Assembly (NCBI RefSeq): GCF_024171995.1
Contig: NZ_JAMTCT010000001.1
Location: 124,001 to 188,000, forward strand
Source of the DNA: Promicromonospora umidemergens
Lineage (GTDB): Bacteria > Actinomycetota > Actinomycetes > Actinomycetales > Cellulomonadaceae
Length of the DNA stretch: 64,000 nt
Reading direction: 5' to 3'
Part shown: one piece after another, positions 1 through 64,000 of the stretch
Position numbering within the stretch: position 1 is the stretch's first letter
Layout of the letters: the number at the start of each line of letters is the position of its first letter
The notes under the pieces: generated by a model
What the model saw: the letters and a program-made list of their open reading frames with translations, nothing else
What the model was told of the DNA's origin: nothing
The model's database searches: none
Made by a program: the position numbers and the translations under genes

Positions 1-1
1 G

Positions 2-1252
2 GACCTGGCCGACGGCACCTTCACCTATGTCGAGGCGCTGCGGGAGCACGGGTACAACACCGGGCTCGTGGGCAAGTGGCACGCCGGCACGGTGAAGAAC
101 GCCGCGTACTTCGGGTTCGACGGGCCGGACCTGCCGGGGTGGCACAACCCGGTGGACAACGAGGACTACCTGGCGTACCTGAAGGCGGGCGGCCTGCCGC
201 CGTACGAGATCAGCGACCGCGTGCGCGGCACGCTGCCCAACGGCGGGCCGGGCAACCTGCTGGCGGCGCGCCTGCACCAGCCCGTCGAGGCCACGTTCGA
301 GCACTACCTGGCGACCCGCACCATCGAGCTGCTGGAGCGGTACGCCGACGACTACCGCAGCGGGGCACGGCCGTTCTTCCTGGAGCTCAGCTTCTTCGGG
401 CCCCACCTGCCGTACATCGTGCCGGACGAGTACTTCGACATGTTCGACCCGGCCGACGTCGAGCTGCCCGCATCGATCGCCGAGACGTTCGAGGGCAAGC
501 CGCCCGTCCAGGCCAACTACAGCGCGCACTGGACGTTCGACACGATGCCCATCGAGGTGACGCGCAAGCTGATCGCCGTCTACTGGGGCTACGTGACCCT
601 CATCGACCAGCAGATCGGGCGCGTCATGGACGCGCTCGAACGGCTGGGCCTGGTGGACGACACGGCGGTCTTCTTCACGTGCGACCACGGCGAGTTCACC
701 GGGGCGCACCGCCTGCACGACAAGGGACCGGCGATGTACGAGGACATCTACCGCACACCAGGCCTGCTGCGGGTCCCGGGCGGCCCGGCGGGCCAGGTGC
801 GGACCGAGTTCGTGAGCCTGCTGGACTGCACGGCCACGATCCTCGAGCTGGCCGGGATCGACCCGGCGCCCGCCGTCGACTCGCGGAGCCTGCTGCCGCT
901 GGCTCGCGGCGAGGAGGTGGAGTGGCAGGAGGACATCGTGTGCGAGTTCCACGGGCACCACTTCCCGTACCCGCAGCGCATGCTGCGGGAGGACCGGTAC
1001 AAGCTGGTGGTCAACCCTGACTCGGTGAACGAGCTGTACGACCTGCAGACCGATCCGCACGAGCTGACGAACGTCTACGACCGGCCCGCGACGGCGGACG
1101 TGCAGCGCCGCATGATGGGGCGGCTGTACCGGCTGCTCCGGGACCGCGGCGACAACTTCTACCACTGGATGACGACGATGTACGACGTCGGGGAGGTGGA
1201 CCACGACCCGACTCAGTCGGGCCTGGACGAGACGACGTACCGGCCGGTGTAG
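2..1252 (+). CDS. Sulfatase family hydrolase, 5'-truncated by the window edge
   Basis: Open from the first complete codon at position 2, so the true start lies upstream of the window. The visible part begins at the HGYNTGLVGKWH segment typical of the arylsulfatase fold, and continues through PFFLELSFFGPHLPY, the metal-binding region CDHGEF, and a C-terminal half ending in ELYDLQTDPHELTN, which is characteristic of sulfatases. Known members hydrolyse sulfate esters using a formylglycine made from Cys or Ser. That residue would lie upstream and cannot be seen, so the subclass and any signal peptide are unknown. A hairpin follows the stop codon by about 35 bases. Family assignment is firm; the substrate is not known. 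Confidence 0.9.
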   Translation, partial: DLADGTFTYVEALREHGYNTGLVGKWHAGTVKNAAYFGFDGPDLPGWHNPVDNEDYLAYLKAGGLPPYEISDRVRGTLPNGGPGNLLAARLHQPVEATFEHYLATRTIELLERYADDYRSGARPFFLELSFFGPHLPYIVPDEYFDMFDPADVELPASIAETFEGKPPVQANYSAHWTFDTMPIEVTRKLIAVYWGYVTLIDQQIGRVMDALERLGLVDDTAVFFTCDHGEFTGAHRLHDKGPAMYEDIYRTPGLLRVPGGPAGQVRTEFVSLLDCTATILELAGIDPAPAVDSRSLLPLARGEEVEWQEDIVCEFHGHHFPYPQRMLREDRYKLVVNPDSVNELYDLQTDPHELTNVYDRPATADVQRRMMGRLYRLLRDRGDNFYHWMTTMYDVGEVDHDPTQSGLDETTYRPV

Positions 1253-1287
1253 CGGCGCGGTCGGTGGCCTGTGCGGTTGCCTCCGCG

Positions 1288-1339
1288 ACCCAGTGATTGT
1301 GCCCAGGATCCACCCGATTTCTGGGCACGATCACTGGGT
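1288..1339. repeat. Long hairpin A1, terminator-like, related to the one at 5316-5365
   Basis: The left arm 1288-1306 (ACCCAGTGATTGTGCCCAG) pairs over 19 positions with 1321-1339 (CTGGGCACGATCACTGGGT), with one G.U wobble and a 14-base loop. It lies 36 bases after the sulfatase stop. There is no U-tract. The same arm pattern, with base-pair-preserving changes, and the loop start GGATCC recur at 5316-5365. Confidence 0.8.
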
Positions 1340-1488
1340 GGCCGCGCAAGAGGGCGGGTGAATAGGGGAAAGTAGAGCAGATTTCACCCGGAATTAACCG
1401 AAGGCGGTATACCTCGCATCCTTCGCATGCCAGTGTGAACGACGCACCGTGGCCCGCAGGGGGCGGCGGGCCGACACGGAGGTCGACA

Positions 1489-2298
1489 ATGCGCACACGT
1501 CTCGGACGGGCTTGGGGGAGCGGGCTGTCGGCGCTCGTCATCGCTGCGGGGGTGCTGGCGGCGCCGGGCGCGGTCGCGCAGAGCGGCGCCGCGCGGACCG
1601 TCGCGGACGTCCCCGCCGGCTACTACGACAGCGCGGCGGGCCTGACGGGCGAGGCGCTCCAGGCCGAGCTGAACGACATCATCAGCGCGGGCGACCAGCT
1701 CTCGTACAGCGAGGTGTGGACGGGGCTCCAGGCATCGGACGAGGACCCCGCGAACCCGAATAACGTGGTCCTGCTGTACAGCGGTGAGTCGCGCTCCAAG
1801 AACCTCAACGGCGGCGACGTCGGCGACTGGAACCGGGAGCACGTCTGGGCCAAGTCGCACGGCGACTTCGGCACGGCGACCGGCCCGGGGACGGACCTGC
1901 ACCACCTGCGCCCCACGGACGTCCAGGTCAACAGCATCCGCGGCAACAAGGACTTCGACGACGGCGGCAGCCAGGTCAGCGGTGCACCGGGCAACTACAC
2001 CGACTCGGACTCGTTCGAGCCGCGGGACGAGGTGAAGGGCGACGTCGCGCGCATGATCCTCTACATGGCGGTGCGCTACGAGGGCGAGGACAGCTTCGCC
2101 GACCTGGAGCCCAACGACTCGGTCAGCAACGGCTCGGCCCCGCTGCACGGCCGGCTGTCGGTGCTGCTCGACTGGCACGACGCCGACCCGGTCTCCGCGT
2201 TCGAGGCGAACCGCAACGACGTGATCTACGAGCAGTTCCAGCACAACCGGAACCCGTTCATCGACCACCCGGAGTGGGCGGATGCGATCTGGGGCTGA
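1489..2298 (+). CDS. Secreted endonuclease I family nuclease
   Basis: A 269-residue protein. The start at 1489 is preferred over an in-frame start 54 bases upstream, because GGAGG sits 7 bases ahead of it and translation from there yields a clean signal peptide: MRTRLGRAWG, a hydrophobic stretch, then AAPGAVAQ as the likely cleavage area. The mature part carries the endonuclease I signature WNREHVWAKSHG followed by TDLHHLRPTDVQVNSIRGNK, i.e. the HV, DLHH and N-x-x-RGN elements of the beta-beta-alpha-metal nuclease site. Family members degrade extracellular DNA or RNA non-specifically, so this is probably a secreted scavenging nuclease. It is monocistronic, between two long palindromes. Confidence 0.9.
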   Translation: MRTRLGRAWGSGLSALVIAAGVLAAPGAVAQSGAARTVADVPAGYYDSAAGLTGEALQAELNDIISAGDQLSYSEVWTGLQASDEDPANPNNVVLLYSGESRSKNLNGGDVGDWNREHVWAKSHGDFGTATGPGTDLHHLRPTDVQVNSIRGNKDFDDGGSQVSGAPGNYTDSDSFEPRDEVKGDVARMILYMAVRYEGEDSFADLEPNDSVSNGSAPLHGRLSVLLDWHDADPVSAFEANRNDVIYEQFQHNRNPFIDHPEWADAIWG

Positions 2299-2312
2299 CC
2301 CGCTCCAGCTGC

Positions 2313-2356
2313 CGTCAGGACCCTGGTGACGCCATGGCGTCACCAGGGTCCTGACG
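2313..2356. terminator. Perfect 44-base palindrome between convergent genes
   Basis: Bases 2313-2334 are the exact reverse complement of 2335-2356, with no spacer; the centre is CCATGG. It starts 14 bases after the nuclease stop and ends 16 bases before the stop of the opposing PIN gene, so a bidirectional terminator is the simplest role. There is no U-tract. Perfect 22-bp arms are longer than a terminator needs. Confidence 0.75.
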
Positions 2357-2372
2357 CGTTCGGGTCCGGGCC

Positions 2373-2777
2373 TCAGACCGTTGCGACGTCGATGAGGTCC
2401 TCGAGCCCGACGAAGTCGTCGGGGTTGCGTGTGATCACCGGAAGGCCCTCGGTGAGCGCGACTGACGCGATCATCAGATCGGCGAGCCGACGACGGGGCT
2501 TGCGTCCTTGAGCCACGACTGCGGCGTACACCCTGGCGTAGCTGCGGGCGGCTTCGAGGTCGAACGGGATCGGGTCGAACGCGGCCTCGGTGCGCTGGAG
2601 CCGGTCCTGGCGTCGAGCCCGTTCGGTCGCGTCGGTGGCAGCCGCCGGTGCCGCAGCGAGCTCGGCCAGAGTGATTGTGCAGATCGCGACCTCGACGGGC
2701 AGGTCGACGGCCGGAATGTCTTCCAGGCCGATCATTACCGACGTGTCGAGGAGTCCCTGGGGCAGGCGCTCAGCCAC
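2373..2777 (-). CDS. PIN-domain toxin (VapC-like)
   Basis: A 134-residue protein read from a GTG at 2777 whose first 8 bases overlap the end of the antitoxin gene (GTGGCTGA). This start is preferred because it begins right before the PIN strand GLLDTSVMIGLED, whose first acidic residue is LLD. Further acidic positions follow at TLAELAA, ADLMIASVA and the end segment GLPVITRNPDDF, giving the usual acidic cluster for Mg2+-dependent RNA cleavage. VapC toxins cut tRNA or rRNA and are held inactive by their partner. The overlap implies translational coupling. The target RNA is unknown. Confidence 0.85.
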   Translation of the reverse strand: MAERLPQGLLDTSVMIGLEDIPAVDLPVEVAICTITLAELAAAPAAATDATERARRQDRLQRTEAAFDPIPFDLEAARSYARVYAAVVAQGRKPRRRLADLMIASVALTEGLPVITRNPDDFVGLEDLIDVATV

Positions 2778-3024
2778 GAGGCTCGATGTCCTGGTCCACG
2801 TACTCGTCGATGTCGGCTCGGACGGAGTCCCAGTCGAGCTTCGGTGCATGCCGGAACATCTCCACGGCGGCCTGGGCGGCGATGAATCGCTGACGGCGCA
2901 GCGGACGCAGCTCGCCGACGGGGTGCCCGTTGCGGCTCACGATGAAGGTGCGGCCCTCGTCGAGCGCACGCATGATGCGCCCGCTGTCGTTGCGCAGCTC
3001 TCGCTGGCTGATCTGCTCCGTCAT
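2770..3024 (-). CDS. Phd/YefM-type antitoxin
   Basis: An 84-residue protein starting MTEQISQRELRNDSGRIM, the usual Phd/YefM N-terminal DNA-binding fold, followed by GRTFIVSRNGHPVGELRP, the classic antitoxin strand-turn-strand. The charged C-terminal tail (HAPKLDWDSVRADIDEYVDQDIEPRG) would wrap the toxin. It is the first gene of a two-gene operon with the PIN toxin, which it overlaps. A 7-bp inverted repeat lies 9 bases upstream, fitting autoregulation by the complex. Confidence 0.88.
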   Translation of the reverse strand: MTEQISQRELRNDSGRIMRALDEGRTFIVSRNGHPVGELRPLRRQRFIAAQAAVEMFRHAPKLDWDSVRADIDEYVDQDIEPRG

Positions 3025-3032
3025 GCATCCAC

Positions 3033-3051
3033 CGTAGCATGGCGTGCTACG
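3033..3051. promoter_or_regulatory. Candidate antitoxin autoregulation operator
   Basis: CGTAGCA at 3033-3039 and TGCTACG at 3045-3051 form a perfect 7-bp inverted repeat around TGGCG. The site ends 8 bases ahead of the antitoxin start codon, where toxin-antitoxin operators usually lie. Confidence 0.55.
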
Positions 3052-3112
3052 CCTGGTCGTGCGGCGTAGCCCGCTGGTGGGCCTGGAGCCGCGACCCGAG
3101 CCCCGGCTACTG

Positions 3113-3919
3113 TCATAGCGTCGCGGACGCGAGGGCCTCCTCGTGCCCGTCGAGGGTGATCTCGATCCGGTCGACGTCGGTCAGCGGTACCGCCGACGAC
3201 GCGTCAAGGCCCGTCGTCGCGCCACCCGACCAGGACCAGGTCCCCGCTACCGTGCGCGCGCCGTCCCGGCCGACCAGGACGAGCTCGTACCTGATCGGCT
3301 CGGCCGGCGCGTAGGTCGCGTCGGGCTGCTGCCCCGGCTCGGGCGGGTAGTGGCAGCTCCACCGCAGGCTCGTGCCCCAGGTGGTGGGTGTGACGATCAG
3401 CTCGGCGCGCATGTCGGCGTCGCCCACCGGGCGCAGCTCGATCGTCCGGGCAGCGGCGACAGCGGCCGACGGCGGCGTGCCCGCACCGTCCGGCACCCCG
3501 AACAGGTCGCTGCCTGCGAGCACCGATCCGCCGACGGCGCCGACGGCCACCAGGACCGATGCGGCGACGGCGGTCAGCGACCGGCGTCGGGTACGGGACC
3601 TGCGTGCCGCGCCGGCGAGGCTCGCGAGCGAGACCACGGGTGCCGGATCGGGGCCGTCACCGTACGGCGCGGGCCCGCCGCCGTCGGACAGCTCCGCACC
3701 GGGTGCCTCCGCGACGAGCGCCTCGGCGTGCGCAGGGGTCAGGACGCTCAGCAGTCCCGGCATGCCGGCGAGCTCGGCGACGGCGGAGCGGCATGCGTCG
3801 CACTCGGCGAGGTGCCGCTCGTAGGCACGGCGATCGCTCGGGCTCAGGGCGCCGAGCACGTACGCGGCGTCCCACTCGGCGTACTGGTCGCCGCAGCGTC
3901 CTGGGTCTGCCGGGATCAT
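3113..3919 (-). CDS. Membrane-bound zinc-binding anti-sigma factor
   Basis: A 268-residue protein. The N-terminal domain has the ZAS motif H36-x3-C40-x2-C43 (HLAECDAC) that binds zinc and clamps the sigma factor. A basic stretch (RRSRTRRR) precedes one membrane helix (LTAVAASVLVAVGAVGGSVL, about residues 120-140), and an extracytoplasmic domain of about 125 residues follows. The start at 3919 overlaps the sigma stop in an ATGA junction, so synthesis of the pair is coupled. This is the RslA/RskA-like arrangement: sigma is held at the membrane until a signal, often redox, releases it. The signal here is unknown. Confidence 0.88.
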   Translation of the reverse strand: MIPADPGRCGDQYAEWDAAYVLGALSPSDRRAYERHLAECDACRSAVAELAGMPGLLSVLTPAHAEALVAEAPGAELSDGGGPAPYGDGPDPAPVVSLASLAGAARRSRTRRRSLTAVAASVLVAVGAVGGSVLAGSDLFGVPDGAGTPPSAAVAAARTIELRPVGDADMRAELIVTPTTWGTSLRWSCHYPPEPGQQPDATYAPAEPIRYELVLVGRDGARTVAGTWSWSGGATTGLDASSAVPLTDVDRIEITLDGHEEALASATL

Positions 3920-4440
3920 GAGGTGACTCCTTTCTCCTGCAGGGCCAGGCGCAGCGCGCGCAGCCCGTAGTGCAGACGCGACTTCACCGTGCCGGGCGCG
4001 ATGCCCAGCTCGGTCGCGAGCTCGGCCACCGAGCGGCCGCCGTAGTACGCGCCGACGACGACCGCCCGGTGCGCCGGCGAGAGCGACACCAGCGCGTCGG
4101 CGACGAGCCAGGAGTCGAGCACTGCCTGCGTCGTGTCCCGCTCCACGCGGTCCGGCACGTGTCCGGTGGCCCGCTCGCGGGTGCGCCGGGCGCTGCGGAG
4201 GTGGTCGACGGTGAGGTTGCGCGCGACCGTGAACAGCCAGGCGCGCACCGACTCCTCCGACCGTTCGAGCACCTCGGGGTGGCGCCACGCGCGCAGCAGG
4301 GTCTCCTGCACGACGTCGCGCGCCTCCTCCTCGTCGCCCGTGCGGCGCACGACGTACCGGTACAGCGCACCGGCGTGCGTGTCGTGCACCGCGGCGAGGA
4401 GCTCGTCCTCGGCGCCGGCGGGCGAGTCGCCTCTGGTCAC
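3916..4440 (-). CDS. ECF RNA polymerase sigma factor (SigL/SigK-like)
   Basis: A 174-residue protein with sigma region 2 (LYRYVVRRTGDEEEARDVV then QETLLRAWRH, about residues 26-55) and region 4 (LSPAHRAVVVGAYYGG followed by the helix-turn-helix SVAELATELGIAPGTVKSRL, about residues 118-160). The length is typical of a minimal ECF sigma. It is the middle gene of yceI-sigma-anti-sigma, 77 bases after yceI and overlapping the anti-sigma start. A TGAACC-N16-CGTAGT promoter ahead of yceI resembles SigL-type targets, so the operon is probably autoregulated (inference). Confidence 0.9.
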   Translation of the reverse strand: MTRGDSPAGAEDELLAAVHDTHAGALYRYVVRRTGDEEEARDVVQETLLRAWRHPEVLERSEESVRAWLFTVARNLTVDHLRSARRTRERATGHVPDRVERDTTQAVLDSWLVADALVSLSPAHRAVVVGAYYGGRSVAELATELGIAPGTVKSRLHYGLRALRLALQEKGVTS

Positions 4441-4517
4441 GGTCCGGTCGCCTCCGGCTTCGTCGTTGTCGGGTGGTGTCGCTGTGGGTCCTGCCGCGTG
4501 GGTCCTGCCGCTCGTGC

Positions 4518-5201
4518 CTACTGCTCGGGCTGGAGCTGCAGTGAGAACTCGATGCTGCCCTCATCCTCCACCGTCACGAACCCGAGCGACGGCGCTTCGA
4601 CGCCGAAATCCGCGAACGTGACCGGGACGCTGCCGATGACCTGCACGGGGTCGCCTGTGGTCGCGTCCCCGGCGACCTCTGCCTCGACGGTGGCTGCCTG
4701 GGTGACGCCGTGGACGGTGAGGTCGCCCGTCAGCTCGACGGCCGTGGCGCCCTCCTCGATCGGGGCAGGCTCGGTGAGCACGAAGGTCGCCGTCGGATAG
4801 GTGCCGACCTCCATCGCCTCGTCGCGGAAGTACCCGTCACGGTTGGCCTCGTCGGTCGCCACGCTCGCGATGTCCACCTCGACGTCGGCCTCGCTGATCG
4901 CGCCGTCGGCGACCGTGACCGAACCGGTGACGTCCTCGGTGCGCCCCGTGACCGTCACGTCCTCGCCCTGCAGCACCTCGTCGACCCGGTACCCGGCGAA
5001 CGAGCCGTCGCTGATCGTCCACGTGCCGGCGGCCGCGTCGGCGTCGGGCAGGGGAACCGCCGACTGCTCGAGGGCGGGTGCCTCGGCCGCTGCCTCGTTC
5101 GCCCGGTCCGCGTACAGGCCCGGCCCGAAGATCACTGCTGCCGCACCGATCACGACCACCCCAGCGCCGACACCGACCGCCACCTTTGTCCCTCTGCGCA
5201 C
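4518..5201 (-). CDS. Membrane-anchored YceI-family lipocalin-like protein
   Basis: A 227-residue protein from a GTG with GGCGGAG ahead of it. Residues 6-28 form one membrane segment (VAVGVGAGVVVIGAAAVIFG), so the rest lies outside the cytoplasm. The YceI beta-barrel runs from about residue 60 (GTWTISDGSFAGYRVDEVL) through DIASVATDEANRDGYFR and TYPTATFVLTEP to the end strand GSIEFSLQLQPEQ. YceI proteins bind isoprenoid or other lipids and are linked to envelope or acid stress in several bacteria. It is the first gene of the sigma operon, so probably part of its envelope-stress output. Confidence 0.88.
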   Translation of the reverse strand: MRRGTKVAVGVGAGVVVIGAAAVIFGPGLYADRANEAAAEAPALEQSAVPLPDADAAAGTWTISDGSFAGYRVDEVLQGEDVTVTGRTEDVTGSVTVADGAISEADVEVDIASVATDEANRDGYFRDEAMEVGTYPTATFVLTEPAPIEEGATAVELTGDLTVHGVTQAATVEAEVAGDATTGDPVQVIGSVPVTFADFGVEAPSLGFVTVEDEGSIEFSLQLQPEQ

Positions 5202-5251
5202 GCTCCGCCCCTCTCGTTCGCTGGCCGACCCGTTGCCGGCCTCTACCCCTC

Positions 5252-5279
5252 ACTACGGGTGAAAGGGGACATCGGTTCA
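5252..5279 (-). promoter_or_regulatory. Candidate ECF promoter of the yceI-sigma-anti-sigma operon
   Basis: On the minus strand, TGAACC (5279-5274) and CGTAGT (5257-5252) are separated by 16 bases, with the -10 ending 50 bases ahead of the yceI start. TGAACC-N16-CGT is close to the target reported for SigL-type ECF factors, so the sigma factor probably drives its own operon. Confidence 0.55.
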
Positions 5280-5315
5280 ATCGTGCGGAGAACTGTCCGG
5301 ATTCCCGGGCGTCAG

Positions 5316-5365
5316 CCCAGCGATTGCGCCCAGGATCCGCGAGAGTTCCGGGCGCAATCGCTGGG
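5316..5365. repeat. Long hairpin A2, terminator-like, related to 1288-1339
   Basis: CCCAGCGATTGCGCCC (5316-5331) is the exact reverse complement of 5350-5365, with an 18-base loop beginning AGGATCC. It lies 3 bases beyond the stop of the frameshifted gene on the minus strand. Compared with A1, two stem positions changed from T-A to C-G on both arms. Confidence 0.8.
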
Positions 5366-5368
5366 TAG

Positions 5369-5732
5369 TCACGGGCAGATGACCTCTCGGAACGTGTCAG
5401 GATCCACGTACGGGAAGTGGAAGCAGATCGACTCGAACTCCCCGGTGGACGCGTCGAACCAGCCCCGGTGCTCAACGGTGTAGCTGACGACCACGTAGCT
5501 GGACGCTTCCTCGACGATCGTCCCGTCCGTTGCGGTCCCGTCCCCGATCGACTCGGGGACAGGCCACCGGTCCAGCCGGCCGGCGTCCAGCAGGGCGCGG
5601 TCCCTGGCCCACTGCTTCTCTTCTCTTCTCTTCTCTGACGTAGGCGCCGTGGGCCAGCGCGGCCAGCGGTATGCCGATGGTCGTGAGCACCACCAGGGCG
5701 ATGATCCAACGCGAGAGGGGGCGCGGCGCCAC
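5369..5732 (-). pseudogene. Small membrane-anchored protein, frameshifted at a (TTCTC)4 tract
   Basis: Two fragments in different frames look like one protein. From the GTG at 5732 comes MAPRPLSRWIIALVV... with a membrane helix (residues 8-28) and HGAYVREEK. The C-terminal part, WARDRALLDAGRLDRWPVPE to FHFPYVDPDTFREVICP at 5369, reads in the next frame and has no start codon of its own. The switch falls exactly on four copies of TTCTC at 5616-5635. Five or two copies would restore one frame of about 120 codons. So this is a phase-variable gene, a recent mutation or a sequence error. No family was recognised. The promoter region is shared with the divergent gene at 5760. Confidence 0.65.
5616..5635. 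repeat. Pentanucleotide tract (TTCTC)4 at a frame junction
   Basis: Four perfect tandem copies of TTCTC lie inside a coding region, where the reading frame changes. Gain of one unit, or loss of two, would join the two halves of the gene at 5369-5732. Confidence 0.85.
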
Positions 5733-5759
5733 GTCGTCCGGTTCCCGTAGGGTCTGCGC

Positions 5760-6137
5760 ATGGTGCGAACCCGAACGGTGGTCAGGGCAGCGGTGACGCT
5801 CGTCGTGGTCGCGGCGGTGGGGCTGGCGGTGCTTCCCCTGTCGCTGGCTCTCGACGAGATGGCCATGCCGCCCGCGTCGTCCCTCCCCGCGCTGCCCGAC
5901 GGCGCCCGGGTGACGGCGGAGGGGATGGGCTGCGGCTCCGGGGGCTGCTGGGTGGAGCTGACGGTCGATGCTCCGGCCGGCATGTCGGGCGAGGAGCTGG
6001 CGGCTGCGGTAACACCCGGCCGATCGGAGTGCGCCTTCCAGAGCCTGCTGGACCTGCGGCGGGTGTGTGCATCGGCGATGGACGTAGAGGCGGGGTCGGC
6101 GCAGTTCAGCGTGCAGTACGACCGGTGGGTGGACTAG
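5760..6137 (+). CDS. Hypothetical secreted or membrane-anchored protein
   Basis: A 125-residue protein with an N-terminal hydrophobic segment (AAVTLVVVAAVGLAVLPLSL, residues 10-29) that may be a signal peptide or an anchor. The exported part of about 95 residues contains four cysteines (GCGSGGCW, SECAF, RRVCAS), enough for two disulfides. No family was recognised. It starts 27 bases from the divergent frameshifted gene, with which it shares a promoter region. Its codon use fits the neighbours, so it is probably a real gene. Confidence 0.65.
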   Translation: MVRTRTVVRAAVTLVVVAAVGLAVLPLSLALDEMAMPPASSLPALPDGARVTAEGMGCGSGGCWVELTVDAPAGMSGEELAAAVTPGRSECAFQSLLDLRRVCASAMDVEAGSAQFSVQYDRWVD

Positions 6138-6173
6138 TAGCCGGCCGTGACCGCCGTCGTGCGGGCCAGTGCC

Positions 6174-6839
6174 TCAGGCGCGGCGGAACTCCGCGCGCCA
6201 GAGCCCGAGGCGGCCGGGCGAGCCCGGGGCCGCGAGCTTCTCGATAGACAGGGCCGACAGCCCCTCCGCGCCGAACGCCTCGATCTCCGGCCGGGTCAGC
6301 GGCCAGGGTGGGCCGTCGTCGTCGCCCGGTTCGCCGATGGCCTGGACCGCCAGCAGCGTCCCGCCCGGCGCCACCAGCGAGCGGACGCCGGCGGTGAGCC
6401 CGGCGCGGACGCTGCGGTTCACCGCCTGGACGGTGTAGATCTCGACGACCAGGTCGAAGGCGCCCGTCCACTCGTGCGGCAGGTCGAGCAGGTCCCCGAC
6501 GGCGTAGGTCACCGCTGAGTCAGGGTTCCGGTCACGGGCAGCGGCGACAGCGGTGGGGGAGATGTCGAACGCCGTCGTCGCGTAGCCGAGCCGGGACAGG
6601 TGCTCGGCGTCGGCCCCCAGCCCGCACCCGACGACGACGGCGGTGCCGCTCGCGGTGCCAAGGCCGGGGGTGCCTGCCCAGGTGGCCAGCGCCGGATGCG
6701 GTTCGTACCGGTCCCACGGCATCGTGACGTCGCCGTCCTTGGCGGAGGCCCAGAGCCGCTCGAACCAGCCGGTCGGGTCGGCCGGGTCGGCGTTGCCGAG
6801 CAGAGCGGTCTCGGACTGCCAGGAGCGGGGTTCGGTCAT
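6174..6839 (-). CDS. SAM-dependent methyltransferase, class I
   Basis: A 221-residue protein; MTEPRSWQ at 6839 is preferred over a start 36 bases upstream. Motif I of the Rossmann methyltransferase fold is VVVGCGLGADAEHLSRLG, followed by the acidic loop TAFDISPTAV and motif II/III AVGDLLDLP...FDLVVEIYTVQAV. It resembles the thiopurine/TehB-like group of small-molecule methyltransferases. The substrate cannot be read from the sequence. The gene lies 53 bases downstream of the deformylase start on the same strand and may be cotranscribed. Confidence 0.85.
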   Translation of the reverse strand: MTEPRSWQSETALLGNADPADPTGWFERLWASAKDGDVTMPWDRYEPHPALATWAGTPGLGTASGTAVVVGCGLGADAEHLSRLGYATTAFDISPTAVAAARDRNPDSAVTYAVGDLLDLPHEWTGAFDLVVEIYTVQAVNRSVRAGLTAGVRSLVAPGGTLLAVQAIGEPGDDDGPPWPLTRPEIEAFGAEGLSALSIEKLAAPGSPGRLGLWRAEFRRA

Positions 6840-6892
6840 GGCGCTGACCCTAATCAGGCGGGGGTTCGTCCACAAGAGACCCGCTGGCGGCC

Positions 6893-7456
6893 TCAGCCCG
6901 ACGCCGGCCGGTGGTGGTCGAGGTAGTTCTGGGTGGTGGTGAGGCTGGTCAGGTCGGCCATGCGGTCGAGGTACACGACGCCGTCGAGGTGGTCGATCTC
7001 GTGCTGGACGACCCGGGCGGGGTAGCCCGTGAACTCGCGCGTGACCGTCTCGCCGGTCTCGGTGGTGTACCGGACGGTGAGGTGCTCGGCCCGCGATACC
7101 TGGCCCATGTAGCCGGGCACGCTGAAGCAGCCTTCCCAGTCCAGCACGGTCTCGTCGGAGCGCTCGACGACGACGGGGTCGACCAGCTGGATCAGGCCGG
7201 TCTCCGGCCTGTCGGGGAAGACCTCGGTCTTGCGGACCTCGACGACCGCGGCCCTGACCGAGACCCCGATCTGCGGCGCGGCGAGCCCAGCGCCGCGGAG
7301 GTCGCGCAACCGGGTGGTCAGGGTCTGCAGCAGCTCGCCGGCCTCAGCCGGGCCGACCATGGTCGTGTGGGCCTTGAGTCGCGGGTCGCCGATCGTGACG
7401 ACTCCGTCGTCGGCGACGCCCATGGCCCAGCTGCTGCCGCTCCGCTGTGAGGACAT
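6893..7456 (-). CDS. def: Peptide deformylase
   Basis: A 187-residue protein starting MSSQRSG, with GGAGCA ahead of the ATG. All three deformylase motifs are present: GAGLAAPQ (residues 55-62), EGCFS (108-112, with the metal-binding Cys) and HEIDH (152-156, with the two His ligands and the catalytic Glu). It removes the formyl group from nascent proteins in the cytoplasm. The second motif has Phe where most enzymes have Leu. It is not beside fmt, so it may be an accessory copy. Confidence 0.92.
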   Translation of the reverse strand: MSSQRSGSSWAMGVADDGVVTIGDPRLKAHTTMVGPAEAGELLQTLTTRLRDLRGAGLAAPQIGVSVRAAVVEVRKTEVFPDRPETGLIQLVDPVVVERSDETVLDWEGCFSVPGYMGQVSRAEHLTVRYTTETGETVTREFTGYPARVVQHEIDHLDGVVYLDRMADLTSLTTTQNYLDHHRPASG

Positions 7457-7568
7457 CGGTGCTCCGTTCCTGTTTCGGGTGGTTCTCAACAGTAGGGCGC
7501 CTCAGCCCGGTGTGAGCCCCCGACCTGACGACCGGACGCCGGGTGCCCGTGGCCGGTCTGCCGTTCGT

Positions 7569-8297
7569 TTACGAGGCGTCGTCGAAGAAGGTTTCGGGCC
7601 GGCCCAGGAATCTCTTCCACAGAGCCACCGACTCCAGCTCGGTCCACTCCCGCTCAGCGATGCCCTCGTCGGTCATCTCGAGGATCTGCGCTCCCGGCAG
7701 CGCGGCGACCATGGGCGAGTGCGTCGCGTAGATCACCTGCGCGGGGAACTCGGCCACCAGGTCCTGCAGGCGGTACAGCAGCTGCAGGGTCGACTCGAAC
7801 GACAGCGGCCCCTCGGCCTCGTCCAGGAGGTACAGGCCCGGCCCGTCGAACCGCCCGAGGATCGCCTGGAGGTAGGACTCGCCGTGGCTGACCTCCCAGG
7901 ACGGCTTGTCGCCGTAGCCGGGTATCCCGGCCCCGGTCATGTACTCGAGCATCCCGAAAGCGGTCTCGGCCCGCAGGTAGAAGCCCTTGGCGTTGCGGCG
8001 GGTCATGCCCGACCCGGCGCGGGTGCGGTCGAGCATGAGCGCCTCACCGAGCGGGCTCGTCTCCTGGGCGCTGGCGTACCTGCGGCCGCCGTGCCCGCCG
8101 CGCACGTCCAGGCCGTAGCCCTCGGCGATCGCCTCCAGCAGGGTGGACTTGCCGCTCCCGTTGGCGCCGACGAGGACGACGATGCTGCTGCTCAGCCGGA
8201 CACCCTGGGCGGCGAGATCGCCGATGGCGGGCACGGTCCAGGGCCACTGGCCCGCTTCGACGTCGGACGGCTTGACCCGGACTCGCTCGATGAGCAC
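7569..8297 (-). CDS. Predicted AAA ATPase of the ABC/SMC-like type
   Basis: A 242-residue protein from a GTG. It has Walker A GANGSGKST (residues 44-52), a signature-like SHGES, and Walker B GLYLLDEAEG, followed by the switch-like IYATHSPMVAAL. It is a compact ABC-ATPase head without membrane or long coiled-coil segments, like the predicted soluble ATPases grouped as COG3910. Known relatives include phage-defence and repair-related ATPases, but nothing adjacent supports such a role here. The function is unknown. Confidence 0.82.
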   Translation of the reverse strand: MLIERVRVKPSDVEAGQWPWTVPAIGDLAAQGVRLSSSIVVLVGANGSGKSTLLEAIAEGYGLDVRGGHGGRRYASAQETSPLGEALMLDRTRAGSGMTRRNAKGFYLRAETAFGMLEYMTGAGIPGYGDKPSWEVSHGESYLQAILGRFDGPGLYLLDEAEGPLSFESTLQLLYRLQDLVAEFPAQVIYATHSPMVAALPGAQILEMTDEGIAEREWTELESVALWKRFLGRPETFFDDAS

Positions 8298-8320
8298 GGG
8301 GACAGCCTAACGGCGGATCG

Positions 8321-9499
8321 TCAGGCCCCGGCGGCGGGCCGCGCAGCCTCCAGCAGCACGTCAACCAGCCGCTCGGCAGCATCGGGACGCCCATGCTCCT
8401 GAGCGGCGTTGGACATCCGCTCACGCCGGCCGGCGTCGGAGAGCAGCGGCCTGAGCGCCGCCCGGAGGTCCATCTCGTGCACGTCGCCCTCCAGGGCCAC
8501 GGCGGCGCCCAGATCTTGGAGCCGGCGCGCGTTGTGCGCCTGCTCGTCCCCGGCCGACGACGGCAGGGGGACCAGCACGGAAGGCTTGCCCAGCGCGGTC
8601 AGCTCCGCGATCGTCCCGGCCCCGCTACGGGAGACGACGACGTCGGCCAGGGCGAGCACGTCCGGCAGCTCGGCGCCGACGAACCCGAGCACCCGGTACC
8701 GGGCCGCGAGGTCCGCAGGGAGCTTGGCGGTGCGCTCGAACATCTCCTGGAGATTGTTCGGCCCGCACTGGTGGATCACGTTCGTCTGCGGGAGCAGCCA
8801 GGGCAGCGTGTCGGCGATCAGCGTGTTGATCTGGACCGATCCCTGGGCGCCGCCCGTCACGTACAGGACCGGCAGGTCCGGGTCGAAGGAGTCCAGGCCG
8901 AGCGCGTCGACGGCCTTGAGCGGCTCCCCGGACAACACCTCGGCGCGCACCGGGTTGCCGGTGACGACGGTCCGCTCGCGCACGCTCTCCGACAGCAGCT
9001 CGAGGGTGGACGGCGAGGACACCGCGACGCGGGTGGCGCGCTTGGCGAGGAGACGGTTGGCGAGCCCGAGCCGCACGGTCTGCTCGTGCACCACGAGCGG
9101 ACGGCGCAGCAGACCCGCGGCGAGCCCGATCGGGACGGCGACGTAGCCGCCGGTCGACAGGATCACGTCCGGCTTGAACTCGGCGACGATCGACCTGGCC
9201 TGCGCGACGCCGAGCGGCACGCGCGCCATGTCCTTCATGTTGGCCGCGGTCAGCATGCCGAGCGGGTTGCTCGACCGGCGGAGCTTGCCGGTGGCGACTG
9301 ACGTGAACCGGATGCCCTCCGACGTGGTCACCCTGGCTTCCAGGCCCTCGGCGGTGCCCGCCCAGAGGACGCTGACCGCTGTGCCTTCCTCAGCGAGCCT
9401 GGCCTGGAGGGCGCGGAGCGTGGTCAGAGCCGGATAGGTATGCCCACCGGTCCCTCCACCGGTGACGAGCAGACGGAACTCGCGCGGGTGTGAACTCAC
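8321..9499 (-). CDS. MurG-like UDP-sugar glycosyltransferase (orphan)
   Basis: A 392-residue protein; the GTG at 9499 (VSSHPREFRLLV) follows GGGAG at good spacing. The N-terminal glycine loop GGGTGGHTYPAL and the C-terminal UDP-GlcNAc-binding segment SRSGAGTIAELTALGKPSVL match MurG, the GT28 enzyme that adds GlcNAc to lipid I. The lipid-facing HEQ segment reads HEQTVRLGLANRLLAKRA instead of the usual HEQN-x4-G form. No division or mur genes lie nearby, so this is probably a paralogue acting on another lipid or natural product rather than the housekeeping enzyme. Confidence 0.8.
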   Translation of the reverse strand: MSSHPREFRLLVTGGGTGGHTYPALTTLRALQARLAEEGTAVSVLWAGTAEGLEARVTTSEGIRFTSVATGKLRRSSNPLGMLTAANMKDMARVPLGVAQARSIVAEFKPDVILSTGGYVAVPIGLAAGLLRRPLVVHEQTVRLGLANRLLAKRATRVAVSSPSTLELLSESVRERTVVTGNPVRAEVLSGEPLKAVDALGLDSFDPDLPVLYVTGGAQGSVQINTLIADTLPWLLPQTNVIHQCGPNNLQEMFERTAKLPADLAARYRVLGFVGAELPDVLALADVVVSRSGAGTIAELTALGKPSVLVPLPSSAGDEQAHNARRLQDLGAAVALEGDVHEMDLRAALRPLLSDAGRRERMSNAAQEHGRPDAAERLVDVLLEAARPAAGA

Positions 9500-10002
9500 G
9501 AAGACATCTCCCAGGACGGCAGGGGGTGGGCGCGAGGCCAACTGTAGAGGATCGACGGGGGTGTCGAGCTTCGCGATCGTGGTCCGGTCGCACGGTGGCG
9601 TCGTGGCCTATGACCCGCCTTCAGCGGAGTGAAAGCGGTCACGGGTTGAGTCATGTCCAGTGAATCAAAAAGCCCGAAGACCATCTGAACTTTGCGGCGA
9701 ATCGGGTCACGATCTGGTGGCAAAATTGTCCACAGGTGACGCCGGAAGGTGGCTTTCGGGTACTGGGCATTCACCAGTGGGGCTGCACCAGTCGAGAGGT
9801 CAACGTCCTGGCGACCGACCCCATCGACAGTGCGACGGTGTGGGACTCGCAGCCGGCGCTAAGGCACAGCCAGTGCAGGGCTTGTTGGGGCAGTTCTTGG
9901 GTCATTTGGCTTCCCGGTCGCAGGTACCATAATCGGAGGAGCGGGCGGGCTCGCAGTCGTGGAGACGGTGGCCTGCGGGTCAGGTCACGGCGGGCAGCGT
10001 GT
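9500..10002. other. Gene-free stretch of lower G+C
   Basis: About 500 bases without a convincing gene. The stretch 9640-9960 is visibly richer in A+T than its surroundings (for example GAATCAAAAAGCCC and CAAAATTGTCC). It presumably carries the leader of the MurG-like gene. I see no clear repeat or RNA. Confidence 0.5.
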
Positions 10003-10236
10003 TCAGTCGCTGCCAGGCGGTGCGAGCGCGGCCGCGTTCGGGCGGCCGTGGTCGAAGCGGAGCCACTTCTTGCGGGCGTGGTAGGTAGCGCGGCCCGCCC
10101 GGCCCGAGAGGGCCCACCAGGTGGCGATCGTCAGCGCGACCAGGCGACCGTGGTGAGAGCGGTGGACGGCTTCGTTCACGTCGTCACGACCCCACTGTGC
10201 CTTGTCTGCCGCTGCTGTCAGCAGAAGCGTCGCCAT
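10003..10236 (-). CDS. Small hypothetical protein
   Basis: A 77-residue frame starting MATLLLTAAADKAQWGRDDV, basic (pI probably above 10), with one moderately hydrophobic stretch (LVALTIATWWALSG). Third positions are G/C-rich like real genes here. No family was recognised. A PopR-like box lies within its first codons, and it is divergent from the regulator at 10266. It could be a real small gene or a chance frame in the regulator's upstream region. Confidence 0.4.
   Translation of the reverse strand: MATLLLTAAADKAQWGRDDVNEAVHRSHHGRLVALTIATWWALSGRAGRATYHARKKWLRFDHGRPNAAALAPPGSD
10211..10225. promoter_or_regulatory. Candidate PopR/ClgR box upstream of the regulator gene
   Basis: GCTGCTGTCAGCAGA has the half-sites CTGC and GCAGA with the spacing of the TCTGCC-N3-GGCAGA box known for PopR in Streptomyces. 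It ends 40 bases before the regulator start. A sister site lies at 11921-11935. Confidence 0.5.
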
Positions 10237-10265
10237 CCGGCGGACGGGTAGTTCTACGCTCAGGC

Positions 10266-10631
10266 ATGACCGAAACCGTTCCGCCTTCGCGCCCAGGGCG
10301 CGATGGGGTGCCCCACGGGTCGGGCACCCCATCGAAGACGAGACGAGAGCCGCTCTTGCGGCACCTGCTCGGCGAACGCCTGCGACAGCTGCGTCACGTG
10401 CGCGGCGAGACGCTCGACCAGACCGCACGCCGCGCCGGGATCTCCCCGCAGTACCTCTCGGAGATCGAGCGTGGTGTCAAGGAGCCGTCGAGCGAGATGA
10501 TCGCGGCGATCGCCGGGGCATTGGACGTCACGCTGGTCGACCTGGTCACCGCCGTCGCCGACCGCCTGGTCGTGGTCCGCGACACCGCGCGGCAGCCGGC
10601 CTGCCAGGCGGCCTTCGCGCTCGCGGCGTGA
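10266..10631 (+). CDS. XRE-family Clp regulator of ClgR/PopR type with ssrA-like C-terminus
   Basis: A 121-residue protein with one helix-turn-helix (TLDQTARRAGISPQYLSEIE, about residues 49-68) followed by RGVKEPSSEMIAAIAGALDV, the segment that defines the ClgR/PopR group of actinobacterial clp activators. The protein ends ...AFALAA, which resembles the ALAA end of the ssrA tag. Streptomyces PopR is degraded by ClpP through its terminal alanines and activates clpP3-clpP4. Here the convergent neighbours are a clpP pair, and PopR-like boxes lie ahead of both transcription units. Feedback control of clpP is the likely role (inference). Confidence 0.82.
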   Translation: MTETVPPSRPGRDGVPHGSGTPSKTRREPLLRHLLGERLRQLRHVRGETLDQTARRAGISPQYLSEIERGVKEPSSEMIAAIAGALDVTLVDLVTAVADRLVVVRDTARQPACQAAFALAA

Positions 10632-10659
10632 TGCCCGAGCCCACCGGCCCGGGCATCAC
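10628..10659. terminator. Hairpin spanning the regulator stop codon
   Basis: GTGATGCCCG (10628-10637) pairs perfectly with CGGGCATCAC (10650-10659); the regulator stop TGA lies in the left arm. It sits between convergent genes, ending 6 bases from the clpP stop, so it can serve both. Confidence 0.65.
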
Positions 10660-10665
10660 ACGGCG

Positions 10666-11253
10666 TCATCGCTGATCGATCACGTGGTCCAGGAGGCCGT
10701 ACTCGCGCGCGGCACCAGCGGTGAAGATGCGGTCGCGATCGGTGTCGGCACGGAGCGTTCCGACGCTCTGACCCGTGTGCCGGGAGAGCGCCGCCTCCAT
10801 GTCCGCACGGATGCGGACGACCTCGTCGGCCTGCAGGATCAGGTCGGGGATCGCGCCGCGGCCCTGCGCCGCGGGCTGATGCAGGATGACCCGTGCGTGG
10901 GGGAGCGCCGCCCGTCGTCCTTCGGCCCCGGCGGCGAGGAGCACGGCGCCGACGGCGACCGCCTGGCCTACGCAGGTGGTCGCCACCTTGGACCGGATGT
11001 AGCGCATGGTGTCGTAGATGGCCATCCCCGCGCTCGGGTCCCCTCCCTCGCAGTTGATGTAGAGCTGGATGTCGCTGTCGGGGCTGCTCGACTCCAGGTG
11101 GATCAGCTGGGCGATCAGGGCGTTGGCGACGCCGGCGTCGATAGCGGTGCCCAGGTAGATGATCCGCTCGGAGAGGAGCTGGGAGTAGACGTCCATGATC
11201 CGCTCGCCCCGAGGGTGCGACGCGATGACGTTCGGGATGGTGTAGCTGCTCAT
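10666..11253 (-). CDS. ClpP-like subunit lacking the catalytic serine (ClpP2-like paralogue)
   Basis: A 195-residue protein of the ClpP fold, most like actinobacterial ClpP2 (RVILHQPAAQGRG, DTDRDRIFTA). The triad His125 and Asp174 are present, but the serine segment GQAASxxA reads GQAVAVGA, so Ala100 stands where the nucleophile should be. The oxyanion strand SPGGS is also altered, to CEGGD. It is the second gene of the pair and overlaps the upstream clpP in an ATGA junction. It is probably a structural or regulatory ring partner of the intact subunit, comparable in principle to the inactive ClpR subunits of cyanobacteria. A true peptidase role is unlikely. Confidence 0.85.
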   Translation of the reverse strand: MSSYTIPNVIASHPRGERIMDVYSQLLSERIIYLGTAIDAGVANALIAQLIHLESSSPDSDIQLYINCEGGDPSAGMAIYDTMRYIRSKVATTCVGQAVAVGAVLLAAGAEGRRAALPHARVILHQPAAQGRGAIPDLILQADEVVRIRADMEAALSRHTGQSVGTLRADTDRDRIFTAGAAREYGLLDHVIDQR

Positions 11254-11879
11254 CGTGTGTCCCCTTCGGTTGCTGCGGTGAATCCGGTTCGCTGACGATC
11301 ACGTGGCCTGATGCCCTCGAAGCTCCGCACGATCGTGTCGATGAAGCCGAAGTCGAGGGCCTCCTCGGCCGTGTACCAGTGGTCGTGGAGCGAGTCCTCG
11401 AAGATCCGCTCGACCGGCTGTCCGGTGTCCTCGGAGACCAGCCGCAGCACGGTGTCCCGCGTGTGCCGCAGGTCGTCCGCCTGCAGCTCGATGTCGACGG
11501 CGGTGCCCGCGATCCCTGCGGAGCCCTGGTGCATCAGGACCCGGGAGTTCGGCAGCGCACGGCGCTTGCCGGGTGCGCCGGCGGAGAGCAGGAACTGTCC
11601 CGCGCTGTAGGCGATACCCAGCACGAGCGTCGACACGTCGTTGGGGATGGTTCGCATGATGTCGCGGATCGCCAGCATCGCCGGCACGGATCCGCCCGGG
11701 GAGTGGATCCACAGATCGATGTCGGTCGACGAGTCCTCGGTGGCCAGGGCGATCAGCTGGGTCATCAGGAGCGTTCCGTTGTCGTCGTCCAGTGCTCCGT
11801 CGAGGACCAGGACACGCCGCTCGTACAGCTCGCGTCGTGAGTGTTCGCCGAACATCGGCGCCTTCGGTGATTCCGTCAT
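11250..11879 (-). CDS. ClpP peptidase subunit with intact triad (ClpP1-like paralogue)
   Basis: A 209-residue protein. MTESPKAP at 11879 is preferred to a start 15 bases upstream, because GGTGGG precedes it. The catalytic triad is complete: Ser92 in GIAYSAGQFLL, His117 in VLMHQGSAG and Asp166 in DSLHDHWYTA. SPGGS (residues 60-64) forms the oxyanion strand. It is the proteolytic core subunit that works with a Clp ATPase in the cytoplasm. It heads the two-gene operon. With a ClgR/PopR-type regulator next door, this looks like the inducible clpP3-clpP4-type pair of actinobacteria rather than the housekeeping pair, which sits with clpX and tig. Confidence 0.88.
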   Translation of the reverse strand: MTESPKAPMFGEHSRRELYERRVLVLDGALDDDNGTLLMTQLIALATEDSSTDIDLWIHSPGGSVPAMLAIRDIMRTIPNDVSTLVLGIAYSAGQFLLSAGAPGKRRALPNSRVLMHQGSAGIAGTAVDIELQADDLRHTRDTVLRLVSEDTGQPVERIFEDSLHDHWYTAEEALDFGFIDTIVRSFEGIRPRDRQRTGFTAATEGDTR

Positions 11880-11920
11880 GAGCCCACCGTGCATCCCGGA
11901 CCGGGCTTCGGGACGTCGGA

Positions 11921-11935
11921 TCTGCCGTCAGCAGG
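11921..11935. promoter_or_regulatory. Candidate PopR/ClgR box upstream of the clpP pair
   Basis: TCTGCCGTCAGCAGG keeps the left half-site TCTGCC exactly and the right half-site GGCAGA at four of six positions, with the required 3-base spacer. It lies 42 bases ahead of the clpP start. The core CTGC-Y-GTCAGCAG is shared with 10211-10225. Confidence 0.55.
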
Positions 11936-11983
11936 ACTGCTCTGAGCAGCGAGGTGACGTCGTGCTTCTGCGTGACCACCTGC

Positions 11984-12019
11984 CTGCTGCTCGTGCCGGC
12001 CGAACGGCACGAGCAGCAG
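11984..12019. terminator. Hairpin terminator after ridA
   Basis: CTGCTGCTCGTGCCG (11984-11998) pairs perfectly over 15 bp with 12005-12019 around a 6-base loop. It lies 16 bases beyond the stop of the minus-strand RidA gene and upstream of the clpP promoter region. Confidence 0.7.
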
Positions 12020-12035
12020 CGGCACCAAGGCCGCG

Positions 12036-12437
12036 CTACGCGACGGCGGTCGCCTCGAGCTCGACCAGCTGGCCGGGGACCGCCAGCCGGGTCACCCCGA
12101 GCATCGTCGTGGTGGGCGCCACCCGGGCGGCACCGAGTCGCGACGCCAGCGCGCCGTAGTGCTGGAACAGGAGGTCGACGTCGGTGGTGTAGACGTTGAG
12201 CCGGACGAGGTTCGCGAGGGACATGCCCGCGGCGTCGAGCACGGCCGCGACGTTGTCCAGACTCAGCGCCAGCTGTGCCGCCATGTCGCCGTCGTGGCGG
12301 GGTGTGCCGTCGCCCCCCATCGCGGTCTGTCCGGAGCAGTACAGGGTCCGGGTCTGCCCGGAGACGACCTCGCCCTGGTTGAACCCCAGCTCGAGTGACC
12401 AGGTCACCGGGTTGACCGCCGTTCGTTCGATTGTCAT
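12036..12437 (-). CDS. RidA-family enamine/imine deaminase
   Basis: A 133-residue protein starting MTIERTAVNPVTW, with GGAG 8 bases ahead. It has the RidA/YjgF fold signatures LYCSGQTAMGG, DMAAQLALSLDNVAAVLDAAG, LVRLNVYTTDVD and APTTTMLGVTRLAVPGQLVELEATAV. RidA proteins hydrolyse reactive 2-aminoacrylate and related imines; some subfamilies serve specific catabolic pathways. It is divergent from a WYL regulator, and the intervening space holds an inverted repeat, so that regulator may control it. Confidence 0.88.
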   Translation of the reverse strand: MTIERTAVNPVTWSLELGFNQGEVVSGQTRTLYCSGQTAMGGDGTPRHDGDMAAQLALSLDNVAAVLDAAGMSLANLVRLNVYTTDVDLLFQHYGALASRLGAARVAPTTTMLGVTRLAVPGQLVELEATAVA

Positions 12438-12523
12438 GTCGACTCCATCCGACTCGTAGGGACGACGCGTGTCGGCGAAGCTGCGCTCCGCGACGTCGTG
12501 GGCACGAGCCTTCCCACAAATCA

Positions 12524-12538
12524 CGACACCCTGTGTCG
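12524..12538. promoter_or_regulatory. Candidate operator between ridA and the WYL regulator
   Basis: CGACAC-CCT-GTGTCG is a perfect 6-bp inverted repeat 22 bases ahead of the regulator start and 86 bases from ridA. This is a likely binding site of the divergent regulator. Confidence 0.5.
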
Positions 12539-12560
12539 GGTATTCCGCTAGAGTTTTCGT

Positions 12561-13553
12561 GTGCGCGCCGACCGGCTGGTCTCGTTGGTCCTGCTGCTGC
12601 GCCAGCGCGGCCGGCTGACCGCGGAGACGCTGGCTCGCGAGCTCGAGGTGTCCACCCGCACCGTGCTGCGCGACATCGAGGCGCTCTCGGCGGCAGGCGT
12701 CCCGGTCTACGCCGAACGCGGTCGCCACGGCGGGTTCGCACTGCTGCCCGGGTTCCGGACCGAGCTCACCGGGCTGAACCACGACGAGGCCCTTGCCCTG
12801 CTGACCGCCGGTTCGGGCAGGGGCGAGCAGATGTTCGGTCTCAGCGCGGCGCTCGCGTCGGCCATGCGCAAGGTCGTCGACGCGCTGCCCGAGGGCCACC
12901 GGGCGACCACGAGCGACGCTGCTCAGCGGTTCCTCGTCGACCCGGAGACGGACCTGCTCTCCCGCAGGGCGCCCGCCGACGAGGTGCCAGGCACCGCGAT
13001 GGTCGAGGTCCGGCGTGCAGTGCTGGCCGGACACAAGCTGCGCATCCACTACGCACCGGTGGACCGGCCCGCGAGATGGCGCACCGTGGACCCGATCGGC
13101 CTGGTCACGGTGCGCGACAAGGGCTACCTGCTCGCCACGACGTCCGGCGCGGACCGCACCTACCGGCTGTCGCGGATCATCGCCGCAGAGGAGCTCGCCG
13201 AACCCGCGGAGCGACCGGACAGGGTCGACCTGGACCGGATCTGGCAGGAACGCAGCACACGGTTCCGTACGGGCGGTGACCAGGTCGCGGTGCTGGTGCG
13301 GATGGATCCGGCCCGGCGCGAGGAGCTCGTGAGCACGGCGCTCGCCGTCCTCATGGAAGCGGTCGACGACGACGGCCGGCTACGGCTCGAGGTGACTTTC
13401 CAGGACTCCCGGCACGCCGAGTGGGCCCTCTGGCAGCTCGGCACGGACGCGGAAGCGCTGGCCCCGCAGACGCTGCGCGCCGCCCTGCGGGACCGTGCCG
13501 CCGCGCTCGCCACCCGCTACGGGGACTCGCCCCGCGTGCCTGCCGTCGGATAG
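12561..13553 (+). CDS. WYL-domain transcriptional regulator (YafY/DeoR-like)
   Basis: A 330-residue protein from a GTG. The N-terminal winged helix (ADRLVSLVLLLRQRGRLTAE then LARELEVSTRTVLRDIEALS) is followed by the ligand-sensing WYL domain around residues 150-215 (HKLRIHYAPVDRPARWRTVD, GYLLATTSGADRTYRLSRII). WYL domains sense nucleic-acid or other negatively charged ligands in known cases. It is divergent from ridA. Its last 45 codons are duplicated at 14250-14385. Confidence 0.88.
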   Translation: MRADRLVSLVLLLRQRGRLTAETLARELEVSTRTVLRDIEALSAAGVPVYAERGRHGGFALLPGFRTELTGLNHDEALALLTAGSGRGEQMFGLSAALASAMRKVVDALPEGHRATTSDAAQRFLVDPETDLLSRRAPADEVPGTAMVEVRRAVLAGHKLRIHYAPVDRPARWRTVDPIGLVTVRDKGYLLATTSGADRTYRLSRIIAAEELAEPAERPDRVDLDRIWQERSTRFRTGGDQVAVLVRMDPARREELVSTALAVLMEAVDDDGRLRLEVTFQDSRHAEWALWQLGTDAEALAPQTLRAALRDRAAALATRYGDSPRVPAVG

Positions 13554-14249
13554 ATGGTGCAGATCCGAGGCATGGGGTGCCAGGCGCCGATATCTCCTGG
13601 CCGTCTCTCGTAAGTCCGAATAGGACGAAGCCGGTAAAGCGGATGAATGCACCTTTCGGTTTGAGTCACTTGGTGCGGTGTTGCAGACCTACGAGAAACG
13701 AGTTCGCGTGCAGGAAATGTGCGGACACAAACGGGGAAAATGTGTTTCGTTTTGCCTTCAGCATTTACCTTGACGACGCTCTGTATTCGCTGGCAGGATC
13801 TCGCCCCCACCGAGTTGGGTGCCAAATGGTCACGAGATGAACGTCAAGCTGGTCGACCCTGGCCCGAATTCACGACAGAGAGCAGAAGGTCATGGGCGAC
13901 GGAATCGCCGCGGGCGTCAACGTGAAGGTCACCGGGGTGTCGAGCACGGAGCGCGGCGCCGAGGGTGTCGTGAAGGCCATCCGGCAGGGGTGGACCGGCA
14001 AGGAGGCTGTTGTGGTGGCTCCAGGCGTCCTGCGGCCACGAGAGTTCACCGTTCCGGTGGCCGACCTCTCGAGGGCGTGAACACGAAACTCATTTCGTCG
14101 TCGACCGCGTCCGGCCGGTCGTCTCATGCGAAGGGTTCAGGGCTGAGAAAAGATTTCTTCTCACCTGCTCGAAGTCGATTCTCGATGAGCATGCTCTCGC
14201 AGGTGAGGAAGCTTTGCACGCGTGATCCGGCCCCCCGTGAATCAGGGTC
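13554..14249. other. AT-richer segment between two copies of the regulator 3' end
   Basis: About 700 bases of lower G+C than all flanking genes (for example GGGGAAAATGTGTTTCGTTT). It holds one credible small gene (13892-14080), a possible promoter TTGACG-N18-CAGGAT at 13770-13799, and a structured stretch where TCACCTGC (14161-14168) pairs with GCAGGTGA (14199-14206) around the palindrome GAGCATGCTC. The direct repeats at its ends suggest an insertion or a collapsed tandem duplication. Confidence 0.55.
13892..14080 (+). CDS. Small hypothetical protein in the AT-richer segment
   Basis: A 62-residue frame from an ATG, with AGAAGG 6 bases ahead and G/C-rich third positions unlike the DNA around it. 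The sequence begins MGDGIAAGVNVKVTGVSSTE and ends LRPREFTVPVADLSRA, with no cysteine, membrane helix or recognised motif. The coding bias and ribosome site favour a real gene. The function is unknown. Confidence 0.5.
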   Translation: MGDGIAAGVNVKVTGVSSTERGAEGVVKAIRQGWTGKEAVVVAPGVLRPREFTVPVADLSRA

Positions 14250-14385
14250 CGGCTCGAGGTGACCTTCCATGACTCCCGGCACGCCGAATGGGCGCTCTGG
14301 CAGCTCGGCACGGACGCGGAAACGCTGGCCCCGCAGGTGCTGCGCGCCGCCCTGCGGGACCGCGCCGCCGCGCTCGCCGCCCGCT
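14250..14385 (+). pseudogene. Duplicated 3' fragment of the WYL regulator gene
   Basis: These 136 bases match 13383-13518 at 127 positions (about 93%) without gaps, and keep the reading frame (HAEWALWQLGTDAETLAPQV against ...EALAPQT). Changes include H for Q, T for A, V for T and A for T. There is no start codon and the frame runs on into the repeat at 14402. This is either the remnant of a tandem paralogue or the duplicated border of an insertion. Confidence 0.8.
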
Positions 14386-14401
14386 CAGCCACTCAACCCT
14401 C

Positions 14402-14520
14402 CACTGCAGACTTGGTCGCGACCGTCATCGCCGACTGCAGACTTGGTTGCGGTTGCGGGTCCCCAAGCCGCAACCAAGTCTGCAGTCGTCGACCGAGGCG
14501 GCGACAAACTCTGCAGTCGG
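14402..14520. repeat. Nested palindromes of the CTGCAGACTTGG family (C1)
   Basis: The inner arms 14432-14452 and 14468-14488 pair perfectly over 21 bp (left arm begins CGACTGCAGACTTGG, right arm has CCGCAACCAAGTC). An outer, diverged pair encloses them: CTGCAGACTTGGTCGC from 14404 against the reverse complement of GCGACAAACTCTGCAG ending at 14516. There are thus two forward and two inverted units of one motif. A related set lies inside the coding sequence at 25899-25984. It sits downstream of the convergent GMC oxidoreductase gene. Confidence 0.8.
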
Positions 14521-14652
14521 CCGCTGATGGTGGGCCAGGGGCGTCCCGACGTCGTCGAAGCACGGCCCGGAGTCGTCGCACGACCGGCAGGAGCTCGGCG
14601 GGCAGGAGCTCGGCGGGTCGGTGCGTGGCTGGCGCCCCTGACGGCCGCTGTC

Positions 14653-16854
14653 TCAGGTGAGGGTGCCATGGTCCGCACCCGGGCTCCTGGTCTCTTCGCT
14701 GTCCGGGGCCACAGGGGCTGGTGAGGGGCGTAGGGCAGAGGCCGCGAAGAACCACGCGAACCGGGCGACGGCGCGGAGCCTCCGTGCGCGGGTGAACGCC
14801 TTGCCCCTGATCGAGGTGCTGAGCTGCCAGAGGTCGCGGGCGCCGATCGCGAGCGCGACCGGCTCGGCCTCGCCTGCCGCGGCATCGAGGGGGGCGATCT
14901 CGGCCTGGAGATGCGTCAGGCCGTGCAGTAGTGCGACCGGCGTCCGGGAACGCACGGCCTTCGCCCCGGAGAACCGCCAGGCACGCCCGTCGTCGTCGGC
15001 GAATCGCAGCGCGTACGACATCGCCTCGTGCCGCCCCTCGGGGAACAGCGAGAGGATTCCGGTGAGCTCGGCCCGCGTGGCGATGCCGTCGATCTCGATC
15101 GTTCCCCGCATGGTCAGCCTGTGGTCCGCCTCGTCGAGGAACCTGTCCATGCTGGGGAGCTCGGCGTGCAGGCGCATGACGGCTCGCCGGGGCGCCGCCG
15201 GGCCGGTGGCCATCCGCTCGTCGAAGGTCAGGCCGTCGCCGCTGGTCGCGGCGTGGTGCTGCGAGGCGAACGCGAACGCCGCGTCCTCCGGCACCGAGGC
15301 CTGCGTCACCGAGCCCCACTCCGGTGCGGTCCACCGCGGTCTTCCCGTACGGCGGATCAGCGCCTCGACGGAGCGTTCGGCGACGGCGAGGATCGTGGCC
15401 GAGGGATTCACACCGCTTGCCGCCGGGAGCACCGAGCCGTCCATGACGAATAGCCCTGGGCAGCCGTGCACCTCGCCGAGCTCGTCGACGACACCCGAGC
15501 CGACGTCGGAACCCGGGCCGACGCCGCCGAGGGGGTGGACCGTGATGGTCCGGCGGAGCACCGACCAGGTGAACGGCTGGTAGAGGCGTGCGTCGAGGAG
15601 CCGCGCGAGCAGCGGGCCGACGCGGAGCTGGGAGCGGTAGAGGTGCGCCTGCCACTGGTTGCGCCAGGACAGCCGGGCGTTCCCGGACCGGTCGAGCTGC
15701 AGCGCCCCGTTGGCGGAGTCGATCCCCATCGCGAGCACGGCGAAGGTGCGACGTCGGCCGGCCGGGCGCACCCGGCGTCGCCACCATGCCCGTGCGGCCT
15801 GTCCCGGCACGACGGCGTCGGCAAGCTGCTGCAGGAGCTCGGGGACTGCGCCGTCCTGCACCTGGTACCAGACCGACCGGCGCCCCTCTGGCACGTCGAG
15901 CACGGTGTTGGTCGTGATGGTGGGGCCGGTCGTCATGTCGTCCTGGGTGTGCCGGAGCTCGGCCAGGGTGAGGAAGTCGCCGTTGCCGGAGAATCCCTGG
16001 CCGAGCCTGCGTGACAGCTCCGGGAGCGTGCCGTGCACGTCGCGCGCCCTGAGCAGCAGCTCGGTCGTCGCCACGGCTCCCGCGGCGAGCACGACGCGCG
16101 GCGCGGTCCACACCCGCGGCGGGGCGTCGGCGTCGGACGGTGTCGACGTGACCACCGCGTAGCCGTCGCCGTGGCGTTCGATGCGCTGCGCCTCGGCGTC
16201 GGTGACCGAGCGTGCACCGGCCTGCTCCGCCACGGCGAGATACGTGTGGTCGAGCGAGTTCTTCGCGCCATGGTTGCAGCCGATCACGCACTCGCCGACG
16301 AAGGCGCAGCCACGGCGGGGCACCCCGTGCCGGTTCGCCCGCCACGTGTCGGGATCGCCGAACGTGACGGCGAGGTTGGGGCGGACCGTCGCGTCGGCCA
16401 GGTCGTGCACGAGCCCCTCGATGAGCGTGGTGCGTGCGGGAGGTGCGCCCGTGGCGGGATCGTCACCGACGGGCGCGACGCCGATCATGTGTGCCGCGAG
16501 GTCGTAGTAGGGGCTGAGCTTCTGCCTGCGCAGGTGTGCGGGCCACCGTTCGTCCAGAGCTCCCTCGAACGGCCGGGCGAAGACGTTCGCGTACACGAGG
16601 GACCCGCCGCCCCAGCCCGCGGCCTGGACGCTGCCCATGCGGCCGAGCCAGCGGACGTCGTAGAGCCCGCGGTCGACACCCCACAGCCAGCCGCCCTGGA
16701 GCTGCGGCCGGCGGGGGAACTCTCCGGGCAGCCAACGCCGGCCGCGCTCGAGGACTATGACGGACAGGCCGGCCTGAGCGAGGCGGGCCGCGGCGACGGC
16801 GCCGCCGAAGCCGCTGCCGACGACGATGGCATCGGCGTCGAATCGATCGGTCAT
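14653..16854 (-). CDS. GMC-family FAD oxidoreductase with extra C-terminal domain
   Basis: A 733-residue protein with a strong AGGAGG ahead of its ATG. FAD-binding motif IVVGSGFGGAVAAARLAQAG is at residues 10-30, followed by WGGGSLVYANVF and the C-terminal GMC signature HPLGGVGPGSDVG with GCPGLFVMDGSVLPAASGVN. The first 540 residues resemble cholesterol-oxidase-like GMC enzymes. About 190 further residues (from FDERMATG on) form a beta-rich extension seen in some fused actinobacterial GMC proteins. It oxidises an alcohol, possibly a sterol-like lipid; the substrate is not known. It is the last gene of the TetR-controlled operon, preceded by a 14-bp tandem repeat. Confidence 0.82.
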   Translation of the reverse strand: MTDRFDADAIVVGSGFGGAVAAARLAQAGLSVIVLERGRRWLPGEFPRRPQLQGGWLWGVDRGLYDVRWLGRMGSVQAAGWGGGSLVYANVFARPFEGALDERWPAHLRRQKLSPYYDLAAHMIGVAPVGDDPATGAPPARTTLIEGLVHDLADATVRPNLAVTFGDPDTWRANRHGVPRRGCAFVGECVIGCNHGAKNSLDHTYLAVAEQAGARSVTDAEAQRIERHGDGYAVVTSTPSDADAPPRVWTAPRVVLAAGAVATTELLLRARDVHGTLPELSRRLGQGFSGNGDFLTLAELRHTQDDMTTGPTITTNTVLDVPEGRRSVWYQVQDGAVPELLQQLADAVVPGQAARAWWRRRVRPAGRRRTFAVLAMGIDSANGALQLDRSGNARLSWRNQWQAHLYRSQLRVGPLLARLLDARLYQPFTWSVLRRTITVHPLGGVGPGSDVGSGVVDELGEVHGCPGLFVMDGSVLPAASGVNPSATILAVAERSVEALIRRTGRPRWTAPEWGSVTQASVPEDAAFAFASQHHAATSGDGLTFDERMATGPAAPRRAVMRLHAELPSMDRFLDEADHRLTMRGTIEIDGIATRAELTGILSLFPEGRHEAMSYALRFADDDGRAWRFSGAKAVRSRTPVALLHGLTHLQAEIAPLDAAAGEAEPVALAIGARDLWQLSTSIRGKAFTRARRLRAVARFAWFFAASALRPSPAPVAPDSEETRSPGADHGTLT

Positions 16855-16871
16855 GAACCTTTCCTCCTCAT

Positions 16872-16926
16872 CGTGTGGTGCGACTCGTGTGGTGCGACTC
16901 GTGTGGTGCGACTCGTGTGGTGCGAC
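16872..16926. repeat. 14-bp tandem repeat, about four copies, ahead of the GMC gene
   Basis: The unit CGTGTGGTGCGACT is repeated three times exactly from 16872, plus a fourth copy lacking its last base. It fills the gap between the Dabb gene stop and the GMC ribosome site, so copy-number change could alter the spacing or structure of the leader. Confidence 0.9.
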
Positions 16927-16955
16927 GGCCGGTACGGGCCCGGGGCTCGGGTCGG

Positions 16956-17372
16956 TCAGGTCGCGTGCGGACCGGGCGCGGCGCTGCCGCTGTACTCGCC
17001 CAGACCGGCCACCAGCTCGGCGACGTCGGGCACGGCGTCGAACCGGCGCTGGTGGATCGCGGCGATCTGAGTGCGCAGCTCCGGGTCCGGGTCGTCGGTG
17101 ACGTCGAACGACACGAACTTGTCGAGCAGCGGCAGGCCGATCCGGTCGATCTCGAGGTGCGCCGGGTCGTTCATCATCGCCTCGTAGGCGGCGAGATCGT
17201 CGACCACGGAGATGTGGCTGTAGTCGTACTCGCCGCCGTGGTCCCGGCCGAGCAGCAAGGACCTGATCGACGGGTCGCTGCTGCGGGCCTCGCGCATGCG
17301 CCGCATGACGGCGGCCACCTCCTCCTCGGAGACGCCGGGCTTCAGGGCCATGCGGGTCACGTGGTAGATCAT
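16956..17372 (-). CDS. Stress-responsive Dabb (alpha/beta barrel) domain protein
   Basis: A 138-residue protein starting MIYHVTRMALKPGVSEEEVA, with GAGAGG ahead of the ATG. The Dabb pattern is clear: an N-terminal strand, VAAVMRRMREARSSDPSIRS, GGEYDYSHISVVDDLAAYEAM and HPAHLEI-like NDPAHLEIDRIGLPLLDKFVSFDV. Dabb proteins are small dimeric ferredoxin-like folds, often accessory enzymes in aromatic or polyketide metabolism. It lies between NmrA-like and GMC genes in one operon, so probably acts in the same pathway. Confidence 0.83.
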   Translation of the reverse strand: MIYHVTRMALKPGVSEEEVAAVMRRMREARSSDPSIRSLLLGRDHGGEYDYSHISVVDDLAAYEAMMNDPAHLEIDRIGLPLLDKFVSFDVTDDPDPELRTQIAAIHQRRFDAVPDVAELVAGLGEYSGSAAPGPHAT

Positions 17373-17406
17373 GGGACGGTCCTCTCGTCGGTGATGTGTG
17401 GGTCGA

Positions 17407-18264
17407 TCAGTGGTTCGGGGCGAACGCCGCGGCGTGGTCGCGGGCGAAGTCGGTGACATCCCGGGCCGGGCGTCCGGTCAGGTCGGCGACGGCGGTGTGC
17501 ACCTCAGCGGCCTCTCGTCGCGCGTAGTGGGCGTAGTCCTCGATCAGGCCCTCGAGCTGCCACGGCGGAAGAACGCCCGTCAGCGCTGCGGAGAACTGTT
17601 CGGCGGGCACGTCCTGGAACGTGATCTCGTGGCCGGCGGCCGCCGACAGCGCTCGAGCGATCTGCTGGTGGGTCACGGCGCGGGGGCCGGTCAGCGTGTA
17701 GGTGCCACCGGTACGCCCGGCGTCCGTCAGGACGGCGGCCGCGGCCTCTGCGATATCTCTCGTGTCGATCGCGCTGACCGGGGCGTCGCCGATAGGGGCG
17801 GCGAGCCGGCCCTGCGCGATGGTGCCGGCGAAGCCGAGCAGCGCCTGGAGGTAGAGGTTGGGGCGGAGCACCGTGTGGTCGATGCCGAGCTGGTGCACGT
17901 GGGCCTCGACCTCGGCGTGCCAGCGCAGGAACCGCACCGGCGAATCGGCCCGCGCTCCGTACTGGGAGAGCAGCACGAGGTGCCGGACCCCGCCGTCGCG
18001 GGCCAGGTCGGCGAACTGGATCTGGAGGGCCGCGGCCTCCGGCGTCGACGGGCTGTTGAGGAAGACGGCGTCGGTGCCGTCAAGGGCAGCGGCCACCGAC
18101 CGCGGATCCTGGAGGTCTGCGACGACGGTCTCGGCACCGGGGAAGGCACGGCCGGAGCTCCGGGTCATGGCACGGACGTGGGCGCCGCGGGCGCGCAGTG
18201 CGGGGATCAGGGCGGATCCGACGGTTCCGGTCGCGCCGGTCACGAGCACGGTGGGTGAGTTCAT
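17407..18264 (-). CDS. NmrA-like NAD(P)-binding protein
   Basis: A 285-residue protein starting MNSPTVLVTGATGTVGSALI, with the GxTGxxG dinucleotide loop. VADLQDPRSVAAALDGTDAV and LVLLSQYGARAD follow the NmrA/HSCARG layout. The active-site YxxxK of typical short-chain dehydrogenases is absent, as expected for NmrA-like proteins, which act as redox sensors or quinone reductases. It is second in the operon after the MFS gene (58-base gap). Confidence 0.85.
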   Translation of the reverse strand: MNSPTVLVTGATGTVGSALIPALRARGAHVRAMTRSSGRAFPGAETVVADLQDPRSVAAALDGTDAVFLNSPSTPEAAALQIQFADLARDGGVRHLVLLSQYGARADSPVRFLRWHAEVEAHVHQLGIDHTVLRPNLYLQALLGFAGTIAQGRLAAPIGDAPVSAIDTRDIAEAAAAVLTDAGRTGGTYTLTGPRAVTHQQIARALSAAAGHEITFQDVPAEQFSAALTGVLPPWQLEGLIEDYAHYARREAAEVHTAVADLTGRPARDVTDFARDHAAAFAPNH

Positions 18265-18322
18265 GGTCGATGTCCTTACGGGAGCTGGTGGGGTGAGATC
18301 GCTGGGTGGTGGCGCTGCGTGG

Positions 18323-19738
18323 TCAGCCCGCGTACGGCGTCGTCGGGTCCGACCGGTCACCGATGCGCAGCAGCACCGACAAGGTGAGTGCGAGAGCGAT
18401 GAGTGCTGCGCCGCCAAGGAACGCCGCCGTGAACGAGATGCCGCCGTCGCCCCCGGCGGCTATCGCGATGCCGGCCAGGGCTGCGAGGCCTACCGCGCCG
18501 CCCAGCTGTTGTGCGGCGTTGACCAGGCCGCTCAGCAGGCCGGACTCGCCGTCCCCGCTGTCGCGCACCGCCATGGATATCGCGTTGACGAGGCCAAGGC
18601 CCAGACCGATGCCGATCAGCAGGAAGGCGCCCAGCAGGTTGATCGAGAAGCCGTCGGTGGTCGGGTTCAGCACGAGCCACAGGAATCCGGCCAGCAGCAG
18701 GACGAGCGCGCCGTGGAGCGCGGACCGGACCCCGAGGAGCTTGGCGAGCCAGGGCGCCAGCACGCTTCCCACGATGATCATGACGGCGATGGGGATCTGC
18801 GCCAGCCCGGCTGTCAGGGCACTCATCCCGAGGACGTCCTGCTGGTAGAGGGGCAGGAAGAAGAACAGGCTCGTCAGGGTGGCGCCGAGCAGGACCATCA
18901 CCACGGTGGCGGTCACCACCGGCCGGCGACGGAAGACTGCCAGCGGGACGAGCGGGTGCGGGGAGCGGTGCTCGGCGAGCACGAAGGCGGCGAGCGCGAC
19001 GACGCCGACGGCGATGCCGATGATCGAGCTCGCCGCGGTCCAGCCGGCCTCGGAGGCGGAGACCATCCCGAGCGCCAGGGCGGAGATGCCGACGGTGATG
19101 GTGAGCGCGCCGGCCAGGTCGAACCGTCCGGGACGGCCCGGCATGGCGGGTACGGCGCGCCACACCATGATCGCGCTGACGATGCCGAGCGGCACGGGCG
19201 TCCAGAAGACCGACTGCCACCCGAGTGCCTGGGTCAGCACTCCGCCGAGGAAGACACCGATCAGGCTGCCGGCACCACCGACGGCGCCCCAGATGCCCAT
19301 CGCGCGAGTCCGCTCGGTGGGAGTCGTGTAGAGAGTGAGTACGAGCGCGAGCGCTGAGGGAATGCTGATCGCCGCGCCGATTCCTTGTCCGACTCGTCCG
19401 GTGATCAGCAGCGGGCCGCTGGTTGCCAGAGCGCAGAAGGCCGACGCGGCGACGTAGAGGATCATTCCGGCCAGGAAGGTTCTGCGGGGACCGAGCACGT
19501 CGGCGAGGCGGCCCCCGAGCAGCAGCAGTCCCGCGAAGGCCACCAGGTAGCTGTTCACCGTCAGGGTGAGCTCCGCGGCCGAGAGGCCAAGGCTCGTGCG
19601 GATCGACAGCGACGCGAGGTTGACCATCGACGTGTCGAGGATGATCAGGAACATGGAGACGGCCAGCGCGGCCATCGTCACGCCGCGGGGCAGGCGCAGG
19701 CCGAGCTGGGCGGTTGTGGGAGACGCTTCGATGCTCAT
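18323..19738 (-). CDS. MFS drug-efflux transporter (EmrB/QacA, DHA2 type)
   Basis: A 471-residue protein with about 14 hydrophobic helices. MSIEASP at 19738 is chosen over the ATG just before it, because AAGGA lies 7 bases upstream. Helix 1 carries FLIILDTSMVNLASLSI (the D-x-T-x-V-N motif of DHA2 exporters). The loop GGRLADVLGPRRTF is motif A, and SGLLSGLVNAAQQLGGAVG is motif C-like. It exports hydrophobic compounds by proton antiport. It is the first gene of the operon controlled by the divergent TetR, with an operator 33 bases upstream. Confidence 0.9.
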   Translation of the reverse strand: MSIEASPTTAQLGLRLPRGVTMAALAVSMFLIILDTSMVNLASLSIRTSLGLSAAELTLTVNSYLVAFAGLLLLGGRLADVLGPRRTFLAGMILYVAASAFCALATSGPLLITGRVGQGIGAAISIPSALALVLTLYTTPTERTRAMGIWGAVGGAGSLIGVFLGGVLTQALGWQSVFWTPVPLGIVSAIMVWRAVPAMPGRPGRFDLAGALTITVGISALALGMVSASEAGWTAASSIIGIAVGVVALAAFVLAEHRSPHPLVPLAVFRRRPVVTATVVMVLLGATLTSLFFFLPLYQQDVLGMSALTAGLAQIPIAVMIIVGSVLAPWLAKLLGVRSALHGALVLLLAGFLWLVLNPTTDGFSINLLGAFLLIGIGLGLGLVNAISMAVRDSGDGESGLLSGLVNAAQQLGGAVGLAALAGIAIAAGGDGGISFTAAFLGGAALIALALTLSVLLRIGDRSDPTTPYAG

Positions 19739-19770
19739 CATCCAGTCCTTGAGTGAGTAGGTCGACGGTG

Positions 19771-19794
19771 GAGATAGTGAGTGGTCACTATCAA
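19771..19794. promoter_or_regulatory. TetR operator O1, ahead of the MFS gene
   Basis: GAGATAGTGA-GTGG-TCACTATCAA: the inner 8 bp of each arm pair exactly. The right arm is the exact reverse complement of the left arm of the site at 20414-20437, so both fit TTGATAGTGA-N4-TCACTATCAA. Confidence 0.75.
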
Positions 19795-19832
19795 TAGCCA
19801 AAAAAAGAGATGCTCGGCTCCGACCGGTGTCG

Positions 19833-20411
19833 TCAGGAGCCAGGGCCGGAGCTCGAGGCGGGGCCGGAGCCGGAAGCGAGGAACTGGTCGGCCCACGCGT
19901 CGTGCTCGGCGCGAGCGGGCAGGTCCATGGCGGTCGCCACCATGTAGAGCATGCCTGCGGCGAAGAAGTCGTGGGCGCGATCGGTGCCGACTCCTGGCAG
20001 GGCTTCCATGCGCTCGAAGACCTCCTTGGTCCACCGGTGCATGAGCTCACGGATGGCCGGATCCTCGGACGCGGCGAAGCCCTGCAGGAGGATCAGCATG
20101 AGCTCGCGATCGTCCATCAGCACGCCCCAGGCATCGGACATCGTCGGGAGCGGGTCGCCCTCGGCGGCCTCCCCTGAAGCGAGCATCACGGTCTCCACCT
20201 TTCCGAATGCCTGCTGCAGCACCGCGACGAAGAGCTCGTGCTTCGTGGAGAAGACCCGGAAGAGGTTGGGGTGAGAGATCTCCACCTCCTTGGCGATGTT
20301 CACGGTGGAGCCGCCGTGCAGTCCCTTGTGGCTGAACTCCTGCAGGGCCGCCGCGAGGATCTGCCCGCGGCGCACCTCGATGCTGACTCGTGGTCTCCGG
20401 TCGGTCGCCAT
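19833..20411 (-). CDS. TetR-family repressor of the MFS-NmrA-Dabb-GMC operon
   Basis: A 192-residue protein. The N-terminal helix-turn-helix is typical (RGQILAAALQEFSHKGLHGG then VNIAKEVEISHPNLFRVFST), followed by a ligand-binding helical domain with the C-terminal TetR layout. It is on the same strand as the operon, upstream of the MFS gene. Matching operators lie ahead of both this gene and the MFS gene, so it very likely represses itself and the operon until a hydrophobic ligand binds. Confidence 0.88.
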   Translation of the reverse strand: MATDRRPRVSIEVRRGQILAAALQEFSHKGLHGGSTVNIAKEVEISHPNLFRVFSTKHELFVAVLQQAFGKVETVMLASGEAAEGDPLPTMSDAWGVLMDDRELMLILLQGFAASEDPAIRELMHRWTKEVFERMEALPGVGTDRAHDFFAAGMLYMVATAMDLPARAEHDAWADQFLASGSGPASSSGPGS

Positions 20412-20413
20412 GG

Positions 20414-20437
20414 TTGATAGTGAACACTCACGTTCAA
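20414..20437. promoter_or_regulatory. TetR operator O2, ahead of the tetR gene
   Basis: TTGATAGTGA-ACAC-TCACGTTCAA pairs at eight of ten positions and matches O1 at 19771-19794. It starts 3 bases upstream of the tetR start codon, so binding would block its expression. Confidence 0.7.
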
Positions 20438-20459
20438 GTGGATGTCAAGCAGTCCGGGC

Positions 20460-21227
20460 TCATCGCGCCCCCAGCCGCCGGCTCACCTCGCGTGCCGCCC
20501 GTGCAGCCTGCTCCGCCAGCCCGGCGCGCCCGTCGTCGTCGTAGGACTCCGACCGGAATGTCACCGCCAGCCCGGCGACGGGCCGCCCCGTGTGGTCCAC
20601 GACGGCAGCAGCCACTGACGCGAACCCGGCGGACACCTCGCCGTCCTCCACGGCGAACCCCCGCGCGCGAGCCTGGCGCAGCACCACCCGCAGCTCGCGC
20701 AACGTGCGCGGCCCGGCACCGGTGAGGTCGGTGAACGAACCCGGCGTCGGGTACAGCGCGCGCACCTGCGCGGGGGGCAGCAGTGCGAGCACGGCGCGCC
20801 CGCTGGCGGTGAGATGGCTCGGGAGGTGCACGTCGACGTCGGTCACCAGGGGCGGACGCCCCGCCGCCCGCTGCTCCACCAGGTACAGGACCTCGCGACC
20901 GTTGAGCACCGCGAGGTGCCCGTTCTCGCCGGCGGCCTCGACCAGGCGGGCCACGACGGGTGCGGCCAGCCGGGTGAGCGGCGCCTGCCGCGTGTACGCG
21001 CTGCCCAGGCCGAGGGCGGCCACGCCGAGGCCGTAGCGGCGCTCGTCGGGGAAGTGCCGCACGAACCCCTCGTCGGCCAGCACCGACAGCAGGTGGTAGA
21101 CGCTGGAGCGCGGCACCCCGATGCCGTGCGCGATGGCGCCGGCGGGTACCGGGCCGGGCTGCGCCGCGAGGAACGTGAGCAGCCGCGCCGTGGTCCGCGC
21201 GGCCGGAACGGTACTGCTGCCGGCCAT
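20460..21227 (-). CDS. IclR-family regulator, probable control of the hut genes
   Basis: A 255-residue protein; MAGSSTVPAA at 21227 is chosen because GGAGG lies 5 bases ahead. The winged helix (LLTFLAAQPGPVPAGAIAHG then GVPRSSVYHLLSVLADEGFV) is followed by the IclR ligand domain (LLPPAQVRALYPTPG, VEDGEVSAGFASVAAAVVD). It is divergent from hutH, and regulators of this family commonly sit beside actinobacterial hut operons. Histidine or urocanate as ligand is inference. The shared promoter region holds a 30-bp hairpin and a GTCTG-N6-CAGAC site. Confidence 0.85.
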   Translation of the reverse strand: MAGSSTVPAARTTARLLTFLAAQPGPVPAGAIAHGIGVPRSSVYHLLSVLADEGFVRHFPDERRYGLGVAALGLGSAYTRQAPLTRLAAPVVARLVEAAGENGHLAVLNGREVLYLVEQRAAGRPPLVTDVDVHLPSHLTASGRAVLALLPPAQVRALYPTPGSFTDLTGAGPRTLRELRVVLRQARARGFAVEDGEVSAGFASVAAAVVDHTGRPVAGLAVTFRSESYDDDGRAGLAEQAARAAREVSRRLGAR

Positions 21228-21250
21228 TGTGTCCTCCGGACGGGGTCGAG

Positions 21251-21314
21251 TGGTCGGCAGTCCGTCAGGTGATCGGCAGCCCGAGCTGCCGATCACCTGA
21301 CGAACTGCCGACCA
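21251..21314. repeat. 30-bp hairpin E between divergent iclR and hutH
   Basis: Arms 21251-21280 and 21285-21314 pair at 29 of 30 positions around the loop CCGA. The exception is C-A on the plus strand, which is a G.U wobble if read from the minus strand, i.e. in an iclR leader. It lies 24 bases upstream of iclR. Unlike the other long palindromes of this window, it is between divergent genes, where a terminator is not expected. Confidence 0.8.
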
Positions 21315-21330
21315 CCACCCCTCGTGATCT

Positions 21331-21346
21331 GTCTGGTATCTCAGAC
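21331..21346. promoter_or_regulatory. Candidate IclR operator
   Basis: GTCTGGTATCTCAGAC is a 16-base imperfect palindrome (GTCTG/CAGAC) in the iclR-hutH intergenic region, 55 bases ahead of hutH. This is the kind of site an autoregulating IclR protein uses. Confidence 0.45.
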
Positions 21347-21400
21347 TCTATCCGTCGTCGCGGGCGCGCCAGCGGGCGCGCGGCGGGGTTCCATGGGGGG

Positions 21401-23047
21401 ATGAGCACCCTGCACCACATGGAGCCGACGCCGGCCACCCGCCCCGCCGGCCCGGACCTGCCCGAGCACGTCGTCCTCGACGGGACGCCGCTGACCGTCG
21501 ACCAGGTCGTCGCCGTCGCCCGCTCCGGGGCCTCTGTCGAGATCCACGAGACCGCCCTGGCCCGGATGACGCAGAGCCGCGCCGTGATCGACGGCCTGGC
21601 CCAGGACACCGTGCCGCACTACGGCGTCTCGACCGGGTTCGGTGCCCTGGCCCGCCGGCACATCCCGACGGAGATGCGCGCGCAGCTCCAGCTCAGCCTC
21701 GTGCGCTCGCACGCCGCCGGGTCCGGCCCCGAGGTCGAGACCGAGGTGGTGCGGGCGCTGCAGCTGCTGCGCCTCGCCACCCTGGTGACCGGCCACACCG
21801 GCGCCCGCCCGGTCACCGCGGAGACCTATGCCGCGATGCTCAACGCCGGGATCACGCCGGTCGTGCACGAGTACGGCTCGCTCGGCTGCTCCGGCGACCT
21901 GGCGCCGCTCGCGCACGTGGCGCTCGCCGCCATGGGGGAGGGGCGGGTGCGGGTGGTGCCGACCGGGGTCTCGACAGGCTCGACCAGCGCGGCCGGGGAG
22001 GCTGTCGACGCCGCGCAGGCGCTCGCCGAAGCCGGGATCGCACCCCTCGTGCTCGCAGAGAAGGAGGGGCTCGCCCTCATCAACGGCACCGACGGCATGC
22101 TCGGCATGCTCTGCCTCGCCCTCCACGACCTGCGCAGCCTCCTCACCACGGCCGACGTCGCCGCGGCGCTCAGCGTCGAGGCCCTGCTCGGTTCGGACGC
22201 CCCGTTCGCAGAGGACCTCGTCGGCATGCGTCCGCACCCGGGCCAGGCGGCGTCGGCGTCGAACCTGCGCGCGGTGCTCGCGGGCTCGCCGCTCATGGCG
22301 AGCCACCGCGAGCTCGACGACGCCGGGAACCCCGCGTGCACCCGCGTGCAGGACGCGTACTCCCTGCGCTGCGCGCCCCAGGTGCACGGCGCCGCCCGGG
22401 ACACCCTGGAGCACGCGGCCACGGTCGCGGGCCGGGAGCTGGCCTCCGCCATCGACAACCCCGTGGTGACGTCCGACGGTCGGGTGGAGTCCAACGGCAA
22501 CTTCCACGGGGCGCCGATCGCGTATGTGCTGGACTTCCTCGCCATCGCGGCCGCCGACCTCGCGAGCATGAGCGAGCGGCGCACCGACCGGTTCCTCGAC
22601 GTCTCGCGCTCGGAGGGCCTGCCCGCGTTCCTCGCACACGACCCCGGCGTCGACTCCGGGCACATGATCGCCCAGTACACGGCGGCGGGGATCGTCTCGG
22701 AGCTGAAGCGCCTGGCCGCGCCGGCCAGCGTGGACTCGATCCCGAGCTCCGCGATGCAGGAGGACCACGTCTCCATGGGCTGGTCCGGCGCGCGCAAGCT
22801 CCGGCGGTCCGTCGACGGGCTCACGCGCGTCCTCGCCATCGAGGTGCTCACCGCGACGCGCGCGCTCGACTTCCGCGCGGAGGCCCCCGCAGCGGGCACG
22901 TCCGCGGTGCACGACGCCGTCCGCGTCGTCGTGCCCGGTCCCGGGCCGGACCGCTACCTCGCCCCGGAGATCGAGCACGTGGTCCACCTGGTGGCGACGG
23001 GCGCGATCTCGCTGGCGGCGGCATCCGCCGTCGGCCCCCTGCGATAG
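21401..23047 (+). CDS. hutH: Histidine ammonia-lyase
   Basis: About 548 residues from the ATG at 21401; an ATG at 21419 is possible. It deaminates histidine to urocanate, the first step of histidine degradation. The MIO cofactor site reads GSLGCSGDLAPLAH, with Cys163-Ser164-Gly165 in place of the commoner Ala-Ser-Gly. Other family hallmarks are HYGVSTGFGALARRHI, NGTDGMLGMLCLAL, RVQDAYSLRCAPQVHGA, IDNPVVTSDGRVESNGNFHG and PSSAMQEDHVSMGW. One loop (TGVSTGSTSAAGEAVDA) is encoded by a GGTCTCGACAGGCTCGACC repeat at 21967. It is first in the hut cluster. Confidence 0.95.
   Translation: MSTLHHMEPTPATRPAGPDLPEHVVLDGTPLTVDQVVAVARSGASVEIHETALARMTQSRAVIDGLAQDTVPHYGVSTGFGALARRHIPTEMRAQLQLSLVRSHAAGSGPEVETEVVRALQLLRLATLVTGHTGARPVTAETYAAMLNAGITPVVHEYGSLGCSGDLAPLAHVALAAMGEGRVRVVPTGVSTGSTSAAGEAVDAAQALAEAGIAPLVLAEKEGLALINGTDGMLGMLCLALHDLRSLLTTADVAAALSVEALLGSDAPFAEDLVGMRPHPGQAASASNLRAVLAGSPLMASHRELDDAGNPACTRVQDAYSLRCAPQVHGAARDTLEHAATVAGRELASAIDNPVVTSDGRVESNGNFHGAPIAYVLDFLAIAAADLASMSERRTDRFLDVSRSEGLPAFLAHDPGVDSGHMIAQYTAAGIVSELKRLAAPASVDSIPSSAMQEDHVSMGWSGARKLRRSVDGLTRVLAIEVLTATRALDFRAEAPAAGTSAVHDAVRVVVPGPGPDRYLAPEIEHVVHLVATGAISLAAASAVGPLR
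21967..21985. repeat. Dispersed motif GGTCTCGACAGGCTCGACC (R1), inside hutH
   Basis: The motif recurs with small changes at 44444, 47245, 47275 and, inverted, at 51856. Here it is in frame and encodes VSTGST in a loop of HutH that varies between species. Confidence 0.6.
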
Positions 23048-23058
23048 GAACCCCTTGC

Positions 23059-23115
23059 TGTGGGCGCCAACTTTGCGCCTAAAACGGGCGGGAAGCCGCA
23101 ACGATCACGCCCACA
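23059..23115. repeat. Hairpin B1 between hutH and hutU, related to 63091-63141
   Basis: TGTGGGCG (23059-23066) pairs with CGCCCACA (23108-23115), and TTGCG (23073-23077) with CGCAA (23097-23101), across an internal loop. The interior (TTGCGCCT, AACGGGC, AGCCGCAAC) is shared with the hairpin at 63091-63141, some 40 kb away. Confidence 0.75.
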
Positions 23116-23133
23116 ACCAGAGGAGAGGCACGC

Positions 23134-24807
23134 ATGGAGAAGCTTGACCGGGGGACGCCCGTCAGCGTCCGGGCCGCGCGCGGGACCACGCTGACCGCGC
23201 GGAGCTGGCAGACCGAGGCCCCGCTGCGCATGCTGATGAACAACCTCGACCCCGAGGTGGCCGAGCGGCCCGACGACCTGGTCGTCTACGGCGGCACCGG
23301 CCGCGCCGCACGGGACTGGCCGAGCTACCACGCGATCGTCCGCTCGCTCACCGACCTGCGCGACGACGAGACGCTGATGGTGCAGTCGGGCCGCCCCGTC
23401 GGCGTGCTGCGCACCCACGAGTGGGCGCCGCGCGTGCTGATCGCCAACTCGAACCTGGTGGGCGACTGGTCGACGTGGCCGGAGCACCGGCGGCTCGAGC
23501 AGCTCGGGCTGACGATGTACGGGCAGATGACCGCAGGCTCGTGGATCTACATCGGGACGCAAGGCATCCTGCAGGGGACGTACGAGACGTTCGCGGCGGT
23601 GGCGGCGAAGAGGTTCTCCGGGACCCTCGCCGGCACCCTCACGCTGACCGGCGGCTGCGGCGGCATGGGCGGCGCCCAGCCGCTGGCAGTCACGCTCAAC
23701 GGGGGCGTGTGCCTGGTGGTCGACGTCGACCCGGCCCGCCTGCACCGCCGCGTCGAGAGCCGCTATCTCGACGCCGTGGCGTCGTCGCTGGACGAGGGCG
23801 TCGAGCTGGCGCTCGCGGCCAAGAAGGAGCGCCGCGCGCTGTCGGTGGGCGTGGTCGGCAACGCGGCCGACGTCCTCCCGGACCTGCTGCGCCGCGGCGT
23901 CGAGATCGACATCGTCACCGACCAGACCTCGGCGCACGACCCACTGTCCTACCTGCCGTCCGGCGTCGCGCTGGAGGACTGGGCCGACCTCGCGGAGAAG
24001 GACCCGTCAGGGTTCACCGACCGGGCACGGGAGTCGATGGCGCGGCACGTCGAGGCCATGGTCGGCTTCCTCGACGCGGGCGCCGAGGTGTTCGACTACG
24101 GCAACTCGATCCGCGACGAGGCCCGCCAGGGCGGGTACGACCGGGCGTTCGACTTCCCGGGATTCGTCCCCGCGTACATCCGGCCGCTGTTCGCAGAGGG
24201 CAAGGGCCCGTTCCGCTGGGCGGCACTGTCCGGGGACCCGCGCGACATCGCCGTGACCGACAAGGCGGTGCTCGACCTGTTCCCCGACGACGACCACCTC
24301 GGCCGCTGGATCCGTGCCGCCCAGGACCGCGTCGCCTTCCAGGGGCTGCCGGCCCGCATCTGCTGGCTCGGGCACGGCGAGCGGGACGTGGCGGGCCTCC
24401 GCTTCAACGAGCTCGTCGCGTCAGGGGAGATCTCGGCTCCGCTCGCCATCGGGCGCGACCACCTGGACTCCGGCTCCGTGGCCTCCCCCTACCGGGAGAC
24501 CGAGTCGATGGCGGACGGCTCCGACGCGATCGCCGACTGGCCGCTGCTGAACGCTCTGATGAACACCGCGTCCGGCGCCACGTGGGTCTCGATCCACCAC
24601 GGCGGCGGCGTCGGCATGGGCCGGTCGCTGCACGCCGGTCAGGTCTCCGTGGCGGACGGCACGCCGCTGGCCGCGGAGAAGCTGGCCCGGGTGCTCGCCA
24701 ACGACCCCGCGACCGGCGTGCTGCGGCACGTCGACGCCGGGTACGACGACGCCGTCGCGGCCGCCGAGCGCGGCGGGCTGCGCGTGCCGATGCGGGAGAC
24801 GCGGTGA
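23134..24807 (+). CDS. hutU: Urocanate hydratase
   Basis: A 557-residue protein with GGAGAGG ahead of the ATG. It converts urocanate to imidazolonepropionate using NAD+. Urocanase hallmarks are [89 protein letters not shown] and the end segment [19 protein letters not shown]. Its length is normal for the family. The stop codon overlaps the next gene's GTG start, so the two are translationally coupled. It is the second hut step. Confidence 0.96.
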
Positions 24808-26330
24808 CGGGTGCGGGGGCCGGTGCGGCGGCGGGGGTGCGTGCGGCTCCGGGCTCTGCGGGCTTGGGCTTGGGCGCGGCAGGCTCGGGCTCGGCGGGCG
24901 TCGGCGCGGGCTCGCCCGGCTCGGACCCGGCGGGCACGACGCCGGTGGGGCGCCTGCTGGGGGCGATCGCCGACGTCGGCCGGGCGCCGTCCGGCGGGTA
25001 CGAGCGGTTCGCCTGGACCGCGCACGACCTGACCCTGCGCGAGTGGTTCGCGGCAGAGGCGGCCGCGCGCGGCCTCGACCTGGTGCTCGACCGCGCCGGA
25101 AACCAGTGGGCGTGGTGGGGAGACCCGGACGCCGACGGGCCGGGAGTGGTGACCGGCAGCCATCTCGACTCGGTGCCGGGCGGCGGCGCGTTCGACGGAC
25201 CGCTCGGGGTGGCGAGCGCGTTCGCGGCGCTCGACGCCCTGCGCGCCGCAGGTGTGCGCCCGGAACGACCGCTCGGGATCGTGAACTTCTCCGACGAGGA
25301 GGGCGCCCGGTTCGGGCTCGCCTGCCTCGGTTCGCGAGCGGTCACCGGGACGGTCGGTGCCGACACGCTGCTCGCGCTGCGCGACGGTGCGGGGGACAGC
25401 CTCGCGGACGTGCTGGGGCGGGAGGTCCCGGCCGGCGGGGCTGGCGGGGCGCGCGGGGCCGGCGGGGCCAGCAGGGGAGTGCTGCTCGAGCACTACGGGC
25501 GCGACGACGAGGCCCTCGCGCGGGTCGGCGTCTTCGTCGAGCTGCACGTTGAACAGGGGCGCTACCTGGCTGACCTGCCCGCGGACCAGGAGGCACCGGT
25601 CGCCGTCGGCGCCGCGATCTGGCCGCACGGGCGGTGGCGCGTCGACCTCGCCGGCGAGGCGAACCACGCCGGCACGACGCCGTTGGCCCACCGCCACGAC
25701 CCGATGCTCGATCTCGCACGGCTCATCACCGACGTGCGCGCTGCCGCCGAGCACGCAGGGGCGCTCGCGACGCTGGCCAAGGTCGAGGTCGAGCCGAACG
25801 GCGTCAACGCGATCCCGTCACGAGTGCGCGCCTGGATCGACGCCCGCGCGGAGACCGAGGACGCCGTCCACCAGGTGCTGACGATGCCGGCCTCCGGCCC
25901 GACTGCAGACTTCGTAGCGCCGGCGCCGAGTGCAGAGTTCGCTGCGGATAGAGGCCCTCTAACCGCAACCAACTCTGCACTCGGCGGGGCGGGCCTTGCG
26001 CGCTGGGGGGCGGTGCGGGAGTCCTGGACGCCCGCCACCGTGTTCGATCCGGTGCTTGCCGGTCAGCTGGCGGAGGTCGTCGGGCGGCCGGGCTCCGACC
26101 TGCCCGCACCGGTGATCGGGACGGGCGCCGGGCACGACGCCGGCATCTTCGCGGCGGCCGGGTTCCCCACCGCGATGCTGTTCGTCCGCAACCCCACGGG
26201 CATCTCGCACTCGCCGGCCGAGTTCGCGGAGGCAGCCGACTGCGACGCCGGCGTCCGCGCCCTGACCGCTGTCCTCGCGGACCTGCTCACGGCGCCGCCC
26301 CACCCGTCGTCCATCCATTTCGAGGCCTAA
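24804..26330 (+). CDS. M20-family amidohydrolase (allantoate amidohydrolase-like) of the hut cluster
   Basis: About 508 residues from a GTG overlapping the hutU stop (GTGA). The M20 dinuclear site is intact: [15 protein letters not shown] (His, Asp), [11 protein letters not shown] (Glu-Glu), ELHVEQG and [11 protein letters not shown]. Family members hydrolyse allantoate or N-carbamoyl amino acids. In the hut cluster, where no hutG is seen, it may process N-formylglutamate or a related amide (inference). It is about 90 residues longer than usual: an Ala/Gly-rich N-terminus, a Gly/Ala-rich insert near residue 215, and about 30 residues ([18 protein letters not shown]...) encoded by palindromic repeat C2. 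The last residues and stop codon lie in hairpin D1. Confidence 0.85.
25899..25984. repeat. Palindromic repeat C2 inside the amidohydrolase coding sequence
   Basis: Arms 25926-25954 and 25956-25984 pair at 26 of 29 positions (left begins CCGAGTGCAGAGTT, right holds CCGCAACCAACTC). A third, forward unit CCGACTGCAGACTT starts at 25899. The same units make up C1 at 14402-14520. All of it is read in frame, without stops, giving a segment foreign to the enzyme family just before RESWTP. Confidence 0.8.
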
Positions 26331-26378
26331 GTTTCTTCGCTTTCGGAGGGCTCAGAGCGAAGAAACTTAGGCCTCGAA
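26319..26378. repeat. 25-bp hairpin D1, nearly identical to D2; contains a stop codon
   Basis: Arms 26319-26343 and 26354-26378 pair over 25 bp with one G.U wobble (the left arm begins TTCGAGGCCTAAGTTTCTTC). The TAA ending the amidohydrolase gene is inside the left arm. The arms are identical to those of D2 at 29140-29199; only the loops differ. The two copies bracket hutF-hutI. Confidence 0.85.
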
Positions 26379-26404
26379 GGGAACTTGAGAGTGAGAAGAG
26401 ATTC

Positions 26405-27832
26405 ATGAGCAGCTTCTGGTGCGAGCGGGCCTGGCTTCCCCAGAGCGGTCTGCCGGCCGGCAGCGGTACGCCGGTCAGGTCTGGTCCGGCGCCGCCCGGC
26501 AGCGTCGTCGAGTCGGTGCGGGTCGAGACCGTCGAGGGCCGGATCGTCGCCGTCGAGCCGGGCGTACCGGCGTCGGACGGCGACGTGCGGCTGGGCGGGC
26601 TGGTGCTCCCAGGCCTGGCCAACACGCACTCGCACGCCTTCCACCGCGCGCTGCGCGGGCGGACGCACGCGGACGGCGGGTCCTTCTGGACCTGGCGCGA
26701 TGGGATGTACGCCCTGGCCGCCGCACTGACGCCGGCGCTGTACGAGCGGCTGGCGCGCGCCGTCTTCGCGGAGATGGTGCTGGGCGGGACCACCGCGGTC
26801 GGCGAGTTCCACTACGTGCACCACCGCGCGGACGGGACACCCCACCTGCCGGCCGAGGGGGGACCCAACGCCATGGCCGAGGCCCTGCGCACTGCCGCGC
26901 GCGAAGCAGGGGTGCACCTCACGCTCCTCGACACCTGTTACCTGCACGGCGGCCTCGGACCGGCAGGCCACGAGCCGCTCGCGCCGGAGCAGGTGCGCTT
27001 CGGCGACGGAACCGTCGAGGCTTGGGCGCACCGCGTGGACGCGCTGCGCGCCGCCTGGGCCGACGACGACCGGGTGCTCGTCGGCGCCGCCGCCCACTCG
27101 GTGCGCGCCGTCGCGCCGCCGGAGCTCGCGGAGCTCGCCCGCTGGGCACGGCAGGCCGGCGCGCCGCTGCACGTCCACCTGTCCGAGCAGCCGGGGGAGA
27201 ACGAGGCCGCGCTCGCCGCCTTCGGCGTCACCCCGACGCGGCTGCTGCACGACGCCGGAGCGCTCGGCCCCGGCACCACCGCCGTCCACGCTGTGCACCT
27301 GACCGACGACGACGTCGCGTTGCTCGGCGCCTCGGGGACCGGCGTCTGCCTCTGCCCGACGACGGAGCGCGACCTCGCCGACGGCATCGCCCCCGGCCTC
27401 CGGCTGCTGCGCGCGGGCAGCCCGCTGTCGGTCGGCACGGACCAGCACGTGGGTGCCGACGTGCTCGCGGAGGCGCGCGGCGTCGAGGAGCACGAGCGCC
27501 TCGCGACCGGTCGGCGCGGCTCCTTCGACCCCGCGACGCTGATCGAGCTGGCCACGTCGGCCGGGCACGCCGCGCTCGGCCGGCCGGACGCCGGCCGGAT
27601 CGCCGTGGGCGCGCCCGCCGACCTGGTCGCCGTGCGGCTCGACACCGTGCGCACCGCGGGGATCGACCCGGCGCAGGCAGCCCTGGTGGCGGGCGCTGCC
27701 GACGTGTTTGACGTCGTGGCTGCCGGTGAGCTCGTGGTGCGGGACGGCGAGCACCGGGCCGGCGACGTCGCGCGGATGCTCACCGAGGCGATGGACGAGA
27801 TCTGGGCCGCCGCCGGCCCACCACGCGCGTAG
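26405..27832 (+). CDS. hutF: Formimidoylglutamate deiminase
   Basis: A 475-residue amidohydrolase-superfamily protein. Metal-binding [19 protein letters not shown] (the HxH motif), [31 protein letters not shown] and the late Asp in [11 protein letters not shown] match HutF. It deaminates N-formimidoyl-glutamate to N-formyl-glutamate. It follows D1 by 26 bases with only a weak AGAAGAG ribosome site. Together with hutI it forms the cassette bracketed by D1 and D2. Confidence 0.92.
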
Positions 27833-27869
27833 ACCCGCGCTCACAACGAAGACTTTCAGGGAGCGGAGC

Positions 27870-29105
27870 ATGAGCCTACTGCTGACGAACATCGGCGAGC
27901 TGGTCACGAACGATCCCGAGCACGGTGCGAGGCTCGGCGTCGTGCCGGGGGCCGCCGTCGTCGTGGAGGCCGGCCGCATCGCCTGGACCGGGCCGGCCGC
28001 GGCGGCACCGGCGGCGGACACCGCGGTAGACCTCGGGCGGCGGTGCGTGCTCCCGGGCTTCGTGGACTCGCACTCGCACACCGTGTTCGCGGGGGACCGG
28101 GCTCCGGAGTTCGCCGCACGCATGACCGGCGAGCCGTACACCGGGGGCGGCATCGCCACCACGGTCGCCGCAACGCGTGCCGCGAGCGAGGACGTCCTGC
28201 GGGCGCGCAGCCAGGCCCTGGTGCGGGAGATGCTCCGGCAGGGCACCACCACCGTCGAGATCAAGAGCGGCTACGGCCAGGAGGTCGCCACCGAGGCCCG
28301 CATGCTGCGGATCGCCCGGGAGCTCACGCCGGAGACGACGTTCCTCGGCGCGCACACCGTCCCGGCCGAGTACGCCGACGACCGCGCAGGCTACGTAGAC
28401 CTCGTGACCGGGCCGATGCTCGCAGCCTGCGCGCCGCACGCCCGCTGGATCGACGTGTTCTGCGAGCCCGCAGCGCCCACCGCGTTCGACGAGGACGAGG
28501 CCCGGACGGTGCTCACCGCAGGGATCCGGGCCGGGCTGCTCGCCCGGGTGCACGGCAACCAGCTCTCGGCGGGCCCCGGCGTGCGGCTCGCCGTCGAGGT
28601 CGGTGCGGCGAGCGTGGACCACTGCACCCACCTGTCCGACGCCGACGTCGACGCGCTGGCCGGGTCCTGGACCTCGGCACGCTGGCCCGACGGCGGGGCG
28701 TCCGACGGCGGGACCGACGCCGACGCGGGCACCGTCGCGACCCTGCTGCCGGCGGTCGAGTTCTCCACTCGCTCGCCCTACCCGGACGCGCGCCGGCTGC
28801 TCGCCGCGGGCGTCCCGGTCGCCCTCGCCACGGACTGCAACCCGGGCTCCGGCTACAGCTCGTCCATGTCGTTCGTGGTGGCGCTCGCCGTCCGCGAGAT
28901 GCGGATGAGTCCCGCCGAGGCCCTCTGGTCGGCGACGGCGGGCGGGGCGGCAGCCCTTCGGAGGGACGACGTCGGACACCTGCGGGTCGGCGCCCGCGCG
29001 GACCTGACCGTCCTCGACGCCCCCAGCCACCTCTACCTGGCCTACCGCCCGGGCGTGCCGCTCGTCCACGAGGTCTGGAAGGACGGAGCCCAGGCTTGGC
29101 CGTGA
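27870..29105 (+). CDS. hutI: Imidazolonepropionase
   Basis: A 411-residue protein; the ATG at 27870 follows GGAG. The HxH metal site is [20 protein letters not shown]. The active-site region [20 protein letters not shown] and the late metal ligand [16 protein letters not shown] (TDxNPG) are typical of HutI. It hydrolyses imidazolonepropionate to N-formimidoyl-glutamate, the third hut step. It lies 37 bases after hutF and ends 34 bases ahead of hairpin D2, the likely operon terminator. Confidence 0.95.
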
Positions 29106-29139
29106 CCCCGGTCATCGGGGACGGGGCCACCCAAGTCCT

Positions 29140-29199
29140 TTCGAGGCCTAAGTTTCTTCGCTTTCAGGCCGTCGAGAGCGAAGAAACTTAGGCCTCGAA
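29140..29199. repeat. 26-bp hairpin D2, terminator-like, nearly identical to D1
   Basis: Arms 29140-29165 and 29174-29199 pair over 26 bp with one G.U wobble and an 8-base loop. It lies between convergent hutI and the beta-galactosidase gene, so it probably ends both transcripts. The arm sequence is the same as D1, 2.8 kb upstream. Confidence 0.85.
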
Positions 29200-29232
29200 G
29201 AGAATCGCGGCGCCGAACGCCGAGCGGCCGGG

Positions 29233-31113
29233 CTACTGCTCCGTGATGCCAAGGGACGGGGCGGTCACGAAACTTGCCCGTGCGCTCGCCGCGCCGTGCA
29301 GCTCCAGCAGCACGAGCTCGTTGCCGGTGCCGCGCACCAGCGGTCCCGGGACGTAGAGCGTGTGCGTGGGGCCGAGGCTCCAGTAGCGGCCGAGCAGCTC
29401 GCCGTTCACCCAGGCCAGGCCCTTGGTCCAGCCGTCGAGCCGCAGGAAGTGGTCGGCCCCGGCGGCGGAGTCGAACGTGCCCCGGTACAGACCGGCCCAG
29501 GCGGCACCCGCGACAGCGCCCGCACTCTCGGCAGAGTCCCCGGAGGCGGCCGTGTCCCCGGAGGCGACCGTGTCCCCGGACGTGCCCGCGTCAGCGGCAC
29601 CAGCACCCGCCCCGCCCGGGACTGCCACGTCGAGCGCCCCGCGCAGCAGGTCCGCTGCGTCCTCGACCCGCAGCGCGCCGGCCGTCCACTCGTCCAGCGT
29701 GCGCACGGCGGTCCGCACGGTGCCGATCAGCCCCTTGGGCTCACCGATCCGCGGCCCGTAGTTGACGTGCCCCTGGTTCTCGACCAGCAGCGTCAGCTCG
29801 CCAGCGCGGGTCGGCAGGGCGACGGCGAACGTGTGCGACCCACGGTCGAGCACACCCACCGGCTGGCCGTCGAGCAGCACGACGGCGCGGTCGCGCACCT
29901 CGTCGACGGTCAGGACGGCGTCGTCGGGGCGGATGCGGGTGCGGTACACGGCGAAGCCCGACCACAGGCCCAGCTCCTCCATGGTCGGCGCGTGGTCGTA
30001 GGTCCGCAGCGCGCCGCGCACGAGCGAGGACACGGCGTCGGCGAGCGGGACGTGCGCGGTCAGGGCCACGTCCAGGACGGGGGCCGGCTGCGGAGTCGCC
30101 GGGACGTCGTCGGGCACGGGCAGGTGCCGGGCGATCACGTCGCGCATCGCGAAGTACTTGGCGGTCGGTGTGCCGTCCTCGGCGAGCGGCGCGTCGTAGT
30201 CGTACGACGTCGTGATGGGCCGGTAGATGCCCTTGTCGTTCGCGCCGCTGGTCAGCCCGAAGTTGGTGCCGCCGTGGAACATGTACAGGTTGACGGAGCC
30301 GCCGGCCGCGAGCAGCTCGTCCAGGTCCGCGGCGTTCGCCTCGGCGGGCGCCAGGTGGTGCTCCAGCCCCCAGGAGTCGAACCAGCCGTTCCAGAACTCC
30401 ATGCACATCAGCGGGCCGGTGGGCTGGTGCCTGCGCAGCACCTCGAACCGCTCGGCGGTGCGCGACCCGAACGTCGCCGTCTTGTGCAGCTCCGGCAGGC
30501 CGCCGCGGGCGAGCATCTCGTCGTTCGCCTGGTCGCAGGTGAACAGCGGGACGTCGATGCCCTGGCCGCGGACCAGGTCCACGAGTGCCCGCAGGTACCG
30601 CTGCCGCTCCGGGAGCGGGTCGTCACCGTAGGCGCCGTACTCGTTCTCTACCTGCACCATCAGCACCGGCCCACCGTGCGTCACCTGGCGCTCGGCCACC
30701 AGCGGCAGCAGGCTCGCGTAGTACTTCCCGATCGCGTCGAGGAACCGCGGCTCGTGGCGCCGCACGCCCACGGCGTCGTCGGCCAGCAGCCAGGCCGGCA
30801 GGCCGCCGCCGTCCCACTCCGCGCAGATGTAGGGACCGGGCCGCACGATCGCGTGCAGGCCCTCCGCGGCCACCAGGTCGAGGAACCGCCCCAGGTCCCG
30901 CCGCCCGTCCAGGTCGAACACCCCGGGCTCCGGCGCGTGGAAGTTCCACGGCACGTACGTCTCGATGGTGTTCAGGCCCATCTGCCGGGCCTTGCGGATG
31001 CGGTCGGCCCACTGGTCCGGGTGCACGCGGAAGTAGTGCAGCGCGCCGCTGACGACCTGCATCCGTTCGCCGTCGAGCAGGAAGTCCTCGGGTCCGATGT
31101 CGAACGTGGGCAT
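29233..31113 (-). CDS. Beta-galactosidase, glycoside hydrolase family 35
   Basis: A 626-residue protein. The TIM barrel shows RKARQMGLNTIETYVPWNFH, RPGPYICAEWDGGGLPAWLL, acid/base Glu158 in QVENEYGAYG, nucleophile Glu239 in CMEFWNGWFD, and NLYMFHGGTNFGLTSGAN, all GH35 hallmarks. C-terminal beta domains follow, with a low-complexity insert of SGDT repeats (about residues 505-530). There is no signal peptide, so it acts in the cytoplasm on imported galactosides. It is the last gene of the ABC importer operon, behind a terminator hairpin. Confidence 0.95.
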   Translation of the reverse strand: MPTFDIGPEDFLLDGERMQVVSGALHYFRVHPDQWADRIRKARQMGLNTIETYVPWNFHAPEPGVFDLDGRRDLGRFLDLVAAEGLHAIVRPGPYICAEWDGGGLPAWLLADDAVGVRRHEPRFLDAIGKYYASLLPLVAERQVTHGGPVLMVQVENEYGAYGDDPLPERQRYLRALVDLVRGQGIDVPLFTCDQANDEMLARGGLPELHKTATFGSRTAERFEVLRRHQPTGPLMCMEFWNGWFDSWGLEHHLAPAEANAADLDELLAAGGSVNLYMFHGGTNFGLTSGANDKGIYRPITTSYDYDAPLAEDGTPTAKYFAMRDVIARHLPVPDDVPATPQPAPVLDVALTAHVPLADAVSSLVRGALRTYDHAPTMEELGLWSGFAVYRTRIRPDDAVLTVDEVRDRAVVLLDGQPVGVLDRGSHTFAVALPTRAGELTLLVENQGHVNYGPRIGEPKGLIGTVRTAVRTLDEWTAGALRVEDAADLLRGALDVAVPGGAGAGAADAGTSGDTVASGDTAASGDSAESAGAVAGAAWAGLYRGTFDSAAGADHFLRLDGWTKGLAWVNGELLGRYWSLGPTHTLYVPGPLVRGTGNELVLLELHGAASARASFVTAPSLGITEQ

Positions 31114-31153
31114 ATGTGTGGTTCCTCGGAGTGCTGTCGTGATGGGGAAGCGG

Positions 31154-31184
31154 GACGACGGCGGGGAGGACCCCCGCCGTCGTC
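31154..31184 (-). terminator. Hairpin between the binding-protein and galactosidase genes
   Basis: GACGACGGCGGGG (31154-31166) pairs exactly with 31172-31184 around a 5-base loop. In sugar-import operons such a hairpin after the binding-protein gene commonly keeps its message abundant relative to downstream genes. Confidence 0.65.
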
Positions 31185-31205
31185 ACCGGTTGCTTGCCGA
31201 GCGGC

Positions 31206-32546
31206 TCACTCGCCGACGGTGAAGCCCTGCTCGTTGCCGTAGCCGACGATCGACTGCTGCCAGGCGGCAAGGCCGTCCGCCAGGGGCGTCGAGCCCGTGT
31301 ACGACTGGCCCACCGTGTCGGGGAACACGCTGTTCGCGTAGACCTGGTACGGCAGGTACTGCCAGCCGGTCACGACGCTCGTGGCCGACTCCGAGAGCAC
31401 CTCGTTGATCTTCTGCCCGCCGAAGTACTCGGACTCCTCGGCGAGGAACGCCTCGTCGGTGAGGTCCGCGAGCGTCGCCGGGAAGTTGCCGCCCTCGAGC
31501 CGCGTCGCGACACCGTCGCCGGCGTTCGCGTACTCCAGGAAGCCGTAGGCCAGCGCCTTCTGCTCGCTCGCCTCGGTGACCGACAGTGCGGAGCCGCCGT
31601 TCTCGGCGGTCTCCTTGGCGCCTGCGGTCCACTGCGGCATGGGCGCCACGCGCCAGTCGCCCGACGCCGGCGCGGCACCGGACTCGAGGTTCGCCGGCAT
31701 CCACGCGCCCGTCACGAGCGCGGCGATCTCGCCGTTGCCCAGGCCCTGGAACCACTCGTCGGTCCAGGCGGGGACGGTCGCGACCAGGTCGTCGTCCAGC
31801 ATCTGCTGCCACATCTCGGTGAACTTCGTCGAGCCATCGTCGGCGAGGTTCACTGTGACGTCCGTGCCGTCCACCTCGAACGGGTGGCCGCCGGCCTGCC
31901 AGATCATCGACGTCGCGAACCCGGCGTCACCGTTGTCCGCGGTGATGTAGGTGTTGGGGTCCGACGCGTGGAGCTTCTCCGCCGCGGTGACGAACTCCTC
32001 CCACGTGGCGGGAACGTCGACGCCGGCCTTCTCGAAGGTCTTCGCGTTGTAGAACAGGGCCATCGGGCCGGAGTCCATCGGCAGGCCGTACACGGCGTCG
32101 TCCTCCGTCACAGCGCCCCACGGGCCGGGGGAGTAGGTGCTGTCCAGCTCGCTCGCGCCGAAGGGTGCGAGGTCGGCCAGGGACTCGCCGATGGAGAACT
32201 GCGGCAGGGCGTAGTACTCCATCTGCGTGACGTCGGGCACACCCGAGCCCGCGCTGATCGCGTTCTGCAGGGCCACGTAGTGGTCGTTGCCCGTGCCGAC
32301 GTTGGCGAGCTCGACGTCGACGTTCGGGTACTCGGCCTCGAAGTCCTCGACGACCTTGTCCAGCGTGGGCTCCCACGCCCAGACCAGCAGGTCGCCGCCC
32401 TCCTCGAGCGCCGCGGAGATGTCTTCCGGGGACATCGCCTCCGCGGCGGCTCCGCCGTCGGACCCGGACCCGCACGCGGTCAGGGTGAGCGCCAGGGCGC
32501 TCGCCGCGGCGAGCGCACCTACGGCGCGGTGGTGGCGGATGGTCAT
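31206..32546 (-). CDS. Sugar ABC transporter solute-binding lipoprotein
   Basis: A 446-residue protein; MTIRHHRAV at 32546 follows AGAGG. The signal peptide ends in the lipobox LTLTAC, so the mature protein is lipid-anchored outside the membrane. The family-1 sugar-binding layout is present: VVEDFEAEYPNVDVELANVG, GSGVPDVTQMEYYALPQF, VYGLPMDSGPMALFYNAKTF and GLGNGEIAALVTGAWMPANL. It delivers an oligosaccharide, probably a galactoside given the GH35 neighbour, to the two permeases. Confidence 0.93.
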   Translation of the reverse strand: MTIRHHRAVGALAAASALALTLTACGSGSDGGAAAEAMSPEDISAALEEGGDLLVWAWEPTLDKVVEDFEAEYPNVDVELANVGTGNDHYVALQNAISAGSGVPDVTQMEYYALPQFSIGESLADLAPFGASELDSTYSPGPWGAVTEDDAVYGLPMDSGPMALFYNAKTFEKAGVDVPATWEEFVTAAEKLHASDPNTYITADNGDAGFATSMIWQAGGHPFEVDGTDVTVNLADDGSTKFTEMWQQMLDDDLVATVPAWTDEWFQGLGNGEIAALVTGAWMPANLESGAAPASGDWRVAPMPQWTAGAKETAENGGSALSVTEASEQKALAYGFLEYANAGDGVATRLEGGNFPATLADLTDEAFLAEESEYFGGQKINEVLSESATSVVTGWQYLPYQVYANSVFPDTVGQSYTGSTPLADGLAAWQQSIVGYGNEQGFTVGE

Positions 32547-32609
32547 GATGGTTCCTCTCACTTCATCGTCAGTCGGATCAGGTCTCTGGCACAGCCGTGC
32601 GGGTGGTGC

Positions 32610-33539
32610 TCACTCCTTGACGCTGCCGGCGGCAAGACCCGACTGCCAGTAGCGCTGCAGGAGCAGGAAGACCGCGATGAGCGGCAGGATCGTGATGAGC
32701 GAGCCGGTGATGACGAGGTTGAAGATCGCCTCGCCGCCGGCCGTGGTCGCCTGCTCGTTCCAGGCGTTCAGGCCGAGGGTCAGGGGGTACCAGTCCGGGT
32801 CGCGCAGCATGATGAGCGGCAGGAAGTAGTTGTTCCACGTCGCGACGACGGTGAACAGCAGCACCGTCACGATGCCGGGGGCCAGCATGGGCAGCGCCAC
32901 CTGGAAGAAGGTGCGCGCCTCGCTGGCCCCGTCGATCCGGGCGGCCTCCATGATCTCGTCCGGGACGGCGTCGGCCGCGAACGTCCACATGAGGTAGAGC
33001 CCGAACGGCGAGATGAGCGACGGGATGATCACCGACCAGGGCGTGTTGGTCAGCCCCATGTTCGCGAACATGAGGAACGTGGGCACCGCCAGGGCGGTGC
33101 CTGGGACGGCCACGGCGCCGATGACGACGGCGAACACCGCGCGCTTGCCGGTGAAGTTGAACTTCGCCAGGCCGTAGCCGCCGAGCAGGGCCAGCAGCGT
33201 GGCACCGCCGGCACCCGCGACGACGTACAGCAGCGTGTTGCCGAACCAGCGCACGAACACGCCGCCGTCGTAGGTGAGGACCCCGACGATGTTGTCCCAG
33301 AGGGCGAAGTCGCCGCTGAACCAGAGGCCGAACGAGCTGAACAGGTCGGGCTGGGTCTTCGTCGCGTTGAACAGGAGCCAGACCAGCGGGACCAGGGCGT
33401 AGATGCCGACCAGCGCGGTGAGGACGGTGAGCAGCACGCTGCGGGTGGGCCGGGCGTGCGAGGTGCGGCGCGACCGGAGGCGCGCACGGGTGTGCCGGGG
33501 CCGGACGGTGGGCGCGTTCATCAGGACGTTGGTGCTCAT
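32610..33539 (-). CDS. Sugar ABC transporter permease, MalG type
   Basis: A 309-residue protein with six membrane helices. The EAA loop that contacts the ATPase reads MEAARIDGASEARTFFQVAL. It is 3 bases downstream of the MalF-type gene. No ATPase gene is present, as is usual for actinobacterial sugar importers served by a shared MsiK-like ATPase. Confidence 0.93.
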   Translation of the reverse strand: MSTNVLMNAPTVRPRHTRARLRSRRTSHARPTRSVLLTVLTALVGIYALVPLVWLLFNATKTQPDLFSSFGLWFSGDFALWDNIVGVLTYDGGVFVRWFGNTLLYVVAGAGGATLLALLGGYGLAKFNFTGKRAVFAVVIGAVAVPGTALAVPTFLMFANMGLTNTPWSVIIPSLISPFGLYLMWTFAADAVPDEIMEAARIDGASEARTFFQVALPMLAPGIVTVLLFTVVATWNNYFLPLIMLRDPDWYPLTLGLNAWNEQATTAGGEAIFNLVITGSLITILPLIAVFLLLQRYWQSGLAAGSVKE

Positions 33540-33542
33540 GGG

Positions 33543-34460
33543 TCAGGCCTCCTTGCGCATGCCGCGCAGCTGCACCGCGTAGGCCACGAGCATCGTGAGC
33601 ACGCCCATGATGATCGCCACCGTGGCCGAGTAGTTGTACTGCTGGCCGGAGAAGGACAGCGAGTAGGCGTACAGGTTCGGGGTGTAGTGCGTCGAGATGT
33701 AGTTGGGCGACAGCGACTGCAGGATGCTCGGCTCGTTGAAGAGCTGGAACGAGCCGATGATCGAGAAGATGGTCGCCACCACGAGGGCGCCGCGGATGGC
33801 GGGCACCTTGATCGCGGAGATCACGCGCCACGGTCCCGCGCCGTCGATCTCCGCGGCCTCGTACAGCGAGACCGGTACGACCCGCAGCGCGGAGTAGAAG
33901 ATCAGCATGTTGTAGCCCACGAACTGCCAAGTCACGATGTTGCCGATCGCCGGGAGCAGCAGGACGGATGCCAGCGGGTCTGGGATGCTCGTACCGAACA
34001 GGTCGTTGAAGTTGCCGACCAGGCCGAACCGGTCGCCGTACATGAAGCCCCACATCAGCGCTGCCACGACGCCCGGTACCGCGTACGGCAGGAAGATCGT
34101 GAGGCGGAAGAAGTCCCGCCCGTAGAGGCGGCCGCTGTCGATGGCGAGGGCGACCAGCAGCGAGATGCCGAGCATCACGGGCACCTGGACCAGGAGGAAC
34201 AGCGTGACGCGGCCCACACCGTCCCAGAACTGCGGGTCGCCGAGCGCGCGGGCGTAGTTGTCGAGCCCGACGAACGACGTGCCGCCGACGAGCTGGGTCT
34301 GGAACAGGCTCAGGTAGAGCGAGTACACGATCGGCGCGAGGAAGACCAGGGCGAAGACAGCCATGAAGGGGCCGACGAAGCCCCATCCGGCCCAGCGGGA
34401 GCGGCGTCGCATCCGTCCCTGGATCTTGGGCACGGCCGGAGGCGATGCGAGCGTGGTCAA
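33543..34460 (-). CDS. Sugar ABC transporter permease, MalF type
   Basis: A 305-residue protein with six membrane helices and the EAA loop YEAAEIDGAGPWRVISAIKV. The start is taken as TTG at 34460, because AAGGAG lies 9 bases upstream; the first ATG (34412) has no such site. It is the first gene of the operon, which here runs permease-permease-binding protein-GH35, with the binding protein third instead of first. A LacI-type operator candidate lies 41 bases upstream. Confidence 0.9.
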   Translation of the reverse strand: MTTLASPPAVPKIQGRMRRRSRWAGWGFVGPFMAVFALVFLAPIVYSLYLSLFQTQLVGGTSFVGLDNYARALGDPQFWDGVGRVTLFLLVQVPVMLGISLLVALAIDSGRLYGRDFFRLTIFLPYAVPGVVAALMWGFMYGDRFGLVGNFNDLFGTSIPDPLASVLLLPAIGNIVTWQFVGYNMLIFYSALRVVPVSLYEAAEIDGAGPWRVISAIKVPAIRGALVVATIFSIIGSFQLFNEPSILQSLSPNYISTHYTPNLYAYSLSFSGQQYNYSATVAIIMGVLTMLVAYAVQLRGMRKEA

Positions 34461-34501
34461 GGGAAGTCGCTCCTTACGCGGGTGGGGTCAGCATGTCGTC
34501 G

Positions 34502-34515
34502 TGTTGACGTCAACA
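34502..34515. promoter_or_regulatory. LacI-type operator between the importer operon and its regulator
   Basis: TGTTGACGTCAACA is a perfect 14-base palindrome with a central CG, the usual form of LacI/GalR-family operators. It lies 41 bases from the permease start and 86 bases from the lacI start. Confidence 0.7.
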
Positions 34516-34601
34516 TGGTGACGCGGACTAGGGTGCTCGTGAGCTACCCGGGGTGTCAAGCGCGTGCCGGTGAGACGGTGCGTCACGAGGAGGTGGATGC
34601 C

Positions 34602-35630
34602 GTGGAGGGCAGAGGTCCGTCCCTGGTCGACGTGGCCGCGCTCGCCGGCGTGTCGACCCAGACCGTCTCTCGCGTGTCGATGGGTCTGGACAACGTGCGG
34701 CCGGCGACCCGGGACCGGGTGCTCGCGGCGATGGCGGAGCTCGGTTACGCGCCCAACACGGCGGCGCGAGCGTTGCGGTACGGCAGCTTCCGGACCATCG
34801 GCGTGATCGCCCACCGGCTCGCCCGCACGGGGGAGTCCCGGACGGTCGAGGCAGTGGTCGAGGCGGCGCGCAGGGAGGGCTACACGGTGACGCTGATCGA
34901 CGTCGAGAGCCCGTCGTCCGACGTCGTCTCCGCCGCGGCGACCCGGCTCTCCCACCAGGCCATCGACGGGCTGGTGATCATCAGGGCCGAGACCGCGACG
35001 CCGGACACGCTCGCGCTGCCGCCACGGCTGCCCGTCGTGGTGTCCGACTCACGGTTCGTCGGCCACCACCCCGCCGTCGGCGCCGACCAGGCGGACGGAG
35101 CCCGCCGTGCCACGCAGCACCTTCTGGATCTGGGGCACCGGACCGTGCACCACGTCGCGGGACCGGCGGACTCGGCGCCCGCCCAGCTGCGGGCAGAGGC
35201 CTGGCGCGTGGCGCTCGGCGAGGCCGGCCGGCCGGTTCCCGAGACCGTGGAGGGGGACTGGACGGCGGCCTCCGGGTACGCCGCCGGCCGCGGTCTCGCC
35301 GCCGACACGGACGTCACGGCGGTGTTCTGCGCCAACGACGAGATGGCCGCCGGCGTGCTCAGGGCCTTGCACGAGGCCGGCCGGGCCGTGCCGCGCGACG
35401 TCTCGGTCGTCGGGTTCGACGACATCCTCCTGGCGGAGTACCTCTGGCCGCCCCTGACGACCGTGGTGCAGGACTTCGACGAGATCGGCCGACGGCTCGT
35501 GGCCCGGCTGCTGGACCAGGTGCGGACGGGGGAGATCGCGGACGGCACCGACCCCGAGGACCTGCACGAGGTGGTGCCGGTGGAGCTCAAGATCCGGGAG
35601 AGCACGGCGCCCCCGCGTCCGCCCGGGTAG
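34602..35630 (+). CDS. LacI-family repressor of the galactoside operon
   Basis: A 342-residue protein. The GTG at 34602 is preferred because GAGGAGG lies 8 bases ahead; an ATG at 34515 would overlap the operator. The LacI helix-turn-helix is LVDVAALAGVSTQTVSRVSM, with hinge LGYAPNTAARALR. The periplasmic-binding-like core has VVSDSRFVGHHPAVGADQ and VFCANDEMAAGVLRALHEAG. It is divergent from the importer operon, so galactoside-responsive repression is likely. Confidence 0.92.
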   Translation: MEGRGPSLVDVAALAGVSTQTVSRVSMGLDNVRPATRDRVLAAMAELGYAPNTAARALRYGSFRTIGVIAHRLARTGESRTVEAVVEAARREGYTVTLIDVESPSSDVVSAAATRLSHQAIDGLVIIRAETATPDTLALPPRLPVVVSDSRFVGHHPAVGADQADGARRATQHLLDLGHRTVHHVAGPADSAPAQLRAEAWRVALGEAGRPVPETVEGDWTAASGYAAGRGLAADTDVTAVFCANDEMAAGVLRALHEAGRAVPRDVSVVGFDDILLAEYLWPPLTTVVQDFDEIGRRLVARLLDQVRTGEIADGTDPEDLHEVVPVELKIRESTAPPRPPG

Positions 35631-35683
35631 GCCTTGCTCGTCCGGTGCCGAGCATTCACCCTGAAACCCGTAGGATCGGCTTG

Positions 35684-36451
35684 ATGGCGCAATCAGAGGG
35701 CAGGGGTGGAACGCGCGTGGAGTCACCGTCAACCGAGGCTCCGCTCGACCCGTCGACCCGTCCGACGTGGCGCAGCTCGGCGCTCGCGGCCGTCCTCGGC
35801 ACGCTGGTGTTCGCCTTCCTCATCTGGCAGGTCATCGTCCGCGGCCCGTTCATCGCCTGGGACTGGCAGTTCCACTACTACGTGAACGCGCACCACCCCG
35901 TGGGGTGGGAGAAGGCCTTCCTCGACATCGTCGCGAGCGTCACGGGCGAGCGCCTGTTCACCATCCCGATGGTGGGCGGCACCGCGCTCTACGTGGCCTG
36001 GAAGCAGGGCGGCCCCGGCTCGCTCTGGAACATCGGCACCCGGCGGCCCGTCCTCGCCGTGCTCGCCGGCCTCGCGACCATCGCCGTGATCGGCTACGGC
36101 ACCAAGTTCGGCCTCGGCCGTACCGGCCCGCACCACAACATGGACGTGCTGCACGCCGGTGGTCAGGCCTTCCCGTCAGGCCATGCGTCGAACACGTTCT
36201 TCACCGGCTTCTTCATCCTCTGCCTGCTGTTCGCCCAGAGCGGGCTCAGCCCGAACCTCGGCCGGCTGCGCAAGCTGATCCCCGTCGTCGCCGTGATCGT
36301 GATGATCGCGGGTGCCCTGATGTCGTGGCTGGACTACCACTGGCTGAGCGACATCCCCGGCGGCTGGCTGCTCGGGTTCATCGCCTGCATGGTGGCGCTG
36401 TCCGTGCTCCGTGCCCCGCGCCGCGAACGAGAACGCAAGCCCGCCCGCTAG
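35684..36451 (+). CDS. PAP2-family membrane phosphatase
   Basis: A 255-residue protein with about six membrane helices. The three-part phosphatidic-acid phosphatase type 2 site is present: KFGLGRTGP (related to K-x6-RP), PSGHAS and SWLDYHWLSD (the R-x5-H-x3-D type). Such enzymes dephosphorylate lipid phosphates (phosphatidate, undecaprenyl or prenyl diphosphates) on the outer membrane face. It is convergent with glpD, 4 bases apart. Given the glycerolipid neighbours, a phosphatidate-like substrate is plausible but unproven. Confidence 0.88.
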   Translation: MAQSEGRGGTRVESPSTEAPLDPSTRPTWRSSALAAVLGTLVFAFLIWQVIVRGPFIAWDWQFHYYVNAHHPVGWEKAFLDIVASVTGERLFTIPMVGGTALYVAWKQGGPGSLWNIGTRRPVLAVLAGLATIAVIGYGTKFGLGRTGPHHNMDVLHAGGQAFPSGHASNTFFTGFFILCLLFAQSGLSPNLGRLRKLIPVVAVIVMIAGALMSWLDYHWLSDIPGGWLLGFIACMVALSVLRAPRRERERKPAR

Positions 36452-36455
36452 GACG

Positions 36456-38051
36456 TCAGAGCCGCGCCAGGGTGTCGGCGACCAGCTCCGCGACGACGTC
36501 GTGCACCGCCGCGCGGTCGGCGGGGACCAGCCCGACCCGGGTGCGGCGGTCCAGCACGTCGTCCGCGTCCAGCGCACCCTCGTGCGTGACCGCCCACTCG
36601 ATCTCGGCGCGCGTGATGTCCAGGTGCCCAGCGGTCGTGATCCCCTGCCCGACGGCGGACGCCGCACCCGGCAGTGCGGCAGCGGCCAGCACCTGAGCGG
36701 CCTCGGCGCCGTACCGCGCCACGAGGGAGGCCGGCAGGGTCCCGGCCTGCGTCGATCGCCTGACCAGCGACGGCGCCCCGACCAGTGACGGCGCCCCGAC
36801 CAGCGGCAGGTCGGCGGTCCAGCACGGCCCAGCGGTGAGCCCGGCGTGCCGGACGGCCAGGTCCACCGCGTCCTCGGCCATGGTCCGGTAGGTCGTCAGC
36901 TTGCCGCCCAGCACGTTCACCGCGCCGGTGGCCGGCGACACCTCCACGAGGTGCTTGCGCGAGACGTCGGACGTCACCGTGCCCGCGCCGTCGCCCGGCC
37001 TGGCCGCGTCCACCAGGGGCCGCAGCCCCGCGAAGGTGCCCACGACGTCGTCGGGCACGAGGGGGCGGTCCAGCAGGCCGGACACGGTCTCCAGCAGGAA
37101 GTCGACCTCGCCCTGCGTGGCTACCGGCACGTCCGGGACCGGGCCGGGTGCCTCCTCGTCGGTGAGGCCGATGACCACCCGGCCGAGCTGCGTGGGCAGC
37201 GCGAAGACGTAGCGCGACCCGGAGCCGGGTACCGGGACCATGAGGGCGCCGGCCGGACGGCCGAGCCGCGCGGCGGGCACCACGACGTGCGTGCCGCGGC
37301 TCGGTCGTAGCCGCACCGACGGGTCGACCGTCCCTGCCCACACGCCCGTCGCGTTCACGACCACGCGGGCGCGCACGGTCAGGGTCGTGCCGGTGAGCGC
37401 GTCCTCGAGCGTCGCGCCGTCCGCGCGCAGCTCGGTGGCCCGGACGCGCGTGAGGATCCGTGCCCCGCGCCCCGCGGCGGTCCGGGCCAGGGCGACGACG
37501 AGCCGGGCGTCGTCGACGAGCTGGCCGTCGTGCGCTATCCAGGCGCCGCGCAGGCGCGTCCGCGCGACGGCCGGCACGAGCCGGGCGGCCGCACCGGGCC
37601 GGGCGAGGCGGGGGCCTGGCAGCACAAGGGACGACGTCCCGGCGTCGCGGCGCAGCAGGTCGCCGAGCCCGAACCCGATGCCCGCCGTGAGGCCCTGCCG
37701 CCTGCCCACGCCGGGCGCGAGCGGGAGCACCTGCGGCAGCGCGCGCACCAGGTGCGGCGCGGTGCGGGTCATCAGGACGTGGCGCTCCCGCGCGCTCTCG
37801 CGGGCCACGCCGACGTCGCCGGTGGCCAGGTACCGGAGCCCGCCGTGCGCCAGCTTGGAGCTCCAGCGGGAGGTGCCCCAGGCGAGGTCGCGTGCCTCGA
37901 CAAGGGCGACGGAGAGGCCGCGCGCCGCCGCGTCGAGCGCCACGCCGGTGCCCGTCACCCCACCGCCGACCACGAGCAGGTCGACGGTCTCGGAGGCGAG
38001 CTCGTCGAGCTCGTCGGCGCGCCGGACGGCGGTCAGGGCAGTGCGCTGCAT
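36456..38051 (-). CDS. glpD: Aerobic glycerol-3-phosphate dehydrogenase
   Basis: A 531-residue protein. The FAD loop VDLLVVGGGVTGTGVALDAA is at residues 23-42, followed by DLAWGTSRWSSKLAHGGLRY, the GlpD signature, then GTHVVVPAARL, GLTDEEAPGPVPDVP and LGGKLTTYRTMAEDAVDLAV. It oxidises glycerol-3-phosphate to dihydroxyacetone phosphate at the membrane and passes electrons to quinone. It is 42 bases downstream of a TetR gene on the same strand, which may regulate it. A short repeat, SLVGAPSLV, occurs near residue 430. Confidence 0.94.
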   Translation of the reverse strand: MQRTALTAVRRADELDELASETVDLLVVGGGVTGTGVALDAAARGLSVALVEARDLAWGTSRWSSKLAHGGLRYLATGDVGVARESARERHVLMTRTAPHLVRALPQVLPLAPGVGRRQGLTAGIGFGLGDLLRRDAGTSSLVLPGPRLARPGAAARLVPAVARTRLRGAWIAHDGQLVDDARLVVALARTAAGRGARILTRVRATELRADGATLEDALTGTTLTVRARVVVNATGVWAGTVDPSVRLRPSRGTHVVVPAARLGRPAGALMVPVPGSGSRYVFALPTQLGRVVIGLTDEEAPGPVPDVPVATQGEVDFLLETVSGLLDRPLVPDDVVGTFAGLRPLVDAARPGDGAGTVTSDVSRKHLVEVSPATGAVNVLGGKLTTYRTMAEDAVDLAVRHAGLTAGPCWTADLPLVGAPSLVGAPSLVRRSTQAGTLPASLVARYGAEAAQVLAAAALPGAASAVGQGITTAGHLDITRAEIEWAVTHEGALDADDVLDRRTRVGLVPADRAAVHDVVAELVADTLARL

Positions 38052-38075
38052 CGGTCCTGCTTCCGGGTGAGGGGC

Positions 38076-38094
38076 ATCGGGCGTGGTGCCCGAT
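38076..38094 (-). terminator. Short hairpin after the tetR gene
   Basis: ATCGGGC-GTGGT-GCCCGAT pairs perfectly over 7 bp and touches the tetR stop codon. It may partially terminate before glpD. Confidence 0.45.
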
Positions 38095-38726
38095 CAGGGA
38101 CGGAGATACCCGTCGAGGGCGTGCGCGAGCTCGGTGCGCAGGGCGCCGGCGTCGATGACCGTGGTGACCGTCTTGTAGGACAGCACTGTCGACTGGGTGA
38201 TGAGCAGGACCATGACGGCCAGGTCGGAGGCGGGCCCCTGGCGGACCGTCCCGCCCTCCTGGGCGGCGGTGAGAGCCGCGGCGAGCCACTCGAGGCTGAC
38301 GCGCTGCGAGCGGCCGATCCGCTGGAACGCGTACTGGGTGAAGACCTCTGGCTCGTGGGTCAGCAGGCGCCCGTACACGGGGTCGGTGCGGAGCAGCTCG
38401 CTGAACCGGACCACCTTCTCGACGACGGTGGCGCGGTCGCTGGCGTGCGGGCCGACGGCGGTGATCACGCGCTGCGCACGGTGCACGAGGAGCGCGCGCA
38501 GCACGTCCTGAGCCGACTCCCAGCGCCGATAGACGGTGGGCCGCGAGACGCCGGCGGCCCTCGCCAGCTCGGTGACGGACAGGCCACGGGTGCCCCGGGT
38601 GGCGACCAGCTCGGCGGCGGACGCGAGCAGGCGCGCCTCGATGTCGACGGGCTCGGTGCCGTGGGGCTCGGTGTCGGGGTGCTCCGGCGGCGAGATCGGC
38701 CCGGGCGGCACGTTACGGATTGTCAT
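38094..38726 (-). CDS. TetR-family regulator of the glycerolipid cluster
   Basis: A 210-residue protein. A Pro-rich N-terminus of about 28 residues precedes the helix-turn-helix (LLASAAELVATRGTRGLSVT then LARAAGVSRPTVYRRWESAQ). The ligand domain follows. It is divergent from the AGPS-like oxidase and upstream of glpD, and an inverted repeat lies between the divergent starts. It likely controls both sides in response to a lipid or acyl ligand (inference). Confidence 0.87.
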   Translation of the reverse strand: MTIRNVPPGPISPPEHPDTEPHGTEPVDIEARLLASAAELVATRGTRGLSVTELARAAGVSRPTVYRRWESAQDVLRALLVHRAQRVITAVGPHASDRATVVEKVVRFSELLRTDPVYGRLLTHEPEVFTQYAFQRIGRSQRVSLEWLAAALTAAQEGGTVRQGPASDLAVMVLLITQSTVLSYKTVTTVIDAGALRTELAHALDGYLRP

Positions 38727-38745
38727 GTTGTGTCACACTGTAACG
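38711..38745. promoter_or_regulatory. Candidate TetR operator region
   Basis: CGTTAC (38711-38716) and GTAACG (38740-38745) are inverted repeats flanking the palindrome GTGTCACAC (38730-38738), over and just upstream of the tetR start. This is a likely autoregulation site. Confidence 0.45.
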
Positions 38746-38790
38746 CGCACCGGGCCCGACTGCCAGGCCCGCCGACGACCCGGAGGACAC

Positions 38791-40434
38791 GTGAGCACAG
38801 AGCCGCAGCACGAACGCATCGACATGCGGTGGTCCGGCTGGGGCGACCCCGGCGCGGCACACGGGCTCCCCGGCGGTGTGAAGCTCCTGCTCGCAGCGGT
38901 GCTCGGCCGGATACCGGCGGCACGCCCCGCGCCGGACCTCGCGGAGGTCACGGTCACCACCCCACCCCTGGACGACGCCGACGTGGCGGCCCTCGCCTCG
39001 GTCGTCGGTGCTGCCCACGTCGACGTCGGGCGCGAGGCCCGGATGCTGCACGCGGGCGGGAAGTCCACGCCGGACCTGCTGCGGCGCAGGCAGGCCGAGC
39101 AGGTCGCGCCGGGCGTCGTCGTGCTGCCCGGCTCCGAGGACGAGGTGGCCGCGGTGCTGGCGGTCGCCGGTGAGCGGAGCCTCGCCGTCGTGCCGTTCGG
39201 TGGCGGCACCGCCGTGACCGGCGGGCTGGAGCCGGACGCCGGGGCGCACCGGGGCGTCGTCAGCCTCGATCTGCGCCGGCTGGCCGGGCTGGTCACGCTG
39301 GACACCACGGCTCAGGAGGCGACCCTCTGGGCAGGGACCACCGCACCGGCCGCCGAGTCGGCGCTGGGCGAGCAGGGCTTCGAGCTGGGCCACTTCCCCC
39401 AGAGCTTCGAGTTCGCGACCCTTGGCGGGTTCGCCGCCATGCGCTCCTCCGGCCAGAGCTCGGCCGGGTACGGGCGGTTCGACGCCATGGTCACCGGGCT
39501 GCGCGTGGTGACACCGACCGGGCTGCTCGACCTGGGCCGCGCACCCGGGTCCGCCGCGGGCCCTGACCTGGTGCGCTGGTTCCTCGGCTCGGAGGGCGCC
39601 TTCGGCGTGATCACGCAGGTGCGGGTGCGGGTGCACCCCACGCCGGAGGTGCGGCTGTTCGATGCCTGGACCTTCGGCGACTTCGTGGCCGGCGCCGACG
39701 CGCTGCGCCGGGTGGCCCAGCTCGGCACCGGCCCCACGGTGCTCCGGCTGTCCGACGAGGACGAGACGGCGGTCTCCCTCGCGCAGGTCGGCAACCTCGG
39801 CAAGGCGCTGGCCAGGGGCTGCTCCGCCGTCGTGCTGCACGAGGGTCCCGACGGACTGGCCCAGGCTCGGCGCGAGGCCACCACGCGGGTGCTGCGCGAG
39901 GCGGGCGGAAGGCCGGCCGCCGAGAAGCTGGCGGTGTCCTGGGACCACGGCCGGTTCAAGGCGCCCTACCTGCGCGACGCGCTGCTCGACAACGGCGTGT
40001 TCTGCGAGACCCTCGAGACCGCCACCACGTGGTCGAACCTGCACGCGCTGAAGACCGCGGTCACCGGCGCGCTGGCGGACGGCCTGGCCAAGGAGGGGGC
40101 GAAGAGCCGCGTCCTCTGCCACGTCTCCCACGTGTATCCGACAGGGGCGTCGCTCTACTTCACGGTGATCGCCGGCCTCGGCGTCGACCCGCTCGTGCCG
40201 TGGGAGCGGGTGAAGCACCGCGTGAACGACGCGATCACGGCGGCGGGCGCCACCATCAGCCACCACCACGGGGTCGGCGCGGACCACGCCCCCTGGCTGG
40301 AGCAGGAGATCGGCGAGGTCGGGCTCCGGATGCTGCGGGCGGTCAAGGCAGAGCTGGACCCGGCGGGGATCATGAACCCCGGCGCGCTGCTCGGCCCGAC
40401 GACGCCGCCGCGCCCGGCCGGGCAGGGCGGCTGA
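38791..40434 (+). CDS. FAD-linked oxidase, alkyldihydroxyacetonephosphate synthase-like
   Basis: A 547-residue protein from a GTG with GGAGG ahead. The N-terminal RWSGWGDP, the FAD-binding PCMH domain (VVVLPGSEDEVAAVLAVAGE, PFGGGTAVTGG, FPQSFEFATLGGFAAMRSSG) and the late ATISHHHGVGADHAPW match alkyl-DHAP synthase (AGPS), which swaps the acyl chain of acyl-DHAP for a fatty alcohol to start ether-lipid synthesis. Bacterial homologues are common but rarely characterised, so ether-lipid synthesis is inference. GlpD (DHAP supply), a lipid kinase and a PAP2 phosphatase lie beside it. Confidence 0.85.
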   Translation: MSTEPQHERIDMRWSGWGDPGAAHGLPGGVKLLLAAVLGRIPAARPAPDLAEVTVTTPPLDDADVAALASVVGAAHVDVGREARMLHAGGKSTPDLLRRRQAEQVAPGVVVLPGSEDEVAAVLAVAGERSLAVVPFGGGTAVTGGLEPDAGAHRGVVSLDLRRLAGLVTLDTTAQEATLWAGTTAPAAESALGEQGFELGHFPQSFEFATLGGFAAMRSSGQSSAGYGRFDAMVTGLRVVTPTGLLDLGRAPGSAAGPDLVRWFLGSEGAFGVITQVRVRVHPTPEVRLFDAWTFGDFVAGADALRRVAQLGTGPTVLRLSDEDETAVSLAQVGNLGKALARGCSAVVLHEGPDGLAQARREATTRVLREAGGRPAAEKLAVSWDHGRFKAPYLRDALLDNGVFCETLETATTWSNLHALKTAVTGALADGLAKEGAKSRVLCHVSHVYPTGASLYFTVIAGLGVDPLVPWERVKHRVNDAITAAGATISHHHGVGADHAPWLEQEIGEVGLRMLRAVKAELDPAGIMNPGALLGPTTPPRPAGQGG

Positions 40435-40510
40435 CCAGGTAGGTTGCGGCCCACCACATACTTCGCAGGTTCGACGACAGGGCGTCCGACGGCGGGCGCG
40501 TGGAGCTGAC

Positions 40511-41428
40511 ATGACTGAGCAGTTCGGCGGGACCGGGCACATCGCCGTGCTCGTGAACCCCGCATCGGGGCGTGGCTCCGGCGCGGGAGGCGGCCATGCG
40601 GCAGTCGACCGGCTCCGCGCGCGTGGCGTCGACGTCCGCGTCTACCAGGGTGCCGACGCCGAGGAGACGGTGGCGCTCGCGAAGAAGGCGGTCGACGAGG
40701 AACCTGCCGTCGTGGTGGTCGCGGGGGGCGACGGCACCATCTCGTCCGTGCTGCAGCCGGTCCTGGAGGCGGGCCTGCCGCTCGCGGTGGTCCCCGGGGG
40801 CACCGGCAACGACCTGGCCCGGGAGCACGGGATACCGCTCGGAGACCCGGCCGCCGCGGCGGACCTGGCGCTCGACGGCGCCCGCAAGCGTGTCGACACG
40901 GGCACCATCACGGCCGACGACGGCACGGTGCGCCACTTCGTCACCGTCCTGTGCGCCGGCCTGGACTCCCTGACGAACGAGCGCACCAACCGCATGACCT
41001 GGCCCACCGGCCCCGCCCGGTACCGGATCGCGGTGTACGCGGAGTGGCTGCGGCTCAAGCGGTTCGGCTACCGGCTGGACCCCGTGGGCGCCCCGGCGCT
41101 CGCGCAGGACGGGTACGTGCTCGGGATCGGCCTCACCAGGTCCTACGGGGGCGGGGTGCCGATCTGCCCCCGCGCCGACCCGACGGACGGGCTCCTCGAC
41201 GTCACCCTCGTGCACGCGGTGGGCCGGTTCCGCTTCATGGCGTTCGATGGCCTCATCAAGGCGGGCAAGCACGTCGAGCGGCCGGACGTCACCACGCTGC
41301 GGACCTCCGCGATCCGGGTCGAGGCACCGGCCGGCCTGGTCGCCTACGCGGACGGCGAGTACGTCGGACCGCTGCCGGTCACGGTCGAGGCGCACCGGGA
41401 GGTGCTGACGCTCTGCGTCCCGGTGTGA
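40511..41428 (+). CDS. Diacylglycerol/lipid kinase (DagK family)
   Basis: A 305-residue protein. The catalytic loop VVVAGGDGTISSVLQPVLEA (GGDGT) and VVPGGTGNDLAREHGIPL define the family. The C-terminal beta domain has YVLGIGLTRSYGGGVPICPR and PTDGLLDVTLVHAVGRF. It phosphorylates diacylglycerol or a similar neutral lipid with ATP at the membrane. It is 76 bases downstream of the AGPS-like gene and probably cotranscribed. A large repeat array begins 26 bases after its stop. Confidence 0.92.
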   Translation: MTEQFGGTGHIAVLVNPASGRGSGAGGGHAAVDRLRARGVDVRVYQGADAEETVALAKKAVDEEPAVVVVAGGDGTISSVLQPVLEAGLPLAVVPGGTGNDLAREHGIPLGDPAAAADLALDGARKRVDTGTITADDGTVRHFVTVLCAGLDSLTNERTNRMTWPTGPARYRIAVYAEWLRLKRFGYRLDPVGAPALAQDGYVLGIGLTRSYGGGVPICPRADPTDGLLDVTLVHAVGRFRFMAFDGLIKAGKHVERPDVTTLRTSAIRVEAPAGLVAYADGEYVGPLPVTVEAHREVLTLCVPV

Positions 41429-41454
41429 GGTTCCGAGCTGCTTCCGGCCGCGGT

Positions 41455-41808
41455 CGAGCCGCAAGTTGGTGGTGAGTCGGGTCGCGGGGTGGGTTCGAGC
41501 CGCAAGTTGGTGGTGAGTCGGGTCGCGGGGTCGCCGAGCCGCAAGTTGATCGTGACCGGGGCCGCCGAGCCGCAAGTTGCTGGTCCTGAGAGCGTCTGGT
41601 GGACCAGTTCGCTTCGGTTCGGCACGCCGATTCACGTTCAACCTTCGGTTCGGCACGCCGATTCACGTTCAACCTTCGGTTCGGCACGCCGATTCACGTT
41701 CAACCTTCGGTTCGGCACGTCGGCTGACGATTAACTTGCGGTTCGGCGGGCTCGGCACGTTCAACCTTCGGTTCGGCATGCCGGCTGACGATTAACTTGC
41801 GGTTCGGC
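41455..41808. repeat. Array of 4 forward and 7 inverted copies of one unit
   Basis: Forward units starting CGAGCCGCAAGTTG lie at 41455, 41496, 41535 and 41566. Inverted units starting CTTCGGTTCGGC or TTGCGGTTCGGC lie at 41612, 41643, 41674, 41705, 41736, 41766 and 41797, with a 30-31 base period; three are identical. The reverse complement of the inverted unit (CGAACCGAAGGTTG...GTGAATCGG) matches the forward unit (CGAGCCGCAAGTTG...GTGAGTCGG) at 19 of 26 positions, so one element is present in both orientations. The rest of 41429-41886 holds no gene. Confidence 0.85.
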
Positions 41809-41886
41809 GCACCCGGCCAGCGCACTCGACCACCAGCCGCCTTCGGTACGACCTTGGCCGGTGTGACCCGGATCACGGCGTGCTCG

Positions 41887-41913
41887 TGTCACGTCCGGGA
41901 GCCGGGTGGTGTC
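41887..41913 (+). promoter_or_regulatory. Candidate ECF41-type promoter
   Basis: TGTCACG-N16-TGTC closely matches the TGTCACA-N16-CGTC target reported for ECF41 sigma factors. It lies 41 bases ahead of the AhpD-like gene, which is followed by an ECF41-type sigma gene. Confidence 0.6.
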
Positions 41914-41954
41914 TGGAGGGTGTCCGCGATGAAGCCACCGAACGGAGACCGACC

Positions 41955-42584
41955 ATGTCCAGCACACCGAGCGAGCCGGACCGGAACGAGCCGGACCGCA
42001 GCATCAGCACCAGGATCACCAGCGCCGTCCCGAACACCCTGACCAACCGGGCCATGGCCGTGTTCTCCCGCCGGCGGTACGGTGCGGTGCTGGATCCGCT
42101 GGTCGCCGTCGGGCATCACGGGAAGGTGACCCGGACGTATGCGCTCACCGAGCTCGGCGTCGGCGGCTGGAAGGCCCTCGACCCCGGCCTGAAGTCGCTT
42201 GCGGTGATGGCCGCCTCCGTGGCGATCGGCTGCACGTGGTGCGTGGACTTCGGCTACTGGGAGGCGCAGCACGAGCACCTGGACCCGGAGAAGCTGCACG
42301 ACGTCCCGGCCTGGCGTTCGAGCGAGCGGTTCACGGACCTGGAGCGGGACGTGCTGGCGCTCGCGGAGGCCGAGACGGCCACCCCGCCGTCCGTCGACGA
42401 TCACCTCGTCGCGCGCCTGATCGCTGCCCTCGGCGAGGAGGCCTTCACGGAGCTCGTAGCCATCGTGGCGGTCGAGAACCTCCGCAGCCGCGTCAACGCC
42501 GCGATGGGGCTGAGCGCGCAAGGCTTCAGCGACCGCTGCGAGGTCCCGCTCGGCGGTGCCCTCGCCGAGGTCGGCGAGCAGTAG
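41955..42584 (+). CDS. Carboxymuconolactone decarboxylase/AhpD-like protein
   Basis: A 209-residue protein. The CMD fold shows LTELGVGGWKALDPGLKSLA and MAASVAIGCTWCVDFGYWEA, where C-x2-C and a nearby His-like pattern form the redox site of AhpD-type proteins. This makes it a likely peroxidase-linked or alkylhydroperoxidase-like enzyme. It overlaps the sigma gene by one base (TAGTG). CMD-type genes are the standard partners (COE proteins) of ECF41 sigma factors and their usual target. Confidence 0.88.
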   Translation: MSSTPSEPDRNEPDRSISTRITSAVPNTLTNRAMAVFSRRRYGAVLDPLVAVGHHGKVTRTYALTELGVGGWKALDPGLKSLAVMAASVAIGCTWCVDFGYWEAQHEHLDPEKLHDVPAWRSSERFTDLERDVLALAEAETATPPSVDDHLVARLIAALGEEAFTELVAIVAVENLRSRVNAAMGLSAQGFSDRCEVPLGGALAEVGEQ

Positions 42585-43627
42585 TGCCCGACGACGTCGC
42601 GGCCGGCCCGCGCCCAGAGGTCGCCGAGCCCCCCGAGCCTCCCGAGCCTCCCGAGCCTCCCGAGCCTCCCGAGCCTGCCGAGCGCCCCGAGCCTCCCGAG
42701 CCTCCCGAGCCTCCCGAGCCTGCCGAGCGCCCCGAGCCTCCCGAGCCTCCCGAGCCCCCCGAGCTCGCCGACCTGTTCGAGGCCAACCGCCGTCTGCTGT
42801 TCACCGTCGCCTACGAGCTGCTCGGCGCGGCCGCCGACGCCGAGGACGTGGTGCAGGAGGTATGGCTGCGGTGGTCGGCGGCGGACCGGTCCGACGTCGT
42901 CGAGCCGCGGGCCTACCTGGTGCGGATCACGACCCGGCTGGCTCTGAACCGGCTCCGCGCGCTGCGGCGCGCCCGGGAGACGTACGTCGGGCCGTGGCTG
43001 CCCGACCCGCTCCTGACCTCGCCCGACGCCGCCCACCCGGTCGAGCGGGCCGAGGAGGTGTCGCTGGCGCTGCTCGTCGTGCTGGAGACGCTGTCGCCCC
43101 TGGAACGGGCGGTCTTCGTGCTGCGGGAGGTGTTCGACCTGCCGTACCAGGAGATCGCCGAGGCGCTGGACCGCGACGTGCCGGCACTACGCCAGACCGC
43201 GCACCGGGCCCGCGAGCACGTCCGGGCGCGGCGCCCGCGCTACACGCCCGCCGGCTCCCAGCACGCCGAGGCCACGGAACGGTTCCTCACGGCGTGCTTC
43301 ACGGGCGACCTCGCCGGCGTGCTGGCCGCGCTCGCCCCCGAGGTGGAGCTCGTGACCGACGGCGGCGGTGTCGTCCGCGCGGCTCGACGGATCATCCGGG
43401 GCGCGGACAAGGTGTCCCGTGCGCTGATCGCGTTCGCGGGCGACAGCACGATGGCGCACCTGGAGTGGGTACCCGTCGAGATCAACGGGGCGCTCGGCAC
43501 GATGGCGCTGCTCGACGGCGTGCCGACGATGGCGACCGCCGCCGAGTACGACGGCGACCGGCTGGTGCGGATCATGGTGTTCCGCAACCCGACGCGGCTG
43601 GCCGGGCTGGACCGGGTCAGACCGTAG
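42584..43627 (+). CDS. ECF41-type sigma factor with an N-terminal Glu-Pro repeat
   Basis: A 347-residue protein from a GTG overlapping the upstream stop. Residues 15-60 are 15 triplets of the EPP type (EPP, EPA, ERP). Sigma region 2 (LFEANRRLLFTVAYELLGAA, AEDVVQEVWLRWS) and region 4 (LSPLERAVFVLREVFDLPYQ, EIAEALDRDVPALRQTAHRA) follow, then the SnoaL-like C-terminal domain (residues about 225-340) that modulates ECF41 activity. The segment WLPDPLL also fits this group. The acidic Pro-rich N-terminus is unusual and may lengthen or shorten by recombination. It overlaps the convergent IclR gene by 11 bases. Confidence 0.9.
   Translation: MPDDVAAGPRPEVAEPPEPPEPPEPPEPPEPAERPEPPEPPEPPEPAERPEPPEPPEPPELADLFEANRRLLFTVAYELLGAAADAEDVVQEVWLRWSAADRSDVVEPRAYLVRITTRLALNRLRALRRARETYVGPWLPDPLLTSPDAAHPVERAEEVSLALLVVLETLSPLERAVFVLREVFDLPYQEIAEALDRDVPALRQTAHRAREHVRARRPRYTPAGSQHAEATERFLTACFTGDLAGVLAALAPEVELVTDGGGVVRAARRIIRGADKVSRALIAFAGDSTMAHLEWVPVEINGALGTMALLDGVPTMATAAEYDGDRLVRIMVFRNPTRLAGLDRVRP
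42626..42763 (+). repeat. In-frame 9-bp minisatellite in the sigma gene
   Basis: About 15 copies of a GAGCCTCCC-type unit encode Glu-Pro-Pro triplets, with two higher-order blocks ending GAGCGCCCC. Changes in copy number would keep the frame. Confidence 0.9.
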
Positions 43628-44378
43628 CGAGGTCCCCGGCCACCAGGCCCAGCTCGCGGCTCGCCTGCGGGGGTACGGACTCGCCGGGGATGCTGAGCCC
43701 GACCGCCCACGCGACGTCGTCGCGGGCCCGGCGGGGGACGAGGTGGGCGGCACAGGTGATGTCGTCGCGGAACTCGCCGTGCTCTTCGACAACGGTATCG
43801 GGACGCAAGCGAGCGAGCTGCGCGTCGAGCGACCGGATGTCGGAGGCGGTGCGCGCGGTGAACTTGCGCATCCCGGCGTCCACCACCAGCTCGTAGCGTT
43901 CCCGGCGGGAGATGCCGAGCAGCAGCGCCTTGCCGAGCGCGGTGGCGTGCGCGGAGACGTCGAGCCCGCGCTCCAGGTCCTCCAGGTACGGCGAACCGGG
44001 GGCCTCCGCGTAGTCGACGACGACCACCCGGCCTGCGCTGATGCGCCCGAGGTACGCGCTGTAGCCGGTGCTCTGGGCCAGGTGGCGCAGCACCTCACGG
44101 GTGTCGGGACCCCGGCCGAGCGAACCGAGCTGTTCGTAGAACCGCTGGCTCACCTGCTCGCCGACGTCGTACGTGCCGTCCTTGAGCCGGGTGACGTACC
44201 CCTTGTACGCGAGCGTGCGTACGAGGTGGTACGTGGTGGAGAGGTTGAGGCCGCTGCGGCGGGCTATCGCCTTGACCGGCAGGCCGGGAGAGCTGGTCAC
44301 GACCTCGAGCACCCGAAAGGCGCGGGCCACGCTCTGCACCAGGTCGTCCGGGCGTTCCCGGTCGGCGTCCAGAGTCAC
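43617..44378 (-). CDS. IclR-family transcriptional regulator
   Basis: A 253-residue protein from a GTG. The winged helix (SVARAFRVLEVVTSSPGLPV then IARRSGLNLSTTYHLVRTLA) is followed by the IclR effector domain (SGYSAYLGRISAGRVVVVDY, HATALGKALLLGISRRERYE, DDVAWAVGLSIPGESVPPQA). It is divergent from the P450 gene across 322 bases, so it may control it. Its 3' end overlaps the convergent sigma gene. Confidence 0.88.
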   Translation of the reverse strand: MTLDADRERPDDLVQSVARAFRVLEVVTSSPGLPVKAIARRSGLNLSTTYHLVRTLAYKGYVTRLKDGTYDVGEQVSQRFYEQLGSLGRGPDTREVLRHLAQSTGYSAYLGRISAGRVVVVDYAEAPGSPYLEDLERGLDVSAHATALGKALLLGISRRERYELVVDAGMRKFTARTASDIRSLDAQLARLRPDTVVEEHGEFRDDITCAAHLVPRRARDDVAWAVGLSIPGESVPPQASRELGLVAGDLATV

Positions 44379-44700
44379 GTGGCCCCCTCGTTCGTCGGCT
44401 CGTGGCCGGCGGTCGTTCCGACTGAAATTGTCCCGCCCGGATGGGTCTCGACAGGGTCGATCGAGGGTGCGACAGTGTGTGTGCCCTCGCAGTCATCGTA
44501 GCCACGGGCGCAGCCGAGGTCACGATGCTGGTTGGAACACGGGTGGGTTCACCCTGGGCGGTCGACGACGATGCACAGATACGGCGAATCCATGAATTTA
44601 CCTGAACCGGGTTATATCGGGCAAGTGCCCGACGGGCTCTCGGGCCGCAGGCACGGGCCGGCCTCCCTCTCCGAGAAGGCCGGCCACCTTGCTCGGTGAC
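44379..44700. other. Intergenic region between iclR and the P450 gene, with a hairpin
   Basis: It holds motif R2 (44444-44463) and a hairpin in which GGCCGGCCT (44656-44664) pairs with AGGCCGGCC (44677-44685), 15 bases ahead of the P450 start, so possibly a leader attenuator. A TATAT element near 44610 could be a -10. No gene was seen. Confidence 0.5.
44444..44463. repeat. Dispersed motif (R2), intergenic copy
   Basis: GGTCTCGACAGGGTCGATCG resembles R1 in hutH at 16 of 19 positions. It lies in the iclR-P450 intergenic region. Confidence 0.55.
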
Positions 44701-45966
44701 ATGCGCGGCACGCAGGACCGTCCCTGGCCGAGTGCCCGGCCCGTCCGGCTCAGCGAGGTCTCGCGCCTGAAGCCGCTGGTGCGCGCGTCGGCGATGCAGG
44801 ACCCGCGCGAGTTCTACGACGAGCTCCAACGCGAGTGGGGCGAGGTGGCCCCCGTCGACCTGGAGCCGGGTGTCCCGGCGTGGCTGGTGATGGGGCAGCG
44901 GCTCGTCTACGACGTCATGCGCAACGAGCACCTCTTCGCCACCGACCCGCGGACCTGGAACGGGCACGCACGCGGCGGCCTGCCCGCGACGTCAGGCCTG
45001 CGCCCGGTTCTCACGTCACAGGAGCGGTTCGCCGCCAACTACACCGACGGCGCGCTGCGCCAGCGCCTGCGCGAACCGCTCGACGACGCGTTCGAGCAGC
45101 TCTCCGAGGGCATCACCGCCGCAAAGGTGCGCTCCTTCTGCAACCTGCTCATCGACCGCTTCGAGGACCGCGGCCGCGCTGACCTCATGCTCGAGTACGC
45201 GTCGGTGATCCCGTTCCTCGTCATCGCCGACATGATCGGGTTCGACCCGGAGGACGGGCAGCGCCTGTTCGACCTGACCCGCAGGGTCGCCGGGGGCGGT
45301 ACCGACGCTGCGCCCGCCGTGGTCGAGGTCGACCGCCTGCTCGGCGACCTCGTGGCGGTCCGTCGCCGGGTCCCGCAGCGTGACCTCGCGAGCTCCCTCG
45401 CCGCGCACCCGAACATGCGGGACGACGTCGAGGTGGCCCACACCCTGCTGATCGTCGCCTACTCGGGGAACCTGACGCTGACGGCCTGGGTGGCGCAGAC
45501 CCTGCTGCTGACCCTCACCGACTCACGGTTCTCCGGCCGGCTGCACGGCGGCCGCATCGACCTGGACAACGCGATGGACGAGGTGCTCTGGCGCTCCACC
45601 CCGACCATCAACACCCTGCCCCGCTTCGCCCGGCAGGACATCGTGCTGGACGGCAAGCACATCGCGGCCGGCGACCCGCTCGTCCTGGCGATCCACGCCG
45701 CGAACACCGACCCGCGGATGGACACGGGCGACCCGTGGGACCACGTCGGCAGCCGCGCCCACGTGTCGTTCGGCACCGGGCCGCACGCGTGCCCGGCGCC
45801 CCGCACGGCCCGCGTGATCGCCCGGATCGCCGTCGAGACGATCCTGCGCAGGCTCGACGTCGTGCTGCGGATCCCCGCCTCCGAGGTCACCTGGGACCAG
45901 ACGCTGTGGATCCGTCAGCCCGTGCGCCTCCCGGTCACCTTTCCGCCGCCCATGGTGTCGGCATAG
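44701..45966 (+). CDS. Non-canonical cytochrome P450 (CYP157-like)
   Basis: About 421 residues from the ATG at 44701 (a TTG 12 bases upstream is possible). Heme-binding HVSFGTGPHACPAPRTARVI supplies the Cys ligand. The K-helix reads NAMDEVLWRSTP, where the ExxR glutamate is replaced (E-V-L-W-R instead of E-E-L-L-R), and the I-helix IVAYSGNLTLTAWVAQ lacks the acid-alcohol pair. These changes are known from CYP157 enzymes of actinomycetes, whose substrates are mostly unknown. No ferredoxin gene is adjacent. It is divergent from an IclR gene. Confidence 0.82.
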   Translation: MRGTQDRPWPSARPVRLSEVSRLKPLVRASAMQDPREFYDELQREWGEVAPVDLEPGVPAWLVMGQRLVYDVMRNEHLFATDPRTWNGHARGGLPATSGLRPVLTSQERFAANYTDGALRQRLREPLDDAFEQLSEGITAAKVRSFCNLLIDRFEDRGRADLMLEYASVIPFLVIADMIGFDPEDGQRLFDLTRRVAGGGTDAAPAVVEVDRLLGDLVAVRRRVPQRDLASSLAAHPNMRDDVEVAHTLLIVAYSGNLTLTAWVAQTLLLTLTDSRFSGRLHGGRIDLDNAMDEVLWRSTPTINTLPRFARQDIVLDGKHIAAGDPLVLAIHAANTDPRMDTGDPWDHVGSRAHVSFGTGPHACPAPRTARVIARIAVETILRRLDVVLRIPASEVTWDQTLWIRQPVRLPVTFPPPMVSA

Positions 45967-46031
45967 CCGCCGCACGTGCCCGGATCCGCGAGGTCAGGCG
46001 GTAGGTTGCGCACGTGAACGAGGAGGCTCAG

Positions 46032-47657
46032 ATGCGCATCGGTATCCCGGACGACGGCGGGCCGCTCGTGCCCGCCACCCCGACGACCACCGCCCGGCTG
46101 GTCGGTCTCGGCTACGACGTCTCCGTCGCCACCGGCGCCGGCGCCGGGGCGGGCTTTCCGGACACGGCGTACGAGGCAGCGGGCGCCGTCGTCGTGCCCG
46201 ACGGCGAGGCATGGTCCGCCGACGTCGTGGCGATCACCCGGGCGCCCGACGTGCTGGCCGCGTCCGGCCCCGCGGGACTGCGACCGGGCGCGCGCGGCCC
46301 GGACGGGCTGCGGATCGGAGCGGTCCTGATCGCGCAGATCGCTCCCGCCGCACGCCCCGACCTGGTGCGCGCGCTCGCCAACCGCGGCGTCACCGCCTTC
46401 GCCCTTGACGCCGTGCCGCGCATCTCGCGGGCGCAGTCGCTCGACGTGCTGAGCGCCCTGTCGAACGTCGCGGGGTACCGCGCGGTGGTCGAGGCGGCCG
46501 CCGAGTTCGGCGGCATGTTCTCCGGCCAGGTCACCGCGGCAGGCACCACCCCACCGGCGAACGTCTTCGTCATCGGCGCGGGCGTGGCCGGGCTCGCCGC
46601 CATCGGCGCGGCAGGCAGCCTCGGCGCACAGGTGCGCGCCTTCGACGTCCGGCCAGAGGTCGCGGAGCAGATCGAGTCCATGGGCGCGACCGTCGTCCGG
46701 GCCGACGACGCCGCGCAGCAGGTCAGCGCCGACGGCTACGCCTCAGCGCTCACCACCGACCAGGAGGCGGCGGCGCTGCGCGCGTACGCCGTCGAGACCG
46801 CCGCCGCCGACATCGTCGTCACGACGGCCCTCGTGCGCGGCACCGCGCCCACCACCATCACCGCCGAGATGGTCGCGAACATGCGGCCGGGAAGCGTGAT
46901 CGTCGACCTCGCGGCACCGGGCGGCGGCAACTGCGAGCTGACCGTGCCGGGGGAGCGGGTGGTCAGCGCCAACGGCGTCGTGGTCCTCGGCTACACGGAC
47001 CTGCCCGACCGCATGCCACGGCACACCTCCGAGCTGCTCGGCACGGCGGTCGCCAACCTGGTCCAGCTCGGCACGCCGAACCGCGACGGCCGCCTCGCGC
47101 TCGACCCGGACGACGTCGTCGTGCGCGGCATGACCGTCGCCGCCCGCGGCGAGGTGCTGTGGCCGCCTCCGCCGGTGGCGGTGTCTGCGCCGGCGTCACC
47201 GGTCAGGCCGGCCTCGGCGGTCGAGCCCGCCGAGACCGCGCCAGGGTCCCGACAGGCTCGACCGACGGGGGCCGGGTCGCGACAGGCCCATCCGGCGACG
47301 CGGGCCGTGCTGCTCGGGCTCGGCGCAGTGCTCGCCGCGCTCGCCGTGGCCGCGTCACCCGCCGACCAGGTCGCACACCTCACCGTGCTGGCGCTCGCCG
47401 TCGTGGTCGGGTTCTACGTGATCTCGCACGTCAGCCACGCCCTGCACACTCCGCTGATGTCCCAGACCAACGCCATCTCCGGCATCATCCTCGTCGGTGG
47501 GATGCTGCAGATCGGCTCGTCCGACCCGGTGGTGACGACGCTGGCCGTGCTGGCGTCCGCGGTCGCGAGCATCAACATCTTCGGCGGGTTCCTCGTGACC
47601 CACCGCATGCTCGGGATGTTCCGCAGGGGCGCCCCGACCGACGGGAGCGGCCGATGA
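46032..47657 (+). CDS. pntA: NAD(P) transhydrogenase alpha subunit
   Basis: A 541-residue protein; the ATG at 46032 follows GAGGAGG. The NAD(H)-binding domain I is present ([60 protein letters not shown]), followed by a Pro/Ala-rich linker encoded by two R repeats. Three or four membrane helices ([31 protein letters not shown]) complete it. The domain order is that of E. coli PntA, fusing domain I and the first membrane part. It couples hydride transfer from NADH to NADP+ to proton entry. It overlaps pntB by ATGA. Confidence 0.93.
47245..47293. repeat. Two copies of the dispersed motif (R3) in the PntA linker
   Basis: GGTCCCGACAGGCTCGACC (47245) and GGTCGCGACAGGCCCATCC (47275) are 30 bases apart and encode the repeated residues GSRQARP and GSRQAHP in the inter-domain linker. 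Confidence 0.6.
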
Positions 47658-49057
47658 CCGTCGAGTCCATGGTCCAGGCCGTCTACCTCGTGGCGGCGGT
47701 GCTGTTCGTCCTCTCCCTGGCCGGGCTGTCGAAGCAGGAGACCGCACGGCGCGGCGTGCTGCTCGGCATGACCGGCATGGGGCTCGCCCTTGCGGCGACC
47801 GTAGCGCTCGCGCTGGACCGGTCCGAGCGGCCCGTCGGCCAGACGGCGGGCCTGATCCTCCTGGTGCTCGTGGTGGGCGCCGCCGTGGGCACGTGGCGGG
47901 CGCGGACCGTCGAGATGACGCAGATGCCGGAGCTCATCGCGCTGCTGCACTCGTTCGTGGGCGCGGCGGCGGTGCTCGTGGGCCTCGGGTCCTACCTGTC
48001 CGAGCCGGCGGGGTCCGGCGGTGCGGTGCACCTCGTCGAGGTGTTCCTCGGCGTGCTGATCGGGGCCGTGACGTTCACCGGCTCCGTGGTGGCGTTCGGC
48101 AAGCTGTCTGGACGGCTGAGGTCGTCGCCGCTGATGCTGCCCGGCCGCAACTGGCTCAACCTGGCGGCCGTCGTCGCGTGCGGCGGGCTGCTCTGGTGGT
48201 TCCTCGCGGCGGGCACTGCGGGCCTGGTCCCGCTGCTGCTCATGACGGTGGTGGCGCTGGCGCTGGGCTGGCACCTGGTGGCGGCGATCGGCGGGGGCGA
48301 CATGCCCGTCGTCGTCTCGATGCTGAACTCCTACTCCGGGTGGGCGGCCGCCGCGGCGGGGTTCATGCTGGGCAACGACCTGCTCATCATCACGGGTGCG
48401 CTCGTCGGGTCGTCCGGTGCGATCCTCAGCTACCTCATGTGTCGCGCGATGAACCGGTCGTTCGTGAGCGTGATCCTTGGCGGGTTCGGTACCGGTCCCG
48501 GCGTCGCGGCGGCGGGCGGTGACGCCGAGCAGGGCACCCATCGCGAGACGACGGCGCTCGAGGTGGCCGACCGGCTGACCGCCGCCCGGTCCGTGATCGT
48601 CGTGCCGGGCTACGGCATGGCCGTGGCGAAGGCCCAGTACCCCGTGGCGGACCTGGTGGCTCGGCTCACGGCCCGCGGGACCGTCGTGCGGTTCGGTATC
48701 CACCCGGTCGCCGGCCGGCTGCCCGGGCACATGAACGTGCTGCTCGCCGAGGCCAAGGTGCCCTACGACCAGGTGCTCGGCATGGACGAGATCAACGGCG
48801 ACTTCGGCAGCACCGACGTCGTGCTCGTGATCGGCGCCAACGACACCGTGAACCCGGCGGCCCAGGACGACCCTGCGTCGCCCATCGCGGGCATGCCGGT
48901 GCTCGAGGTGTGGCAGGCTCGTGAGGTGGTCGTCTTCAAGCGATCCATGGCGACGGGCTACGCGGGGGTACAGAACCCGTTGTTCTTCCGTGAGAACACC
49001 GCCATGCTGTTCGGAGATGCGAAGGACCAGGTGGAGCTCATAGTTCAGGCGCTATGA
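47654..49057 (+). CDS. pntB: NAD(P) transhydrogenase beta subunit
   Basis: A 467-residue protein overlapping pntA (ATGA). The first 260 residues form nine or so membrane helices ([40 protein letters not shown]). The NADP(H)-binding domain III follows ([79 protein letters not shown]). It is the proton channel and NADP site of the transhydrogenase. Length and motifs are complete. Confidence 0.95.
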
Positions 49058-49132
49058 CTAGGCTGGTCCCTGCGTCACGGTGCTGTCTTTTGCATTCGGG
49101 TCGTCATGTGTGGGTGAATTGAAGGTGACGCG

Positions 49133-49163
49133 CTGACATGGCGCGGTAACGAGTTGGTATAAC
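49133..49163 (+). promoter_or_regulatory. Candidate housekeeping promoter of the small membrane-protein gene
   Basis: CTGACA (49133-49138) and TATAAC (49158-49163) are 19 bases apart, 47 bases ahead of the gene start, in an AT-richer gap. Confidence 0.5.
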
Positions 49164-49210
49164 GGGGTGCGCCAGGAAAGCCCGGTGCTGTCCCTCAGTG
49201 CGGAGGCCGA

Positions 49211-49639
49211 GTGTTGACACGCTCTCTCGTGATCGGAACGGTCACGATCGTGGGGTTCCTGGTGCTTGTCGCGACCACTGAGCTCTTCTATTTCGGACCC
49301 CCCGATGGCGCCCAGAACGGCGGCGAGGTCTTCGCCTCGCTCGGTGGTGCGGCCCTCACGCTGCTCACCTGGGCCGGCGTCGGCTGGTGCGTCGCGCGGA
49401 CAGCGCGAGCCCTGCGCCTGACCCGCTTCTCGGTGCTCGTCGGCATGGTCGGGCCGGTGGCGGCGATCGTCGCCTTCGCCGTGACGATCGACCTGGACGG
49501 CTGGGCCACCGGGTTCGGTGCGCTGTCGTTCGCCGCGGCGTCGGCCGGCGTGCTGGCGACGCTCCGACGTCGGCGTCCCGCCCAGGCCGGCGCGGTGTCC
49601 AGCCCGGAGAGCCACCCTGCGATCCAGCTGCCCGCCTAG
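49211..49639 (+). CDS. Small integral membrane protein of unknown function
   Basis: A 142-residue protein from a GTG with GGAGG ahead. It has four hydrophobic segments: TVTIVGFLVLVATTELFYFG, ASLGGAALTLLTWAGVGWCV, FSVLVGMVGPVAAIVAFAVT and FGALSFAAASAGVLATL. The loop after helix 1 and the tail (AQAGAVSSPESHPAIQLPA) are polar. No family was recognised. It lies between pntB and the convergent condensation-fold gene. Confidence 0.7.
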   Translation: MLTRSLVIGTVTIVGFLVLVATTELFYFGPPDGAQNGGEVFASLGGAALTLLTWAGVGWCVARTARALRLTRFSVLVGMVGPVAAIVAFAVTIDLDGWATGFGALSFAAASAGVLATLRRRRPAQAGAVSSPESHPAIQLPA

Positions 49640-49669
49640 CTCCTTGGTCCTCTCACAGCGAGGGTGGGG

Positions 49670-51124
49670 TTACCAGAAGCGGGTCGGGAGGGCGTAGCGG
49701 GCGTACACGGCCTCCACCGCCGCCCGTACCTGACCGGGCTCGCCGAGCCGTTCGTCGTCCAGCCCGAGCACCACGAGCGTCGCCACGCCGTCGTGCTCCG
49801 ACCACCAGGAGTCCAGGCCGCCGCGCATCTGACGCAGCCGCCCGCGGGTCAGGCTCTGCGTGACGCCCCGCATCAGCACGCTGGAGGCTGGCACGCCCAG
49901 CGGCGCCGCGAAGGTCGCTGGCAGCCTGCCCAGGTTCGAGGCCAGGCACAGCGGTGCGGTGGCATCGCGCGCGGCGTGCCTGGCGACGGCGTCGGGCACC
50001 ATCTGCAGGAGGGGCTTCAGCGGGCCGAGCGCGTCCACCCGCGTGCCGGACGCCAGGCCCCGGAACGCGGCCGCGACACCGGCCCGGATCTGCCCCATGT
50101 CGGCCACCGCCCCGGCCCGCTCCGGTGCCGGTGTCACCGTGGTGTCGACGGCGACGGAGACGCCGGACGTCGCGTTGGACCGTAGGTCGTCCTTGCCGCG
50201 GAGGCTGACGGGCACGGAGACGCGCACCGGCATGCCGGCCGTCGCGGCGCCGGCGGCGAGCAGGATCTCCGTGCACACCGCGATCAGGAGGCTGTTCGCC
50301 GTACCGCCGGCCGCGTGGGCCGCACGGTGCCAGGTGGAGGCATCGGTGTCGACCACGACGACCGGAGGGTTGGCCGGCTGCGCGTCGTCGGTGCGGGCGG
50401 CCGGCCGGGGCCGGTCCGCCGACTGCTGCGCCAGCACCGGCGGCACCGGGCCCTGCCGGGCCGCGTGCCGCAGACCAGCGACGGCCGCGCGGGCCTGGCC
50501 GGTGGCGTCGCGCAGGTCGGCCACCAGCCCGGTGCGGATACGTTCGTCCTCCCTCGGCAGGCGGCGGGTGCCGGACGCCGAGGCGAACACCCCGGCGTCG
50601 TCCGCCCTGAACCCCGCGGCGGCGACGGCGGCCTGGAGCGCGCCCACGTGCATCCCGCCGTCGGCCACCACGTGCGACGTCACGTAGCTGAGCACGCTTC
50701 TGCCGCTCACCGTCGGCGCCGCCGCGAGGGCCCAGGTGGGGCCGTGCTCCGGGTCCAGGTTCGCCTGGGCCTGCCGGTCCGCCCAGGTGAGCACCGCGTC
50801 GTCACGCACGGGGGTGGACTCGACCAGCGGGTCGAGCGACATGCTGGAGAGGGACCAGCGGTCCCGGGCGCCTGGAAGGCGGCCCGGCCGGACCACGCGC
50901 TGCAGCGGCCCGTCCGCGAGGGCGCGGTGCAGCGCGCGCACGGCGTCGGCGTCCAGCGGTGCGGGCAGCCGCCAGACGGTCTGGTTCACCACCGCGACCC
51001 CGAGCACGCGCCGGGTGCGCAGAAAGAGGTCGTCGTCATAGGTGAGGCGGTTGCTGGCCGCGGGGTCGCTGGTGGTCGCTGGGCTGGTCACGGGGCCTCC
51101 GGTGCGGGGAAGGGTGGCGGTCAC
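49670..51124 (-). CDS. Stand-alone condensation-fold acyltransferase, type 1 (protein P1)
   Basis: A 484-residue protein from a GTG that overlaps the preceding gene's stop (GTGA). The active-site motif H151-VVA-D155-G (SHVVADGG) is the HxxxD of the condensation/chloramphenicol-acetyltransferase superfamily, at the expected place near the end of the first half-domain. The second half shows ANSLLIAVCTEILLAAG, MPVRVSVPVSLRGKDDLRSN and LCLASNLGRLP, like PapA5/WS-DGAT-type acyltransferases. It is a paralogue of the next gene (YDDDLFLRTRR against FADDMFLRRHD). No carrier or adenylation domain. The substrate is unknown. Confidence 0.75.
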   Translation of the reverse strand: MTATLPRTGGPVTSPATTSDPAASNRLTYDDDLFLRTRRVLGVAVVNQTVWRLPAPLDADAVRALHRALADGPLQRVVRPGRLPGARDRWSLSSMSLDPLVESTPVRDDAVLTWADRQAQANLDPEHGPTWALAAAPTVSGRSVLSYVTSHVVADGGMHVGALQAAVAAAGFRADDAGVFASASGTRRLPREDERIRTGLVADLRDATGQARAAVAGLRHAARQGPVPPVLAQQSADRPRPAARTDDAQPANPPVVVVDTDASTWHRAAHAAGGTANSLLIAVCTEILLAAGAATAGMPVRVSVPVSLRGKDDLRSNATSGVSVAVDTTVTPAPERAGAVADMGQIRAGVAAAFRGLASGTRVDALGPLKPLLQMVPDAVARHAARDATAPLCLASNLGRLPATFAAPLGVPASSVLMRGVTQSLTRGRLRQMRGGLDSWWSEHDGVATLVVLGLDDERLGEPGQVRAAVEAVYARYALPTRFW

Positions 51125-52584
51125 CAGGACACCGCCGGGATCTGCCAGCCGTCCGTCTCGGTGAGCACGAGACGGCGCAAGGTCTCGGCGTCGGGCACCC
51201 GGTCGGGGTCAAGAGCCGCGACGCTGAGCGTCGTCGTCCGGCCCGCGGTGGTGCAGAAGGCGACCAGCCCGCCACCCGCGGCGCGCAGCTCGGCGGCGGA
51301 GGCACCCTGGTAGTGCGACAGGGTGGCGACCGCGCGCACCATGCCGCCCGGCGCCTGCGTGAACCCGTCGGGTGGCGTGCCGAGGTTGGACGCAAGGGCC
51401 GCGGCGACCGGCGGCTGCGGCAGGCGGCTCACGGCCAGGTCGGGCAGCATCTGCACCAGCTCGAGCGGTACGGGAGCCACTCTCGGCTCGGCCCCGACGG
51501 CCGTGTACGCCTCCTTGGCGGCAGCCCGCACCCAGCCCAGGTCGCGCGCGGCGAGCACGTCGGCAGGGACCGTCACCCGGGCGATCTTGGTGGAGTTGGC
51601 CCGCGGGTCCTCCTCGCCGCGCGTGGACACGGGCAGCGCGACGGGCACCGGCTCGCCCGGGAACCGGCCGGTGGCGTGCACGAGCCGGGCGAGGAACGCC
51701 ACGAACCACGTGTTGGGCGTCCCGCCGTGCCCGGCGGCGGCCTGGGCGACCCGGTCGGCAGGGAGCTCGAGGTGCAGCACGGGGGCGCGCCAGCCGACGT
51801 CGTCCGCCGAACCGCGGGCCGAGCCCGCCGGGACCGAGGCTCCGCCCGGCTCGCTGGTCGGGCTCGTCGAGACCAGCGAGGAGGGCTCGACGACCGCGCT
51901 GCGCTCCCGGGCGACCTGCCGCGCTCTGGCCCCCGCCCAGCGCGCGACCGCGCCGGCCTGCGCGGCGGCGTCGGCGGCGTCCGCCAGGAGCGCCCGGGCA
52001 CCGCGTCCGGGCGGCGGCACGACCAGCGGGTCGGCGTGCGTCGAGGCGCGCACGAGGGCGTCGATGAGCGCTGCGCCGTCCGCGACCGCGTGCGCGCAGG
52101 TGAGGGAGACGATCCCGCCGCGGGCGGAGCCCGCGGCGTCCGCGCCCTGCGTCGCCACGTCGGCGGCGGCGAGCCGCCAGGAGCTCCCGTGTGCCGGGTC
52201 GAGCGGGAGGTCGGCCTGCGCCTGGGCCCAGGCCCCGACCGAGCTCTCGGCCACGGCCGCCGTCTGCAGGTCGAGGACGGGCAGGGTGCCGGCGGGCGCC
52301 CAGCAGTGCCGGGCGCCGGGCACCCGGGCGCGCACCACGCGCCGGTGGAGCGACCCGGCGGCGATCCCGTCGGCCAGATCACGCAGGCGGTCGGCGTCGT
52401 ACGGCCCGTCGAGGCGCCACAGCACCTGGTTCACGACAGGGCTGGTCTCTCCGTCGTGCCGGCGCAGGAACATGTCGTCGGCAAACTGCAGCCGTAGTGC
52501 GGGCGGCGGGTTCGGCACGCATTCCTCCGTCTCGGGCGCCCCTGGCCCAGGGGCGGTCATCGTGTTCGGGTGAACATTACCCAT
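51121..52584 (-). CDS. Stand-alone condensation-fold acyltransferase, type 1 (protein P2)
   Basis: A 487-residue protein from ATG 52584 (an ATG at 52560 is also possible). The catalytic motif is H165-AVA-D169-G (CAHAVADG). Shared with P1 are the opening FADDMFLRR, VVNQVLWRLDGPYDADRLRD, and the late VPVALPVSTRGEEDPRANST and ALASNLGTPPDGF. An Ala/Gly-rich linker around residues 230-260 is partly encoded by an inverted R repeat (VSTSPTS). It is the first gene of the leftward pair, sharing a 111-base promoter region with the rightward trio. The substrate is unknown. Confidence 0.75.
   Translation of the reverse strand: MGNVHPNTMTAPGPGAPETEECVPNPPPALRLQFADDMFLRRHDGETSPVVNQVLWRLDGPYDADRLRDLADGIAAGSLHRRVVRARVPGARHCWAPAGTLPVLDLQTAAVAESSVGAWAQAQADLPLDPAHGSSWRLAAADVATQGADAAGSARGGIVSLTCAHAVADGAALIDALVRASTHADPLVVPPPGRGARALLADAADAAAQAGAVARWAGARARQVARERSAVVEPSSLVSTSPTSEPGGASVPAGSARGSADDVGWRAPVLHLELPADRVAQAAAGHGGTPNTWFVAFLARLVHATGRFPGEPVPVALPVSTRGEEDPRANSTKIARVTVPADVLAARDLGWVRAAAKEAYTAVGAEPRVAPVPLELVQMLPDLAVSRLPQPPVAAALASNLGTPPDGFTQAPGGMVRAVATLSHYQGASAAELRAAGGGLVAFCTTAGRTTTLSVAALDPDRVPDAETLRRLVLTETDGWQIPAVSW
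51851..51879. repeat. Dispersed motif in inverted orientation (R4), within P2
   Basis: TCGCTGGTC (51851-51859) and GACCAGCGA (51871-51879) pair exactly around GGGCTCGTCGA. The core (51856-51874) is the reverse complement of the R motif, and is read in frame as a linker. Confidence 0.6.
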
Positions 52585-52695
52585 GAGACTGACTTTCACC
52601 CGCTGGATCCGATATAAAGGTCGCCGCAAGGGGGCCGCGGAACTCGTTCGACGTCGTGCTGGCGTGCCCACCGATCGATCGAGGGACCCGACCGC
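52585..52695. promoter_or_regulatory. Divergent promoter region of the condensation-fold cluster
   Basis: A 111-base AT-richer gap between P2 and P3. TATAAA at 52613-52618 is a likely -10 for the rightward genes. TAATGT, read leftward at 52578-52573, lies just inside P2, so would serve only if the later start is used. No palindrome large enough for an operator is obvious. Confidence 0.4.
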
Positions 52696-54153
52696 ATGGA
52701 ATACACCGAGCTCGCGGCCTACGACCTGCCTGCGGGGACCGTGACGTCGTGGACGCCGCGCGCCGACGCCGGGCGCTGGCAGCAGGACCCACGGGACCTG
52801 TCGCCCGGGCACGAGGCGCACCTGCGCGACTCCGAGCCGGGTTCCTGGATCGGGTCCGTGCTGCGCGTGCCCGGCCCGTACGAGCCGGAGCCGCTGCGCC
52901 GCGCGATCCACGCCTGGATGTGCCGCCACGAGGTGCTGCGCACCACGGTCACGCGCGACGCGGGCCAGGGCTGGCGGCGGGTGACGGCTCCCGCCGAGGC
53001 CGTCGCCGTCCGGGACCTGGTCGTCGGCGACCTGACGGCCGGCCAGGTGACGGCCCTGCTGCCGAGCCTGCTCGCCGACGTCTCACCCCCCGCCTGGCCG
53101 CACTGCGTCCTGGCGAGCGTCGAGCCGGTCGGCGCCGGGCCGGAGCGCGCCGACCACTTCGTGCTCGCGTTCGGCGCCGACCACTCGGTGATGGACGCCT
53201 ACTCCCAGCTCCTCTGGTTCGAGGAGATCGTCTCGCTGTACGACGCCGCCCGCCAGGGCGTGGCAGACGCCGAGCTGCGTGCGCTGGAGGTCGGCTCGCA
53301 CGTGGACTTCTCGGCCGAGGACCGCAAGCTCGCGATGACGCTCGCCGCCGACGGCGAGCCCGTGCGCCGCTGGCTCGACTTCCTCGGGCCGGACGCGGCA
53401 TTTCCCCGCTACGGGACGGACGGCGTCACCCGTCCCGCCGCCGACGCCGGCGAGGCGAGCCGCCCGCAGGCGTCCCGGTCGTCGTGGCTCGCCACCGTCG
53501 AGCAGACCGACGACCTGGGCGCCCGCAGCCGGGCCAGCGGTGCCTCCGCCCAGTCCGGGGTCCTGGCCGCGTTCGCGCACGCCGCGCGCCGGGTGCACGG
53601 GCTCGACCGGCTGCGGTTCGTCCTGCCGATGCACACCCGGTACGCGCCGCAGCACGCGGCCGCCGTCGGCTGGTACGTGGGCCTGTGCCCCGTGGACCTC
53701 GACCTCAGCGGCATCGACCCGGTGCTGCGTGACGTCGACGCCGGCCGGGCGCACCCGGCCCGCATGGTCGACGGCAACGCGCTGACCACCACCGTCGAGC
53801 GCGTGCACGCAGCGGTCCTGGCCGGCAAGCCCCTGGTCCGGTACTCGTTCGCGCGGATAGCGGAGCTGGGCGGCATCACCGACAGCCCGCACTTCGCCGT
53901 GTCGTACGTCGACACCCGGTTCGTGCCAGGGGCGGAGCGCTGGAGCACCTGGCAGGCCAGGACCCTGCGCAGCCCCGCGTACGGCACCGACGAGCTCTAC
54001 CTGTGGTTCCTGCGCACCCACGACGGGCTCAACGTCTCCACCCGGTACCCGGACACGCCCGAGGCGCACGCCGCGGTGGACGCGCTGGTCGAGGAGCTGC
54101 GCGGCTGCTTCCAAGCCCTCGGGTCGGACGGCAAGAGGGAGGCGGTCGCATGA
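52696..54153 (+). CDS. Stand-alone condensation-fold acyltransferase, type 2 (protein P3)
   Basis: A 485-residue protein with GAGGGA ahead of its ATG. H163-SVM-D167 (GADHSVMDAYS) is the catalytic motif; the usual following Gly is Ala. The donor-side start YDLPAGTVTSWTP is a short motif shared with P4 and P5. SPGHEAHLRD resembles the opening of NRPS C domains (S-x-x-Q-x-x-L). In the second half are SAQSGVLAAFAHAARRV, RFVLPMHTRYAPQHAAAVGW and SYVDTRFVPGAERW, the last at the position of the DFG-like loop. It overlaps P4 (ATGA). No carrier domain; substrates unknown. Confidence 0.78.
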   Translation: MEYTELAAYDLPAGTVTSWTPRADAGRWQQDPRDLSPGHEAHLRDSEPGSWIGSVLRVPGPYEPEPLRRAIHAWMCRHEVLRTTVTRDAGQGWRRVTAPAEAVAVRDLVVGDLTAGQVTALLPSLLADVSPPAWPHCVLASVEPVGAGPERADHFVLAFGADHSVMDAYSQLLWFEEIVSLYDAARQGVADAELRALEVGSHVDFSAEDRKLAMTLAADGEPVRRWLDFLGPDAAFPRYGTDGVTRPAADAGEASRPQASRSSWLATVEQTDDLGARSRASGASAQSGVLAAFAHAARRVHGLDRLRFVLPMHTRYAPQHAAAVGWYVGLCPVDLDLSGIDPVLRDVDAGRAHPARMVDGNALTTTVERVHAAVLAGKPLVRYSFARIAELGGITDSPHFAVSYVDTRFVPGAERWSTWQARTLRSPAYGTDELYLWFLRTHDGLNVSTRYPDTPEAHAAVDALVEELRGCFQALGSDGKREAVA

Positions 54154-55676
54154 TCCTCGGCGCGATGGGCACCTGGGCCACGCGGCCCGGTCAGGTGCTG
54201 CACGTACGGCCGACGGCGGAGGCGCTCGCCGCGGCGGCGTCGGCCCCGGTGGATCCCGGACCACCGTCGTTCCTCCAGGGTGACCACCTGCGCGCCTTCG
54301 CTGCCCGACGGGCGGCCGACGGGCGGCACCGCGCCTGGACCGGCACCGCGACCCGTCTCGACGGCGTGCTCGACCGACCCGCCCTGGCCCGCGCGCTGAC
54401 CCGGCTGGTCCGGCGGCACGAGGGACTGCGGACCTGGTTCGACGTCGACGCCTGCACCGGGGGCGGCCCACCGGTGCGCCGCCTGGTGCCCGCGGAGGCG
54501 GTCGTCTTCGAGACGGTCGAGGTCCCGGGCTTCTCTCCGGCGCCTGGCCGCTCGTGGGACGGCTGGGTGACCACGCACCTGACCGAGACGTTCGACGCCG
54601 CGTGCCGCCCCGACTCCTGGGCACCGTTCGCCCTCGGGGCCGTGGCCGCCGCCGACGGGTTCGGCCTCTTCTGGGGGTGCGACCACGCGTTCACCGACGG
54701 CGCGTCGCAGCTGATGGTGCTCAGCGAGATCGAGGAGCTGTACGCGGAGGAGCTCCTGCGCCGGTCGGGCGGCTCTCGCGGCTCTCGCGGGTCGAGCCCT
54801 GACCCTGACCACGACGCCGCCGGGTCCTTCCTCGACCACGCGCGAGCCGAGCACACCCTCGCGGCCGCGACCCCCGCGGACGCCCCCGAGATCCGGGCCT
54901 GGGCGGACGCCGTGACCGCGCACGACGGCCGCCTGCCCGGCTTCGCGCTGGACCTCGGGCTGGCGCCGGGCGAGACCGCGCCCGTGCGGATCCGCTCAGC
55001 GACCCTGCTCGACGTCGACGGCCTCGCGCGCCTGGACGAGGTGGCGGCCGCCCACGGTGCGCGCACCACCGGCGCGGTGTTCGCGGGGATCGCGCTCACG
55101 GACGCCCGGCTGACCGGGGCCACCGACTGGTTCGGCGTCACCGTGGTGGGCACGCGCGGGCCCGGGTTCGAGACCACGCAGGGCTGGCTGTGCAACTTCG
55201 CCCCGGTCACGTTCCCGGTGGCCCACTGCGGTGTCCCGGCGTCGTTCACCGACGTCCTGCCCGCTGCGCACGCGGCGTTCCGGCGGGCCAGGAAGGTGGC
55301 CGCCGTCCCGGTGCACGCGGCCCTCGGCATCATGCTGGCGGACGGCGTGCTCGACCCCGCCTCCCTCGGCAGCCCGCAGCTGATCAGCTACCTCGACCTG
55401 CGGCGGTTCCCCGGCGTCGGGCGGCCCGCCTACGACCGGGGACTGCACTTCACCGGGGAGGGCCGTACCGCCAACGCGTCCCTGTGGGTCAACCGCGACC
55501 ACGAGCGGCTGTACGTCGTCACGCAGACCCCGGACACCCCGGCGGCGCAGGCCGCCGTCGACCGCTACATCGCTGAGCTGACCGCCACGTTCCAGGCCGC
55601 GACCGGGGCGTCCCGGCCGGCGGGCCGCACCCGGGACGAACGCCTGGAGGCGAGCGGTGCGGGTCGTCTCGGCTGA
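54150..55676 (+). CDS. Stand-alone condensation-fold acyltransferase, type 2 (protein P4)
   Basis: A 508-residue protein starting in the ATGA overlap with P3. H179-AFT-D183-G (CDHAFTDGAS) is the full catalytic motif. The N-terminal WATRPGQVLHVRP is the motif shared with P3 and P5. LARALTRLVRRHEGLRTWF is a C-domain helix. The second half has TTGAVFAGIALTDARL, FGVTVVGTRGPGFETTQGWL and ISYLDLRRFPGVGRPAYDRG. The tail after residue 490 is polar and overlaps P5 by 20 bases. No carrier domain. Confidence 0.78.
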   Translation: MILGAMGTWATRPGQVLHVRPTAEALAAAASAPVDPGPPSFLQGDHLRAFAARRAADGRHRAWTGTATRLDGVLDRPALARALTRLVRRHEGLRTWFDVDACTGGGPPVRRLVPAEAVVFETVEVPGFSPAPGRSWDGWVTTHLTETFDAACRPDSWAPFALGAVAAADGFGLFWGCDHAFTDGASQLMVLSEIEELYAEELLRRSGGSRGSRGSSPDPDHDAAGSFLDHARAEHTLAAATPADAPEIRAWADAVTAHDGRLPGFALDLGLAPGETAPVRIRSATLLDVDGLARLDEVAAAHGARTTGAVFAGIALTDARLTGATDWFGVTVVGTRGPGFETTQGWLCNFAPVTFPVAHCGVPASFTDVLPAAHAAFRRARKVAAVPVHAALGIMLADGVLDPASLGSPQLISYLDLRRFPGVGRPAYDRGLHFTGEGRTANASLWVNRDHERLYVVTQTPDTPAAQAAVDRYIAELTATFQAATGASRPAGRTRDERLEASGAGRLG

Positions 55677-57135
55677 CCTCTGGGAGCCGGCGCCCGGGCA
55701 GGTGCTCACCTGGGACGTCACCCCAGGGGTCGGCCTGGCGCCGGCCGCCGCACCGATCACCTTCAACCAGCGCAACCACCTGCTCGGTGCTCGGGGCGGC
55801 GAGCCGAGCGTGTGGATCACCGCCGCGTTCGACGTCGACGGCCCGGTCGACCCCGAGGTGCTCGAAACGGCCTTCCGCGAGCTCGTCGCCAGGTGCCCTG
55901 GGCTCGGCGTGGAGGCGGTCCGCGGGCCGCTCGACCGGGCCGGCGGCGTCGGCGGGACCGATCGGGCCGGCGGCATCGGACTGGTGCGGCACGATCCTGC
56001 CCGCCTCGTCTGGCAGCGGCACGACGGCCCGGTCACCCGGACGGTCGAGGACACTCGCGAGCACCTGGTGGCCGAGCTCGGCCGACGGTGCGCCCCCTTC
56101 GGCTACCCGGCGTTCCTGCCTGCGGCGATCAGCCGCCCGGACCGGTCAACGATCGTGCTCGGCATGGATCACCTGCACACGGACGCGTGGTCCACCGCCG
56201 TCGTCGTCGACGACCTGGCGGGGCTGTATACGCAGCGCGCGCGGCGCGGTGCGGCGGATCCCGTCGTCGCGACCGCCGCTCCCGCGGCGGCCGGCCTGGT
56301 CGCCTCCGCTGCTCCGGCGGCGAACGGACCGGCCGGTCCGCCCGCCGAACCAAAGCTCGTGAGCGCCGACGACCCGCGCCTCGCGACCTGGCACGGCTTC
56401 CTTCGCGACCACGGCTGGGCGCTGCCCACGTTCCCTCTCTCGCTCGGTACGCCCGACGGCGAGCGGGTGCCGCAGCGCACCGTCGTGCGGTCCTTGGCCG
56501 ACGCCGCGACCGCGGACGCCGTCGCCGTACGTGCTGCGGCCGCCGGTGCGTCGACGTCGGCCGCCGTGCTGGCCACCTTCGCCCGGGCCGTCGCGGACCT
56601 CGGTGGCCCCACCGTGCTGGAGACCCTCCTACCGGTGCATACCCGTACCGACGAGGCGGCTCGCGGGTCCGTCGGCTGGCACACGACCACGGTCCCGCTG
56701 CGGATCGAGGTGGACACCCCGGTCGAGGTGGGCCCCTGGGCGGCGCCCGATACCCGTGACGGTGCCGGCACCGTCACGGACCTGGCGCTCGCGGCGACCG
56801 GCAAGGCGCTGCGGGCCGCGCGCGAGCTGTCCGCGGTGCCGCTGGAGCAGGTCCTGGGGACGCTGCCGCGCGCGCTGCGGCTCCCGCGGGTGGACATCTT
56901 CCAGGTGTCGTACCTCGACTACCGGCGCCTCCCCGGCCACCCCGCGGCCGCCGGGCGGCGAGCGCACCACGTCTCGGCCGCGACCTGGGCCGACGACCTC
57001 CAGGTCTGGGTGTCGCGCACCGACGACGGCGTGGCGGTGCGGGCCCGCATGCCGCGCACACCGACGGCGGTCGGGACGATCGACGCGCTGCTCGACCGCT
57101 GGGCGGCACGACTGGCGGACTTGGCTCCGGCCTGA
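55657..57135 (+). CDS. Stand-alone condensation-fold acyltransferase, type 2 (protein P5)
   Basis: A 492-residue protein from a GTG, with GGAGG ahead of it inside the end of P4. H172-LHT-D176 (GMDHLHTDAWS) is the catalytic motif; Ala replaces the usual Gly. WEPAPGQVLTWDV is the shared N-terminal motif, and FNQRNHLLGARGG replaces the C-domain opening. An Ala-rich linker (residues about 205-235) joins the halves. SYLDYRRLPGHPAAAGRRAH is the C-terminal loop as in P4. It is the last gene of the rightward trio, followed by a short hairpin. Confidence 0.78.
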   Translation: MRVVSADLWEPAPGQVLTWDVTPGVGLAPAAAPITFNQRNHLLGARGGEPSVWITAAFDVDGPVDPEVLETAFRELVARCPGLGVEAVRGPLDRAGGVGGTDRAGGIGLVRHDPARLVWQRHDGPVTRTVEDTREHLVAELGRRCAPFGYPAFLPAAISRPDRSTIVLGMDHLHTDAWSTAVVVDDLAGLYTQRARRGAADPVVATAAPAAAGLVASAAPAANGPAGPPAEPKLVSADDPRLATWHGFLRDHGWALPTFPLSLGTPDGERVPQRTVVRSLADAATADAVAVRAAAAGASTSAAVLATFARAVADLGGPTVLETLLPVHTRTDEAARGSVGWHTTTVPLRIEVDTPVEVGPWAAPDTRDGAGTVTDLALAATGKALRAARELSAVPLEQVLGTLPRALRLPRVDIFQVSYLDYRRLPGHPAAAGRRAHHVSAATWADDLQVWVSRTDDGVAVRARMPRTPTAVGTIDALLDRWAARLADLAPA

Positions 57136-57151
57136 GCGAGCTGCTGCTCGC
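57136..57151 (+). terminator. Short hairpin after the condensation-fold trio
   Basis: GCGAGC-TGCT-GCTCGC begins right after the stop codon of P5. It is a compact 6-bp stem with a 4-base loop and no U-tract. Confidence 0.45.
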
Positions 57152-57234
57152 GCGGTTGGACGGCTAGAAAGCTCAAGGCGTCATGGAGGGCGTCGGGGGC
57201 AGCGCTGTTGTCGGCGCCGTCCTACCCTGCCTGC

Positions 57235-57819
57235 ATGGCTTCCGACGACGTCCGCACGCTCACCGAGGCCAGAGCGGTCACCGCCCTGGCCAACCCCGCC
57301 CGTTCCCGCCTGCTCGACTCGCTGACGGCCCAGGGGCCCGCCACGGCGTCGGTGCTCGCCGAGCGCACGGGGCTGGCCATCGGGAGCATCAGCCATCACA
57401 TGCGGACGCTCGCCGCTGCCGGCCTCGTCGAGGAGGCGCCGGAGCTCGCCCGTGACCGGCGGGAACGCTGGTGGCGCCGCGCGGCACGGTCCATCACCTG
57501 GGGCCGGACGACGCTGCCGCGGGACGCCGAGAGCCAGCGCCAGGCCGTGGCGGCCGAGGAGTTCATGCTGGCGCGCCAGGTCGAGCGGGCTCGCACCTGG
57601 CTGGAGCGCCCTGGCGCTACGGACGAGTGGAGCAGGGCCGAGCTCTCCACGGACTCCTGGCTTCGGCTCACCCCCGAGGAGCTGGGCGAGCTCGGTGACG
57701 AGATCAACGAGCTCGTCGGGCGCTGGAAGGAGCGCGGCAGAACCGGCGGTGCGGGGGACGACACGGAGGGACGCGAGCACGTCTTCCTGTTCGCGCGGGC
57801 GTTCCCGTCGCGCCCCTGA
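57235..57819 (+). CDS. ArsR-type winged-helix regulator
   Basis: A 194-residue protein. MASDDVRTLTEARAVTALAN and PARSRLLDSLTAQGPATASV lead into the recognition helix (LAERTGLAIGSISHHMRTLA), typical of the HTH-20/ArsR group. The C-terminal helical part (ERWWRRAARSITWGRTTLPR and ELGELGDEINELVGRWKERG) is found in regulators of MFS pumps. No metal-binding cysteines are present, so an organic ligand is likely. It is cotranscribed with, or adjacent to, an MFS gene 49 bases downstream. Confidence 0.85.
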   Translation: MASDDVRTLTEARAVTALANPARSRLLDSLTAQGPATASVLAERTGLAIGSISHHMRTLAAAGLVEEAPELARDRRERWWRRAARSITWGRTTLPRDAESQRQAVAAEEFMLARQVERARTWLERPGATDEWSRAELSTDSWLRLTPEELGELGDEINELVGRWKERGRTGGAGDDTEGREHVFLFARAFPSRP

Positions 57820-57834
57820 TCGAACAACGCATGT

Positions 57835-57854
57835 TGTACAAGGAGTCTTGTACA
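57835..57854. promoter_or_regulatory. Operator candidate between arsR and the MFS gene
   Basis: TGTACAAG-GAGT-CTTGTACA is a perfect 8-bp inverted repeat, ending 14 bases ahead of the MFS start. It is AT-rich relative to the surroundings, and a likely ArsR-type binding site. Confidence 0.65.
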
Positions 57855-57868
57855 TCTAGTCTGCGGGT

Positions 57869-59149
57869 ATGACGACGTCGACAGCGCCCTCCCGCAGCAC
57901 CGTGCCCGAGGGCCGGTCCCTCGCCCGCAACCGGCCCTTCGGTCTCCTCTGGCTCGGCGAGGGCGTGAGTGTGGTCGGCAACGCGACAACCTCGACGCTG
58001 CTGCCCCTGCTCGCCGTGACGCAGCTCGACGCCGGACCCGGCTGGATGGGGCTCATCGCGGCCGCAACCTGGCTGCCGTGGCTGGTGATCGGCCTGCCGG
58101 CGGGCGCCTGGGTCGACCGGCTCCCGGCCAGGCAGGTGATGATCATCGCGAACATCGTGTCCGCTGCCGCTCTGGGGAGCCTGCCTGTCGCCTTCGCGCT
58201 CGGGATGCTCACCCTGTCGCACATCGCGGTGGTCGGTCTGGTGGGTGGGACATGCACGGTGTTCTTCCGGACCGCCTACCAGGTGTTCCTGCCCGAGGTG
58301 GTGCGGGCCGACCAGCTCGAGTCCGCGAACGCGCGTCTCTTCGGTACCGAGTCCGCGGCGAACGTGGCCGGTCCCGGCCTGGGCGGCCTCCTTGCCCAGT
58401 GGCTGACGGCGGCGGCCGGGATCGCGCTCGACGCCGTAACCTTCCTCTGGTCTGCCGTATGCCTGTGGCGGATCCGGCTGCCGCGGCCGACGAAGGCGCC
58501 GCAAGGGCTCGCCGAGCCCCTGCTCGCGCGCATCCGGGAGGGTGTGGACCTGGTGCGCAGGGACCGCTACATCCCGTGGCTCGTAGGCATCGGCGGCGTG
58601 TCCAACTTCGGGCTCACCGGGTACGGGGCGCTCGCGGTCCTGTTTCTCGTGCGCGACCTGCACCTGACCGAGGCGGGGGTCGGCGCGGTCCTCGCGGCGT
58701 CAGGTGGTGGCGGCGTCCTTGGCGCAGTCGTCGCCCCGTTCCTGAGCCGGCGCCTCGGGAGCGGGCGGGCCTTCGTCGCCCTGCTGCTGCTCTGCGGTCC
58801 CGCCGCGCTGCTGGTCGGTGCAGGGCTTCCGGGGTGGGGTGCGGCGGTCAGCGCGGCCGGCGGCTTCCTGACCGGCATGTTCGTGGTGGCGGGCAACGTG
58901 ATCCGGAACGCGTGGCGGCTGCGCTACGTGCCGGCCGGGCTGCGCGGTCGGGTGATGACAGTGATGCAGGTGGTGAACTTCGGCACCATGCCGCTGGCCG
59001 GCGTCGTCGCGGGCTGGCTCGGCGGGGCGATCGGCGTCCGCGAGACCATCCTGGTGATGGCGGCCGTCCACTGCCTCGCCTCGTGGACCGTGCTGCTCTC
59101 GCCCATGGCGAGGATGCGCGAGCTGCCGACCGGACCGCTGGGGGGGTAG
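57869..59149 (+). CDS. MFS exporter (enterobactin exporter EntS-like)
   Basis: A 426-residue protein with about 12 membrane helices. NRPFGLLWLGEGVSVVGNAT, LPAGAWVDRLPARQVMIIAN and RTAYQVFLPEVVRADQLESA, NARLFGTESAANVAGPGLGG follow the MFS_3/EntS pattern. Partnered with an ArsR-type regulator, it probably exports a small hydrophobic compound. It lies downstream of the condensation-fold cluster, so product export is possible, but the separate regulator argues for an independent unit. Confidence 0.85.
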   Translation: MTTSTAPSRSTVPEGRSLARNRPFGLLWLGEGVSVVGNATTSTLLPLLAVTQLDAGPGWMGLIAAATWLPWLVIGLPAGAWVDRLPARQVMIIANIVSAAALGSLPVAFALGMLTLSHIAVVGLVGGTCTVFFRTAYQVFLPEVVRADQLESANARLFGTESAANVAGPGLGGLLAQWLTAAAGIALDAVTFLWSAVCLWRIRLPRPTKAPQGLAEPLLARIREGVDLVRRDRYIPWLVGIGGVSNFGLTGYGALAVLFLVRDLHLTEAGVGAVLAASGGGGVLGAVVAPFLSRRLGSGRAFVALLLLCGPAALLVGAGLPGWGAAVSAAGGFLTGMFVVAGNVIRNAWRLRYVPAGLRGRVMTVMQVVNFGTMPLAGVVAGWLGGAIGVRETILVMAAVHCLASWTVLLSPMARMRELPTGPLGG

Positions 59150-59164
59150 CTGGTTGACGTCGGA

Positions 59165-59220
59165 CGAACGTAGGGGTGGTCGCCTCATCAGGTTCGATGA
59201 GGCGACCACCCCTACGTTCG
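59165..59220. terminator. Perfect 25-bp hairpin between convergent genes (F)
   Basis: 59165-59189 is the exact reverse complement of 59196-59220, with loop AGGTTC (the left arm begins CGAACGTAGGGGTGG). It starts 15 bases after the MFS stop and ends 42 bases before the end of mqo; a bidirectional terminator without a U-tract. Confidence 0.75.
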
Positions 59221-59262
59221 ACTCCGTGCCGTGACCGGGCCTACGGTCGCCGGCGGCCGGGC

Positions 59263-60753
59263 TCAGGCGCCTGCCGTGACCCGGTCCGCGGTGAGCTCCG
59301 TTGTGTCGTAGTCCGCGCCGCCGCCGAGGCTCGGCATCATCGAGGTGAGCTGCGGCTTCCACTCGTCGTACCTGCCGGGGAAGCAGCGCTCCAGCAGCCC
59401 GGTCATCGCGGCGACGGCGGTCGAGGCACCCGGGGACGCGCCCAGCAGGCCGGCGATGGTGCCGTCCTTGGCCGCGACGACCTCGGTGCCGAACTCCAGC
59501 ACGCCACCCTTGCCCTTGACCCACTTGATGACCTGGACGCGCTGACCGGCGGCGATCTTCTCCCAGTCGCCCGGCTGCGCGGTCGGCATGAACCGCTGCA
59601 GCTCGTGGAACTTGGTCTCAGGGGCCGCCGCGACCTGGCCCACCAGGTAGCCGGTGAGGTCGAGGTTCTTCACGCCGGCGCCCAGCATCGAGAAGACGTT
59701 GTGCAGGCGCAGCGACGTGATGAGGCCCAGGTACTTGCCCTTCTTGAGGTACTTGGGGCTGAACCCGGCGTACGGGCCGAACATCAGGTAGCCCTTGCCG
59801 TCCACGATGCGCGTGTCCAGGTGGGGCACGGACATCGGCGGCGCGCCGACGTCGGCCTTGCCGTACACCTTGGCCTGGTGCTGGGCGACGAGCTCCGGCT
59901 TCGCCGTGCGGAGGAACTCGCCCGAGATCGGGAAGCCGCCGTAACCGCGCGCCTCCTTGATGCCCGACGCCTGCAGCAGCGGCAGCGCACCGCCGCCCGC
60001 ACCGACGAAGACGAACTTCGCGGTGACGGTGCGGCCGCGGGTCCCGGCGTTCCAGGACCGGTCGCGCAGGTTCAGGCGCCAGCGGCCGTCACGCAGCTTC
60101 TTGAGGCCCCGGACCTCGTGGTTCAGGTGCAGCTCCGTGTTGTGCGCCTCCGCGAAGCCGATCAGCTTCTTGGTCAGCGACCCGAAGTCGACGTCGGTCC
60201 CTGCGGCCGCGCGCGTCGCGGCGACCGGCTCGTCCGTGTCGCGGTCCAGGGTCATCAGCGGTGCCCACCGGCCGATGACGGCGGGGTCCGCGCTGAACTC
60301 CATGTCGCTGAACAGCGGGTGCACGCTCAGGGCCTCGTAGCGCCGGCGCAGGAAGTCCACGTTGTCGGCGCCGCGCACGAACGTCATGTGCGGCGTGACG
60401 TTGATGAAGTCGGTGCCCTCCATCAGGCCGGCGGTCAGGAGGTGGTTCCAGAACTCGCGGGAGGTGTGGAACTGCTCGTTGATCGTCACCGCCTTGGAGA
60501 TGTCGACGGAGCCGTCCTTGCGCTCGGGCGTGTAGTTCAGCTCGCAGAGCGCGGAGTGGCCGGTACCCGCGTTGTTCCACGGGTTCGACGACTCGAGCGC
60601 TACCTCGTCGAGGCGCTCGTAGATTCCGATACGCCAGGTCGGCTCGAGGATCGTGAGCAGCGCGCCGAGGGTGGCACTCATGATCCCTCCGCCGATCAGC
60701 GCGACATCGACCTCTTCGGAGGGACGCGGGGCTGTCTGGAGGTAAGAAGTCAC
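59263..60753 (-). CDS. mqo: Malate:quinone oxidoreductase
   Basis: A 496-residue protein. The FAD loop VDVALIGGGIMSATLGALLT is followed by LESSNPWNNAGTGHSALCEL, the Mqo signature. Also present are FINVTPHMTFVRG, KFVFVGAGGGALPLLQASGI, GFPISGEFLRTAKPELVAQH and LLGASPGASTAVAAMTGLLE. It oxidises malate to oxaloacetate at the inner membrane face, reducing quinone; it is the usual TCA malate enzyme in many actinobacteria. Length is normal. Monocistronic. Confidence 0.96.
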   Translation of the reverse strand: MTSYLQTAPRPSEEVDVALIGGGIMSATLGALLTILEPTWRIGIYERLDEVALESSNPWNNAGTGHSALCELNYTPERKDGSVDISKAVTINEQFHTSREFWNHLLTAGLMEGTDFINVTPHMTFVRGADNVDFLRRRYEALSVHPLFSDMEFSADPAVIGRWAPLMTLDRDTDEPVAATRAAAGTDVDFGSLTKKLIGFAEAHNTELHLNHEVRGLKKLRDGRWRLNLRDRSWNAGTRGRTVTAKFVFVGAGGGALPLLQASGIKEARGYGGFPISGEFLRTAKPELVAQHQAKVYGKADVGAPPMSVPHLDTRIVDGKGYLMFGPYAGFSPKYLKKGKYLGLITSLRLHNVFSMLGAGVKNLDLTGYLVGQVAAAPETKFHELQRFMPTAQPGDWEKIAAGQRVQVIKWVKGKGGVLEFGTEVVAAKDGTIAGLLGASPGASTAVAAMTGLLERCFPGRYDEWKPQLTSMMPSLGGGADYDTTELTADRVTAGA

Positions 60754-60851
60754 GTCAAGAACATTAGCGGGCTTGTGAAAAGCGGAACGAGCGCTGTGGC
60801 ACGGATCACGTGGTCTCGGCCGTGACCTCCCTCACGCTCGTTCCGCAGGCG

Positions 60852-61529
60852 TCACCGGGCCGGCACGGCGGACGGCCAGGGCCCGAGCTCCGGCACGGCA
60901 CCGCGCAGCGGCGTCGTCGGGACGCGCCCGGCCAGCCACGCCACGACGTCACGCGGGTCGCCGTCGAGGTCGGCGACGGACACGCCGTCGGGCAGCCGCA
61001 CGGCCAGGAACTCCCGCAGCTGGGCGCACAGGGCGTCGTCCCAGGTCTCGTACCCGACGGCCTGGGGAGTGCCCGCCAGCGCGTCCACCCCGTGGATCCG
61101 GACCTCGCGCCACCAGGCGAGCAGACAGCCGGACAGTGGCCCGCCGCGATACCCGCTCGGCGCGTCCCAGAGCGGCGAGCCCGGTGCCGGCCAGGCCTGC
61201 GCCAGGTCCGCACGCAGGCGCTCCAGGACCGCCACGTGCTCGGCGACGGAACGCCCCGCGCCCGCCTCGATCCCCGCGTCGCGCGCCTCCTGGCTCGCGT
61301 AGACGGGCACCACCTCGCCGCGCTCGGCGGCCTGGGCCTGACCCAGCATCGCGCCGCCGATCCCCGCGACGTGGGACAGGACGTGCCCGCGGGTCCAGCC
61401 CGCCAGGGGTGACGGCGCTGCGACGTCCTCCTCGGTCAGGTGCCCGACGGCGGCCAGCAGCGCCTCGAGTCCCGCTGTCGAGTCGGCGAGGGCGTGGGCG
61501 ATCGGGTCCGTGCTCGTGCTCGTGGTCAT
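60852..61529 (-). CDS. DinB-like, mycothiol-dependent maleylpyruvate isomerase-type protein
   Basis: A 225-residue protein with GGAGAG ahead of its ATG. The N-terminal four-helix bundle (STAGLEALLAAVGHLTEEDV, PSPLAGWTRGHVLSHVAGIG) has the H-x3-D/E-type metal site of the DinB/MDMPI superfamily. A second His lies in WWREVRIHGVDALAG. Members transfer or act on mycothiol, the actinobacterial thiol, or have unknown roles. It lies 41 bases downstream of the PNPOx-like gene on the same strand and may form an operon with it. Confidence 0.82.
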   Translation of the reverse strand: MTTSTSTDPIAHALADSTAGLEALLAAVGHLTEEDVAAPSPLAGWTRGHVLSHVAGIGGAMLGQAQAAERGEVVPVYASQEARDAGIEAGAGRSVAEHVAVLERLRADLAQAWPAPGSPLWDAPSGYRGGPLSGCLLAWWREVRIHGVDALAGTPQAVGYETWDDALCAQLREFLAVRLPDGVSVADLDGDPRDVVAWLAGRVPTTPLRGAVPELGPWPSAVPAR

Positions 61530-61569
61530 CGATGTCTCTCCGTGTCGAGGAAGTGGTGGTGTGCGGGGG

Positions 61570-62223
61570 TCAGGGCCAGAGCAGGCCGGTGATCCAGCCG
61601 TCGGCCCCCGCCCGGTAGAGCAGGCGGGTGTGCGGGCCGTCGTCGGGCGCCTGCCAGAACTCGACCTCCGTGGGAGCGACCACGTAGGCGGTCCAGTCCG
61701 GCGCGGCGAGCTGGGGGTCGGCGCTGACGGCGCGCAGTGCCTCGGCGAATGCCTGGTCATACTCCTGCGGGGAGGCCAGCGGCTCGCTCTGGTGGTTGAC
61801 CAGGCCGGCGGCACGCGAGACGTCCGGGCGCGCGAGGAAGTCGGCGCGGCTCGCCTCCGGGCTCGCCGGCGCCGCACTCCCCGTGACCTTGACCTGGCGG
61901 CCCAGCCCGGGCCAGAAGAACGTCAGGGCGGCGTGCGGGTTGGCCGCCAGATCACGGCCCTTCGGGCTCGTGGACTGCGACGCGAACCACCAGCCGTCCG
62001 CCGTCACGTCCTTGAGGAGCAGCGTTCGCGCGTGGACGTGCCCGGCGGCGTCGGCGGTCGAGAGCGTCGCGGCATGCGCGGCGAGCAGCTCCGCCTCGAT
62101 CGCCTCGTCCAGCCAGGCGACGAACAGCTCGTGCGGTGTGGACGGGGCGGCGTCCGGGTCGAAGGGCGGGAGCCCGGGCCGGGCGAACGTGGGCAGCGCG
62201 CGCAGGCGCTCGCGGAAGGTCAT
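61570..62223 (-). CDS. Pyridoxamine 5'-phosphate oxidase-family protein
   Basis: A 217-residue protein. The FMN-binding split barrel shows HARTLLLKDVTADGWWFASQ, SPKGRDLAANPHAALTFFWP and GLGRQVKVTGSAAPASPEAS, with AGLVNHQSEPLASPQEYD following PdxH (SxQS region). The C-terminal PdxH segment is present but altered (LLYRAGADGWITGLLWP, without the usual R-L-x-P end). It is likely an FMN oxidase related to PdxH rather than the housekeeping enzyme. It overlaps the upstream TetR gene (ATGA), so that repressor controls it. Confidence 0.83.
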   Translation of the reverse strand: MTFRERLRALPTFARPGLPPFDPDAAPSTPHELFVAWLDEAIEAELLAAHAATLSTADAAGHVHARTLLLKDVTADGWWFASQSTSPKGRDLAANPHAALTFFWPGLGRQVKVTGSAAPASPEASRADFLARPDVSRAAGLVNHQSEPLASPQEYDQAFAEALRAVSADPQLAAPDWTAYVVAPTEVEFWQAPDDGPHTRLLYRAGADGWITGLLWP

Positions 62224-62780
62224 GGGTGCTCCTTCTGGGTCAGCAGGCCGACGAAGCCGCGCACCGCCGCGGTCAGCGCGTCCGGGTCCTGCGTGGCGCG
62301 GGCGAGGACGTACCCGCCCTGGATGATCGCGAGGGCGGCGTGCGCGCGGTCGCGGGCGACGTCGTCGGGCAGGCCCGTCTCGCGAAAGATGCCGGTGACG
62401 ACGCCGAGCAGCCGCACGAAGTAGGCGTCGAGCACGTCGCGCAGGCCGTCGTCGTCCATCACCGCCTGGTCGGCGGTGAGGCGGCCGATCTTGCAGCCCG
62501 CCAGCGCGTCGCGTGGCCGCTCGAGGTAGGCGACCAGGCGTTCGATCGCCGGGGAGTCGCTGCCGAGCGTGCGCATCGCCTGGGCGAGCGCCTGGTCCAC
62601 GTTCGCGCCGACGGCGGCGACGGCGAGGTCGTGCTTGGTGGGGAAGTGGTGGTACAGGCTGCCCTGCCCGACGCCGGACGCCGTCAGCACCGCGCGCGGG
62701 CTGGTCGGTCCGACGCCCTGGACGGCGAAGAGGTCCTGTGCGGCGCCGATGAGGCGGTCACGTGCGGTGGGCGTACTCAT
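62220..62780 (-). CDS. TetR-family regulator
   Basis: A 186-residue protein. The helix-turn-helix (DRLIGAAQDLFAVQGVGPTS then VLTASGVGQGSLYHHFPTKH) is typical, and a ligand domain with CKIGRLTADQAV matches the TetR_C_33-like group. It overlaps the PNPOx-like gene, so it regulates its own operon. A near-perfect operator lies 6 bases upstream. Confidence 0.87.
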   Translation of the reverse strand: MSTPTARDRLIGAAQDLFAVQGVGPTSPRAVLTASGVGQGSLYHHFPTKHDLAVAAVGANVDQALAQAMRTLGSDSPAIERLVAYLERPRDALAGCKIGRLTADQAVMDDDGLRDVLDAYFVRLLGVVTGIFRETGLPDDVARDRAHAALAIIQGGYVLARATQDPDALTAAVRGFVGLLTQKEHP

Positions 62781-62786
62781 GGCCGC

Positions 62787-62810
62787 ACCATACCTACCTC
62801 CAGGTATGGT
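62787..62810. promoter_or_regulatory. TetR operator ahead of the tetR-PNPOx operon
   Basis: ACCATACCT-ACCTCC-AGGTATGGT is a perfect 9-bp inverted repeat 6 bases upstream of the tetR start, with a geometry typical of TetR sites. Confidence 0.72.
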
Positions 62811-62846
62811 CGCAAGAGCGGATCACCCGGCGGGCGCAGCCGGGGC

Positions 62847-63065
62847 TCAGAACAGCGTCAGCAGGCCCAGCACCCCGACCGCCAGGGCCAGGGTGAGCGA
62901 GACCGCGATCAGGACGGTGTGCACGGTGAGGAACTTCGTCGCCCTGCCGTTCGCGTCGCGCGACCGGGGGTCGGCGGCTATGCGCTGCCAGAACCGCGGC
63001 CAGATGAGCAGGTTCCACGCGGCGGTGACGATCAGGACGACGGACCAGGCAACCGGAATATCCAC
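62847..63065 (-). CDS. SCO4848-family small membrane protein
   Basis: A 72-residue protein from a GTG (VDIPVAWSVVLIVTAAWNLL). Two membrane helices flank IWPRFWQRIAADPRSRDANG, the W-P-R-F and DPRS pattern of the SCO4848 family, which is restricted to actinobacteria and of unknown function. The second helix begins at TKFLTVHTVLIAVSLTLALA. Monocistronic; it follows hairpin B2. Confidence 0.82.
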   Translation of the reverse strand: MDIPVAWSVVLIVTAAWNLLIWPRFWQRIAADPRSRDANGRATKFLTVHTVLIAVSLTLALAVGVLGLLTLF

Positions 63066-63090
63066 GTGCCCCAGTATGAGCCTTGGTCGT

Positions 63091-63141
63091 GGGCGCGACC
63101 GTTGCGCCTGGAACGGGCAGGTAGCCGCAACAGGCGCGCCC
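63091..63141. repeat. Hairpin B2, related to 23059-23115
   Basis: GGGCGC (63091-63096) pairs with GCGCCC (63136-63141), and GTTGCG (63101-63106) with CGCAAC (63126-63131). It shares TTGCGCCT, AACGGGC and AGCCGCAAC with B1. It lies 14 bases beyond the stop of the Eis-like gene. Confidence 0.75.
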
Positions 63142-63154
63142 AACAAGGGGAGTC

Positions 63155-64000
63155 CTAGAAGTAGTCGCGGACGTGGAGCTGGCGGCCCGCGAACAGCGCT
63201 GTCAGGACGGCGTCCCGGGCAGGGCTGCCGGTCAGGTGGCCCGCGAGCCTCAGGTTGCCCGCCGACTGCGCCCCCGCGTACAGCAGCGCCAGCCCGTTCG
63301 GGCTCAGCACCGGCCGCTCGTGGTGCGCGTCCTCGAGAGCGACCGCGTCGCGCTCGACGTGCGTGACGCCGTCGGACACCGTGAGCGTCCAGGTACCGTC
63401 GAGGTCCTGAGCACCGCGCACCGCGAACGGGACCCGCGCACCCTCGAGCGGCGACCGCACACCACCCAGCGCACCGGCCACGTCCAGGACCCGCAGCATG
63501 TAGGGGTGGGCCGAGTGGACCGTCGTGGTCAGACCGGGCAGGACCAGCCAGGCAGGGTCCAGGCCCGACGTCGACACCCGTGCCGTGCCCACCACCGTCG
63601 AGAAGCTGCCGATCGTGCGCCACAGGGCACGGGCCGCGTCGGGCGTCAGGGCGATGAGGTCGTCGACCTCCATGACGGCGCTCGCTGGCGTGAACCCCTC
63701 GCCGCGGACCCAGCTCACGAAGCCGACCACCTCGCCCGAGCCGTCCACGGCCAGCGTGACGCCCGTGTAGTCGGCGAAGAACTTCTCGGGCGGGGTCCAG
63801 AAGGGCTTCTCCGCCCGCGAGACCGGCCCGTTCTGCGCGGCGGCCCACGTGCGGTGGACGGCCGTGATCGCGTCGAAGTCCGCGACTCCCGCCCGCCGGG
63901 TGACGATGCCGCTGGGCGCCGCCACGCGGCCCAGCTCCGGCAGCGGGACGTCGACGTCGTCGAACGAGCCGACCACCTCGTAGCCCAGCCCGCGGTAGAT
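63155..64000 (-). CDS. Eis-like GNAT acetyltransferase, 5'-truncated by the window edge
   Basis: The open frame continues past 64000. The visible part begins IYRGLGYEVVGSFDDV, the end of an acetyl-CoA-binding GNAT domain. A second GNAT half follows (AGVADFDAITAVHRTWAAAQ, VTLAVDGSGEVVGFVSWVRG), then an SCP2-like domain. The last residue is Phe (HVRDYF), as in Eis, where the terminal carboxylate is part of the active site. Eis proteins acetylate amines of antibiotics or proteins. The N-terminal third and the start are outside the window. Confidence 0.85.
   Translation of the reverse strand: MYRGLGYEVVGSFDDVDVPLPELGRVAAPSGIVTRRAGVADFDAITAVHRTWAAAQNGPVSRAEKPFWTPPEKFFADYTGVTLAVDGSGEVVGFVSWVRGEGFTPASAVMEVDDLIALTPDAARALWRTIGSFSTVVGTARVSTSGLDPAWLVLPGLTTTVHSAHPYMLRVLDVAGALGGVRSPLEGARVPFAVRGAQDLDGTWTLTVSDGVTHVERDAVALEDAHHERPVLSPNGLALLYAGAQSAGNLRLAGHLTGSPARDAVLTALFAGRQLHVRDYF

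Follow-up and report, generated by a model that had tools for sequence, protein, structure and literature searches.

Within the 64,000-nucleotide stretch of Promicromonospora umidemergens DNA analysed here (the window), five adjacent genes, P1 to P5, encode members of the condensation/CAT acyltransferase superfamily and constitute a cassette that several soil bacteria inherit as one block, horizontal spread being part of the best explanation for its distribution. We infer from the gene content that this cassette probably directs the synthesis of an undescribed polyacylated glycolipid independently of polyketide synthases (PKS), and it is a glycosyltransferase (GT) accompanying the acyltransferase set that provides the decisive clue to the glycolipid reading.

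A divergent block of five intact genes

P1 (49670..51124) and P2 (51121..52584) are read from the minus strand, P3 (52696..54153), P4 (54150..55676) and P5 (55657..57135) from the plus strand, and the two arms diverge from an intergenic region (52585..52695) that is well conserved in an alignment of eight Promicromonospora sequences (the window and seven congeners). The proteins are 484-508 aa long, internal stops are absent and third-position GC is 0.90-0.96, and all five are confirmed as genuine, intact genes. As originally predicted, the frames are open and the HxxxD motif lies at H151/D155 in P1, H165/D169 in P2, H163/D167 in P3, H179/D183 in P4 and H172/D176 in P5. The accompanying claim that every junction within the arms overlaps held for P3/P4 (an ATGA overlap) and P4/P5 (20 bases); an overlap of P2 with P1, and a spacing of 111 bases between the arms, exist only with the most upstream starts, and the conserved GTG starts, probably those at 51091 (P1) and 52518 (P2), would leave gaps of 29 and 177 bases instead.

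Two further plus-strand genes follow P5, for an ArsR-like regulator (57208..57819) and an MFS transporter of the H+ antiporter type (57869..59149). Both occur in only four of the ten cluster-bearing congeners (L059, L060, L062 and L066) and were rejected as core parts on that ground; L061, L063, L065, L067 and L168 lack the pair and L068 retains only an MFS remnant, so that we regard both genes as accessory.

Superfamily membership and the PapA-type proteins P3-P5

The HxxxD motif is weak evidence by itself, since it occurred at residues 140-190 in 119-233 of 2000 shuffled proteins; it was rejected as sole proof, and the case for the superfamily rests on profiles, folds and orthologues. P3, P4 and P5 match PF00668 with 37.0, 32.7 and 37.5 bits, respectively (cut-off 30.6), P1 and P3, the two proteins modelled, are placed in the superfamily by fold, and P2 follows through its 34% identity to its paralogue P1. 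In congener alignments (window included, partial hits left out) the histidine and the aspartate are invariant for P1 (9/9), P2 (7/7), P3 (10/10), P4 (10/10) and P5 (9/9). All five proteins are thus superfamily members as predicted: the motif is not lost in orthologues, fold and profile searches put P1 and P3-P5 inside, and the proposed division into two types, P1/P2 and P3-P5, was borne out. Other details fared less evenly. PF00668, proposed as a check for the whole set, gave no match to P1 or P2 up to E 1, and the N-terminal PGxVxxW motif attributed to P3-P5 is exact in P5 alone, P3 reading PAGTVTSW and P4 PGQVLHV.

P3-P5 are of the PapA type. The best match of their joint profile is PapA2, with E 4.2e-57 across residues 3-461 against 7.7e-20 for the runner-up, so that the PapA2-like similarity is nearly full-length, and PapA2 is also the first match of the modelled P3 fold (TM 0.78; the other 49 matches listed reach at most 0.65). 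Activity on trehalose is a prediction from these comparisons. The PapA5 model NF006787 (cut-off 396 bits) scored only 22.1 bits for P3 and 20.8 for P4, and did not match the other proteins. In a phylogenetic tree from which rows shorter than 380 aa had been dropped (two P1, three P2 and one P5 pieces), P3, P4 and P5 each form one clade (support 100/100 for P4 and 100/99 for P5); a program warning pointed to long branches that meet between these three groups, and the Saccharomonospora P1 row, with a branch of about 5, is an out-of-frame artefact.

Searched as a single sequence, P3 matches not only PapA2 (E 7.4e-8) but also SgcC5 (E 2.2e-4). Together with the PF00668 matches, this is the ground for a rival reading in which the five proteins condense or release acyl or peptidyl chains from NRPS or PKS carriers encoded elsewhere (compare the stand-alone C domain SgcC5). 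We consider that highly unlikely, as a search of the genome returned no PF00668 protein other than P3-P5 and one strong PF00109 match, which is taken for FabF. All ten AMP-binding matches of the genome lie outside the window; neither PF00109 nor PF00501 matched within it, in keeping with the predicted absence of ketosynthase and AMP-ligase/adenylation genes, and a dedicated PKS with a FAAL was accordingly not found at this locus by these models. Inspection of N-terminal residues by eye likewise revealed no NRPS/PKS-type partner among the gene-called loci outside the probable mycobacteria. An NRPS-like pathway was rejected on the same three profile results.

Distribution of the cassette

Ten of 12 congeners carry the cassette at one shared site, two of them in fragmentary form, and the remaining two have a clean, empty memX-mqo site, which led us to reject a housekeeping operon. 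Outside the genus, P1-P2 diverge from P3-P4-P5 also in Rhodococcus, Saccharopolyspora, Saccharomonospora and Nocardioides, and nine of the eleven cluster loci keep the complete set of five in this divergent arrangement. Together with the congeners, these loci uphold the co-inheritance of all five genes; the opposite outcome, neighbourhoods in which they are not inherited together, did not apply.

An order-level survey of 396 genomes, in which only the four best first-look candidates per genome were scored and which apparently drew no congener, recovered the window's own genome and one 22.7-bit match (G675). P3 matched in 37 of the 396, exceeding 300 bits in five only (G000, G269, G352, G332 and G342). 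In G342 the P3-like gene adjoins an accA3-like gene, and the 20 kb read there contain no cassette; a P1/P2 match was likewise not found in G342. The weak match in G189 was not confirmed. Separately, a survey of relatives with P4 as query gave hits outside the genus in G016 (31%, E 1.8e-12) and G031 (E 1e-4), as well as matches in G045 with a best E of 1e-5, in frames thousands of codons long. The literature searched yielded no account of the cassette, with queries not aimed at exactly this gene set and a scope mostly outside subscription journals.

The glycosyltransferase, its loss and the exporter

At the position corresponding to the P2/P1 junction of the window (51085..51125), relatives carry a GT-B gene of ~1.3 kb on the opposite strand. 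Congener orthologues are 85-92% identical to the copy in L065, and among the ten cluster-bearing congeners the gene is intact in seven, split over two frames in one (G001), a fragment in one and not found in one (the broken assembly G007). Outside the genus it is present in 8 of 11 cluster loci, and it is absent from the window strain, two Saccharopolyspora loci and L120. When the window is compared with L065, homology to the end of P2 stops, and homology to the start of P1 begins, within CCGCCA; judged by this alignment, the GT is cleanly deleted in the window strain.

The deletion raises the question of whether the cassette of this strain is decaying and has become functionless. The split GT of G001, the fragments with N gaps in G009 and the two congeners devoid of the cassette point the same way, and L120, where the GT is missing and P2 is split over two frames, fits decay as well. 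Against this, all five genes of the window strain are open and keep HxxxD, and the two Saccharopolyspora loci that lack the GT retain the full set of five; decay therefore appears improbable to us.

The L065 GT exceeds the cut-offs of PF06722 (49.2 vs 31.7 bits) and PF03033 (29.9 vs 26.2 bits). Its best PDB matches are a sterol 3-beta-glucosyltransferase (E 2.2e-23) and GtfB, of the glycopeptide type (E 1.4e-22), and its NCBIfam matches, to rifamycin and macrolide-type GTs, all stay below cut-off. Given such structural relatives, a non-sugar lipid (giving a polyprenol, hopanoid, carotenoid or sterol-like glycoside) might serve as acceptor, being first glycosylated by the GT and then receiving up to five acyl groups on the sugar. 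The absence of the GT from the window strain, two Saccharopolyspora and L120 also means that co-inheritance does not prove a sugar acceptor. Nevertheless, we find a non-sugar lipid rather unlikely: the acyltransferases are kept in strains without the GT, the nearest match of P3-P5 is a trehalose acyltransferase, and GTs 36-43% identical to that of the cassette stand in the loci of four of nine probable mycobacterial genomes.

DrrA and DrrB genes were found in four of the eleven loci outside the genus (L094, L095, L120 and L122), and in none of the other seven, the seven congener loci or window positions 40001-64000; the DrrA of L120 exceeds its NCBIfam cut-off, and the DrrB of L122 is a family match below cut-off. 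The original view that the acyltransferases lack partner genes consequently holds for this strain, but not for relatives with a GT, nor for the four with a DrrAB-type exporter.

P1/P2, a branch without a name, and its mycobacterial cousins

P1 and P2 matched no Pfam or NCBIfam model over cut-off, including the WS/DGAT models PF03007 and TIGR02946, and they represent a branch without a name in the current models of these databases. The modelled P1 fold is weak (pLDDT 52, pTM 0.60), yet the 50 matches listed for it are all condensation-type proteins, PapA5, WS/DGAT (6chj among them) or NRPS containing them, with TM 0.40-0.50. The split between P1 and P2 is supported at 100/99. Full-length P1 orthologues are 79-87% identical in congeners and 39-48% in Rhodococcus, Saccharopolyspora, Saccharomonospora and Nocardioides where a single frame covers the gene. 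P1/P2-type genes also occur without P3-P5, in the stretches read, in Williamsia L098, G289 and G107.

Loci of probable mycobacteria contain probable cousins of these genes. In seven of nine genomes, one or two PapA-like genes are accompanied by two to five P1-like genes, which makes the earlier statement that known precedents act singly too strong. The PapA-like genes are 25-31% identical to P4 of the window. In the stretches read, all nine genomes have P1-like genes but neither P3 nor P5, indicating that P1/P2 can work in another setting. A large PKS lies upstream in three of the five gene-called loci; one of the three exceeds the Pks2 model cut-off and the other two share 65% and 60% identity with it. 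Cut-offs were also exceeded by the FAAL, the MmpL and the Sap protein (one of each) that were tested from these loci.

A mycobacterial cousin (L130:6779-8152) passes PF03007, at 24.8 against a cut-off of 23.6 bits, and the P1/P2 profile, compared with PDB up to E 1, found a single entry, a WS/DGAT (E 0.2). P1/P2 might on this basis be divergent WS/DGATs that make wax esters or triacylglycerols for storage, unrelated to P3-P5. Such a role is very improbable, because P1/P2 are co-inherited with P3-P5 in a single block, P1, P2 and six non-mycobacterial relatives (from L095, L088, L091 and L122) lack any PF03007 match, and the exporter genes in four loci argue for a secreted product.

A proposed pathway and its known counterparts

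In the polyacylated-glycolipid pathway that we favour, the acceptor would be a sugar, most plausibly trehalose, or trehalose extended by an extra hexose through the cassette GT-B. The genome has one OtsA, and trehalose synthesis genes are not part of the cassette. The five acyltransferases would esterify this acceptor stepwise, one hydroxyl each, or else an individual enzyme might target the 3-OH of a hydroxy-acyl chain already attached; the donors would be acyl thioesters of primary metabolism rather than a PKS/NRPS product. Export would follow, in some relatives through the DrrAB-type ABC transporter, and a surface location may be envisaged, as may the order and number of acylations implied above. 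For the window strain, with its GT deleted, a less glycosylated form is predicted. Of the combinatorial acylation or condensation pathway first suggested, what would survive is acylation in several steps.

PapA-type enzymes are familiar from surface lipids of mycobacteria whose synthesis needs large PKS genes. A point against the proposal is that the known PapA lipids come from bacteria with mycolates, to which Promicromonospora does not belong. The PDIM locus combines PapA5 with DrrABC, and the cassette resembles it in that a stand-alone condensation-fold acyltransferase lies beside a DrrAB-type exporter in four relatives; it differs in that no phthiocerol PKS genes were recognised and P3 and P4 fall far below the PapA5 cut-off. 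Several acylations of one sugar are found in sulfolipid. The same is reported for trehalose polyphleates (PMC10465359). P3-P5 resemble the trehalose acyltransferases PapA2 (sulfolipid) and PapA3 (trehalose polyphleates) in HxxxD, in the nearly full-length profile and, for P3, in fold, whereas the window has neither ketosynthase nor AMP-ligase gene and instead combines three tandem PapA-type with two P1/P2-type genes. For lipooligosaccharides (LOS), papA4 of M. marinum is described as necessary (PMC5706390), and a PKS resembling mycocerosic acid synthase is reported among the genes of the island MSMEG_4727-4737 (PMC11139207). The probable mycobacterial loci recall that island in pairing PapA-like with P1-like genes, some with GT, MmpL, Sap, FAAL and a Pks2-type PKS, and may be LOS loci; the window, by contrast, has no PKS.

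Rhodococcus (TlsA; strain I2R) offers a further counterpart in its succinoyl trehalose and glucotriose lipids, in which a di- or trisaccharide bears more than one acyl group and whose pathway is unproved there too. The products of Rhodococcus sp. I2R are succinoyl di- and trisaccharide di- to tetraesters that carry secondary acyl chains, and its tandem papA genes measure 1461, 1431 and 1404 bp, with gaps of 17 and 3 bp in the published table (PMC8396431). In L088, P3-P4-P5 measure about 1443, 1434 and 1392 bp with gaps of 16 and 0, a likeness to the described I2R array in size and spacing alone; P1/P2 and the GT go unmentioned in the parts of the I2R account covered (PMC8396431). A Rhodococcus papA3 beside a GT, as described, differs from the present set (PMC13206832), and unidentified glycolipids are on record for Promicromonospora (PMC13274763).

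More speculatively, the cassette may stand for a new actinobacterial class of PKS-free pathway for polyacyl glycolipids. Its five acyltransferases, which fall into two families (one of them undescribed), would each be position-specific and would esterify a trehalose-type core from acyl-CoAs of primary metabolism, a glucosyltransferase and an exporter being optional. Such a mobile cassette, present in bacteria that lack mycolic acids too, could tentatively be the missing gene set for the Rhodococcus succinoyl-trehalose and glucotriose lipids. The genetic basis of Rhodococcus trehalose biosurfactants was called poorly understood in 2021 (PMC8396431), and the cassette offers a testable gene set for them. 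It would also define, in P1/P2, a protein family that current models miss and that is present in probable mycobacterial acyl-sugar loci as well. As a self-contained set of five enzymes that passes between distantly related actinobacteria and is available in a non-pathogen, it would provide a tractable system for studying how paralogues divide the position-specific acylation of one sugar.

Two branches of acyltransferases

In the 6.6 Mb host genome, where the window occupies positions 124001-188000 of contig C1, the segment at window positions 49670-57135 holds five open genes, of which P1-P2 read on the minus strand and P3-P5 on the plus strand. The HxxxD motifs that the original prediction had placed at H151/D155, H165/D169, H163/D167, H179/D183 and H172/D176 were confirmed in all five. 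P3-P5 exceed the cut-off of PF00668 in the Pfam profile search, and matches to this profile in the host genome are confined to these three genes. P1 and P2, which are 34% identical, gave no Pfam or NCBIfam match over cut-off in profile searches. P1 was modelled with AlphaFold2 from a 17-row alignment of its own and P2's orthologues (pLDDT 52, pTM 0.60). The model's matches comprise condensation, cyclization and epimerization domains as well as PapA5 and WS/DGAT, the best E being 1.2e-13 and TM only 0.40-0.50 among the matches listed. The top structural match of the P3 model (pLDDT 76.6, pTM 0.81) is PapA2 (E 7.9e-27, TM 0.78, against TM ≤0.65 for the remaining 49 listed), and a P3-P5 profile likewise matches PapA2 best (residues 3-461, E 4.2e-57; next match 7.7e-20). 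Since model and profile share this top match, we assign P3-P5 to the PapA type. P1 and P2 form a separate branch, nearest to WS/DGAT by weak signals.

A glycosyltransferase lost from the window strain

In congeners that carry the whole region on a single contig, P2 and P1 are ~1.3 kb apart, and this insert contains an opposite-strand gene for a GT-B glycosyltransferase (GT; PF06722 and PF03033 over cut-off) whose closest structures are sterol 3-beta-glucosyltransferase and GtfB. GT is intact in G002, G004, G005, G006, G010 and G011 (85-92% identity to the copy at locus L065 of genome G008), is a fragment in G009, and in G001 (L059 11411-12748) is split over two frames, reflecting either decay or sequencing error; the broken assembly G007 yielded no copy. 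Elsewhere in the window genome the closest copy is only 34% identical, and when the window junction is compared with L065, homology to the P2 end and to the P1 start meets at a common CCGCCA. The alignment shows a clean deletion of GT in the window strain.

Distribution of the cassette

In the survey of relatives, ten of the 12 congeners gave a P1 match, two from fragmentary assemblies, and the other 46 genomes gave none. Nine close-relative loci from the named scan are all from Promicromonospora, with 77-87% identity to P1 where full length, which places the window in this genus. In two cassette-less congeners memX and mqo are adjacent, ~240 and 115 bp apart. A small membrane-type protein without a Pfam match (49211-49639) lies at the cassette's left edge; it bounds the cassette in eight of nine congener loci reaching that edge, was not found in the gapped L068, and also occurs at the empty site of both cassette-less congeners. 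L068 itself (7435-9964, genome G009) contains pieces of pntA, P2, P1, GT, P3 and MFS in a stretch with 900 N, and is either a gapped scaffold or a broken cassette.

Outside the genus, the named scan retrieved nine loci, eight of them with P1-P5 in identical divergent order: four from Rhodococcus/Rhodococcoides, two from Saccharopolyspora, one from Saccharomonospora (P1 and P5 broken over frames) and one from Nocardioides. The ninth, from Williamsia, has a single P1/P2-type gene alone. A phylum survey yielded P1/P2-family matches in 16 of 396 genomes, own genome counted, and three more loci with P3-P4-P5, namely L120 (P1 and P2 in two frames), L121 (two P1-type genes) and L122 (without P2). P3-P4-P5 are thus present in 11/11 cluster loci outside the genus, all five genes in 9/11 and GT in 8/11, the latter being absent from the two Saccharopolyspora and L120. 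A DrrA-DrrB pair (52-68% identical to the query copies) accompanies four of the 11 (L094, L095, L120, L122); none was found in the other seven, in the seven congener loci searched or in window positions 40001-64000. In trees, P3, P4 and P5 each group as a single clade of 15 rows, supported at 100/100, 100/100 and 100/99; P1 (16 rows) is parted from P2 (12 rows) with support 100/99, and inner groupings are similar. These trees exclude rows shorter than 380 aa, their Saccharomonospora P1 row is an out-of-frame artefact, and a warning was raised about long branches between the P3, P4 and P5 groups.

A P1/P2 profile run over 396 genomes of the order retrieved the own genome and one 22.7-bit match. 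GC is 0.763 in the cassette against 0.72 in its flanks. Because all other known carriers of the complete set belong to other orders, we infer that the cassette has likely spread by lateral transfer.

Related loci in probable mycobacteria

The phylum survey also recovered P1-like genes (26-32% identical) in nine genomes of one genus, which we take for Mycobacterium because of their PPE-, MmpL- and Pks2-like neighbours. MSMEG_4729/4730 are presumably P1-like. One stretch per genome was read, two from G439; a P4-like gene adjoins the P1-like genes in seven of the nine genomes, and a GT occurs at these loci in four. A large PKS lies upstream in three of five gene-called loci (L128, L130, L134): the PKS of L134 exceeds the cut-off of the sulfolipid-type Pks2 model, and the other two share 65% and 60% identity with it. 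Over model cut-offs are also one FAAL and one MmpL in L130 and one Sap protein in L134. At L131 (8529-14339) three GT-B genes surround one P1-like gene, with a long condensation-type protein, judged by eye, downstream. The probable mycobacterial loci resemble two LOS systems: the island MSMEG_4727-4737 in M. smegmatis (PMC11139207) and the M. marinum pathway, for which papA4 is needed (PMC5706390).

Other PapA-like genes

According to PMC8396431, Rhodococcus sp. I2R produces succinoyl di- and trisaccharide di- to tetraesters that carry secondary acyl chains, some bearing hexanoate on the third sugar, their positions assigned after a glucotriose lipid. The paper places papA genes on contig 9 at 137187 (1461), 138665 (1431), 140099 (1404) and 143010 (1488), from which the gaps between the first three work out at 17 and 3 bp. 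At locus L088, P3-P4-P5 measure about 1443, 1434 and 1392 bp and are spaced 16 and 0 bp apart; in genome G332 the triplet is followed by a fourth P3-like gene and then an accA3-like gene. As a lead to the cassette's product, the match in size and spacing between the I2R array and P3-P4-P5 is suggestive only.

An extra P3-like gene adjoins an accA3-like gene in three relatives (L170 9631-11013, L173 10120-11547, L169 3443-4783), one of which, G342, has no cassette in the stretch read; this appears to be a separate PapA-type gene at an acyl-CoA carboxylase locus. Two genomes from a single genus, perhaps Streptomyces, carry a stand-alone PapA-like gene, 27-31% like P3/P4, next to cytochrome c biogenesis-like genes (L171 9285-10772, L172 9372-10856) and lack the cassette.

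A putative polyacyl-glycolipid pathway

Genome profile searches gave one strong PF00109 match and three short ones, taken for thiolases, with no match inside the window; none of the ten PF00501 matches of the host genome lies there either. The genome encodes one OtsA, and the host can therefore probably make trehalose.

We lean towards reading the cassette as a polyacyl-glycolipid pathway: several acyltransferases would suit several hydroxyls, GT a step from di- to trisaccharide, and DrrAB export. The bolder reading, in which the core is trehalose and the Rhodococcus lipids are tied in, we consider rather doubtful. PapA enzymes and acyl-sugar loci are already known; a PKS-free set of five genes from two acyltransferase branches that is inherited together across several actinobacterial families did not turn up among open-licence papers, to which the searches were confined. 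In the pathway that we favour, a sugar core would act as acceptor, GT would add an optional extra hexose, up to five esterifications of the sugar would follow, from putative donors and in a putative order, and the predicted product would be exported. Strains without GT, such as the window strain, would then make a shorter head group.
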